Shown one piece after another: positions 1 to 64,000 of a stretch of 64,000 nucleotides of DNA. Below the pieces are notes generated by a model that was not told the origin of the DNA, did no database searches, and saw only the letters and a program-made list of their open reading frames with translations. The translations under genes were made by a program, and so were the position numbers. The stretch covers positions 37,564,296 through 37,628,295 of the forward strand of contig CM034548.1 of assembly GCA_020055645.1 (NCBI GenBank), in the 5' to 3' direction. The first letter of the stretch is position 1; every line of letters starts with the position of its first letter. Origin of the DNA: Tomocerus qinae. Lineage: Eukaryota; Arthropoda; Collembola; Entomobryomorpha; Tomoceridae.

Positions 1-1
1 T

Positions 2-601
2 CAAGACAAGTACGGAAAGGCTCCTCGTATTAAATTATCTGGACACATCAATGCAACTTTTCCATATATTCAACTTCCACTTGATTATATCTTTCCTGAA
101 CTTCTCAAAAATGCAGTGAGAGCTACAATTGAAACTCATGGAGACCTAAACGAAAGTGCTTTGCCTCCCATACAAATAACCATTGCCAATAACGACATCG
201 ATTTCATTATTAGGTTTGTGATAATTTATATTATACTTTTTATAATTAAGCCGACCGTCCTTCAAGATTATAACAGACTTATTTTATTTTTCAGGATTTC
301 TGATCGAGGTGGTGGCATTCCCCATCATCTAATGCCAAAGATCATGGTTTACAGTTTCAGCACAGCTGATCTATCGGTGGAGTATAACATGGAGTCTGAC
401 CTTTTCAGTAACATGGTAGAAACAGCGAATAGCACTACTTCGGGACCTATGCATGGCTATGGATTTGGGCTTCCAACCTCTCGTGCCTACGCTGAATATC
501 TCGGCGGTGGACTCACAATTCAATCTCTTCAAGGAATTGGGACAGACATCTACCTTCGTTTAAAACACATTGATTCTAAGTCCGAATCTTTTAGGATTTA
601 G
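2..601 (+). CDS. BCKDK: Branched-chain 2-oxoacid dehydrogenase kinase, C-terminal part (5' end outside window)
   Basis: This mitochondrial matrix kinase phosphorylates and inactivates the E1-alpha subunit of the branched-chain 2-oxoacid dehydrogenase complex, restraining leucine, isoleucine and valine breakdown. Two coding exons are visible: up to 213 (open at the window edge) and 295-601, joined across an AG|G arginine codon. The GHKL ATP-binding fold is evident. The N box is seen as [12 protein letters not shown], the G1 box as ISDRGGGI and the G2 box as [18 protein letters not shown]. The C-terminus [15 protein letters not shown] is the BCKDK type and not the longer tail of pyruvate dehydrogenase kinases, which decides between the two closely related families. 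The gene ends at TAG 599-601. The upstream part, including the BCDHK_Adom3 helical domain, lies before the window. The 81-bp intron (214-294) is a multiple of three and has no in-frame stop. Confidence 0.95.
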
Positions 602-3324
602 AAAGATTGGCACTGTTGTTGATATTTGTGTCTGAATTTTAATGTGCTTGTACTTATCAAAATGGTGTGCTTGAAAACATACTTGATTTACCCGGTTGGC
701 TGCTATGTATTGTGTTGTGTTACATGTAATGTTTTTAACTTTGTCTACAAAATGGTAGCGAAGTATTGCAATTGTTTTAGTCAACGACGACTGATTCTGT
801 ATTTCCAGTAAAAAGCAAAAATGCTTCCTCTGTATTATTCTACTATAAAGAAATAGAAACTGCACCAAAAAGTAACGTATTATCTCCAATTAGTAGTATC
901 TATTTCAAGTTCAAACTTAATTCACTAAGCAGGTTCAGTTTCTTTCGTTTTACTTATGTACTTATTAGAATACAAATGCAATTTAATGTACCTAACTAAA
1001 TAATATAAATAAGTAAAGTAAATAGATAATTGTATTGAGAACTCATACCAAGTTTAACTTAGGAATTGTATGCTATCAATGCAAGAAATAGTTGTGATAA
1101 TTTACACAGTTGTACTTGAAGGTAGACGGCATGTGGGCAGTCAGTCTATCTATTCAATGTCTTGCCACCGAAATATTCTCTTAAAAGTGGAATGCCATTA
1201 TGTGTTAGTGTATTTATACTATTAATCACGTTTGATAACTAGACTAATTAGACAATGAAGAATTCATTAACAAGATAATATGATAGAAATATCTTAGAAA
1301 AACAGTATGTAGGTGACTGAAATGGTATATCAGCTGTAGAACACGACTTGCAAGTTTACCACTGATTGTTAAATAACTCGCATGAAATATCATTGTCATG
1401 TATTTGGCGTTTTATGCGGCATTTTATGTGGTGTCAAGAAGTCAAAAACAATTTCGTACATGTATGTGGAATGGTTTAAGATAAGACAAAAGTTTCACAC
1501 TTTATACAAACTATGTAGAATTGTATGAAATTGTCAAAACTAGAGGAAAGCCTTATATTTACAGCGCTATATAAGATTTAAATCTAATGGCTACTAGAAT
1601 TTAATTGCAAAATAAATGCAATCTTCTTGCAAACAAACAAGTAAGTTCTCATGTATACCGATCCAGCCAAGTCTGTATCTCTATGCATTAACTATGACAA
1701 TGCAATATTTGTGATTTCCACAGATTTTGAATTTTTCATTATTTATTTAATTAATTAATAAAAGTATCCATTGAAGAACTGCAATTACAAATAGCAAACC
1801 AAATGAACTAATTTCATTTGGAGAAATGGGTACTTTTAAATATTGTTTTCTCTATAGTGCAATGAAAGTAGTATTCTTATTACCCAAAGGTATTATTATT
1901 GTCTGACAGAGAGCTAAACTGAGAATTTACGCCATGTATATCTCATTTTGAATCTCAATTAATAACCATTATTAGCATGACAATTAGTTTTGGTACTTTT
2001 TTGGGTGTGCACATGAGCATAGTTTATAGAATAATTAGCCGTATCGTTTATCATATTTGCTTTTGTAAAGTATCAGTTAATTATGTAATTTCAAAATTTT
2101 TATGTTGATCTTAATAATTACACATAGTTCAATAATAGTTTTGTAGCTAATTCTTAAAACGGAAGGTGGTAAATAGTATTATTAATTGCTTTACAATTGC
2201 GTGCATAGTATCTGTACATAAAATGTTGTCGATCTGATAAAATGTATAGCTTCCCAATAATGCATAGTTTCTGTACAAATCATTTGTTACATTGCCGAAC
2301 ATTCAAAAATAAATATAAGCTGATGTTGATATAAAATGTTACGCATCGCAAAGTTAAGTGTATTTTTTACTGTTATAAATACCAGGTTTCCAAGAATATC
2401 ATTAGACCGTTCACAAGCGGGTAACATTTTAGAAAATTTTGGATGTAGAAAGCATTCTTCTTATTTCCCACCCTTCTATCCATATAATGTGACCCTTGCT
2501 CACTAAATACATTTCTTACTATCAAGGACGTTTACTTTGTGCAAAGGTATTAAAATTGCCTTTGACCTTTGAGCAGAGACTAAAATAAATTGTAATTATA
2601 TGACGGCAAAATGGAAAACTGTATAAATCGGAAAAGTATCATATTTTCTACGTTTTGGCTCGGTACCCTATTTTTCCTATATGCTTATGTAGTAGACTTC
2701 CATTTATAACTTTTGTACTTTCAGCTCACAAAATGAGATAGCTTCTAGTATTTTTGGACGTTCATAATATCCTCTATGAAGTTCTTGTATAATTTAAGTA
2801 CCTACCTGTAGTAATGAACCTACACTCCCACAACATCTAAACTACACAATAATCAACATTCCCACTTGCTATTTATTCATACCTTTCACTAGACATACTC
2901 ATAAGTTTCTATTTTAATTCCTCATATAGCTTCCTTTACTCCTCAAGATGAGCACGTCTCATTACTAAGTATACTGTTATCAACCCGAGAGCTGTCAAAA
3001 ACAGAATTTTTCGTTTAAATAAATATTTCATTCTATCCTCCTACCTTCTCTAAACTGACTTAATTATTTCGTTAAAAGTTTCATATTTAGAATTATTTAG
3101 CACTCCTCCAACTCCCACCCCTTCTCTATATACATTCACATTAATGAAAAATTTTACATTTCAATTGAGATTTATTTCCGTCCTTCAATAGTTATTTTTC
3201 AAAGCAGTTAAACCATAGTAAACACAACTGAAGTTTTTATGACTATCAAAACGAGGACAAAGTGAACGCGCGGTATCTCAGGAACATATAGACCGATTTA
3301 CATGGTGTCGAGTTTGCCGTAATG

Positions 3325-3560
3325 ATCTTGCATAATGACTAAACGATTGTTATTTGGAATTGTTTGAATGCAGGTTCCATTAAAAAATAGAGGTCCAAGG
3401 ATTCCGCCTCACCACAATCATGTCCAACAGCACTTTTAAATTCACTCTTAAACTGTGATGGAGTAACGAACAACGAACGGTATTTAGAAATGCCAAATGA
3501 CTTAATTGGCCAGCTATTCAAGTAATTCAAAATCCCAATCGTTTAGTCATTATGGAAGAT
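3325..3560. mobile_element. MITE-like element with about 45-bp terminal inverted repeats
   Basis: A perfect 19-bp inverted repeat, CATAATGACTAAACGATTG, begins at 3331 and its reverse complement ends at about 3555. Similarity continues inward for some 25 more bases with mismatches (TTATTTGGAATTGTTTGAAT against GGATTTTGAATTACTTGAAT). The interior is short and non-coding; an open frame on the minus strand here is incidental. I cannot define a target-site duplication, so the superfamily is open. Confidence 0.6.
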
Positions 3561-4879
3561 GAGGCACCCCTGCATTTCAGCCTTGATGCTAGGGAATGAT
3601 TTGATACCCACTTCCCTGACACATGCATTGGGATAGGGGAGAACCCTGTACTCTGCCAAATTGAATCAAATTCAATAGGGTTCGTCACCAGTCCATAGGC
3701 ATTGATTTTACCAAGTTGACCAATATTGGATATTGGTCAAGCTACCGTTAGGACGAGAGGAGGGACGGACGTACGGACAGACTGTGCGGTTCTATAAGGA
3801 CGCTTTTTCAGGCGAGCTAAAACTAACTATTTCGTTTTTTAAATGTAAGTATCATATTAAATTTATTTCTTAGGTCTATAAAATTCACCTATGAATGTTT
3901 AATGCATAATTCCAGTACATTTAAAATCAGTGTTAAGCTGATTTCTTCAAATGAGATTTGTTAAAAATCTCATTCGCCAATTTCTCTTTTGTCGAGAAAT
4001 GATCTGTTATGGATCATCTTGGTTAAACACTATAAAATAAATAATTAATTGCATAGTAGTAAATGAAAAAACGAATTTAGCTGATATGTATGTTTACGCC
4101 AATAGTAAGACGTAAAATATATCAAATACGGCACATATAGCGCTGAAAAGATACCCTAAATATATATTGAAAATAAATACACCGAATGGTATACTGTGGT
4201 AAACGGCCTTGCTAAAATCCAAAGAGCTTGCTACAGGGTAGCAACTTTGGAATTGCAAAAATTAAGGTACCATTTATGCTGAAAGGCTTTACCTATACAA
4301 AGGTATAACATTTGGTACATCAGAGTGTTTAATTATGCTGAATTTCGTATTTGAACGTTTACAACGAACGTGACACCGTTTACAAATAGGATAAAAAGGC
4401 TTGCTGTAGGATTTAGCTCTCCTAACGAGCTTGTATCATCCCACAGACGGACGTACAGTATGTCCGTCCGTGTACCCACGATAAATTTGACCGTCCAAAG
4501 TATGCATCAATATCCTATTTATCCAAAACTGGCAGTTGCTAATTATTTTTTATATTGGAGGCTTCCATTCCTAAAACCAACTGCTAAATTGCACAAGGAA
4601 ATATTTGTTGTGCATACTTAACAAAAAATCTGATCAAACTATATTCCTAAATGCACTTTTACTTTCACAAATTGCCTATATGTACAGCTAGAGCACTTAT
4701 TTGCTCATAATAATTAAAAATCACTTCAAATGATTAAGATATATATGGTCATTCTGATTTAAATAGACCTGTTTCATGAATCTATATAGATGATAGCCAT
4801 TTTAGGCAATATTTGGTAAAAATGTAGAGGTACAATAGGCCGATGAGAATTTGCACACCTATTAATCAATACCCTTTTC

Positions 4880-4965
4880 ATAGGCGTCGGAACCGGGTAA
4901 CAGGGTGGACAATGTCCCCCTCGAATAAGGCCAGGAGTAACATGTCCCCCTTAAAATGTTCTAAA
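4880..4965. mobile_element. Possible DNA transposon end (fragment)
   Basis: The stretch beginning TAGGCGTCGGAACCGGG and followed by two CCCCCT-rich blocks resembles the GC-rich tips of degraded hAT-type elements and stands out from its AT-rich surroundings. No matching opposite end was found, so this is a weak call from sequence style alone. Confidence 0.25.
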
Positions 4966-6857
4966 AATGTGGTTAAGCTGTGAGTGGGAGTGGAAAAGTA
5001 CTGAGGTTGAAAGTGCCCAAAACATAAACATTAGACCGCGCTTACATGTGGCTGAATCCTCATAAGGCCACCCATAAGCTAGCCGGCAACTGATAGCTCG
5101 TATAGCTTAAGAAGGACGAATGGTATTGCACGCAAAGACATTTGTTTAATTGAAAGAGATGGAGTCTTCCTGTGCAGCAAGTGAGTTTATGTAAGATTAT
5201 GATAAAAAAGGTTATGTTTGTAGGGTAGGGAGCCCCACCCTAAGATGGGCCGTTTTAGTCTGGCCGATTCCTGTGGTCGCTACAAAGATGGAAATATGCA
5301 TGCCAGTAAATAAAGAATAACCCTCATAATAACAATTTTTCACATTATTAACACATTTTGGCAAACTACCCCATTCTATTCACAGCCCTTTTGCCAAGTT
5401 ATCACCAAAGAAAAAAACTATTTTGTCAAAATGTTATTTTCCAAATCGAAAAATCTTTTTAATGAGTTTGTTTTCATTTTAGTAATCAAAAGATAGATCT
5501 ATTTCTACTATTATTCTACCAAAAATGTGCACACGGTCCCGTTTACTCCGGCGAGCTTCTGTTACGGCTTGCTGTAGGTTTTTATTTGTAACTTATTTTT
5601 TTTATGTTTGGTTTAATGTTTTAAATTTTAATCGGTCGACCAACCGATGGCCTTTCAAACTTTTTTACTTCATGTACCATCATTAATCATTTTGCATTTA
5701 TCTCATATATATATATATTCATAATCCATAATCATACATGATACATCTTAATCTTAGTCACTTCTTAGTGTACTTTAGTTTAAGAAAATGCAGAAGACAG
5801 CTTACAAAAATTCTTGTAATTTCTACGAAATCACTTTTGATGAGGTATCCGAACAACTCCCTCACACACGAAATACTTAAGTTAAAAACTCATTCGAAAG
5901 AAGGTCCTCGGAAGGAATAATATCTGTCACGAATTGGAAAATGGACCTCAAATTTCTCTTTAAATACAGCTGGAGCTAGGGGTTAATGGTACCTTAAAAG
6001 TCGAACATGTAAGTTGGAAGTTGGAACTAACCAAAATGTAATAAATAAATGTAGTCCGCAAGTCCAATCTACAGTAAGTTTCAAGGCGAATAATGTATAT
6101 GTATGCTACTTTGTGTAGATCTGTCTCACTTTCGCTATAGAAAGAATCAAGAACTGCGAGAGAACGCTACGGCTCAAACTCAACTTTAGACTTGTCCTGT
6201 TGCAAGCCAGAGAGAAGAGATTTTTGCTCGCTTTCGCACTTCTCTTTCATCTCTTTCACAGTAAACTTACGCTTTATTCCGGCTCGCTGAAGAGATCGCT
6301 AGAAAGAGTATTCCCATCAAATTTTCTCGTGGCTCAAGCTTGTGTATATTTCACAATTTAAGTAATAGCTGTACATATTTCATGATCGAACTCTGTATCT
6401 TCTTATTGACATTTGAAAACTCTACTCACAGAAATTAAAACAAGGCGACAACTTTAGTTTTCTGTTTTGGAGTTCATAGTGAGTGGTAACATTACTCTGC
6501 TTTCATTTAGCAAATCAAAGTTCTCGTATTCGTACATTCTCACTCTCAGTTATCTTAGCCTTTTATTCTAATTGGGGAACAACGCGTTTTTACTGCAGTA
6601 AACTAAAATCTTCTCAATTGGCATTCCTATTCTCACAACAACTTGTCTCAATTCATTCAGCACTTGTTCCTAAGATACGGCAATGGATAAGCACATTTCA
6701 GCACACATTGCGTAAAAATAATTATAAATTGTTACTCTGAACAAAAGTTGACCGCAAAGAAACGACACTTCGAGCGAGGAAATTGAGATTCCTGAAAAAA
6801 GATAATTCTGTAAAATTCAGTGATTGTCACCTTTGTAAGGTTGAGTAATTAGCAATC

Positions 6858-9800
6858 ATGAGTGAAAAGGCATGGCAGCCGCCTTCCAATCGTCTCAATT
6901 GGATTGATTTTGTCGTCATTGCCGTCTACTTCATCTTTGTTCTTGCTGTTGGGCTCTATGTAAGTACATTTTTGTATAATATAATTTGCAATATTAGTTA
7001 GTTTATTTCTAATATTGAAGCATATTTTTTGCAAAGTTGCAAAACTTAGGGAATTTAATATTTATCTATCCCTACTACATAATTAGTGTGCAAACCTTTT
7101 TTTACTGTAATATTATGTAGTAGCATATAGGTATATATTGTCTAAAGAAGCTGATGTTCGTTAAATTGAGGATAAAATTTCCACAAATAATACACTCATA
7201 TTTTCATAAGGTGCATTGATACGCATGTAACAAAAGTAAATATTAACGGTGATGACAAAGCGATTTAAGCTCAATATTTAACCTGTTTTGCATCAAAAAT
7301 ATTACATCAGATTTGCTCACAATTCATAAAGTCCCAATTACATCAAAATGATAGGATGGTCATTATGTTTAGACAACACATGTTTTCCAAATGATATCAG
7401 CAGTATACACCTCATTCCACAAATATTGTAATGCTATTGTAAAGCTGTATTATGCATTACCTGGAAACTGATAAGACCTTTTATACATATAGCTCAAATC
7501 CAGTAATGCTGATTCATGTCATTTTTTGTTCATGGCAATTTGCATGTCAACGTCTTTTGTTACATTAGACGAATATCAAAATGATAATACATCATGTATT
7601 ACATATTGCATCGCATGTCTAGGGAGTTGTATTTCCGAAAAGCTATAAGTAAATAGATGCATTAATCCAGAAGACAAAAAATATTAAGAAAAGGAGAATC
7701 GAGAACTCCGACTGCCTATCTTTCTGCCGACATAAATAATAATATCTCTTCTAATTAGATGAGTTACCTGTCTACATATATAAAATGTGTTCGCGAGATA
7801 TGTCCAATTGGTCACCTACACCTTGTATGTGTATCTTGTGCTATTATAGTAGAAAACTTGCTTAGGACATTGTATAAAGATATTAATTATAAAGGAAAGT
7901 ATACAGTGACAGATTAAATAAGTATAGGATCTGCTGCTGGTCTGTAGTAAGATTCGCTCAGATTGTGTATGGTGTAATGATGCTAATATTATTATGTGAT
8001 ACTTTGAGTCTTTGAGTCAATTCCATATGTAGTTTCCCAAAACGGCACACTTGGGAAAAATTGAAACAGTCTTATCACTGAGAATGTACTAGGGCAACAC
8101 TTTTCATGTTACAAAACTTTTGAATTTTAGGAATTAATTATTTCAAATTGAATTGTGAAGTCATGAAGTTAAATTCAATGGAAAAGCGATTACGGAAATT
8201 AAAAAAAACGACTGCTTTTCTGCAAACATCCTATTATTTTCGCACTGTTGAGTTCATTGAAATAAATCGCCTAGAGACACGTCTCTGGGAATTGGGAAGA
8301 TTATTCTTACCCTTTCCCAATTTAGACACCTTTGAACTTTGCGAAAATAAGTTTATAGTCATGAAAACTTTCAAGCAAGATTAACATACGTCTCAAAGAA
8401 ATGTGACTGCGTGACATTATGACATTAATAGAAACTGGAAATTGAATCTGTTTCTAAAAGTAGCGGCATTGACAGATCTCCAGGATAAATCTTCTCTTAG
8501 AATTTATACAGCATCTACTATTGCATTCATCTCGTATTATATAAAAGACTTGAGTAAGTACTACTGCATTGATGAAGATGAATATAACATAACATTGCAT
8601 TGCATTGGTTCAAGTATACTCAGAATATCTGAATTTACCTTTTACAGAGTTACAGCCGATATTATACGGGAATAATGTATACGGTATTATTTTTAAGTCG
8701 CAAAATTGGATTGTAGGAGCAAAACTAAAAGTAGAAATTGGTCGATTATCAGATAATAAGAGAACAATTACTACATTTAGAACTCATAGGTGACTACATT
8801 GTTTTCTAGTCTCTATTCCTAACCAAATATTTCTATGTAGTATGTGATTAGTTCTGACATGCACGTCAGCGGCATCCTAAATCTGAGATAACGGAGAAGT
8901 TTTTCCCCAAAACAGGCTAAAAATCTCAAAAATTTATTGCGTTTCGCACGAAGATGTTAAGTTTTTGCCATATTTATTAATTGTGCCCCTTGACCAAATT
9001 TCTGGTTACGTTATTGAGTTCTAGTACAAATAATTGCAGGTTGTCTGTAGCATTTATGTGTATTTATACTACACAATATTATACTAAGTATAATATTGTC
9101 GTTTCAATACATTAAAACTACGTAGTTGAGTGCATTGCCATGCGATATATATTATACCTTATGAGACATTTTCCGATAGGCATCGAAAGAAAATATATCT
9201 TGGCGATTGGGGATTATATAATGACGCAATGAATTCTGAAAGCTAGGAAATTAATTCTGATTCAGTTTCAGTTGTATGTAGATATTCAGTTCCATTAGCT
9301 CATCAATGTTAATTTGATTTCAAAACTTTACTCCGTATTGCTCAAAAATGTATGTAAATAAATATTAAGCTCACCATAAAGAATTTTATGGTTACTACCT
9401 ACAAGCTACTAGACTAGTATTAAGTGTTTCAAACCGTCGTAAAAACTTTGTCAATAATATGCGTGTAATTAAAATTGCCCCAGAATGCGCCAAGACGACA
9501 TATCAAACGACATATATGCACTTAATATTAAAATGTCTTGTCAAATGTGGTTTTCTGCAACCTGCAATCTGTAAAAATTGTAGTTTTTATATTAACAGAA
9601 AGTATAGCGAATATATACAGGTCATAGCTTTGAGGCAAACAAATAAAGTCTATCATCTAGAAGGGATGCAAATTTATTGCTTCTCGGATGACAATGATCT
9701 TTACTTTTTCACTGCCAAAAATTATTTCATCATTACAATTATAAATAACACTTTTTGGATTTTTCCTTACTTGTTCAATAATTTCAAAACCATGGTTGGT

Positions 9801-12800
9801 TAAAAGTATTATTTAATGTTTCCTATTGCAATTACATTTATTATTGCACATAATAATATATAATTTATATTTTGATGACAATATGCAATAAGAATGTAAA
9901 GTAAATTACAAGTCGGTAATCAAAAACGGTACGGGATGTCTACCTTACAAACCTACTGGCTTAGTGAATTCTTTTATATGAGCGGTAATAATAAAGCCAT
10001 AAGTTAATTTATGTTCCTCATTTCCATAATGACTTTATCTACCTAATAATAACTAATAAAATGATGTACGTAGTAAGTGAACAGGATGTAGTATAATGAT
10101 AACACCTGTGTGTGGGGCTACAACCAAAAGTTATTGTTATCAGCATTATATTTATGTTTGTAATTATAGACTGACGGTCGACCATAACCCATTAGAAGGT
10201 CAATCCTTGCTTATAAAATTTCTCTCGAACAATGACAAGTGGGATACAAAGGATTTAGTACTATTTTGGTTGGATGCCTCACTAACAAGTACTCAGTAGC
10301 ATAGGCAGGAGTGAGTAGTGGCTAAACTTATCTTTACTAGGTTGCTGAGTCCATAGGTACAAATAATTTATTCATGCTAATCGGTCACTATCTATCAATT
10401 CGAAATCAGCAATGAAGCATGAACAATTACAAAAGTAGTACTAGCGATTCCCAACCTTCCACAAGTGTTTCCTAGTAAATTAGATGCAATATGCATCTAA
10501 GCTTCCAATGATTGCTAGCTAGCACCGCAGTTCAGCACAATAATAATGCAAGTGAATTGCATTTCCAAGAATTAAGGACATTACACTTCCTATTAGCTGC
10601 ATTTTTAGTACGTAAAGCTTTTTTTGGTGGATTCCGAAGATTACATTCACATTACGATCAAAAAGGAAAGTGATAGAATGCGGACATTTAAAAGTCATGC
10701 TTTTAAATGTCCGTTTAAAAGTCATAAGAAATGCTCACACAGTTTTGAATAATAAGCCGATAGTGGAATTTGATGAATTCAATTTAGTTATCCAAAATGT
10801 TTGTCAATTGCAATTTTCATTTTCATTGCATTAACGTAAGAAAAATCCAAGTATTAGCAAAATACCGTCCAAGTTGAGTATTTATGCAATTTGTACTAAA
10901 ACTGCTCAGAATGTCATTCTGTTTCCAGTAGAAAAATGTAAATCATTGATATTCATGTGCTAGCACTACGCACAAACATGCCTTGGGTTTAATGAAATGA
11001 TAAGAATTATAATGAACATAATACATCGTTTATTAATAACCCATTGTCACTAACCGAATTAAATCCGTTGAAGGTAAATGTTTTATATCGCTTAATTCTG
11101 AAAAATGAATTACGTTTTACATGCATGCATTAATTTTTTGCTCCTCCCGTTTCTCTGTTGGCAGCACCGTATAATATAAAAAAATAAATAAGCGAAGTCA
11201 TAAATATAATATTTTCTGTCATGAAATTGCTTTAAATATGATCTACTCATTTCTACTAATTTGCTCATTTTGAAAGCAGAATAGGTTTTTAAATCTACAA
11301 TAGTACATCTATAGTTGTAGAAAATGTAGAAAATAATTGAAATGCAGGGAAAGGTGCGAAACGTCCCATTTTGCTGATGGACGGCAATCCACAATAGAAA
11401 TTAAATGAATGGCACGTTTGTGTAAATTAAATTTTAATAGCTTTCAATTACATTCAAAAGCCCCATTGAAAGAAATGGAAATCCTGACCTACAGTTAGAA
11501 ATGAAGAAAACAAAATAGAAAACATTAATTGTCAATAAAACTGTTGCAAAGCATAATGTACCTTGATTACACTAGGGAATTTAGTCAAATATATCACATT
11601 ATAATACGTATGTAAGGATTTATTTGATCTGGAACAATAAAATAATGAGACAGTGATGAAACACTATGTTTGTATTTTACGAAAGTGATTATTGCTGGCA
11701 CATGCAATGTTTATTGACAAGGAGGATAGCACGGACTACGTCTGCTTACTGATTATCTGTATTGTTATTTTATATTACTAGTGAACCCAGCTAAGGGGCA
11801 AATCTAGCACTCAAAAGAAATTCAGCAGGCCACCCATCACAGTAATAAAAACATCCCATTAGGTTATTATGTTAATTTTGTAAATACAAATTATATTTTA
11901 ATTAATATACTTTTATTTTCTGCAGTGGCAAGGCTGTATTGAGGGGGGCATAGGGAGCAGCCACCCAAAATCCAAGAAAAGGGAAAATTTTTTCTCAAAA
12001 TACCAAAATATTTCGCTTTAGGCTATTTTTGACTCATTTTAAACAAAATAAGCCAAAATTTTTCGCGCTTTGCGCGAATATGCTAAAAGCATATAAGTGT
12101 ATGACGTCATTGCCCCCTCCAAAATCGACTTCTAAATACGGTGCTGTACAGTGGTTGGAAAAATTAGCTGCAGCCCCAACTTCCTGATAAAAAGGAATTT
12201 CCTACACCAAATTAATAACTGTAGTTCGTAGAATCAAATACAGGGAACAATGAAAAACTCTATTTTCGAAGAAACTCCCACAAAGTTACCAAAACGTTTC
12301 CCATTCAAAATCAAATAAATAAGATTCCCCGTGGGATTTTGGAAAACCGTACAAATCCCATGAGTACAAACTTACGAATAAATATTTTTATAGAATAAAT
12401 CGTGGCTCTGGCTCCCAGTACTGTTATTTCATTCTACAAAAAGATGGTCCAACTGGCCCAATGGAATCAAGAGGGTAGTAAAAAGTATACCCAGCTCTAC
12501 TAAAAAATTGAATAAGTTTGTCGATATAGCAGAACCAATTTGAATTAGAAGTTTTGAAATTCTATTTAATAAGCCACATTACGATTATTACGAAATGTCC
12601 CCTTTCGCTAATCATTCCCATTCCATCACCACTCACCATTCAACCTTCTTATGTAAATTTCTATTATTGTTTTGATGTTATCATAATAATATGAAACGAC
12701 TCATTTTGGTGGTTTAGAGGAATTGGACTGTTGGACTTGCGCATTTTGCTTTTAAGGAGCCTGCATATATTACGTGCGTAGTTAATGGGAGGAGGAGGTA

Positions 12801-15800
12801 TTCAAAAGTGTTGCAGTCAGCACTTGCGTTTCACATGGTGGGAGTGGGTTTTGCGTAACGTAATATATGCAAGTTTCCTTGGTTCTCCCTACCACACGTA
12901 CATATATATATATATAGACAGGTAAATTTATTGCTTTATCAAGTCTGCGATTATATATAGAGATAGGTAATAATAATTTGAGATAAATGAATTTTCATTG
13001 GCCATTAAGTGGAAGTACTACGTTTCAACACTTTTGTTCACGTCATGAATTATGACAGAATTGACAAGACGCTTTCGTATAAAGTCATCCTTGACATACT
13101 TTTTGTGTCTGAAATGTGCTGAATTTATATTCATCTTTTCCGCCGGCACAGCATACATATGAATGAAGTCGTTTTGCATATTTATTGTTGTTGGTAAATG
13201 AATTTCGCATTTCTGCTGCCACTGAACAAACAATTTTGATTTTTGCCGACAACCATGCCTACCGATTTATTTAGAGTATCTATTTCCAATGCTTTTTCCT
13301 ACTAAACGAGAAATATCTACTGATAGAGGAAGCATTTTGCCTCAATCTTCACTAAATGTTGATTTCCACCTTCCACTTCAGCAGCACATTTATGTTCGAT
13401 ATGGATAACATGTTGACATGTTCATTTATTTTTGAAAAAATTATTATTTGATCATGTAGGTATCATGATATACACGTGCCTACCACAGGAAAATATATTC
13501 TTGAAATCTGCTTACTTTTATAATGAGGAAATGTTATAATGAATGTAGTAATTTACACAATAATACAGAGAAAGATGAAATGAAAGCATCTAATTTTATT
13601 TTGTATCTAATTGTAAGACATGCACTATAATCTAAAGTCAGTAAATCTATAATTAAAATCTAAAGTCAGTAATAACTTGGCCAAATATGGCAATCTTCTA
13701 TTGCAAATGTATATAAAATTTATTTTTCATAATACAAATCATAATAATCTTAATAAATTACAGTCATCATATCGAAGCAAGAGAGCCAGCGTGAAAGGAT
13801 ACTTTTTGGCGTCAAGGAGTATGCATTGGCTTCCAGTTGGGGCAAGTTTATTCGCAAGCAACATCGGTAGCGGTCACTTCATTGGATTGGCAGGTATTTA
13901 CATTTTCCTTTATTTTTAACGTCACTAAAATGTGTTCATACGTGGCTGAACCATTACCAATGAAATAAACGATGAGAAAATTTTAGGTTCTGGAGCTGCT
14001 TCTGGAATTGGCATTGCAGCATTTGAATTAAATGTAAGTTAGCGTAAACTTTACATATATAATTAGATAGCAATGAGTGAGCATAATTTTTAATACGTTG
14101 CTTTACATAATAAGTACGCATATTAAAATAGATTGGAGCATTTTATTTCATCAAACATCAAAAGCATATTTTAAATCACTATGGAAGTATTGTTATTGCG
14201 AAATTAATGAATTTTTTGTAGATTGTAGCAAGAAATGTAAAATGAGTTTTTTTGGAAGTGTTTAGTTATGGAAAGTGCTTAACAAAGATATTTTAAAATT
14301 GATAAACAATTTTTTTATTGATTTATAACTTTTATGTAGCCGTTACTATGTTCATTCTCGAACGTAAAATTTTGTTTTCATGCATGCATTGGAGTTAATT
14401 CTGTAGCTCCCATGGCCATAGCTCATTTATAATACAAGTCACATAAATCCATTATGTTGTACTTTGCTGAACTAATTCCACTGTTAAAGAGTGATTTCCT
14501 TTTTAATAATCTCCAACATGTTGAACTAATAACATACAAAATTGAATATATTTCAATGTTTATGAAATGCATGGGATGACATTTACTAAGGTATTACTAG
14601 AGTTCAGGACTTCATTTCTGTCTTTTATTTGCACTAATTTGCGAGCGTATTCGGAGCATAATACATAATAACATGACCATGTACTTTTTCTACAAAGGCA
14701 ATTTTCGTTCTGATGATTCTTGGATGGATATTCGTGCCCGTGTATATGGCTGCTGGTGTCTACACAATGCCGGAGTATTTACGACTTCGTTTCGGCGGAC
14801 AAAGAATCAGAGTTTATTTGGCTGCTCTCGCTCTTATCTTGTATGTTTTTACAAAGATCTCGGTGAGTCAGTGTAGTATTGGTACAAGTCTTACCCGCTG
14901 TACTTTTCATCCGCTCTTTCATTCTTGCTTTCATAGCACACTTTTAGATAATGCGATTACATTTACTTTTCATTAACAATCTAGCTATTTCTACAATTAA
15001 TTAGACCACTGCATCAACTAAAAGTGCAAAGCCTGTTTTTCAAACTTTGTGAGCTTCTATAAAGTTACTATGCTAGCTATCTATCAAAGTAGATGTATTA
15101 GTATAGGCTGCATAATATAAAAGGGAGGAAGCATCTTTAGTATCTGTATATACGTTACACCGATCATATTGGCTATAATTTCAAACACTGAAAAAAAGTC
15201 ATTTTCAACCAATTGTTAAAACGATCAATTTCCAATCTTTTCTATACAATAAGGTTTAAATACTTCGTCTTTATTTTCTGGCTCTTCTTTTATTTGGAAC
15301 CGTAGGACTTTTTCGTAATTTTTCAAGGGAAGTTAAACATCTTAAAAATGATTCACACAAAATAATGAAGATTTTGGTTAAATCGTATTAGATATGGAAT
15401 TTTCGAAATCAAGTTCTAGTTTTGACAAACCATTTTCTGTATATACGGGTCTATTAATTTGTCTGATTGAATTGGCTGTGATGACATACCTATGCCTGTC
15501 ATAATAAATATGTCCCACTTACTTATTTGAATGTTACGATTAAAGATATGAAAATACAAGCACAATAGCTCAGTGTACGAAATAAATGATGTTGTGTTTT
15601 CTGCATTTATAATAACATCCGTTTGCTTTTAAACAGAGTACTTAATAGTATTTCGGAGCCACCTCAAGCCTTATGCGAATCCTAAATCTTGTAAAATGAG
15701 AATACAGACAACTGTTGTACATATTATATGTATTGGTGCATAGATAGTATGAATCTATTGATTGCTCAGTGAGAATGTGCTACTAGTTTCCACCACATAG

Positions 15801-18800
15801 TATAATATACTAAACATTACTGATTCAACAATTCAAGAATACTGTGAAAATGTTATGCAAATAATATGCCTTTGGGAAGCATAAATAATGTTAGATTGCC
15901 TCAGATCTAAGTCGTGATAAGTTTGTTGCTGCATAAGAGTTTGGAGAAGTATCTACCAAAACAATTGAGGGAACGGAAGTCAGGTAGTGATACAGCAAAA
16001 CTAATCGATAGGCCCAAGAAAATTAATCAGCTTTGTACTAGGTATAAGTTTTTCAAGTTGTGATAAGCTAGTTGACTGCAATTGATTTTCGGAGGTAGAA
16101 CTTTAACTTACATCAGACAATTACAACTTCTTATTGAAATTCGGCGAACCTGGTAGTATAATTTATGCTCTACATGAGAAATGTTCACTAGAGAAGTAAA
16201 ACCATGACAGTTTACAAGTTGAGTCAGTATATTAAAACTCCCCATGGATATATTATTTCCGCAGTAAACATTTCTCAGACGGAGTTATACATTATATCAA
16301 ACTAAATTGCAACAGGAAATTGTGATTGTTTAGCTTGTTTTTGTAATTTTTATAAAATATCATATAGCCATGAGATAAACATGATCTTTAAAATCTTGTA
16401 TAAGTGATGGATACAGATACAATTTCAGAGCAGTATTCATAAGTTTTCTTTTACTAACAATAATCTAAAATTTCATACAATTTTAGGCGGATTTGTATGC
16501 AGGAGCGCTATTTATACAACTTGCTTTGGGATTTACTGGAGATGAGGGTCTCTATATATCCATTCTAATACTCTTAGCTATTGCAGCTCTTTTTACAATC
16601 GCAGGAGGATTAACAGGTACAGTTTCAGTATTATCGTTCTAACAATTCGAAAATAATTCAGCTCCTTAATTCTCAAATAATTTTGGAAAGGAAAAACTAC
16701 TAACCAATTATATTCCTTCCTACTATTAACGGCCTTCGTATGTTTCAATTGATAAATTACATATTACATTCATTTTAGCTGTTATTTGGACGGATTTTGT
16801 GCAAACAATTCTCATGCTAATCGGAGCTTTCATTCTCATGATACTGTGTAAGTACTTATCCTCAGTTTTAAGTTAACCATTTTAGTATTTCAGTCATGAA
16901 TGAATTTGTTACTAAATTACTGAAAATTCGCCTGTTGAAGGCAGTAGACTAATTCGTATATCAAATCGGATGCTGGAGAAATTCTTAGTAATGAACAATG
17001 AATTACCGTAGTTATACGTAAAATGGGCATTGTAATTGATGCTGCTATTTTCCACTTTATTGTTGTTCACTTGTCTATGAAATGTTGGATTTATGTACTT
17101 TTTGAGACGGTTCTTCCTCACGGCCAACGCAGCCAACCAAATATAAATAATAATTGAATAATAACGTTTTATACTATAATCTGTAGAATGTAGTATATTA
17201 TGAGGACTGATCATTCATTCAGTTGAGTGTACTTAATTGGTACTAATGGAGTGCGACTGTTTGCGTTGTCTTTGGTTTGACAGCATTCAACGTTGTTGGT
17301 GGTTATAAAGAACTGATCCGAAAATTCGAAAATGAGTCGAATCCATCTCCAAACTCTACTCTGTATGATGAGAACAATAAAAGTTGCGGCGCAGTCCCTT
17401 CCGATGCTATGCATTTATTTCGTGAAGCTACACCAGGAGCATCCGATTTGCCATGGACTGGAGTCATTTTTGGTCTAACCATTTCATCCATTTGGTATTG
17501 GTGCTCCGATCAGGTAAGGAATACGCAGTAGATTCTCTTGCTTATATTTGATACTAATTTGGTGGATTTCACTCTGAGAGGAAAACAATCAAGAAACCTT
17601 TCAAGTCCTTTGGTTACAGATAAAGGCTGATTGAACAGCCATAGCAATATTTGTTTCTATCTACATATAATGCGATGTCTACTGTATTTATCTAGCATCT
17701 AAATATCTATATGCTTTCATCCCATAGCAAAATTTACTTTCTCAAGATCAACTTAGGTCGCAGAAAAAGCTTCCTCGAATAAAAACAGTAAAATACTGAC
17801 TTCATGACTAAAAATCAATTTTCGTATCTGTCTTAGGTTATCGTGCAAAGAGTATTGGCGTCTAAAAATATGTGCAATGCCAAAGGTGGGTGCATATTGG
17901 CTGGTTATCTGAAACTGCTGCCCATGTACTTACTCGTCTTTCCAGGAATGGCTTCTCGGGTTTTATATACGGACAGAGTGGCATGTGCATCCCCAGATAG
18001 CTGCGAAAAAGTGTGTGGCTCTTCAAGTGGCTGCACTAACATTGCTTACGCTGAATTGGTCATTAACTTGATGCCAACTGGTAAGTGCACACGACGATTA
18101 CTAAAATTAATTGCTTCATTGACCTTCCAGTATATATTATGTGCGTATAGATCTTTCACAGCCATAGTCCCTACTTTAATGCCAATCGGTTACATTATTG
18201 CTTTGTAAGTATCAAAAACATTCGACTCAGCGTTCCCTCTGTCCACTAATTAAGTTTGTACAATTCAATTTGTAAGTCGAAAACTAAGTATCTAACGATC
18301 TAACAAACGTGCTACTTACTTTTGCTACTTTCCTGCAATTCCATACTATAGGACTATCAGGAATGATGCTGGCCGTGATGATGGCAGCTCTCATGAGCTC
18401 CTTGACTTCCATCTTCAATTCAAGCTCTACTATTTTCACCATTGACATTTGGACTCGTTTCCGTAAAAACCCCTCAGACACCGAACTTTTAATTGTTGGC
18501 AGGTAAAGTAAATTAATCACATATTTAATTTAAACACCCATATACGTAGAGTCTTAAGACTTTGCCTTCAAGGGGTAATTTAAACTACTCTTCGTAAGAT
18601 GTGCAGATGTCGATGCAAATATCTAAACCACTGCCGAATAATAATCTTTTGAATTTTAAGCTACATATGGAGTGTTAATTAGTAGTTGCTCTAATATTTA
18701 GATAGGTATAAGTAATTAAGTACTTTTCATTGAAACCATTCTGTAGTATTCTAAAAAACTGTAGAACTATATAACAATAGCAAAGTTTGAGCAAACAATT

Positions 18801-21800
18801 CCCGTAATATCAATTTTACAGGCCGTAATTGTTATTTATAAGGTTGCAGTTGAGTATAGCTATGCTAGACCAGTATCATAATCTTAATCAATGCTGGTAT
18901 TCGAGCTACGTCTCTCACTCACAACCGGTTTGGCCATGAACCTAAACTGGTGGTAGAATATCTTCCATTCCAGACCCTTGGGAAATGGTTGTCAGCGATT
19001 GAACCACAAAATGTGCAGTACTCTAATATATCTATAGCCAATAAAAACCGCAGAGAATAATTTGCCTGTAGATAGTTCTATATCTGTAGACTCCTGTTTA
19101 GGTAGTAGATGAACCTACTAGAATTAGCCTCTACTATATAATCACACAATGTATGAATAATTATCGTCCCACAGAATACTAACCTGAAGTATCTTCATTA
19201 AATGAAGATTATATGCATCCATTATTAATACTCTGAATTTGGAGGAAAAATACAATATTCTAATTTAAGTTGTATGCATTAAAACAATTTATTTATTACG
19301 TTAATATGTCAGTAATTATTTTGTTTTACTTTCACAAAAGGCTATCGGTGGTAGCGCTGCTGATGATATCAATTCTTTGGGTTCCCATTATACAGGAGCT
19401 AAATGCTTCTCAACTATTTATTTACATTCAACAAGTTTCCAATTTTTTGTCACCACCCGTTACAGCAGTATTTTTGTTGGCCCTTTTTTCAACAAGAACA
19501 AATGAATCGGTATGCTCATGACCTAAACTATAAATCGAATATTTTTTATATTATAAATACTAATTCTACTTACATAGCTTACAACTGATATGGTAGCCTA
19601 ATAGGTATTGATAACGGCAATGGGGAAATGGGGTCTGCTAATGGCTAAAGTCTGATGCTTTCTATATTATTTATATACAGCTTGTGTACAGATATAAGAA
19701 GACCCGTAACATAATTTCTAATTTCGAATAGAATTATTCTTTTAAAAATTCAATGCTATACAGCTTGAATGGATTCACCCCCGAATTGTCAACCCTTAAT
19801 TGTCAACACTATAACCTATTCTAACCTAACCTAACCATGTATAATTCTGTTGACAAAAAGGTGTTGACAGTTTGGGGTGGTCCCCTTGAATTTACTGCTA
19901 ATTTAATAATTAAATTTTCCAACCGAAAATTAATTTTTTTCTTGAGTATTATAGGACATGTACTAGTATAGATATTAAACTTAAAATAAATATGGCATTA
20001 TCTGAATTAAGTTTGTTTTTACGGGTGCCAGCGTTAAAGTAAGGATTTAAGAAAGTTATAACCACATTTATGATATATTTTCTCTCACATCCTTTTCCTA
20101 CCCGACTACCTCTCCATTATCACTGACTTTTGCTAAGTTGCAGGTATAAATAAGTGGTAATTACTGGTATATGCATGGGCGACTAAACATGCATTTACTG
20201 CAAGTTCAATACGTACTGTCTATGTTACGCAATAGGAATGCAATAAATTACAAGTACCTATTATTTGTCTACGTATACGCGTCTACGTACTTGTTCATGT
20301 AGCTCTTGCTTAGGTACCTCCTACCATATACCATCTATCTGACATGTTAAAACAAATCCGAATAACTGGTGGCCGATGCGCAATGGTTGGATCTCCTTTT
20401 GTGACTGGAGTTGTCTATTTTTAGTTACTTAAGCCTATAATACGATTATAGGTATATTCGTATAGAGTCAATCTTTATTAATCCTGTAATTTCAAAGCTA
20501 CTTCCCTCCTATAATGAAATTCGTGGAATTATTTGAAATTAATAACGATGGAATTGGAATACAATATAATTATAACTGAAAGTGGCTTAATATGAAAAAT
20601 ATGACTAGCATTATAACAATGAAGTAGCTTAGAAATTTTAGGATTCATAAAGATCAGAGGTCGAAGAAGGCAAAGATGTCAGTATTGGTCTGTTTGATGT
20701 TCAAAGTTCAATTATAAATAACTCATTGCGCAATGTAAAATCATCTTTGACTTTTGACAACAACACAAAAGTAATAAAGTGACACGAGTCCCTAGAACAC
20801 ATCTATACAATAACCGCACCCACAGTCTGTGAGTACTAAGTAAAATGCCAAAAATGTAAAGGTCTTATTGGTGGTATCACACAAGTTGAGAGACGCCTTC
20901 TATTCCTGAGAATTTTCCATGCTACAAAATGTTCGTAGAAATTTGGGTCGACATAATATTACATTTGGTATTTTTGGAATTTTTTGAAAGATTGAAGGAG
21001 AGTGTATTTGCGACTACATGTTGTTTAACTCAGGTCCATTTCTAAAATAGACTGACATTTGGATAGAGAATTTAGTTTCCATTTGTCCTATTAAGCTTTG
21101 CTTTTAGCATTTCTCCATTTCCACAAAAATTCACTTTCTGTAAAACTTGTTCGTTTGATATTTACTAATTCAATATTTGGTCAAGATCTAAATAATTGAA
21201 TTTTCTTCCATATCCAAATATTCTTGATTAATAGATAAAGTGCGTTTTACCAGAAGAGAAAATATACTAAAGATATGTATTGGCTACTGGGAATTTTATG
21301 CTTGCTATTTTTCAGTAACTCCACTCACTCATCCACAGACAAAATATAAAATCTATATAGTACATAGTTCAATCTAGGTACTTATTTACTACTTAGGTAC
21401 TAGGTACTTATTTTTCATCTCTTAGTGCATTAGATTCCCTCATATTTAGTAGTCTGCTTCTGAGAAACTCATTCCATCAAGCAGCTTGAAGGACATTACG
21501 TGCGGTACAAAGTGATTATTAATAATTCTAGCAGCTTCAAGGAGATTTAATTTTCTATTGTTGCTTTTTGAGAGGTATGTGGCATGTGCAAACACAAAGA
21601 AAAAACAGTTTCCAAAATAAATCTAATATCAATATTGTAGGCAAATAATGCGCAGATATATCGTCAGACTGAATAGAAATGCTTGTTCATGCTTATTCCG
21701 ACATATTGTGGGAAATTGGTGAAAGCAGAGTGCAGTTGCCGAGAAATGATATTATATGACACTATTTGCTCACTCGCATTTCTTGATAGATCTCTACTGA

Positions 21801-24800
21801 AATGTGTTAGCTCCACACAATCAAAGCTCATTCATTTATTTGATTTTATTGGGTCTATCCCGCATGTACGTATATATTTACGTAAGTCTACACCTACATG
21901 CTTATAATATAGGAATAAAACAGAGAAGTGTACACTACACGCAAGACATCATCGCAGTAAGATTTTCCATATACAAGTCTGTTATGTCAGCATTCTCTTT
22001 TACTTTTCCCTCAAGGCAAAACGTGCACTCTGTTATTGTTTTCTTTCGAATAATGTAGAATTTTTGCAAGAGAGATAGATCTAAATTGAGAATATGTACT
22101 TGTAGCTCTATTGCTTGAGAGAAAGGTGAAAAGGTCCATAATATATACGGAGAAAGGACTCAAAATAGCTCAAGCATCATCCCAGGCACTCTCAATTCAT
22201 GTATTAAGTTCGGTACCTATTTCATAGAACCTCTCCCACATGTCAGTCGTTGTCTATTAGATCTTGTTTGTTGCGGTGGTTGCGGAGGTACATTGTAATT
22301 CTCAACCTTTGCGTTATTTCTTTTGACAGAAGTAGCTCAAGCCGAATTTACTGCGAAGGAAGGAGATGCTTATGTGTCATCAAAAGCTCAAGAACATAAT
22401 AGCCAAAACTGCGTAGGAAGGTCCGTGGGTTTCTCCATAGAAAAATGGTTATGTATTTGTGTAGAAAAAAGAAACTCAGCACAATGCTATAATTAGTCAT
22501 GCTTCTCCTACTTTATACACAATAAATATTCCGCTCTCTAGTCTAATAAGGAATATTATACCAATAGGTATGACTGTAAGTAATTTCTACATATACTGGA
22601 CGAAAATTGATTTGCTATTTTATAAATATTTGTTTATTAATTATTGAATCTGAAACTTGACAGCCATATTTTTTCTGGTTATGTTAGTATTTCTGTACTC
22701 GGTTTATACGAGACATAACATTATAAAATGAAATCGGAATGGACAGACAGTATATTCCCGTGCGTAGGTAAATTGTGACAAATGTAATAACGGTGCTTAT
22801 TGTAAAATGACAACTTATCAGCATATAACACTACTACATAGGTAATAATATAGTACATATAATGTAGTTTGTAGGTGCCGTACAATTACCTATAGGTTCT
22901 CACCCTTGAGTTTAATAATTATGACATCGGATTCCCGACTCGTCTGCAAGAATAGTATTACTAATAAATACTAATCACTGTCTTCTTCATGGCCACAAAT
23001 TTCATACGCATGGATTGGGGATTTAATTGCTTAAAGAATATTATGATGAATGAAACAGGTTATTTGTTCTGGCATTGGTGGTCATCAGCATCATTTGGAT
23101 CCCAATAATATTGGCGTACCGAGAGTCCCAGCTTTTCAAATACATCCAAAGCATAACCTCATATTTGGCTCCTCCAGTCTGTGCTGTGTATTTCTCAGCC
23201 GTGTTTCTACCCAGGGTTAACGAGCAGGTGCCACAATTTCATCTTCAGAATGAGCAAATGAATGTTTGCATGTCTATTCAAAATACTGCTTAATTGACAT
23301 GAGAGGCAAATTAGTAACTGCATGAAGTATGCAAATGGTTTGTTCCTACATATCGTTGCTTCATTAATTCAACTGGATGGCAAAACTGACAATTAAATGA
23401 CATGTATTTAGTTAGAGTTGAGTACCGATTTTATCATTCCTAGACCCCAATTGAATTTCCTATGGAAATATCGTCTACATCATTTTTCGTTGCCTTTGAG
23501 TTTTCTAAATTTTTACGTAACTAATTACCTATTGAATTATAAGATGCTTGAAATTATTTTATGACAAAAATGTATATAGAACGAGAAGGCTCCGGCGCTT
23601 GTATATTTATGGAGCCGCAGTAAAGTATTTTGTGTGGGTAGAATCATATTTTAGTCATCTATAATTTCTGAAAGTCATTTGTTCATGCTCAATACATGGA
23701 ATATACTTTATATTTATGGCGAATATTCTATTGGAGAATTTTAATCTGCATAATATAATGAGAGAATGCAACTCAAATTGCATTCTATATTTTTTAGGTA
23801 CCCAGCAAGCAAGAGAGATATTTTACATATCTCTATTCTATTCCTTACTGGAGCTTTTTTGCTTTTGGGCTGGAGGTAATGAACTGTCCAGCAAGGAATA
23901 GATATGCAAAATATCTCCTTTGCTTCCGAGCTTCTAAGAAATATAGAATGAAATTTGAATTGCGTTCTGTTAATAACATTTTGACTATGTGGCTTTACTA
24001 CGGGTTTTTTTCTTTTTATAATATTTGTCCATCTTTCAAGAATATGACGAAGAAATTTGAAAGATTTGGTTTTATTAGTAAATTATAGGAGTACTGCATT
24101 ACTTATTATGTACATAGTTTTTGTCATTTGATGCGATCTAAGATCGTAGCACATGACCTTTTGCAGCAAGTAGATCTTTGAGTATACCTATATTAGTAGA
24201 TTTATGGTATATGTGATGGGGTGGTGGGCTGGTTCTGTCATCTAGCATGGACTGAACCCACTGGACCAGGATTGTGGTCTATTTGCAATAGCAATTTCAA
24301 AGGTATTGGGAATTTTCACATCTAAAGTTTTACATCCTGGGGTAGTGAAGTTTTACAACCAGCCACCGCAGTTTTACAACCAGCCACCGCAGTTTTACAA
24401 CCAGCCACTGCAGTTTTACAACCACGCACTGCAGTTTTACAACCAGCCACTGCAGCTTTACAACCAGCCACTGCAGTTATACATCCACAAACGGCAGTTT
24501 TACAACCTTACAAATGTAATGAACTCAAAGTTTGGTAAAACCTAAATAAATGCTTAATAATTATATTAAGCCGAAGTTGCTGACTTGAGATTAAAGTTAA
24601 ATGATTTTTTTTTACTTTTTTACTATTTTTACTTTTTCATCGACTGTTTTCTTTACTTTAAATGCATTAAACAACCTTTCAGCAATATAACCGTTTATTT
24701 ATTTATTTAACCATATCACTTCGTCTTAATATAATTATTAAGCATTTATTTAGGTTTTACCAAACTTTGAGTTCATTACATTTGTAAGGTTGTAAAACTG

Positions 24801-27185
24801 CCGTTTGTAGATGTATAACTGCAGTGGCTGGTTGTAAAACTGCAGTGGCTGGTTGTAAAACTGCAGTGTGTGGTTGTAAAACTGCAGTGGCTGGTTGTAA
24901 AACTTCACTACCCCAGGATGTAAAACTTTAGATGTGAAAATTCCTGGATCCATTTCAAAATGTTATCTTAGCAATGATGCACAAAGGATTTTCTAAATTT
25001 CATCAAGTAATGACAAAATAACTTTTATAGATCATTTTAATCCAACTTATTCATGTTTTCAAATCAACTGCTTAAATACGAAATTATATTGAAACATCGT
25101 TGACATGGAATAAAAGCACTGGATACTAACCTTTCACCTTTCAAATCGTTTGCACATCACTGACATAAAAGCATTTGAAAGCCGACTGTAGTCTAGTGTG
25201 TCACTGTCACAGGCCCAAGCCTAAAAAGTGTGCTGGCCTTTATCACATACATACTTGTCACAATCTATTCTATGAAGAGCATTGTTTTGTATTGAAAAGC
25301 AAGAAAGCATGTTAGAATGATATAATATAATGATATGTATTGCTGTGGAATTGATTCTGTTTTCTTTGAGATTAGATTCTCTTACACTTTACTGTTTTCT
25401 TTTCATCACTGTTGTTTACTCACGACTCACGACAACATGTACCCTACGCTCCACGAATCTTAACTTTCTTCACTTTATCGGAAAGTTTCTGCGATGTTAT
25501 TTTATCTTCAATCTTATGCTTGCCCTCATGGCCTGATTTATATGTATGAGATATGGAAAATGAATGCCTACTGCCAACATGTTAATAAGATCCACTTCCG
25601 GGCGCCTATTTAAGACCAGCTTTTACTGAACATCTCACGTTCATATAAATTCCACCTTCAAACTTAAGATGATGATTGTTATAATAACCGCATGAAAATG
25701 ACAGCCGGAAGTGGATTTTCAATTCATCCGATTTCATTATATTTCATGAATTAATAAATCTTTTACTTTCCTCGACTTTTATTTACATGCAGTTTCACAT
25801 GCACGCTTTCACTTTTACATGCTTTTACTGTAGATGTAGAATAGTAGCTGTAGAGAAAATATTAAAGTGGTGCTGCTTTGCTTAAGTTTTTTGAATCATG
25901 TAATGTTCTCTTAATGCAGTAGTCGCATTTAGCCCTCATTATAGTCGCGTTACTTTTCAAATTATAATGTAAATTTCATGGAGATTAATGGTATTTTCAG
26001 AATCTGTTTTTCTGAGAATTAGATAAGGGATACGTGACCTGGCTGCGATGGTATTTTCCAAAGTTTCTGATGCATGAAAATTTTAGCCAGCCAACAATCC
26101 TATATATCTATCCACCACAAGCTATATGTATAAAGCTTTATTTGTTTGGAAATTAATGACTACGTTAATACCATCTATTCACTGTACAGATGCTAATTGG
26201 TTGATGTTCAAAGCAAAGTTAAAGTATGTAGTGTTTATTAATATATGTCTTCTCCATATTTTACAGGGCGCATTTTGGGGATTGATGACAGGGTTGGTAC
26301 TAGGACTTTTCAGATTCGTCCTTGAGTTTGCATTCATCATTCCACCTTGTGGATCAGGTAACTTCAGACCATTCCACACATAAGTACAATTCAGGAAATG
26401 TTCAAAATAATCATTAAAATATGCTCCAATTCTTTCTTTGCTAAAACTACAATCATAGGCGAACCGGATATGAGACCGGAATGGATAAAATTGTTCATTG
26501 GTCAAGTACACTACTTACACTATGGGATATTGCTATTCATCATCACACTCATTGTTACATTTACCATCAGTATTCTCACGGAACCAATCGATCCTGAAAA
26601 GGTTTTAAAAACCATTTAGTTGTAATAAAAAAAGTGTGATTTTGAACTAGACTAAAATGCCAAATCTGGAATTGTAATAGCTGCACCGGCTGACGTATTG
26701 GACTCGAGACAGTAATAAAGTGAGGCAACCAATTGATGAACAACAGGTCGAAATTAATGCTGCTGCAGACGCTGCAAAATCTGATGAAGACACAGGTCAA
26801 ACAAACAATTCTTATAAAACTCCCATCAAATTGCATGCTCCTACTAATCTAAATACACTCATTAAATAGCAACAGATACCAAAGAAATAAGTGGGTGCCG
26901 AAGCAGAATAAACTGTCTCTGTGGCGTGGATGAGAAAGCTACAGAAATGGCCAAGGCAGAGGAAGGCCCAAAACTTTCCCGAGAAGAAGAGGCTATAGAA
27001 GCTGCAAAATTTTTACATGAACCTTCGTTCTGGAAAAAGTAACCATCTATTTAAATATTTTCAATCGAGTAAATATAAACATACAACGTCCTATTAATTT
27101 AAAATTTTTAAATCACAGATTCGTCAACTGCAATGCTGTTCTATTGATGAGCATAGCCATTTTTGTGTGGTCCTTTTACTACTGA
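6858..27185 (+). CDS. Sodium/sugar cotransporter, SGLT type (SLC5 family), with duplicated alternative exon 10
   Basis: This is a plasma-membrane Na+-coupled sugar symporter with the LeuT fold. Coding exons: 6858-6959, 13764-13893, 13987-14033, 14698-14862, 16487-16616, 16779-16847, 17284-17513, 17837-18080, 18352-18502, then 10A 19341-19509 or 10B 23059-23227, then 26267-26357, 26459-26601, 26681-26795, 26870-27038 and 27119-27185. All introns are GT-AG and all phases join, giving 673 residues against 664 in human SGLT1. Sugar-site residues match human N78, H83, E102, Y290, W291, K321 and Q457 as N67, H72, E91, Y286, W287, K317 and Q453. The four-cysteine extracellular segment ([19 protein letters not shown]) is kept. 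Residues near the Na2 site are kept apart from A385 where human has S389; bacterial vSGLT also has Ala there. Three N-glycosylation sequons lie around residues 227-245. A C-terminal helix follows an acidic loop. The start is the first in-frame ATG before [13 protein letters not shown]. The paralogue (SGLT1, 4, 5 or other) cannot be assigned by eye. Confidence 0.95.
10681..10713. repeat. Perfect 14-bp inverted repeat with 5-nt loop
   Basis: CGGACATTTAAAAG at 10681 is followed by a 5-base loop and its exact reverse complement ending at 10713. The motif TTTAAAAGTCAT recurs immediately after. It lies inside the first intron of the transporter gene. It could be a small transposon footprint or an RNA hairpin; nothing decides between these. 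Confidence 0.5.
11929..12146. mobile_element. hAT-like MITE (218 bp)
   Basis: The left end is CAAGGCTGTATTGAG and the reverse complement of the right end is CAGCACCGTATTTAG, 10 of 15 identical and both starting with CA, as hAT tips do. Flanks are TGCAGTGG (11921-11928) and TACAGTGG (12147-12154), an 8-bp target duplication with one mismatch, which is the hAT length. A GGGGGGCA / GGGGGCA block lies inside both ends. There is no coding capacity, so it was mobilised by a transposase encoded elsewhere. Confidence 0.6.
19341..19509 (+). CDS. SGLT alternative exon 10A
   Basis: This 169-nt exon starts in phase 2 (AG|G gives Arg) and ends in phase 0. It encodes 57 residues from [11 protein letters not shown] to STRTNES when spliced to exon 9 (ending 18502) and exon 11 (starting 26267). 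It covers the membrane segment that in human SGLT1 carries Q457 and T460. The equivalent stretch reads YIQQVSNF, so the sugar-contact Gln is kept while the Thr is Ser. It has 30 of 57 residues in common with exon 10B. It is the more diverged copy: vertebrate transporters read YIQSITSYL here. Acceptor ACAAAAG, donor TCG|GTATGC. Confidence 0.85.
19510..23058 (+). other. Intron between alternative exons 10A and 10B (3.5 kb)
   Basis: The intron carries no third copy of exon 10 that I could find. It contains a short palindromic element with arthropod-telomere-type CCTAA units (19776-19879) and otherwise AT-rich sequence without recognisable features. It is far too long for simple steric exclusion of splicing between the two exons. 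Confidence 0.7.
19776..19879. repeat. Small palindromic element containing CCTAA repeats
   Basis: The left end CACCCCCGAATTGTCAAC (19776-19793) pairs with GTTGACAGTTTGGGGTG (19863-19879), allowing one gap and one mismatch. A second GTCAAC motif lies inside each arm. The centre holds CTAACCTAACCTAACC (19821-19836), about three units of the arthropod telomere repeat. It sits about 270 bp downstream of exon 10A. It is probably a small MITE; three telomere-like units alone prove little. Confidence 0.5.
23059..23227 (+). CDS. SGLT alternative exon 10B
   Basis: This is a second 169-nt copy of exon 10 with identical phases, encoding [11 protein letters not shown] to LPRVNEQ. The sugar-site stretch reads [12 protein letters not shown], almost the vertebrate SGLT1 sequence, so this is probably the ancestral-like version. 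Acceptor GAAACAG, donor CAG|GTGCCA. If 10A and 10B were both included, 10B would be read out of frame and meet TAA at 23218-23220. If both were skipped, exon 11 would be frameshifted and stop early. Either copy alone restores the frame. Confidence 0.88.
23228..26266 (+). other. Intron after exon 10B (3.0 kb), host of a foldback element
   Basis: The intron contains the 650-bp foldback element at 24302-24951. The remainder is AT-rich with no recognisable gene. Open frames of 60-80 codons on both sides of the element are artefacts of its 21-bp repeat unit. Confidence 0.75.
24302..24951. mobile_element. Foldback-type transposon with arms of 21-bp tandem repeats
   Basis: Two inverted arms, 24302-24577 and 24718-24951, flank a 140-bp centre. 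Each arm carries tandem 21-bp units of the form GTTTTACAACCAGCCACTGCA, followed by a conserved unique stretch ending near TATATTAAG. The left arm is 42 bp longer than the right, exactly two repeat units. The element is bracketed by ATTTCAAA (24294-24301 and 24952-24959), a perfect 8-bp target duplication. The 21-bp period equals seven codons, which explains the open frames translating to repeats of FYNQPLQ in both arms; I do not regard these as genes. The architecture resembles Drosophila FB elements and long-TIR MITEs; no transposase is present. Confidence 0.8.
26624..26629 (+). promoter_or_regulatory. AATAAA inside SGLT intron 12 (possible intronic polyadenylation)
   Basis: The intron 26602-26680 has a weak donor (AAG|GTTTTA). 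Read through, it adds VLKTI and stops at TAG 26617-26619. AATAAA follows 5 bases later, then a GT-rich stretch (GTGTGATTTTG) as expected for a cleavage site. Use of it would give a shorter transporter without the C-terminal loop and last helix. Spliced exons on both sides are well supported, so this would be an alternative form. Confidence 0.4.
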
Positions 27186-27298
27186 ACACTTCAAGTGAAG
27201 TATCTGTCAACAAAAGCTCTCACCGTTGCTGAAAATAGATAGATAATGGATGATGAAATATACATTGTATTGTAGGTATAGAATCAACAATTTGATTA

Positions 27299-27304
27299 AA
27301 TAAA
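27299..27304 (+). terminator. Polyadenylation signal candidate of the SGLT gene (proximal)
   Basis: AATAAA lies about 115 bases after the stop codon (27183-27185). A second AATAAA is at 27408-27413. Either could serve; both lie before the convergent PAM16 gene. Confidence 0.5.
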
Positions 27305-27407
27305 TCCTACTATATAGTCATAGTATTATAGTCTAACAGAAATGCAAACTATACCTAATATGCATATTATTGTTGTGCAATATCTTAAAAACTGCATAGT
27401 AGTGAAA

Positions 27408-27413
27408 AATAAA
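27408..27413 (+). terminator. Polyadenylation signal candidate of the SGLT gene (distal)
   Basis: AATAAA about 225 bases after the stop codon, followed by a further AATAAAA-like motif at about 27417. It is the alternative to the signal at 27299. Confidence 0.45.
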
Positions 27414-27788
27414 GTTAATAAAACATGTACAAACATAGATAGACATTAAATCCATTCGCCATTATTTATAAAGAATCTTTTCAGGATGTTTCGTCATTTT
27501 CAGATTTCGTATTCTAATTTAAATCTTTATGAAATATTATTACATATATTTTCTATTTACTTTAACTATAGTCTTTTAGCTTTTAATTTTCAAAAAGGCA
27601 TAATTTACTATTATTGATAGTACGTATTACAATTACATAACTGAAAGTCAATGTCTACTACATCTTGTCAATATGTCAAGGTCAATATAGAGAAAAAAGA
27701 TATGTAGAAAAACTTAAATAACTAGAGAAAAAAATAAAGGCGAAATGTTTACCAAAAAAAGAAAATATAATAATAAACTATGGATAAA

Positions 27789-27794
27789 TTTATT
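27789..27794 (-). terminator. Polyadenylation signal of PAM16
   Basis: AATAAA on the minus strand (TTTATT on plus), 39-44 bases past the PAM16 stop. Its position and strand fit a short 3' untranslated region ending before the tail of the convergent transporter gene. Confidence 0.55.
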
Positions 27795-27832
27795 TCCGCA
27801 CTACACAAAAAAACCTACTAACCAACTCTATT

Positions 27833-28454
27833 TCACTGAGTTTGACTATTCTCTGATTTCGTCGTTGTCGCTGTGTCGTCTTCTGCTCTTCGTAATTCTT
27901 GATCGAGTCGCTCTTTGGCTCTATATATTTTAGATTGTAGATAAAAGGAGCCACCCTTATTTTTGTCATTTAATTGAAACAGGCGGTCGTACTGTTTCTG
28001 AACTTCAGCCTTATCACATTCTGGTGTAATATTCAATATCTGTTTTGCTTCTTCCAATGTCATTCCAAGTCTGACATTTGCTGCAGCTGTGCGACTGTCT
28101 CCACCTCCAGTTCTTCCTCCTCCAGAATTTCGAGCAGCAGCGGCCTGTTGACTGGCCTATTTAGAACATTTTGACGGATGTTTTAAGTTACAAGCTAAAG
28201 AGATCCAAAATTTTACACACAATAGTATCTGAACATTGTCTTCAATATTATAATTTCAATTTTGGATGTTGGGGTAGACCTTATTTACAATTGTTATCAT
28301 ATAGAAATTTATCAATATAGTTAAAATTAAAGCTTTAAAATTAAATCAAATGATAATTTAAACAAACCTGATATTCCTGCTTTACTGCTCTGGCAAATGC
28401 CCTGCCCACGGCTTGTGACCCAAGAATTATTATCTGAGCTAGATATTTGGCCAT
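27833..28454 (-). CDS. PAM16: PAM16/TIM16 (Magmas), presequence translocase-associated motor subunit
   Basis: PAM16 is a peripheral inner-membrane protein of the TIM23 import motor. It pairs with the J-protein PAM14 (TIM14) and holds back its stimulation of mitochondrial Hsp70. Two coding exons on the minus strand, 28368-28454 and 27833-28156, join in phase 0 across a 211-bp intron and give 136 residues; the human protein has 125. The N-terminal [20 protein letters not shown] is the typical membrane-associated segment. A Gly/Ala/Ser-rich linker follows. The degenerate J-like domain runs from [11 protein letters not shown] to [10 protein letters not shown]. The signature GGSFYLQSK is present, and DKN stands where true J-proteins have HPD, as expected for this family. 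The polar tail is Thr/Ser-rich. The first exon is only 29 codons long but its start and splice donor (CAG|GTTTGT) are clear. Confidence 0.95.
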
Positions 28455-29458
28455 ATCGAAGATTCTTCTTCTGACACAAAAAAATCTAGTAAATTACCAC
28501 CTTAAAATCATTTTTGTTTAATTATTTATTTATCACTAGCACTAGACTAGTTAACTCAGAAATCAAAATTCAGAACATAAACGCAAAATACCAATGAAAG
28601 AGCACATGAAGGTCAAGCCGGATGGCAAAAGTATGCCTTTGTGGTTCAACATTGCGCTCCTTCTATCACAGAAATTAGTTTCTTCCTCTGTTCCCAATGA
28701 TAACGAAAAAAGAACGTTCCTCTATTCTGACGTAAACGTAGGAGGAAGAAGGTATCAAAGAGCACATTAGCAACAGGCAGAGCCGGGTTAAGTTTTGTGG
28801 GGGCCTGGGAAAAATGTCGGCGAGGAGCCCTGTCAGCTATTGACATTATAATTTAGTAAAAGTAAAATGTACCCCATTAACAGAATTAACTATAGTACTG
28901 TCATTTAATAATTTGAGGAAAAAAAATGCTGCGCCTCATTTTAGCCTAGTTTAACATGGAGCCTGGGGCGCAGCATTTTTTTCGTCCAGGTTTAAAAAAG
29001 CTCGAGAGTACAGTGACATTTTCTTCAAATTTCATAATAGGAACACACTAGGGAGAAATGGAATACACATAAATGAAATCATAAGCATTAAATAAAATTA
29101 AATCCCTTTTGAACACCAACCTTTTGTTCGCCAAATTATTTGATAACTTTTCACAGAGAAGTGTAAACGTTGTTAGTAATTTTTTAAAAGGTTTTACGAG
29201 GCCCTGGACAAAGAGTTCACGCAAGGCCGCTAGACTCCATTGCATTTAGAATTTCTATATTACCTAGAATTAGTTCCGACGAGAATTATTGAGAAAAATA
29301 CATTGTTATATAGCTAGTGGACTTTTATATTATTGCTACTTAGTTGTTATTTTTACTAATATTGATGAAAAGTATGAAAAATTTTAAACTTGAATAAATT
29401 GTTAAACAGTTCTTAAATAATCAGATTAATATGCATTCATCTCATCTCTCGGTCTCAG
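28455..29458. other. Region upstream of PAM16 with degraded transposon sequences
   Basis: This stretch must include the PAM16 promoter, but no core element is recognisable. From about 28779 to 29235 there are GC-rich blocks such as GAGCCGGGTTAAG, GGGGGCCTGGG, GCCTGGGGCGCAG and GGCCCTGGAC, typical of worn hAT-type ends, but no matching pair of ends or target duplication could be fixed. Confidence 0.45.
28920..28982. repeat. Perfect 16-bp inverted repeat with 31-nt loop
   Basis: AAAAAAATGCTGCGCC at 28920-28935 and its exact reverse complement at 28967-28982. It lies inside the transposon-like stretch upstream of PAM16 and probably marks paired ends or a rearranged tip of a degraded element. 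Confidence 0.6.
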
Positions 29459-29588
29459 TCGAAATATGAAACCTACCGAGATAGGGACAATGTCGGTAAA
29501 CTTCAACTTAATACCATGCTACTGGTCCGAAATCTGGCTAAAATTGGTGCAAATCGTGCAAATAAAGTGTCATGGCAGAAATCAGAAA
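29459..29588 (+). CDS. Isolated exon-like open segment, function unknown
   Basis: A pyrimidine-rich tract ending CTCGGTCTCAG is followed by 130 nt open in the frame starting at 29459, reading SKYETYRDRDNVGKLQLNTM then LLVRNLAKIGANRANK and KVSWQKSE, and ended by a strong donor (GAAA|GTAAGT). The composition is protein-like, with few of the low-complexity residues expected from AT-rich noise, and 130 nt in one phase is a common exon size here. I recognise no family, and no partner exons were found on either side. It could be an exon of an undetected gene, a pseudogene fragment, or chance. Confidence 0.3.
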
Positions 29589-32500
29589 GTAAGTACAGCT
29601 TCAACCTTGTGTTTTATTAGTTTATTACAACCATAACTAATTGCTGGAGGCAATACAAAAAAGTAATATTTAAATTTCTAAATCTCAAATATTTAGCTAG
29701 TAATATCCCTCAAAATAGCATATTACAATCATGTACAGTTTTAAATAATTTTCTATATTTTCCATTGTCATTTACAGTCAATAGTTGAGCCTTTCTATTT
29801 ACATTTGCTATTGTAATTTTTACGTTCACTTACTACAGACACGCTATTTCTAGCACACATCTACAGTTACATACGGGTGCTAAGTACTAATGGATATAAT
29901 TCAAACATAGTACACAACATTGTCATCGCAAATCACACATATCTAACAACTTAACATCGAAAAGGTTTATGAAGTAAAATTTTCAAAGCATACTTCATGA
30001 TATAATACTGACCATTTTGTTGAGTAAAGTAAAAGTAGCATTCTAAGTAAATAAAATTCCACACCATTCAATTTTAGCATTTATACAAAATCATGTCATT
30101 TAGTATTAAATTGTCACGCATTGGTTTTGACTTCCTTCACGTTTTCATTTGGCTCTTTCTATTGCATATCTATTAGTAAACAGAAGAGAGGTCATTAATC
30201 TACAAAGTATGCACATCTATTTGCAATGTAAATGTTAAGTACTACGGATTGCATAAAGGGATTCTTATTTTGAAGAAGTTGTTAGTTCATATTGCAGGAA
30301 TTATATACTCTATAATTTCTGTGAAAAGATAAATTAAAAATTCATTAGTAGTACTAATACGCCAATTTTGGCAAGCACAAGCAAAAAATTTATAACCGTT
30401 ATGCTTATAATTATTTCACAAGTACTCATCTATTATTACCTATTATTAAATCAGTCAGATTCATGTAGTTTCTTTTCATCTCTAGTATTTGATCATTGAT
30501 ATTATTGTATATCTGTGCAATCGAACATTAATTGTCAAGAAATATTTTATCTCTTCAGTAAAATGTTGTTACTGTTCACATGAAAAAGTTTTAATTTTTA
30601 TTACAATGCAGTGCTATGTATTCTTCAAATGTTTGGTTAATTCCACAGTCATAATCTTTTGTTCATTAGTTTAGTCATGCAATACAATGCTTATTTTTTA
30701 TTGATTTATTTTTTTACTTTTACTTTTTATTTTATTGTATGCTTCAAGGTTTCCTTTCTACTCTAGTAGTGTAACGTGCAATGTAATTCAAAGATGACTT
30801 TCTAAAGGTTAGATAATGAAGATGAAATAATTCAAGAAATTTAATTCGTCTAAAAAGGCTCCATTTTTTCAACATTTTAGGCTTACGGGCTTACCTACTA
30901 AAAGTATGCGCTGTAGCATTTAAATATTTCATATATTATGACCATGATGGTGTCAAAGCGTAGCCATTAAATCTTTATGTTAAAATTTCAATCGAATTGG
31001 AATCCTTGATGTTTGAGGAACACAACCAATTTACGTCCCAAGTCTCAACTAACCTTGATAGCATGTGTACCATTTTCTATTTTGTAATGATATTCAGTAT
31101 TATACTATTTACTTTGTAATTCACTTCCTAAGTAGTTGAATACACTCGGAGTGATACTAAATTGCATTCTATGGTACATCTACATAATATTACAATTACA
31201 GGAATGCATATTAATTGATACATGGTACAATCGGTATATTACCTGAAATGGCTCATTACCTTTTAGTCATTCTAACTTGCAAACAAAATCAAAATTAATT
31301 CCAGCAGGGAAGTGAACAATTACTGTGAGTAACATTGTTATTGGTAGTAGTATGGGTATTGTACAGACATACTGCACGAGAGTCCATTTACGATAAATCA
31401 TTTTCATAAGCCATTTCCAAGTGCAACAATAGTTATAGTAATTATCACTAACTACATTAAAAGCTAGTGGAAAACAAACGGTGTTGATATTATATTCCCT
31501 ACGAGAGTCTTGATATTTAATCACCATTTACTCTCTTGAAGTTAATTTAATATTGGTCTACCACATTGTAGGGCTTTTCTGCTATTGATTATCTGTAAAA
31601 AGCGATAATTTAGAAGAAAATGATATCTAATACAATTTAAACTGCTAGATTCAGTCAACGATCAATAAGTTTATTTAAGCATGTCTATGTTGATGCTTGT
31701 CATTGTACTATCATAGAACTTTGTGAAAAATGATAACGTTAGCATTGTAGGCTGGTACCTATCATGTAATATGGGGATGGGGTCGAACACACGTTATTAT
31801 TTTGTTGTTACTTATTACATACCTTTACATAGTCCGAAGATTATCAGGTTATTGCTTTTTAAAAAATGGTAATTGTTTACCTATAAAATTGTAGAATACT
31901 ATAGCATACTTTGCATTGTTTCATGTAATTCAATTAATTAGTACTTTATATATACATGAGCTTGGAAGATGAAAACTTGGAAAACGTTCTTCGTAATTTT
32001 AGAGAAAAAACAAATACAACTTACACTTACCTATATCTACTTACATTAGTTTGCTTACCATTACATTAAACATATTTACCTTAGCATTTACCCTATGAAT
32101 GGACAGTTCTTTGATTTATGAAAAGCATCAGTATGTACATTTATTGCTTAAGATTACGTGTACTATTGGCAAGAGAGTGGATAACAGTATAAAATTTGCA
32201 AGCTTTATTAAATAATACTTTAATTTAATTTAGACGGCATTAGCTTAATTTGAACCTAGAATTGGATCATATAGAATAGAACGGAAATACATAGACCCAA
32301 TGATTATCACTACATATCTTAAAGTATGCATGGCGATATTAATATCGATCCTAATTTAATGCAATGTTACGAATACAAATGCATGTACGGAAATTAACAG
32401 GCTTTCAAATTTCGAGTAAGCCTGCTTTTACACCTTACATAGTTAACAACATGTTACAATACATACAATTAGTTACAAAAGTTACAATCTATCTTGAATG

Positions 32501-35500
32501 AACATTATTATCGTCGAAATTCTTGTAGGTACTTCCGTGCCATTCCCAAATTAATAATACATGCGTCAGCGTGTATTAATAATAAGTGCATCGTACATTA
32601 TGTTCAAGTTACTTGATTTTAAGGCTCTATAGTGTAAGCATAGTCATTAATTATGTACCTAGTAACATAAATATTTTAAAAGTACTCTGTCTCCAACCAT
32701 AAGAAGTTTATTGCAGCATTGAAGCAATGTGTTTGTGATTTATAGCATTTAAGAGATCTTCTATGTATTAGCTTGGCTTTCTGCACACTCGTGGACATTT
32801 TTGTCATTCTCAAAGACATTACAATTTATCTTACAACAATAACCCTTGTATACAGAACGATATGAATAATAAGTTTATAATATGTAGTTTAGCCATTTAT
32901 ACATTCACCACAAAAAAGTGATTGCCACACATTGCATTTTTAAATTCATTCAAATTCTTCCGTCTGCTGTTGAGATGTAGAATCTATGTACAAATACGAG
33001 TGGTACTCTGACGCAATTTTTATTTTAGTTAATAGCAAGCCAATATTACACAGATAAAGCAATTTAATTTAGCACAATTTAATTACTCTGCTTACTGGAG
33101 TCGAAATTGCTATTAGCAGTGTTGCGTTTAAGTATTGCTTGATGTTTTCGTCTATTGAGACATTAAATTCTTATGCCATTGTTTATAGACTGTACATTTT
33201 TCCTGAATTGGCTGCACACACACAAGAGGTATTTGTAAGTACCCACAGCGTATATAAATGCTTTGTGATTCTTGGTTAAGGTTTAATTTCTCTTAAATGC
33301 TTCAAACCATCCATGGTTTTCAGTTAAGTCAGACTACACATTTGACGCATCTATATCTCTGATCTCTGAACTCGAACTCTGATCTTACTAACAATCATAA
33401 TAATAATACTCAAAATACATTTTAACACTGCCAGGTAGCCCGAATAACGTAACCGGTAAGAGCATTCAGAAATGCATTAAAACATATTGCTCTATCATAG
33501 TGCGATGTTTTCCTCCCAAAGGTGTATCTGTATTTATTTAAAACCCCATTTCAATAGGAAGGGATTGATGCATTGCTAAATGTAGCATAAATAAGTAAAA
33601 CTAGAACTATAATTCAGTATGCTCTCAAATAAAAAGTAAAATCAAATAGGAAGATGCGATTATAAATGGAGCGCAACTTCTGAGAAGCTGCTGGGTAATC
33701 GTATTAAGTATAGCAACATGCTTTTGCAGAATGCATAATGTAACAGTTCAAAAGATGGATATTATTTATTGAGTGAGTAGATATGCAATAATTCGCATTC
33801 ACAATCTAGCATAATATTTTATGCTATTGAGCGCATAAATACTTTGGCCTTTGGATGGGAAACACTGTTAAGATAGGAAAGGATGTCAGAAGCATTGTAC
33901 TGTAAGTGTATGGTGACCTGAACTTTGAATGTATAGTAAGGAGATTTAGATTGAGCAACCCATTTCAAGAGCGAGTCGGTTTTTTCCCTTCGCGATGCAT
34001 GCATTTATTTTTTATCACATGAAATTACAATGTAATCGATTTCAGTCACTTGTTTTCTCAAAGTGGCCGCTCCCTTTTTCTAAATACATTTTACATTAAT
34101 AAAACATTTACTCTGGCAAGAAACACTTTTATCTAGTCTTGCTACTATTTCTGTGCTATGACACCCAACATATCGGTAAGTGAAAGTCAGACCATAATTG
34201 ATTACACGTTTAGTACTCTCTTCTGTTAGGGAAATCAAAAGGGTGTGTATATCTGTACTTGTTTCAAATTATATTTTGACTACTCCGAGTATATCGACAG
34301 ACGGAGTCTACAGAGTGAAAATCGAATTTTCTAGCTAGTGATAAAGAATAAAGGTAGCTATTTATTTCCCTACTCGTATCTGGGAGAGTAGGAGAGTGGA
34401 AGGAGGATGCGATAAGGTAACTCGGAGAATAGAATTACGGTAATATGGATAAAAGCCGAACTTTCATCTAGATGAATTACATTTCCGTTCCAGATACAAA
34501 ACTGCTTCTTTGAGCTCAGTGCTAGAAAATTTTGCTTCTTTCTGTGATAGATAACGAGAATTAGAGCTCTCAAAGTATTTAGGTTAGACATGCTTTCCAG
34601 ATCTTATAATCTGAATGCACAATCATGAATAAACATTCCACTAATGAAGTATTTCAATTCATCTTGCCATTTTAGCTCTTTGTGCCACACACGCTTTCAA
34701 TATGAACATAATTTCCTATAGCGCCTCAGCAAAAGTAGTGAGACTGCACTAACAGACTGACAGTAAACACACAACTTATTTACACGCGTCTCTGCAATCT
34801 CTGGGACCAAAATAAATACAAGCACTGACAATGTTATGCTGGTATTCTTATATCCGAGCTAGGAGTGTGTAAAGGGAGAATTGCGAGAAGCCCACAATAG
34901 TCTTCCTTCCAGAATCCTATCAAAGGAAACTCGTGAAACATTTCATGCTTGAAAAATTATCTAGTTGGGAAGAGCAGGGACTACGACTACACAGTTTACA
35001 CAGGTTTCCTTTCAAAAATTCTTCGTATTCGGATTATGTTGTGTGCATATACCGTTTGTGTTTGTAATGAGCTAGCTCCTTCATTATTTACACTTAGTAA
35101 AAGTGGATGTACACAAGATAAATTTCACCATAACTCAGAATAGTAAAACACATGCTTAAAATTTTCAACGATAATTCCTCCATGCATTTTCATTCACCAA
35201 CAAACAACCATTCGCAAAATCATTAAACGCTGTAATTTAAAAATTTAAATAAATAAAGTCAAAGCAAATGCACACGTAGTTAGTGTGTAACCCATTTTAA
35301 ATACAGGTTATTATTATTATTACATATTCAGTCACATATTATAAAATAAGATGCAAATTAGTCAAGAAATGAGAATTTTTTCTCGGAAGTTAAAATATGA
35401 TCCAATTACAGTTGCATTACTAATGAACAATATTATATTAATAAATCTACATATTAATAATTCATTGCTTCATTTAATTACCATGCATTAAGACAAAAAA

Positions 35501-37385
35501 AGCATCTCATACAAGATAAAAATATTATAACATATACAATAAAACACTTCAACTAGTTACACGTTATCAATTTTTCGTTGTTAATTGGAAGTTTCACCAA
35601 CCTTTTTATATTGCTATGTAAAATATATAAATAATAATGACAGAATGAGTATCTCAATTAATGGCAAAGCAGTGTATTATACATACAATACATAATATCA
35701 CATGTTAAAAATGCGTAAAGCTAAAAAATACAAAATTAGAAATGGAAATTAATATAAAATGCTATAAATTCCATAAAATTTTCAAAATTCAATAGCTAAA
35801 TTATCAGTACACCTTTATCAGACATTTATCAATAAGCAGTAGTATATGGTTAATACGAAATAAAACTCGAAAACAATGCATACATAAAATACACTAATAC
35901 TTATAAGCAATATAATGCAAATTATTATATTAAGTAATATTAAAATTAACTAATAATAACAATTAAGGATCCAAAACCGGTGAGTAGAATAACTATTCCA
36001 CAATCGTACAACTATATTCCTTATAGTCATGAACCCCATAAATGACATTGCTTTACTAATTGTAGAAAACTAATAACTTCATCAATTATTGATTTTGTTG
36101 GGAGTAATAATATTCTGAAAAGATATATACTTCTTAAAGGGGTACAAATAATACCACAAACTAGTGACTATGGAAGAAGTTTTGACTGCAATGTTGCAGA
36201 GTGGCAGGTTGGCCATAATATCAAATCTGCATCAATATTAGTTTGGGTTGAGATTCAAGATAAATCTGAACAAAGTCAATCATATAACGTCTATGGTATA
36301 TATATTATATTTTGTGTCAATAAAAGTATATCTAAACTGACAAACTAAACAAAAAGAAGAGACGAAAGAATAGTTTCTTCTACTTGAGGGTGCGAAATTC
36401 AGAATAAGTACCTAAATGTGTTTTTACAGAAGGCTGCTGGAAACTTATCACAATATTATATTATCTATTCCTACAGTTGACTAAATTCTTCTAGATTTGA
36501 ATAGAAAAGCAAAATGACAAAACTTTTTGAGTGACATCTCAATGTCAGCTATTATTGTTGGTAGATATCTAAAAAGTAACTATATAAGTATATTTGGTTC
36601 CTAACGAATATTAATTTCTAATAAATGCATTAAATTTAAATACAATTAATCGTACACTGGTTAAAACGGAGTAACACTTCTACGTTAGTAATGTATTTCT
36701 CACAATCAGTCGTTAAGTATAGTAATATATTACTATTTACATAAGCTCACTACATTATTTCATTGTTAATGTCAAAACCTTGGGAAAACTTGAGTGTTAT
36801 ACTTATTAGCTAGGATATTTTCATTTACCTACCGACATATCTATCTATTCGTTTCATATTATTACTTAGTTTCGTGATGTCAAGCTATATATGAACAAAT
36901 AAAATATATCAGGATTGGACAAGCGCCGTTATAAAAGGCGTTTTTGTCCTCCTCGCAGTTCATATAGAAAAAATAAAATTTTCTTCAATCAAAAGTTGCT
37001 CACTTTGTCTTGAAATGCTTATCTCCCTCCTACATCCTTCTACATGGGGTAAAACGTAATAGGTTCATTCAATGGAATTTACGTCACTCACTACGTATTT
37101 CTATAGTTGGACTTGGGCTACGTGGCTCACGTGTCTATGCACTCGTTCCTTTCAATTTCTTTTCGGTGCATGAAATATAAAGTTGTACTACGATTATGAC
37201 TATATGTTATTGTAAGTTCAGAGTTGATGCGAATTAGTTAGGCTTCGTTATTATCTTATTAGTAGTCATGAGTTCGTCTGATTACATGCTTAGGTCTGTT
37301 ACATGTAGGTCGTAAAATCAGCTGCGAATGGTTCTGATGTTGCTGTAGATGCCGAAGAAAGGTTGGAGTCAGAGATTCGGAGATG
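29589..37385. other. Gene-poor AT-rich stretch
   Basis: No coding region, RNA gene or clear repeat could be supported over almost 8 kb. The right end must hold the 3' untranslated region of the Ig/FN3 gene, which is on the minus strand; I found no AATAAA in the expected orientation close to its stop. Open frames here are short and lack recognisable composition or splice context. Confidence 0.6.
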
Positions 37386-40300
37386 TCAAACACGCGCTGG
37401 AAAAATAACCGAATTGTTGTTGACACGCAGAGGAGTGGTGTCATTGGAGTTCTCATCAGGCTCTGACATCTCCATTGATGGGAAGTCGTAACCCGGATTC
37501 AAAATTATGTTCGGCATTAATTCAATGCTTTCTCCATCTAAATCTCTTGAGTCGCCATAATTTGACGAATATTCTTTGTAGAAAAGACAGCACGTGGCTA
37601 TACCCAGAATGAACAACGTGGAGATCACAACTGCGACGGCAATTATCCATATTCTCACATCGAATGTGTCGATCCCATCAAGTAAATGCTTTCCCAGTTC
37701 TGTAATTTTAACAGGCACCAAATGTAAATGACATCGTAATTGGGATACCACTATTAAAATGATTAAAATGGTTTTAAGCCAGCATCTGCACTCTCTGTTC
37801 ACTATCGACGCAAATTATCGTAGAACAAAAGAACACATTATAAAAATTATACACCGAACTGCAAAAAAATAGTATCCATAAAATGGAAATACATAAAAAG
37901 GTAAACGTATGGCAATGAAAAATTATTTTATAGGAAGCAATCTGGATTTACGGAATATTTGTCTTACACTCCAGTGAGCAATACCGAACATTCAAGATTT
38001 AACAATAGTGGAATGGTAAGATAAATCGTGTTTTGACATCTCATTGTAATAAAAAATGTAACTACAATTGATATATCTTACCTATTTCTTGCAGATCATT
38101 GTGTGTTGAACTTTCTACAATTGTACTATTTCCTCTCCCAAGCTGGTTACTTGCCCACATTTGAAAAAGGTAAGTTGAGTTGGGATGCAGTGGAAACACA
38201 TTAAACTGTCTCTGCAATAAAATTTGAAATATAGATGCACATTTATTTTACTCCATAATCTCCTCATCTAGTAGACATTTACATAATAAATCCATTCATA
38301 TCCATTATCAAGTCACAGTCAGGCTCAACATCATAATAAATGCCTAATAAAAATGCGCTCTACACATTTATGTATATCTCATATAAAATTGTACATACTA
38401 AACCTTTACTTCGCTTCAAATTCGCAACCCTAATAGTTTTTAAGTGTGAAACTCATGTCATTAAAATCAATTCAGTGGAAGTAAATACCAAGTGGTTTTT
38501 TAGTAAAAATGGTCTAATATAGCTAAAATATACTATAATGTACATATTCGCAAAATATATATAATCATACCCATGTAAGTAGTATATGATAAATACATCA
38601 ATAATGAATTTCGCAAAGATTAGGGATTAAGCGTATTTTCATCCTCCTGCCTGCCGTTGGCCAAACAAACTCTATTTCATGGATGGAAGCCGACTTTCAG
38701 CACAACATCTTTCGCTTAATACCCCTGAATAAACCTTGGAAAGGATTTCAGCAAATACTCTGAGGTAGCAGATGTTGCCTAAAGAGATCTAATAAAGTAA
38801 TAATACATTATATCTAGATGATGTTATTATGGTATGAGTCTAACCCTTCGGCCACATCACTGTAAATACTTTTTCGATCTAATCGTCGAGAGTCTTCATC
38901 TGCAGTATTGCAGACGGAATGAAGTACTTTCAGCAGGGCCGCAACCAGAAAGCATTGTCAATGGGGGCACAACAAACTATTTCTCCTCAAGGGCCAAAAA
39001 TACTTCAATTTATTGCCTTTTCAGACAAAAATCTTCCTATTTTCTTGGATGTGAGACGGGGGCCCGTACTTCAATGTATCCCCTGGTTGCGGCCCTGGCT
39101 TTCAAAGATAGCGAAAGTCTGGTACTTTAATTAACGGAAATAATTAGACTGCACCTTTTCATCATGGAGTTAATCCCATATTGAAATTGCGGATCTATTT
39201 TATGCTTTCATAAAAGAGATATTATTACCAATAGAGAATAACGATACATAAAATACCCATACGTATAGCCTACCGTATTAAAAACAAACTTTCATACAGG
39301 TTCATACAATTTTTAATTTCTAAGATGCCTCAACTAAAAACTTTATTACTTAGTGTTGATTTTAATTAAGGATTACACACTATTGCAGTATTAAAGAAAA
39401 AATTAGACTTACAGAATGCGGGCTGATGTATTTTGGAGGACAAACTTTCCAGTCCTTCTCAGTGGCATTTTTTAACCGATACGTTAGTGTAAAATTTAAA
39501 ATTGGATATCCTGAATCTCTATCGTCATCGATTTCCCACATTACCAAGGCTGCTATGGTTGAAGGCAATACTGTGATATTCTTCAAGACATGCGGCGGAG
39601 CTGTTAAGAAAAAAGTGACAAATAGGCCAATGAATTCGATGGGATCAAAGGAAAACGTTATAAAAGAAATTTCAAGTTGTTAGAGGTAATTGAAATCCGG
39701 TTAAAATCTAGGTTGCTAAATTCACAAAGCCGGAATAAATTTTTTTGATGATCCTATATCACTCGAGTCTTGAGTGCACATAATAGGAGCCATAATATTT
39801 GAGGGAGCAAAGAACATTTCTTCATCAAAGTGTGGAGAGAGGAGATCGATCATTGGAATTGTAGAGAGTGTGCAGTCAAGTGCAGACACGATGATTCCCC
39901 TCCGTACACATTCTGATTGGGACTTTGATGCTCATTACTTCCCATGCACCAGTCAAGATACGAGTTACCACACTTCAGATCAGACAAAGCTGAGAACTCG
40001 GTCTAATAGTATCACTGTTCTACGGAATGGGATTTCCAAAGCATATATAGTCTTATGTAGGTGATACTCAAGAAGGAATTCTAAGACAGGTACTTTATCT
40101 CAAGTAAATGTTTGTGAACAAACACCAAGTCGTATATTTTAGGGGAAAGATGCATGCATAGAGAATCTCTCAAGGCGACTTACTTCGAACACAAATCCGA
40201 ACACGGGCTTCAAAGGAGTCTTCATTGGGCACACTGAAATGGGAATCACTATCATCGCTATCTTCTTGGCGACAAGAGTATAGACCGGAGTCTGATTGTT

Positions 40301-43300
40301 GCAAACTTGGAAAAAATATGCTGCCATCCTTTTGAATTTGATTTCTAGTGATACCTAGATCTCTTCCGTCCCTTACCCACATCACCGCGCCGACTTCTCG
40401 TCCTTTTAACCCACCGCACGGCAAAGTCAAGTTAGCTCCCAAATCCACCAAGATAGTTTGAACTTCTTTAGTAGCTGGAGTTCTGTCTCTTGTGAAAGGA
40501 GCGCCTACAACCACAAAAACACTTTTTACATTTTTGCATCAGTCAACAAATCCAAAACCATATCGTTTAGCATATTCCTTGTGGATCTCTGAACAAAACC
40601 CACTTGCGGATCTTTTTTATATACTAACATGCTTTACAAACATTTCCAACTTGAGCGTTTGAAAGTGACATTTATAAAGTTACCTAGGTGTAATGCCAAA
40701 CATAACAATAACACATTCTCCTTTCACGCAAGTGTAGTCTTGCACTTTTTATACACAACCCAACTTTTCGTAAACAAGCACTACCGAAAGTAACAAAAAC
40801 TTCAAAAGAATTTCCCCAGTGAATATAATTGATGGAGCTATCCTTTTGTCAACATAATATCATGTGGCGTTTAATAATAATGCAAAATGTAATAACATTG
40901 AGTAGAGCAGTCCCATATGCATACGCCACGCTTCCTTTTTATTATCATAATTTGCAAACACATTTCCCAAATAACCTTATCCCTTGCAAATATTGAGACC
41001 CACTAAGTGAAGGCCTACCTAGTTTGAAAACGATACACTGGATAATTATATGGATAAATGTATGCTACAAAATATATAGTTACTAGTCATCATGCTACAG
41101 TTCCCAATTTGGAAATCTGGAGCTTCTCTGATATTCCATCATATTACTATTATTACGCACGTGTGAGGCTTGTGTTGCAGCTACAGGAATATTCAGACAG
41201 AGAGAACAATAAATATAGACATATCTACAGCCTACTTTAACGAACCCTAAAAACCGACCACAAGCAAAAGCACAAAGGCACAATTCACAAGATAATATTT
41301 TTAGAGCTGAACAACAGTGCACTCTTAAATAGACTCAGCGAAGCTTAATACAAAAGCATAGTTACATTATTTAATAACAATGGATACGTACTGGACTGAA
41401 AACACTTATAGGGAAAGTACCTAGAATTAGAATAGCTTGCAGAATGAATATAATGAAGAGTCGACTGCATGAAGATATACTTTATATGAACATTGAGTGA
41501 AGAAAAATTGTAGGATTAGGCGGAGAAAGTTAAATACACATGACTTAAGTGTAGGGTGGAGAGCCCTTAAGAATTCAGGAGCAATAAGTAGTTATCATGG
41601 GAAATGCTAGTATCTACCTACCTACAGAGACTAATGAAGTTTTGAAGTCCTCTCCATGCAACAACGCTTCTTTTGCTACGTGAGCAATAGACTGTCCTTA
41701 ATAACCCGTATGAGAATAGGGAATGAGGGGTGGTTCAATACCCGGCAAGATACAATGCAAGAGAAAACCAGTTTTCCACAATGCGACTTTCCTTCCACTC
41801 CATGTATCCCTTTAGATCCCAACAAAATGTTCCTACAACTCACTGTTCTTTTGAATCTTTGTCGACTTTCATTAAAGAATAAACCAACAATGGCATCAGT
41901 CAATGCAATCCTCTCATCCCAATTGAACATCCTTGATTGTAATAGTAATCTCTGAGCTCTAGAATGAGAAACATCCCGTACAAACTCATTTTGGGCAATT
42001 TTTTCTGCAAGGCTTGGCTATAGAGTTGGGTATGCCCAAATTGAGTATAATATGGTAGTACTATTATATACTTAGTCCACTTGATACCTACTAGGACTAC
42101 TCTCATGACTCTCAACTCTTGCAGTTTTTCTTGCTCTACGTACAACGGAATAGCATTGCATGGACAGTTCCAGAAAATTCTCGTTTCTACCACTAATAAC
42201 ATCAATGGCATTCTACATTCTTTTGAAGACGTAGTCAAAGTCAAACTTGAAGAGCCTAAAGCCAAGACGAATGCTGATGCTGAATGTGGGATGCACGTAA
42301 CATATAAAGAACAAGACTGGGAAAATGCAAGGACAGAATTCTAGTGGTACCTCGATAACTCCATGACTCAACTTAAAATTCATCTAAAAATAGCCTATTC
42401 AGTCGTTGAGAAAGAAATGTACTTCATTCACTTCATCATTTTGTTTTTTAATAATTTGCAAGGGATATTGATTAATTTTAGAAACTTTTGGCAAACTGGT
42501 TTTGTAGAACTTTTGAAAGCTCTAGTCTACCACTTCAAACATTTCCAAAGCAAAAGGAAAAGTTAAAAAGTAGCTAAACAACAGAATTGGTTTTTGCAGT
42601 TCTGAGCATTTTTAGAGCTTCCATTCAACGAGCACAGTAAGGCTTTATTCGAGCAGAGTATTATTTTGGAGAGGTTTCCCAGTTTGGTATTATTACAACT
42701 TATTTTAATTACATTATTCTTTATTTTGACGATAAAAACAAACATGCGGATTTTCTGCTCTTTAATGTACGTAACCCTAAAAGCCTTAAATTGACAGGGA
42801 CATGAACATGGTTTTAGGCCAGGCTGAATTTTAGGTAGCTAAAAGGGTTTAGTACTGGAAGGAAATGTAGTGAAACGGCAATTTTCCGGGAGAAGTTGTC
42901 TGATAGCAGTAATTATCATTGACTAGAGAATGTTCTATACGTTTTCATGGCTTTTATTCAATATTAATAGAGGACACGACATATGACTGGCAGCAGTAAT
43001 ATAAAAGCACTACATATTATTATTACGTAATAGGCTATGCCAATGTATGTGCTTTCAATCGTAGAGACGTAGAAACAGCTCGGAGAAAAGAGGCTTTATT
43101 AAGGAAGCTCGGCTGGTTGAGTAAATCCAGCCAACCCATGCATTGAATAGAGCCGTTTCCTACACATTGTAAATACGCTTCACTTCACAGCACTGAAAAC
43201 CAAAATTCGAACATGAGATGTACTGCTAGTTCGTAGTTGGTACATCCAAGTTCTGGAACCTTTCAGATCGAGAGAAACTACAAGAGAAAGCTAAACCGCT

Positions 43301-46300
43301 GGTTAGTATCATAAAACCACCACTGCAAAGTTAATGCTGGGGTTTTATACCTTTTTTGAAAGTACGAGTGCCAGTGGGAAGTGTCGAGTGCAGCATATGA
43401 AGTTAGTCAATGTATTTGGAATCTCATTACGGAAAATGCGTCTCATGAATATATGCTTGACCATAGTTTTAGTAGGATCTCCTATAATATACTTACCAAT
43501 TTTTCATCTCGAGAGTCCTATTGTCATTGGAGTATTCATGCAATACAAATAAGTAGATCTCTCAAATTCTCTTGTTCGATTTTTGTGGTCGACCTCTTTC
43601 TATCCTCTATGTCATAGATACATAATTAGATATAAAGCACTCAAATCAAAGAGTTTAGTCTAACTTTAGTAGATCCGGAGCATAATGTTTCCTGCCTCTC
43701 TCAGTGGATTCAGGGAAATAATATTACGTTCAAAGTTCACTAAAGAAGCTACTGATACGGAACTTCCCATTCGCTAAAAGCTCTACTTTTTACTTTGACA
43801 CTGTTGAGTATAGCAGAGTCAAATGTAGAAATGACACAAAGATTTGTTGGAGTTTTAAAAACTGTGCCAAAGTTACGAATTTATGAATTTTGTCTATTGA
43901 CGCATTTGAATAGGACTATATAATATATTGACATGCAAACATATAAAATATATGCGACTGGATTTAATATAATTTGTTTCATCTACCTACGACATTTCGT
44001 GTCTCTCGGTACATTGTAATAGAGAGCCTCTTGCACTCTTTTGTCTTTACTCAACTAGCAAATTGGGTGCTTGGATTTAGACTTTCTGAACATCTACAAA
44101 AGTCAAAAGGCCAGATCCATGTAAAATCTTTTTGGAAATGTCATGAACCCAATAGGATCAAAAAGAGTTGAAATCAAAAGGGTTAAAGTTAAAATTTTGT
44201 GCCTTGGAAAAATTGTGAATCTAAATATGATTTTTGTTTTCAGACGTTTTATATTCAGTGAAACTGAGGGACTGAGTGTCAACGGATTTTGATTATGTTA
44301 GGGGATTGATGTCAAAGAAATTCGCCACTAACAAATGTGCTGTAAAGTAAAATCGTTACTTTTGTACAGGACATTGGTATAAGTAGGGGAAGAAAGGTCT
44401 AATGGGGCTTTGTATATGGAGCAGGCCATTTCTTATGGATCTCACCGTTGGTTGTTGGCTTTCACTGAGTGACGCTACACGAGATTGCGACTCTCTCTCC
44501 CAGGGAAGGGATAGTAGAGTATGAATATAGATATCCACTTGCATTTATATGTGTTCTCCATTACGTATTCACTCCACAGTAACTTGACTTGAGGCAGACG
44601 TCGGAACTCGAGGGACCTTATTGTCAGCACGAATCAAGCGAGGATATATCTTTTCATTCTGAGAATAGATAACGAATCCAGTTTGCTGCTTTGTTAGTGT
44701 GTTTCAACAAGCATTGACTATATCTGAGAACGTCGAACAATAAATGGATTCGACAGCTCGAGACACAATGAAATAATTTGAGGACGAACAGCAGAATTCC
44801 GGACTTTACCAAGTCCGCTCTTACTTACATTACAGAGGAGTACTTTGACTTTGACTACTTTGACATGGACTATTATAGTTACCTCTTCACCCGTGCAATC
44901 ACAACTTTCTCCTATTTCAAGTAAAAGTAGAGCGAAATAAGTACCTAGCATTAGTATAAAGTATTGGCATCGGATCGGTTGTAGGTAGGACTCGAGTTGG
45001 CCTTATTCTCTCATCTAATCTACTCCGATATTCTCAATTAAACCTCAATACATCTCCACACCGATTTGATTTTGTTACCGTCCTCACTCAATTTTAACAG
45101 CTTTCATTTCTTCTCCAATCCCCGTTTATACACATTATTCAATTTTTTATGAACACATTAGCTTGGATTTAATTGATTGTTGCGAGTGATCGATATCAGG
45201 AGAAAGACTGCCCAGGTACTCTCTCCTCGACTATTATACTCCGACCTACCTAATCTCAACGAACAATAAATAAACAAGTTGACTTTCTTTTATGATGCTA
45301 ACATGGACAGACAAGAAATGGAAGCAAGGAGTCCCGGAGATCCAGGTCCATGAAAATGCTATTTGGATATAGCAGTATATCATACATATATTATGGCACA
45401 ATTCATTCCATGACAGGGTTTTATGTATAATATATTATATCAAAGGACGGTAGCCATGCAGCCAGTCACTCAGCCGGTCCGGTCGACCGCTGACTTAAGA
45501 TATAGGTACATCTTATTCCATTTTCTGACTTTTCCTCCCTACTTTTCCTCTCTGACAATACGTATTATTTACCAACACAACTCGACTTTGTATGTCTTTC
45601 ACAACTTACTCACAAAGATTGAGTCGGACAGTCTGACAACATACAACCAACTTCGGTGTTACACTAAACTATTAGCTTTAGTAACTTCAACGGTGACCTA
45701 CTAACAAAGCTGATTTTTCCTTCAAACTTTCTTTACATAAACCTGGCTACTTAGTACAGCAGAAAGAGGCTTTCCAAACCTACGCTCATTTCACTCCTAA
45801 CTCACTTACATTGAATTGATAAAAGCGAATACTGATTCGTATAAAGATATAGTCCTATTAGAACATACCATTTATCTACTTGAAATGAAACCATCTATTG
45901 ATTTTCTCTCTCAAAGTCATGTCCAACTCCATCCTACTTTTGATTCCACCGAGATATGTAGGTACCTTTATTTATAGAAAATATTAGTCCCATTGTAGCT
46001 CCACCGAGACGGAGAGGGGCAGCTTACAAATTACAAAGGTGCTGATACTAATCTAACTATCTAATAGCCACCTACTAATTTATTTATATTGAATTTACCT
46101 AACAATATACAATCTATTTAAGTAAGTGACGGCCAATAACCGTCCCTAGTTAAGTATTAAGGCCAAATTATACACCATTCTCAGACATCGTAACGCCTAG
46201 ATGCTATCTACACCTACAGACAGTTATAGAATAATAGCATCACAATTTTACCTCTAATTGGCAAATACTACAATATACAGTATCTTAACGAATTGCGCAC

Positions 46301-49300
46301 CCTGTCTTACGAAATACTTATTATTTGTATTGTAATTGTATATTTAGTACAAGCAATTCTATCAGTTAAACATCAAACACAACTATTGCTCCATAAGACT
46401 AATCTAGTACCGAAAAGACAATGATGGTGCCCAAAATAATAGTTAAGGTCCGCCAACCTATTGGCATCCAGGGTAACTTGGTATGAATCCGATCTATTTA
46501 CATTGAGTTGAGTACAAAAACATTCTTAGTTTTTAGGAAATCAACGAAAATTCGAGAACAACTCAATGAAGAAAAATCTTTTTTTAATCAAACATTCTTC
46601 AGGGTCCTGGAGGGGACGCCATAAGTCAATCTTAGGTGGCAAATGTCAAACTGTGATGCAAGATGCAATGTGCATTGTAGATGGAATAGAAATTTCTCAA
46701 TTCTTAAAACCGTTACGGAAATCCATTAGCGCTTTATTGGTCACGAATCCGCAATTTCAGAGTTCTAAGAAAACTTTCACCTTGAGTCAAAAAGAAGAAG
46801 ATATCAGAAGAATTCTATAGTTTTAATTCTAGAGCAGTTGAGCCGACAGTGGTGAGGGCAGAATGGGAATTTTGCAATGAAGTGATCAATCAATTCCGTT
46901 TTGGCAAGAACGCTCAGCTCCAAGGAAGGTGAACAAATACCGAAAACAGTTGGTCCTATCCTAACTCCATTTATTCATCGCACTTATAGTAGAAGATTTC
47001 AAGATTGCTTAATATTATTTCTACTGGTCTGTACTGCAGCTTATAAGGAGCAATATTATGGCCTTACTATTTAGTATACAGAACGAAGTCGGAGATAGTT
47101 AGAAGTTGAAATGGAAAGGCTCGCATAATTACAGTTGGCAAACAGTTTTATGCCTCCAGCAATTGGCACATAGGGGCACATGCAAACAAAATAAAATTTC
47201 CTTGAACGCAGGAAAATGAAGAAATAGCGAGTCGCTATAAGCGAATGGGCAACAAAATTACAACTTAGCATGGTTAATATACAGAAGGTTATTGCCAATT
47301 ACACATGTATATGTACTATTAGTATAGTATTAGGAAGACTTGGGAAATACATACATAATTCATGTTTCTGGCTCAATACATCAATATGTCCAATTTTTGT
47401 TGCATAACAAGCAAAACCCCAGATGTAAGTATTGAACATTTATATACAGTGCGCTTCGTAGTTGTGATTAAACAAAAACTTTTTCTCAGGTTATCAAATC
47501 GCTCTAAGGAAGAAGAAATGTGTCAAAGGGAGATCAGATTACAGTGGATCGATTGACATATTCGGATTCGTTTTATTTGCACTTCTGCACACACGTAGAG
47601 AATGAGAAGTCAAAATCAGAGCCAGATTGTTTGAATGCGACGGTGTTCGATTACTACTTATGAAATTCCCTGTGCACACATGACATAATGACATTCTATG
47701 CGGAGAAGCAGAGAATAGACCTGCGTTCATGTGCAAACAAAAAAGGCAACTTGGTAGTCCTTTCAAAGGAATGAGAGTGATCTTGTTGTGACTTGCTCTG
47801 AGTTCGTCTCACTATTCAACTTAACTTCGACATTAGTCTGCTCACAAAATGCCTCTTGATTTCTAACGGGCAGCATCTTCTTACTTTTCTTTTAAAGAAA
47901 AGCGTGCTATAGTTCATTCAAGAAACTCCGAAGTGTGGGCGTCACATTATATACTTTTGCTATTTAGTAAATTCTACCCGACTTTCTCTTTCAAACTCCA
48001 AAATGTAATATCAACCAGCCCTCAGCACTTCTTTGTATGCTTCACTGACAAATCCTTATAATGAAAAATATTGACTCCATCCATCTTCTCTTTGTAGAAT
48101 CTTAACTCAGGTGCTCACCAACTTTAAATCCCAAGAATTATGACACTTTCTTAGTTTACATGACAGTCTGAGCTATCCATTGTATATCAAAATTAAAAAA
48201 CTTGGACAGAATTCTCTATTGTTCTTGAGTCCTTTATCATCTATTGTTTTGAATTTCCTTTTCATAGGTAAAAGAATGAAATTTTGAAGATGAGTAACGT
48301 CGATTGTGTTTATGGCAAGAGTTAATATTTGTGTTTGAAAAGAATACGGAAACTAGAAATCAAAGCACTGCATTATTACTATATATCAAAGCTCGCACAC
48401 ACCCTTTCAGCACTATTTAAAGTATATCGTCCCTAATCTTTATTTTAGACTAGATATTTCTATTATACACGCAAGAAAGGCAGATATATGTTTCGGAGCC
48501 TGGAAAATCGAAGGCTCTTGACTATTTTCTCACAGGCCAAGTTGTACAAATATACTTAGTTTGCCTTTGACTTGCACTTAAGAAAACTTTCTTTGACTGG
48601 GAAATGACAACCTAAGAGTCACGAAATAAAAGTGCTTTATAAAGGGTGGGATTTTAATGTCTCAAAATGATAATAGAGAAAAGCGCTATATTACATAGCC
48701 CCGGCTTATTGCAGTTAACATAGTAGATCCTCCATTGAGTATGACTATCATATACTTGTCACAACCCAGGACTCGCTGAACAAATCAGAAATTCTCAATT
48801 ATAGTGAAAAAAGACATAAGACAGCAAAACTTGGTACAGTATTTCCCCAGCCGGCTGACAATCTTTGCATAAAAAGCCAATTTTCAGATTCTGTATTTAC
48901 AAATTCTGAGATCAACCTCAAATTATCACATTCCACCCCACAGTACAGAGTTTCATCATATGAAGCAAGTACTACATGGCCACGAGCAAATATAATAGTG
49001 GCTGGAAATGAATACATAAAAAGCCAGAACGTACGTTTTTGCATAGTGCCTCATCTGATTAGAATGTATCTAATTATATTTAGGCTGGAGCAAGACCAGT
49101 CGCTATTCAATTTAAAAAGATTAGGCAACCTTTGTTGTTAGTAAATACGATTTCCTGACTTGCTCGTGAGCTGAGTAAGTAAGGTGCACTCCCTGATAAA
49201 TGCAAATTGTAAACCCCAAATGATATTACCTACTACATCTCATGTATACCTTTGTTGTAGTTGGTTAGCATACACAGTTGTGGCACCCACAGCCATTTTA

Positions 49301-49732
49301 TAATGCATATTCTTCGACCATAACATTATACAGACGAACCTCAAAATATCACATTTTCCATTCGGCTAAGTATTTGCATTATAACCATGCAGATCAAAGA
49401 ATTTTGGTGTGCTGGATACCATAAAGACTTGTGCAGGGTAAATGATATAGATGTATAATTTATAATAAACGGTTTGCGTAATAATGGCCATATTCTTGCT
49501 TGCAAGAGTAGAGTGCTTTCACCAAAGCCTTTAAATTTGGTCTAAATAGATTTAAATCATGAATTAAGTTATTTACTACAAGATATACTCGGCTATTTCC
49601 CAGAGTAATGCTCCCTGTCAGATAAATGTTCATTGTGACACATGCACTGTTAACTAGCACTGATTAGAATTTCATTGAATTACCTTCAGTGACGAAACAT
49701 AAAATTGCGGAGAGTAGAAAAAGCTCTTGCAT
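37386..49732 (-). CDS. Single-pass cell-surface protein with one Ig and one FN3 domain
   Basis: Five coding exons on the minus strand (49684-49732, 40184-40504, 39413-39600, 38082-38211, 37386-37699) join in matching phases (1, 1, 0, 1) to exactly 1002 nt, 333 residues. Exon 1 encodes a signal peptide, MQELFLLSAILCFVTE. Exon 2 is an Ig domain (about residues 17-123) with Cys in LTLPC, Trp in VMWVRDG, DSGLYSC and a glycosylation sequon NLT. Exons 3 and 4 form one FN3 domain (about 124-229), from PPHVLKNITV through VMWEIDDD to LHPNSTYLFQMWASNQLGRG. Exon 5 holds a helix (about 246-269, from IWIIAVAVV to CCLF) and a 64-residue tail with an NPGY (NPxY) motif at 297-300. The domain set suggests cell adhesion or ligand recognition, but I cannot name an orthologue. 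The start was chosen for its signal peptide and A at -3. Exon 1 is placed by phase and sense, with a 9.2-kb intron. Confidence 0.82.
38934..39097. mobile_element. hAT-like MITE (164 bp) in an intron of the Ig/FN3 gene
   Basis: Perfect 15-bp terminal inverted repeats, CAGGGCCGCAACCAG at 38934-38948 and its complement at 39083-39097, with weaker similarity continuing inward (GCATTG / ACATTG, then GGG-rich blocks). Flanks are ACTTTCAG (38926-38933) and GCTTTCAA (39098-39105), an 8-bp duplication differing only at its two outer bases. The CAGGG start and 8-bp duplication are hAT features. There is no coding capacity. Confidence 0.75.
40505..49683 (-). other. First intron of the Ig/FN3 gene (9.2 kb)
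   Basis: This separates the signal-peptide exon from the Ig exon. No further Ig-like or FN3-like exon was found on the minus strand. Open frames of up to 121 codons around 41.7-42.3 kb overlap on both strands and resemble no family I recognise. Confidence 0.6.
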
Positions 49733-52700
49733 TTTCACTTTAGTCCTGTATCCTTTATTTCTTCCTTTTGGAGAAGTGGGATTTCTATGATCTTCAGCCG
49801 GGATGATGTTAGAGTGGTAGGTGCATGAAAAATGAAAAGCGATTTCACTCCAAAGTTCCAAGCCTTTTCAATTTGTCAAGCTTCAAGATGGAAAAGACTG
49901 GTGTTTCACGGCAAGACTTCTGTTCACGCTAGACTTGTAGTATGTTTGTTTCCAAGGTACTCTTGCATGCAGCAGAACTGTAAGGACAAAAGGGTTTCAG
50001 CTTCCGACAGCAGAATGTTTATCGATGCAAGAATTTTTTGCGAGGTGGAGGTATTTCTGCACAGGCAGTGTCAAAGGATTCAATTCATTTTTGTTAGGCA
50101 ACTTAATGTGTAGCGACTAGAGACGAAAATTGCTTGCAATGCATTTAATGTTGGCTATAAGCCATCACATTACACCCTTCCCTCCAACACTGTCTTTCAC
50201 TGTTTGAGTTTCTCCCCAAATTATTGTAGCAACTAAACAATTTTCTCAAAAGGTAAAATCTGAATTTTGTATTTAGGCTATTGAATTAATAAATGAGATA
50301 AAGGTTAGTCCTCCGTTTAAGATCTGATATAAGTCCTAGTTTCAAAAAGTAGCATAGTATAGTCACTATTACTTACAACAACTTTCTCAGTACCATTAAA
50401 GATTGTTCCAGTTTTATGTCTGTAGCCTAGACACCATTCTATTTTTGGAGTCCGCAGCTATACATTTTAATGGGAAATTCTTTATAGTTGATGGAAGTGG
50501 GAGCAAAAGCGAACGTCTGTTGAAATATAAAAGGATGAACTGAAAGTATTGTTAACTCAAGTCATGGTCCGACAGTATTTGCTTTCCCATCCAATTTACG
50601 TCTCTAGTGCACACTGTCTATGCAATTGCAGAAAATGCTTTTGCCGAGTCCACTCCCGTCGGCGACTAAGCTTTGCAGCACCAATCAGTAGTGAAAGTCG
50701 CGATCGATCATCGTATCACATGAGGAAATCAATACACTATTATATGGTATACTTATACTATTACGGATTAATTGTATCACTTTTAACTACCATTTAGATT
50801 AGAGAATGGCATTTGGTGAGTACACACAGAATATTGGAATTCATTAAACTGCAGAGCTTTCCAAACGACGGTGCTGGGGGAACTGGAAATGTAAATCGTT
50901 GATATGCGTCATTTTCTTCCTTTCCTCTTTCAGACCATTGTCAATATTGTTCCGACTTTTTGCAATGTCTCGATCTGGAATACAGATGTGTTTACCTAAT
51001 CAAAACTCATTTTTCTTGATACGACGAAATATTTTTGGTTGTCCGATGTCACATCACAGTCTACTGTTGAATCTACGTCAGCATTGCATTACATTATGAA
51101 TTGGTGGGAATGAAATGTCTAGTTGGATAAGTTTGTTTTGTGTGAAGGAGAGAATAAATAATACGTGGGAAAGGAAGCTGTTGCAAATTTCTCAATATGT
51201 ATGCATATAGGTACTTACAGAAATGTGCACATATGCATGAAGATGATCTAGTAGAGCAGAAGAAGAAGGTTCGTTGAGCAAAATGTATATTATTATTAGT
51301 ACTGTCAACTGAGAGGCGTCTATCGTGTCGTAACAAAGTTTGACAGTGTAAATGTTGACATTCTAAAATAAGTTGTCAATGGAAGGAAGAGAAGTCGTAG
51401 TCGTCGTCGCAGCTAAGGAAATTGGAGGAAGAAGTTGCTCGTTTGGTATATAGCTCGAGGGATAGATCAGCTTTCTTGGCAGAACTGAGTGAGTCTGGAG
51501 CACAGAGATAGGGATGCTGGAAACGACAAAGAAAAGGTACAGTTTGTGATTGTAGAGAAGTATTTGTATATAGGGACACAGGAATGTGCTCAATAGTATG
51601 TGGGACTGTGTGGGAGAAACGGGTCATTCAGATATATTTTCATTGAGTCGCTCCACAAAGCTCTCCTCTGTCAGGCAGTTGGTTAGAGATCTGAGAGATG
51701 TGGACAATGGATAAACCTTTGTTAAATTAAGTCTGTTTCTGAGTTTATAATTCAAATATTTGCAATAAACGTTCCAGCGGCTGAGACACAGCAGGGATTC
51801 ACATGTACATATAGCTAAATTGCTACTTCACATTATTATTAGTGCAATTGTGGACATAACTCTATTAGGATGCCATGGATGAGAACACTCGCACTGCGTA
51901 CTATAAATTGGGAGTAGGAGGACGTCCATTTGATTAATGTAGTTCGAGCAGAGACAAAGAGTTCATTATTTGTAACAAACAGCAAGTAACGGTACTATAA
52001 TGTGGTAGTATACAGATAGTAGGAGATGGGAGGATGGCAATTTCTTTCAGGACGTGTACGGCACAACAGAACACAATCACTAAGTCAGTAGAATTGGGTT
52101 GCAGATTGCAATTCCGCCACAATTAAGGCTCTGAGCGAGTGAGGAAAAATCTTTGATTTGCTACATGTAGCCAGTCATTGGTGTTGGTTGGGAAGGATAT
52201 TATTGCTGATATTATAAGCGAGATAGAAAGAATGGAGAGGAGGACGACGAAGAGTTGATTTGGCTTAATTTATTGAGTTTAGTATACTTGAGCTGATTGT
52301 GTGTGACTGAAATGAACTGATGTACGTAATGCAAAGTCTAGAACTCTTGGGTCGAGAAGCCAGGCCACTACTTACTCACCAGCCAGACTCCCTCTCGCTA
52401 CTTGACTCACTTGCAATTGTAGCACGGAGGCAAGTCGCAATTTCAAAAAGACATATCACTCTAGCAGCCGTCCTCGTCACGTCACTACTTTTATATAAGT
52501 AATCGTGATAACGACTTACCGGGACAGTCATTACGGTTTTGTTTCTCAACTTTCCAGCTCCACGAGAAGTTCCAATCTAATGCCAAGAGACACACTCGCA
52601 GAAATCCAAGAAGCCCAATAGACGGATGGAGGTTGGGTAACCACGACCCGAGCAAACCACACGGCCCCTGGAGAACAATAATAAATGACACATCCTTTAA

Positions 52701-55700
52701 TCAATATTCACTCGAGATGACCTTTTATTATTTTCAGACACTTTGCCCTACTATACTTTGTAACTCAACCTCACATCACACAGACTTGCTACTAATTACA
52801 CCCCAACCACCGACGGACGCACATTAAACTATCACACACACTCCTTTGTCTTTCACTCTGTAATTACACCCCAACTTCATCCCCATTTTTCATTTTCCTA
52901 TCACCTTTAAATGTCCTCAAACATAATAGAATCTCTTTGACTATAATTCTTCTTCGAATATATCTACCTTAGGTTTTATAGTATGATACCTATACTCAAG
53001 TATAAAAAACCAACTGAAATTATCTATATACTATAAACCTTATTATTGCTATTCCACTATAAAGGACATAAATAGCAATCTTTTAATCCTGAGTCGTTTC
53101 CAAACAAGGAAAACAACTGACACTGGGAACTACGGTAGCATAAATTATGAATAACTGTGCACGCACTTTGACATTGACAATTATATTAAATTGCAAAATG
53201 AAAATCCACTGTCACAATGACAAATGAGTAGCAGTCTCAAAGCAGAAGAAAATGTCAGTGGATAATGAATGGGATAAAGATAAACCACCACTACTTATGT
53301 ACACTACATTGCCAGACGATATCTCCCAAGCACGCTTTGAGAACCTATCTACACGTACCAAAAGAAAGCAGTAGTAATGATGAAAATGATAAGAAAAGAA
53401 TAAAGATTCGGTGACTTGACTATAGGAGGTACTACATTCTTATACCATCAACATCATGACATGACTAGCTGTATTATTTGACTGAAGATAACTTGATGAT
53501 ATCAACTTGGCTACGTGGACAAGGCAAGATAGATTATTATCAGCTTTGATATAATATTGTATATTGTTCTCATGTATAAACCAAGCAACGTCAATCTCTG
53601 GCAAGATTCATATATATTATACAAATTAGACTTAAAAATGCCTAAGTTATCTCAATCATTTCAACATGACACCCGTGGAAAGCAAAGAAAATGGTTAAAC
53701 AGAGATTTTTGACATTTTCATGGCATTTACAAGTGTAGAAAATGGTAAAGAGGTCGAAAGATAAAACTTTTTTCTACAATATAGTAGAAATTATCCCAGA
53801 AAAATTATGCAATTTCTTTTTTTGCAAAAATTAGCCTTGAGTGTTAAAACCAGCAGTTGATTATAACTCTTAACTTATATCTAACGATATCGTCAGCGAT
53901 GTCAAATAAAACTAGTAATCGTAACCCAATACACAAAAGTTGTTCATTTAAGAGCCTGAGACAGGATTAATGACTCTCATCGTTCACTCAAAGATATATG
54001 GGTAGGAGTCAGTGTCAATTTTGAACTGTCAACTCAATCATAAGAAAATGTCGAAAAGCAATTCCTTATAAACAAAGCATTTAGTCTTTCACTTACAATG
54101 ACACTATAATCCGAACACGGAAAACTGTCTTAAACGTCGCGAAAAATAAAAGTGCCATTTTAACCCTATAGCCCAGTCTTCCTATTTGCTTTCAATTGGT
54201 CACCTATAAGTAGCACTTTTGACTGCTTTTATTAGACGATATAATTCAAACCTTGTGGTGTAGTAATGGTTCAGGCTATAATATGTCAAGTGGAGAAGAA
54301 ATGGTAGGAAAATAATAGAACGGTTTCACAAGCACCTGCTATTTATTTCCAAATGTCTGCACGGTGGTAAATGTGCCATGAATTTTGAGTATTATTACTA
54401 AAACTATATTTTTGGCCTGACGCTGGTTTAATTTTATTACCTAATTTTGCACGTTCCGCCGGCCTTCAGAAAATTGTAAGTTATTACCCACAGACAGGGA
54501 TCGCACCCTTTTTAAATTAACTTTATGTATATGACTGCTTCTAACATGCACAACTCCCGAGTTTCTCCTCGAGTTATTAATTGCTACCTTAAATGAAAAT
54601 ATTATATCTGAACAAAATAGTGGAAATTGTTAAGGGCAACAACGTATGTGAATATATCTCGTCCAGAACAATACAATCAATGTATACAGTACTACAATGA
54701 ATGGAGGAACTACCTCGGAACTGTGAGAGAATAACCTTAAACTCCCCAAAATATCCTCGATTGGAATTTGCAATGTATAAGAGTTGGGAATTACAAACTG
54801 GAATTAACTGGATTGTCTGATGTCTGACTACATTTGCCTTTATAAAAGTAGGGAAGACTTTTTCTGGATTCCGGTCTACCTAAGTGTCTCTTCTCCGAAA
54901 GACAAATATAGCAAGAAATGGCGAGTTGCTATTACGGAGAATAAAAATATATCTTTCTCTTTTCACAGATTGGGAAAAAAGTAGCAGCATGCATAGCATA
55001 CCATGGGAAGCTGTAATTGGAGAACCACTGCAAAAGGATCTTCTTAGCTTATGAGTAGTTATTAAAAATTAACTAAAAAGTAATAAAATAAAGAAGTTGG
55101 TGTTTGATTTATTTTTATGCTTAGAATGGGTAAGAAGCAATCTACATGTTAGTAATAAAGCAGTGACTGCAATATGGTTGAATAAAATGAATAGAATACC
55201 ACATATCGAGTAAATAAATCTAGTGCCTATAAAGATATATGATCCTACGCCCTAGTTAGTTACCCAAAAAAAAGACAAAACAAAAGTCAATAAATAACAG
55301 AATGCAAAGATTCCAAAGTCTGTTTTGAATAAATTCTATGCATAGAAAGGAATTCCTATTTGTATTCGTCTGTTTCTACGTGTTCTTGAGTCTTCGGATT
55401 TCGGAGTCTTCTTGGTAAACGATTTATTAATCTACAAGAAACCCCAATCCTTTCCTCTAGAGAGGTTTGAGCCATAAATTGATGTGAAATCAAGACAAGT
55501 AAAAAATGATAATAATTTACAGAGCATAAACAGGAGTAGAAGAGATTGCATTGTGTTCTATCTATGTATTGTTACGTAAACATCAAGAAATGTAGTACTA
55601 CACTGGCGTACACAAAATACAATGCAAATCAGAAATGACTTACACTACTTAAGTATAGCTTGGTAGCAGTGACTCCAAACTCCAATCTGAGTAATGTAAA

Positions 55701-55900
55701 TGTACTCCCCAATAATAGTAAATAGATACTGCTTCTACTGCTAAGTCGTGTATAGGAAGAAAGTCTATACAGATGAATACAATACAGACAGAGTTAAGTA
55801 TATGGCGTAGGTGTACCTTTGTAATGTATTGTGTGGTGTCGGGGTGGGTGAATTTATATCGATAGTGCTTTGATCGTAAGGAGTGAAATAGTCGAATAAT
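49733..55900. other. Upstream region of the Ig/FN3 gene, no gene recognised
   Basis: AT-rich sequence with no supportable coding region. TATA-like motifs occur on the plus strand (TATAAAAGG near 50528, TTTATATAAG near 52490, the latter after a CRE-like GTCACGTCAC), but no convincing gene follows either. Untranslated first exons of the Ig/FN3 gene may lie here. Confidence 0.5.
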
Positions 55901-55934
55901 GTTGTTATCTGGTGGAGCAAGCAAGGAAGTAACG

Positions 55935-56345
55935 AAACATAACGTACCTAGCAAATGACTTGACTCAAGACTCAACTGACTCCAGCTCGGATCCTGGGAT
56001 GAGCCAAAAGCAAACTGATCTGAAGAGGGACTCAACGTTCCTTGCTCATCGTCAGAAGGACTGATGCAATGCAATGAAAGTGGAGAAAGCACAAGAAGCT
56101 AATATGCACGATAAAGATAAGCTGGAGGGAGGTAAGGGTCGAACCCGGTTGGCCCAGCTCTACGAACAGACTCCAGACTTTCGACCAGGAGCCTTTCACA
56201 GACACACGGTATCAGAACGCTCGCTAGAAACATACTGTGCTGGATCTGGTGTGTCTGGACTTACTCCAGGAGAGAATTTCGGAGAGAGGAGAGAGAGTAC
56301 CAGACTCTGCCTACCCGAATCCCTCAAATGCTACCAGCTTTGACA
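55935..56345. other. Relatively GC-rich island with open frames on both strands
   Basis: Base composition rises here compared with the flanks. On the minus strand an open segment reads SPSDDEQGTLSPSSDQFAFG and continues acidic and Ser-rich to a strong donor (CTAG|GTACGT, exon end at 55948). On the plus strand 56074-56343 is an open frame of 89 codons from an ATG to TGA. Neither matches a family I know. It may be an exon or promoter-proximal region, for example an untranslated or alternative first exon of the minus-strand Ig/FN3 gene. Confidence 0.3.
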
Positions 56346-59300
56346 AACTCCGTCGACTCGGCGCTATCACCCTGCAGTTTTCTCTTGTTATGTGCTAACT
56401 TACATGGTAAGCCGAAGCCACTGCACTTTTACGACGACCCTTCCTACCTCCTACACTACACTTATAATATAATACCCTTCTACTACTACTCACAACGTTA
56501 CAGTACATACACTAAGCTATAATATGCTTACATACTACTACTTCCGACATATTATATACTATATATATTTCATTATGCTTTTATGCATGTACACAAGAAC
56601 CAGGCCTACGTCTATGTTCTCTATCTCTTACAATGTGAACAGCATGGGTCCAACTTTCCCCGAATTCGGTTCGGCGCATTGGAATCGAATCTATCTCTTC
56701 TGTGTAGCATAACCACGAGCTAGACCTGGGTCACTGCTCTCCCCTTTCATTATACCAAGTAACAGAGCCGAAACGAGCAAATATTATTATACCGCAAGGA
56801 AAGAGTCAGTGCCAGTCTAAGGCTCGTATTAGCATCTTTTACTTACATCTAACCAGTGGATGCCGGCTACACTTGCATCATTTACATTGCTTTCTCTATC
56901 TTTCCCATATATTGTCCTATTGCAAAACACTGATTTGAAGGTCTGCCTAAATTTTAAACAATAATTACTTCCTTTTGTATGTTGCATTACATTTTATAGA
57001 AGAACCATTCATGTGGCTACTATTATAGTACCAAATTATACCATAGGCACTTGTATTTATTCTCCTTTAGGAATGCCTTGCACTGCTGGACCGAATTTGC
57101 GACATTGAACTTGGCTTGGAAAGAAAATGCTTCATAAATAATGAAACAAATACATTTTGTATTCAACTGTGCATGATATGCATGCGCAGCTAATTCTACC
57201 TCATAAACGATAGTTTGATGAATTAATCATTCTTTTACGTAATGCTTATTTGCTAGAATGAAACAATAAAACGAGTGAAAGTCCTTTTACTAGTTTAGAC
57301 ACAAAGGCTTAAAAGACATAAAATTTTGGAAAGCCATTCGCTCTTCGTGGCTTTAAATGCTTACAAATGAATAATTGGTAGATTTGTTGAATCAAATATC
57401 TTGTTTTTATTTCCTAGGGCTTCCATAGTATACACTTGCTATTCTATGGATGGAGGAGTACATAGGTCAATTCCAGACTTGTAATTTGTAGACAAGTAGG
57501 AAACCAACAAAAATGAGCAATAAAACCCTGCAAGTGTAGGTTTTGTGCAAAAATTGGACAGTGAGGGCAATGAAGCAGTCTTTTACGAGAGCCTATATAA
57601 TACCCATCAATCCTCTGCACCTCCAGTTTGAGAATTTAGATCAGTTTCCCAAAACAGGCTTCACTCGTATAAAATGAAAAAATAGAGTAAGTAGGTAGCT
57701 ATACAGAATAGCTAAAATGCCCGATGTTACACAATAGTTCTCCTTGCACATACCTATAGTGATAAATCTTTAGTATGGGAAGATAAGTGTTTGATATGCA
57801 GCAGTATGGCGAGAGAACAGGAGCACTAGTCCAGAAGGTACATTAATTCAAAACATAACCCAAAGCAACGAGTATTGAAGTTGTGTGGGCCAATATCGCT
57901 AGTTACTTATTGTGTCAGGTTTACACAAAGGGTCTCGTTTGTAGTTTAGTGAAAGAAAGCAATAACTCGTATAGAAGTGAGGAGATAAGAGAGCTGGGTC
58001 GGACTGAGGGAAATAGTGACTCTAAATGCAATTAATACCGTATATAAATAGTAGAAAGTATAGGGACAGGTTTAAGTCAGGTCTGATATCGAGGCGAGAG
58101 TGTTGAGTTATCTGGAAATTTAATATGTACATCTTAGAGTGAAAACGAACACGGATAGTGAATAACAGGCTTTGTTGTTGTGGCTGTGGGCAGCTTCGTA
58201 CTACTATTAATGGAGAAAATACATTTGCATAAGTAAAGCAAAGTAATGCACACGTTCCTTAGTACATGCATACACAACACACTCCACACTTTATTTCTTT
58301 TCCTCTTTGCTAATATTTACACTGTCAATATCGATCCGAGTAGAGTACGAAGACGGCAAGGCATGTGGCAATGAAACTATATAAACTACATATATAAATA
58401 TTATAGATATAAGAATATAAATAGCGCAGTGAAATATTATAGTAGGGCTGGTCGTCCTCGTGTAAGTACACATGCAAGCAATGGGACTTTACAAAAGATA
58501 GTCCTTAGAACAGTTCAGCTGGACAGATATCATTATGTGATAAAGAACTACAGTTAACTAGCACGTAGTCTGAAACTATATAGATCCCAGCTTTCCCTAC
58601 TACCAGGATAATATTATAGGGTAAGCAATAAACCAAAGTGCTCACGAGGCAAAGTCTCGAGAAAACAGAGCTGACAATGAACATAGAACTGCTCCACACA
58701 CAAACGCCGACTACCCCAAAAACCTTTCTCACTTATTGTTTGTTTGTCCTTAAACGACTAACGTATTAGATACTAAGATATATCTATAATCCATGAACCG
58801 AGTTAGTAGATGCCAAATAAGTAATTGTAATTGTATTGAAACATTGTACTAACACAACATTCGAAGTAGTCAAGCAAAACCGATTTCCTTCGATTGTCCC
58901 ACTACTGCATTGCTGAGAACTTTTACACTATCCACAATACACGCTTAATACACCTCATTCTACATAAAATCATTCCTAGTCTTTGTCACACCGTTGCATT
59001 ACTCAATGTCAGCTTTCTCCCTAAAAATATCATTATGCATAGTACTTGCGCGCCTTTCTACTTACCCATAAATTATTACTACCCTAACTTACTACATTTT
59101 TTAAATCTAAAAATATGATTCGCCTCATATTTCAACCACAACTTTACATTATCTACACTATTCAAACTGAATTAATAAAAAATTCTGTCCCAAATTGCGA
59201 TATTAGTATACAGCTGAAAAAGTATTACCGAATAACACTACTTTTACCGAATACTAATAAACTGTTGGCAACAGGCGTATACGCAGGATCGAAGCGGGAG

Positions 59301-59655
59301 ATTTAAAAAAAAATTCTGATGGTCTGGTTGTCCTTCGATAATAAAATGCACGCATATTTTGGAACGACATAACTTGTTTCAAATCTGCTTTTTGCATATG
59401 GTAGCACATGTATTCAGCCACAATCAGTTATCATTAGAATCAAGGCAAATAGACAGATTTCTGTCTCTTCCTCCCCCCATCCCCTGCCCGTATCAGGTGG
59501 GTTCTGTAGAGAAAGTCCTATAAAATAGTTTGAAATTTTATATGGGACTTTCTTTTGAATTAGTCCCATTCCGGAATCCCATTCCTGTCCCAGATCAAAC
59601 TGCAGGTAGTCATGAATATCCACCCTTCAGGAGTCAATTAACACCAAGCTAAATA
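56346..59655. other. Stretch without recognisable features
   Basis: No coding region, RNA gene or clear repeat could be supported. Open frames are short and rich in residues encoded by AT-rich codons. Confidence 0.5.
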
Positions 59656-59659
59656 GTGA

Positions 59660-60620
59660 TATCTTGTCGATTTTGTAGATTCCACGATAAAATGTTTATT
59701 CCAAATAGTTAACTTCAATTCTTCACCATGTGTCAACATGCAGAACTAAATCAATTCCTAGTAGACTGTAAAGCTGGAAAGAATGGAATATGTCATTTAA
59801 TATTGAGTAGGGATGCATTCGGCAAGTCAGCTGGAAATACAAATTCAATATAGTAACGCGACTTAAACAATACCTAAATAGTAATATCTTGTCGATTTTG
59901 TAGATTCCACTCACTACGCCATCTAAAATCCAGGGTTATAGTTGGAGTCTTTGGTCCAACAGTCTGGGCAGGAGTTGATGGTATTGGTATTAGAGTATTC
60001 ATATAAGTTTGGAGTCAACATGCAGAACTCAATCAATTCCGCACCAGGTGACTGTAAAGCTGGAAAGAATCGAGTATCACGATTAGGATTATACCCGATG
60101 AATAATTTTTTGGATTTCAATACAAATTGAATATAGTATTGTGATTTAAACAATACCTAAATAATGATTTGTGACAACTCTAGTTAACTGCACTCAGCAC
60201 TGATGAATCCCACACGTGTATTTATAATGAAGTGACGATGGAAGACCATTTCCATTATATTTTGACAATTTTTACGATAAAATGTTTCAAACTAATCACA
60301 ACCCAATCAATTCCGCACCAGGTGACTGTAAAGCTGGAAAGAATCGAGTGTCACGATTAGGATTATACCCGATTAATAATTTTTTGGATTGCAATACAAA
60401 TTGAATGTAGTATTGTGATTTAAACAATACCTAAATAGTGATTTGAGATAATTGTAGTTAACTGCACTCACCACTGATGAATCCCACACATGTATTCATA
60501 ATGAAGTGAAGATTGACAACCATTTCCATTATATTTTGACAATTTTCACGTTAAAATGTTTCAAACTCTTATATTTTGACAATTTTTACGATAAAATGTT
60601 TCAAACTGTATTTAACTAAT
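59660..60620. repeat. Three diverged copies of a roughly 280-bp unit
   Basis: The core AATCAATTCC followed by GACTGTAAAGCTGGAAAGAAT recurs at 59749, 60031 and 60305, spacings of 282 and 274 bp. Copies two and three are longest and closest (ATCGAGTRTCACGATTAGGA is shared), continuing into AACAATACCTAAAT and a CACTGATGAATCCCACAC block. A further piece, GACAATTTTTACGATAAAAT, is present near 60265 and 60578, with a near copy between them. GATATCTTGTCGATTTTGTA occurs at about 59660 and 59885. This is a local tandem duplication without coding content. Confidence 0.75.
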
Positions 60621-61716
60621 CACAATGGACAAAAATCCTCTTCTTTAGCCAATTTTCACTTTTGGGTTACAATGCAGTGACAATATTGTTGCAATGAAAC
60701 GAAAATTGTATTCAACTAATCGTTGCTCTAGAGAAGCTATTTTATATTGCATTTGTCTCCCGCAGTTTCAGAGCATGTTAATACCAGCGCGGTGTGTAGT
60801 CTCTTAGATAGCTCAGCTCATTCACAGTCCTCTATGTTATACGCTGTCTGTCTCACCTGCCGTACTATTACTGTCTGCCTCACCTGCTGCACTTTTATAA
60901 TTTCCACAAAGCAGGGGATGCGTCGAATTTGAATTTTAATGATAACTGGTTGATCCTGAATATATATGCTACCATATGCAAAAAACAGATTTGGAATAAG
61001 TTATGTCGTTGCAAAGATATACGTGCCAATAAAACACCCATAAAATTAGTGGACGTCCAGACGACCAGACGACCAGACGATCGCCAGAGTGACAGCGACA
61101 AATTCATAAGGATACTAAGCAAAGCTTCGATCCTAATAACTCAGTTTTTGTGCCATCCTAACAAAGTGACTAATCCACTAATCCTAGATATACTGCAGGA
61201 ACATGGTACATTTGCACACAACTACACATACTACCTATGTATATGATGCATATTTATAACAAGGAATCAAAAGGTTTACGAATACGAAAATACGAACTTT
61301 AAAAACACATTGGGTATTGTGCTATTATTATGAAGCAAAAAAATGCTAAAAATGAAATTTGTTGTTTAACAATCTTTTTCCTGATCTCCAACACTACAAT
61401 TTATGTCTTTAACACTTGAAATACACCCATTTTAGGGTTACTCTTTTAGTTTGCTTTCATTGGTATATTTCTGCTTCAGTTTCAACATTATTACCAATAA
61501 ATACTCTATTCACACTTCCTCCTATGTATCGCATTTCTCGTTCAGAAATAAAATGGACTAGACTTTGTCCTAACCTCACTTTTACATGTAAAGTCATACT
61601 AAAAATGAAGAACAACGAATTATAACCTAGATATACTTTATATTTTCAAAGCGACGTTTAACTTAAGGGGTCCAAATTGACCCAAAATTGATCCAGTTAC
61701 CCCGACTTAAAGTAAA

Positions 61717-62113
61717 GGTGCATGGAAACGAAAATGATTTCTCGACTATCATATTTGCCAGTAACTTTTTTTTGGAAATTCACCAAGGATCTGAGACCAC
61801 TGGTCCTACGGCCATACAGTAAATTTTAAAAAATTCTTCGAGCCCTATTTTTCAGAAGTTATATTGAAAATTCCACATTTTGGGCTTTGAATTGAAGATA
61901 TAAATTCGCAATATATAATACACAAAAAACACACATTTTTCGGTTTCAAACGATGTTCAAGTCGAAGACCAAAATGTGGAATTTTCAATATAACTATTCA
62001 GAATTAGTTTCGAAGAATTTTTTAAAAATTATTGTACCGCTGTAGGACTAGTGGTCTTAGATCCTTAGGGAATTTCCAAAAAAATTTACGAATTTTTCCG
62101 ATTCCCATATACC
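61717..62113. mobile_element. Palindromic element of about 400 bp
   Basis: Left and right halves are inverted copies, well conserved over about 125 bp. For example, GGAAATTCACCAAGGATCTG on the left corresponds to GGAAATTCCCTAAGGATCTA in the complement of the right, and TTATATTGAAAATTCCACAT is identical in both. Outer tips GGTGCATGGAAACG / GGTATATGGGAATC are weaker, and the left arm has an extra stretch of about 23 bases. No target duplication is visible. It is probably an old long-TIR MITE. Confidence 0.65.
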
Positions 62114-64000
62114 CTCTATGACATGATAATTTTTGCTGGTTACCCAGCAACATCACCATTTGTGACAAAATCAATCTGGAGTCTTTTGAAACATACTCCA
62201 TTACCTAGGTAAACACTTAAGCATCAACATATTATTTTATCAAAAAAGTAGACAAAAAGGGGCAACACCACCCCTACTTTACCAAATTTAGTTACACTAA
62301 CTTTTCCAATGACCGATGGCCATTTGGTCATTCGATTTGGCGATTCAAATGTTTTTCTGCTCGGTCTCTACAAATTTGAATTTTTAGAGCCCGAGCAGAA
62401 AAAAATTCGACAGGGCTCACAAAAATAATATATGCAAAAACCAAATTTTGCGATTTTAATCGCTTGTTTTTTGGATAGATGGAAACTAAAAAATAGAAAG
62501 GCAAGCCGCTCTTGAGGAAGGCCAAATATGCTATCTGATGTTTTAATCAAAGGGTCGGTGTGTAAGTTGCTCACATGCAGATATAATGGTATTGGAGATG
62601 TGAGAACTTTCAGATTCAGAGTCTTAAAGCATTTCTTAGGTTCAAGTCCAACATGAAAACCATTGTGACAAAACTATAGCAATAGAGAAGGTGGTAGCAC
62701 CAATAAATAAAGTTGCACAATAAATTATGATAATAGCTCCACAAGTGCAGAGTCTACAATAAATCTTACATCTACTTTGAATTAGTTGATTTGCACAATT
62801 CTCTGGTGTCCAAATTCGAGTTTAATCACTTAATATAGAGACTTATACCTTATAACCAGCGATAGCGAGATCATCAGATAGCGAGAAAATGCAATACACA
62901 AAAACATGAGTTGTTAACACTTGTCTCTAAAGTTTTCCATTGATCTCTTATTTAGCAGATACTTAGTTTTGTATTCCTAACACACTGCTCCACCACAAGT
63001 TTCTGCAACTGAACTTTCAACGCTGCAAATTTAATGATATTTGTTTGCCATAGATTTCTGGACACATATTGTAGTCTCGGAATCTGGCTGGACGTGGCAA
63101 AATAGATTCATTTCATGGTCCACAACAACACATTCTATCAACCTTTACACATGAGTTTAAGAACATTATGGATTGGAAAATTTTTATCACTCTTTGTTTT
63201 AGTTCACGCTTCGCAGAAACGAATGAAGGTTGTTTGTCACAGTCACTGAGCCACAGCTGCAACTCTGTAATGAAATTAGATTGCTAAACCCGTTCCGAAT
63301 TTCAAGATAAGACACCTATGCTATTCACATCCACATAACCTTACACCCGTAGTCGGCCTCTAATAATAGTTGGTGAATTGGTAGAATTAGTCCACATTGT
63401 ATCTTTATTGATACGCAACAACGGATCTAGGGACGCTGACAATGATGAGTTTTCCAAAATGTAGCCAATGTAAGATACTTACTAGGTAAGATAACAAAAA
63501 CTACTTTCATGGTTTCATGGCTGCACTATACACATTACTATTCATTAGTAATATATAGGCCTATCCATCCATAACTATCAACATTTGATAGATAAAAATT
63601 AGCTCACTACACACAAATCATTATTTTGCCTCACTTATGTCTACAATTCAATACCAATTGTTTGCATAAAACTTGCAATTTCAACTTCATCCATTCGGGC
63701 CTAGGCCTACCAAACGTTACTCAGAGTGGGAGTTTGATTTTAATTTTATAAATTACAGGCCTTGTTACATAAAACAATGAACCCTACAATCCTATTTATT
63801 ATTAGTATCTTTCGAAATTAACCATATGTTGATGTCGAAATTCAATGGCAGCATTTCACTAGTGGCCTAGTAAAATAATGAGCTGACCAATCTCTGGTAG
63901 CACTAGAAATCTACATGATCTAGTATGGGCTAACACCCTGACGATTCGAATCCCAATAGTTTTTAAATAGTTTACCATTATTTTGCCCAAGAATGACGTA
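62114..64000. other. Right end of window, no gene recognised
   Basis: AT-rich sequence without supportable coding regions. A B-box-like GATTCGAATCC near 63935 lacks the rest of a tRNA. Confidence 0.5.

Follow-up and report, generated by a model that had tools for sequence, protein, structure and literature searches.

A candidate pair of mutually exclusive exons in an SGLT transporter gene of Tomocerus qinae

SGLTs have been studied more closely than most transporters, and diabetes drugs act on them. In Tomocerus qinae, one SGLT (SLC5) gene contains two versions of its tenth exon, here called 10A and 10B, which raises the question of whether a single gene can supply two different transporters. 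The original prediction held that one exon or the other must be chosen, and that the choice swaps a sugar-contact helix. Analysis of the surrounding DNA (the window, i.e. the whole stretch of 64,000 nucleotides) makes it probable that this gene yields two complete Na+/sugar cotransporters through mutually exclusive use of 10A or 10B.

Gene structure and reading frame

The features of the locus are as follows:

6858-27185, + strand: complete SGLT (SLC5) gene, 15 exon positions
6858-6959, + strand: exon 1 (start ATG; N-terminal helix), from homology to the upstream exons of the paralogues and the gene model
13764-13893, 13987-14033, 14698-14862, 16487-16616, 16779-16847, 17284-17513, 17837-18080 and 18352-18502, + strand: constant exons 2-9, from GT/AG sites, phases, open frame, Pfam SSF and alignment to human SGLT1
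19341-19509, + strand: exon 10A, 169 nt, TM9-TM10, of the type common to three paralogues
19510-23058, + strand: spacer from 10A to 10B, 3549 nt by coordinates, with no convincing third exon copy
23059-23227, + strand: exon 10B, 169 nt, TM9-TM10, divergent type, in this gene only
23218-23220, + strand: TAA met when 10A and 10B are both included
26267-26357, 26459-26601, 26681-26795, 26870-27038 and 27119-27185, + strand: constant exons 11-15 (stop TGA), with weaker homology for exons 13-15
26283-26285, + strand: TGA in exon 11 met when both exon 10 copies are skipped

Over the first 557 residues the two isoforms score 433.2 and 433.7 bits against the Pfam SSF domain (PF00474, about 1e-129), and their full-length matches to structure 7sl8 reach 3.1e-216 and 4e-219. 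Near full-length alignments were obtained with human SGLT1 (SLC5A1, 7WMV; E 1.2e-205 for 10A and 1.1e-207 for 10B) and human SGLT2 (SLC5A2, 7VSI; E 4.8e-202 and 2e-204, respectively). The sugar-contact residues N78, H83, F101, E102, Y290, W291 and K321 are kept in the constant exons, as is Q457 in both versions of exon 10; relative to human SGLT1, T287 is replaced by Ser (as in SGLT2), M283 by Leu and L286 by Ser. At the positions that we take to form the sodium site, A76, I79, S392, S393 and T395 are kept and S389 is Ala. A dispersed repeat lies inside the 3.0-kb intron downstream of 10B. Rfam at gathering scores and a tRNA scan gave no matches in the window, and an exon 10 profile found no convincing third copy there (next match E = 0.067).

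The two exons have the dimensions that had been predicted: each is 169 nt long, starts in phase 2 and ends in phase 0, and 30 of the 57 encoded residues are shared. AG precedes and GT follows both. With 10A alone or 10B alone the frame is open to the TGA at 27183-27185, giving 673 aa. Since 169 nt cannot be divided evenly by three, a transcript with both copies or with neither meets an early stop, the TAA within 10B (as foreseen) or the TGA in exon 11. The spliceosome would pick 10A or 10B, never both, and the products of double inclusion and of skipping would be cleared by nonsense-mediated decay. The same early stops would suit a pair that acts mainly as an on/off switch, with decay-prone mRNA setting the amount of transporter instead of two useful proteins being made. 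A poison exon would be enough for this, however, leaving the 57 constrained codons of 10B and its full-length frame superfluous, and we consider such a role very unlikely; on/off control could be an effect additional to the two proteins.

The 3.5-kb spacer and the 3.0-kb intron leave room for 10B to derive from another transcript or gene (a nested gene, an alternative 3' end or an assembly artefact), an origin that the dispersed repeat would also fit. Yet exons 9 and 11 join via 10B in frame to the normal stop, and no other SGLT exon has a convincing second copy in the window (tblastn; next-best matches short, E at least 0.027). Moreover, a genome search with 10B gave five matches at E up to 1, namely 10B itself, 10A and the exons of three paralogues. 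The probability of a foreign origin is thus close to negligible.

Constraint on exon 10B

The assignment of 10A and 10B to one exclusive pair is consistent with published rules. Similar length, compatible splice sites with the same frame, and similarity to the neighbouring exon, the three criteria of PMC3228551, are all found here; when they were tried on the Drosophila X chromosome, only 90 of 16,180 non-exclusive exons, in six genes, shared them, according to the available text of that paper. Genome searches with 10A and 10B as queries returned the similarity of the pair at E 4.3e-12 and 2.6e-12.

At the DNA level the copies are identical at 92 of 169 bases. Matches at codon positions 1, 2 and 3 number 35, 40 and 19 of 57, as is typical of coding sequence, and the codons divide into 8 that are identical, 22 with silent differences and 27 with residue differences. 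Silent divergence is saturated (dS undefined, dN 0.42), and a neutral simulation was therefore used in place of dN/dS. When sequences were evolved by substitutions only to the observed DNA divergence, none of 20,000 runs was free of stops with at least 30 matching residues; the mean number of identical residues was 15.6 and the maximum 26 of 57. 10B is not the product of neutral decay, and the pattern of change indicates that the pair diverged under protein-level constraint.

These results bear on the reading of 10B as a relic, once used but now bypassed by splicing, which would leave 10A as the sole functional copy. Its donor (CAG|gtgcca) is weaker than that of 10A, ranking 8th of 50 from the bottom against 28th of 50 in a small local model, and 10B is absent from all three paralogues. 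The model comprised 50 donors and 50 acceptors and used 35 paralogue introns, 3 of 38 being dropped; sites were left out at two positions where one paralogue (C2) has no intron. The weakness of the 10B donor is not telling, since the donors of constant exons 12 and 14 of the same gene score lower still. Against decay stand the simulation, the exact length of 169 nt, the intact AG and GT, the lack of any stop or indel, and the bias of change to third positions. In addition, of the 27 sites that differ between the copies, 14 in 10B and 9 in 10A agree with human SGLT1 or SGLT2. A relic is therefore unlikely, although use of 10B may have been lost very recently.

Paralogues and the age of the pair

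Each of the three paralogues in the genome has a single exon 10 of the 10A type, 169 nt long in 3 of 3, which sits between introns shorter than the exon itself. These exons share 40-41 of 57 residues with 10A and 25-29 of 57 with 10B. The exon-10 tree is built on 57 columns; of its four inner branches one is starred, and its human root is weak (70/82). In this tree 10A joins the paralogues with support of 100/98, and a clade of 10A and 10B is rejected (p-AU 0.009). Recent copying of 10A into 10B is rejected by the same test. The path between 10A and 10B (1.19) is about three times that of the constant exons between this gene and its paralogues (0.37-0.43). As 10A groups with the paralogues and a recent split is rejected, the exon duplication appears to be older than the gene duplications, and 10B appears to have been lost from the gene copies, which would have retained the 10A version only.

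We also considered and dropped the view that 10B merely preserves the ancestral form, as bacterial relatives favour neither copy clearly. Among the best 80 of at least 587 relatives, classed as bacterial by title, 10A scores better with 43, 10B with 24, and 13 are ties; matching cells number 498 of 2160 for 10A and 484 of 2160 for 10B. Residues of the same 80 agree with 10B at positions 458 and 462 and with 10A at 471 and 473, and position 460 is Gln in all 80, unlike in 10A and 10B. Both copies, by this comparison, have changed. The eukaryotic sequence comparison covered this genome and solved structures; a scan of viral contigs for 10B followed by exon 11 yielded 30 pattern matches, none of them a relative.

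The prediction of an exclusive pair is supported wherever sequence offers a test: in length, phase, splice sites, homology, frame logic and protein-level constraint, and in an age exceeding that of the local gene duplications.

Residues exchanged and comparison with known systems

The predicted swap of the sugar-contact helix is only partly borne out. The exon does encode TM10, the gating helix, which includes Q457 and residue 460, but it is not a single helix: TM9, which carries the hash motif and which we take to be residues 427-449, is also encoded. Alignment with phmmer confirmed the human SGLT1 numbering, with Gln at 457 in both versions and, at 460, Ser in 10A and Thr in 10B. Exon choice would exchange TM9 and TM10 around a constant sugar core. 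At 460, Thr is found in SGLT1 and 10B and Ser in SGLT2 and 10A, a difference that is distributed over two genes in human and over two exons of one gene here. Residue 454 is Asp in human SGLT1 and SGLT2, but Ile in 10A and Lys in 10B. According to the available text of PMC12809628, human SLC5A11 (SMIT2/SGLT6) has F, I, Q and S at 453, 454, 457 and 460, the same as 10A, a comparison of four exon-10 positions of which only two vary between 10A and 10B. The combination in 10B (F, K, Q, T) is absent from the six proteins covered there.

The swap would act through residues 454, 458-462 and 464 to adjust affinity or gating and possibly also the range of substrates. A different sugar preference of the two predicted isoforms, as originally proposed, is plausible, but is a hypothesis only, because Ser/Thr at 460 also separates SGLT2 from SGLT1, both of which transport glucose; changed affinity or gating is at least as likely. 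In a structural paper (PMC10803289, available text), the water contact of S460 was judged to be of little weight for inhibitor affinity.

Mutually exclusive exon pairs are of a known kind. RNA or EST data support those of SLC25A3, SLC39A14 and MRP1, itself a transporter, and the SLC39A14 pair changes metal uptake. These proteins differ from the SGLT in family and fold, and the SGLT pair is so far predicted from sequence. The available text of PMC5740500 and PMC6071210 lists human SLC25A3 and SLC39A14 and insect MRP1 as transporters with an internal exon in alternative versions. The clusters of Dscam, 14-3-3zeta and Mhc likewise hold exons duplicated in tandem, with a single one chosen, as predicted for 10A and 10B. 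In those genes docking/selector pairing is described (PMC6071210, available text), whereas none was detected around 10A and 10B: no competing intron base-pairing was found, and in this one genome four docking-site arrangements were no better than shuffles (9, 16, 16 and 14 of 20 shuffles had energy as low). The flanks of 10A and 10B likewise show no convincing similarity (best match E 0.15). The 3549-nt spacer is presumably too long for steric interference, and frame logic alone could suffice for exclusivity without docking/selector pairing.

No description of an exclusive exon pair in an SGLT or SLC5 gene was found in the literature searched, a key Drosophila catalogue lying outside it. None is described in the available portions of PMC7275387 and PMC5426614, and a term search of the human survey PMC5740500 gave no occurrence of SLC5 in its main text; the species treated in the available text of the database paper PMC3923563 are flies, Arabidopsis, C. 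elegans and human. What is new here is the set of paralogues with a single 10A-type exon and a split that appears older than these paralogues.

More tentatively, and with rather more doubt than belief, we suggest an ancient arthropod two-exon switch between an SGLT1-like pocket (T460) and an SGLT2- or SMIT2-like pocket (I454, S460). Later gene copies would have fixed one option, splicing diversity coming first and gene duplication partly replacing it, and the same pair would be expected in insects. The exon tree itself offers an example of a splicing choice that seems to predate the gene copies, each of which retained one option. If the host is a sap feeder, which its genome hints at, two versions of the SGLT could be of use in coping with a diet rich in sugar. 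Exchange of TM9 and TM10 as one cassette, with the rest of the protein identical, would isolate their role in affinity, gating and sugar choice.

The SGLT gene and its exon pair

The window was placed at C3:37564296-37628295 of a 334-Mb genome. The following features were annotated:

6858-27185, + strand: SGLT gene with 15 exon positions, built from homology and splice sites
27833-28156, - strand: Pam16 (TIM16-like) mitochondrial import gene (Pfam Pam16, 1.5e-30)
40170-40538, - strand: immunoglobulin-domain reading frame (V-set 2.8e-6, 27.9 bits, cut-off 26)

The Pam16 gene lies immediately downstream of the SGLT gene, tail to tail. Two minus-strand frames adjoining the immunoglobulin-domain frame gave no match in a Pfam scan at E 0.01.

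Each intron of the SGLT model is bounded by GT..AG, the protein matches Pfam SSF (E about 1e-129), and human SGLT1 structures are aligned by phmmer to its residues 14-672. In the constant exons (2-9 and 11-15), the sugar-contact residues N78, H83, F101, E102, Y290, W291 and K321 (human SGLT1 numbering) are retained, T287 is replaced by Ser (the human SGLT2 residue), M283 by Leu and L286 by Ser. At the positions that we take to form the sodium site, S392 and S393 are retained and S389 is Ala. Judged by its sequence, the protein is an SGLT.

Exons 10A (19341-19509) and 10B (23059-23227) are both 169 nt long with identical phases and share 30 of 57 residues, in agreement with the original prediction. 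Either exon alone yields 673 residues with the same C-terminal end. Inclusion of both leads to the predicted TAA at 23218-23220, and skipping of both to a stop at 26283-26285. Eight of the 57 codons are identical, 22 differ silently and 27 change the residue. When 10A was drifted neutrally to the observed 10A-10B DNA identity (20,000 runs, substitutions only), a mean of 15.6 residues still matched (maximum 26) and 4.4% of runs kept a stop-free frame; none combined such a frame with at least 30 matches. The test is conservative, because indels and splice-site loss were left out. A profile search for a third exon-10 copy found nothing convincing. A mutually exclusive pair is the best reading of 10A and 10B.

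How one exon might be chosen

The donors do not fit the minor-spliceosome consensus, which makes it unlikely that the choice depends on two incompatible spliceosomes, and the distance of 3549 nt between 10A and 10B speaks against steric interference. A passage in PMC6071210 allows decay of wrong products as a scenario for exclusive exons of length not divisible by three, and the frame logic here fits decay removing mis-spliced products. Intron pairing around 10A and 10B did not rise above shuffles. Downstream of 10B, the intron before exon 11 holds a fold-back element (24309-24944; arms of 187 nt, 98% complementary, both carrying 21-nt tandem units), which is a dispersed repeat with at least 173 genomic matches from 40 of 262 candidates scored, and a smaller inverted repeat (23756-23975; arms 42 nt, 83% complementary).

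A splice-site model of 50 donors and 50 acceptors from the window gene and its three paralogues rates the 10B donor as weak (rank 8 of 50 from the bottom) and the 10A donor as middling (28); the acceptors of 10A and 10B are middling (25 and 30). Such ranks would agree with a default use of 10A and a regulated use of 10B, an argument of little weight because two constant-exon donors of the gene score below that of 10B.

Residues exchanged by the proposed swap

Exon 10 encodes residues 427-483 (human SGLT1 numbering), comprising TM9 (within limits that we assume), a loop and then TM10, which carries Q457. The proposed swap of the sugar-contact helix would take in TM9 as well as TM10. A review assigns TM4 and TM9 to the hash motif and names TM5 and TM10 as gating helices (PMC12605011). 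F453 and Q457 are common to both exons. As originally described, Gln 457 is kept, 460 is Ser in 10A and Thr in 10B, and neighbours on the helix differ: 454 (Ile/Lys), 458 (Gln/Ser), 459 (Val/Ile), 461 (Asn/Ser), 462 (Phe/Tyr) and 464 (Ser/Ala).

Passages in PMC9616851 and PMC10803289 place residue 460 (SGLT1 Thr, SGLT2 Ser) in the pocket close to the sugar C5/C6 substituent; in one of the two, a water contact at S460 is said to add little to inhibitor affinity. 10A has the same F, I, Q and S at 453, 454, 457 and 460 as SLC5A11 in a table of PMC12809628, which is a lead only. Altered affinity or gating is the safer prediction; an altered sugar range is possible.

Paralogues and age of the split

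Used as genome queries, the two exons hit five places: 10A and 10B themselves and a single exon in each of three paralogues, of which two stand in tandem on contig C1 and the third on C2. By homology-inferred boundaries, exon 10 is 169 nt in all three, and its flanking introns (76/72, 83/76 and 112/101 nt) are shorter than the exon, leaving no room for a hidden second one of that length. The paralogue exons share 41, 41 and 40 of 57 residues with 10A versus 26, 25 and 29 with 10B. Of the 27 sites at which 10A and 10B differ, 20 have the 10A residue and 5 the 10B residue in one paralogue or more; human SGLT1 or SGLT2 shares the residue of 10B at 14 and that of 10A at 9.

The C1 genes (C1:124068000-124086000) are alike at 51 of 57 exon-10 residues, with an NG86 dS of 0.16 over that exon, suggesting a fairly recent local duplication. 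The C2 gene (C2:45383000-45391500) has 0 nt between exons at the places of introns 2 and 5 of the window gene, and appears to have lost both.

In a tree of seven exon-10 sequences, 10A clusters with the paralogues (support 100/98); a sister relationship of 10A and 10B was rejected (p-AU 0.009). In the constant-exon tree, the window gene has changed least since its split from the paralogues, with a branch of 0.10 against 0.27 for the C2 gene from a shared, weak fork (41/10); that of the C1 pair is 0.24 plus 0.02-0.03. The constant exons do not reject a single origin for the three paralogues (p-AU 0.40), and so one loss of 10B could suffice for all three. The 10A-10B path measures 1.19, roughly threefold the constant-exon paths to the paralogues (0.37-0.43) and of the same order as the one to human SGLT1 (0.98, also over constant exons); it gives no date because rates may differ. 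What is new is that exon 10 spans two helices, that all three paralogues carry a single 10A-type exon, and the order of events, in which the exon split appears to predate the gene duplications.
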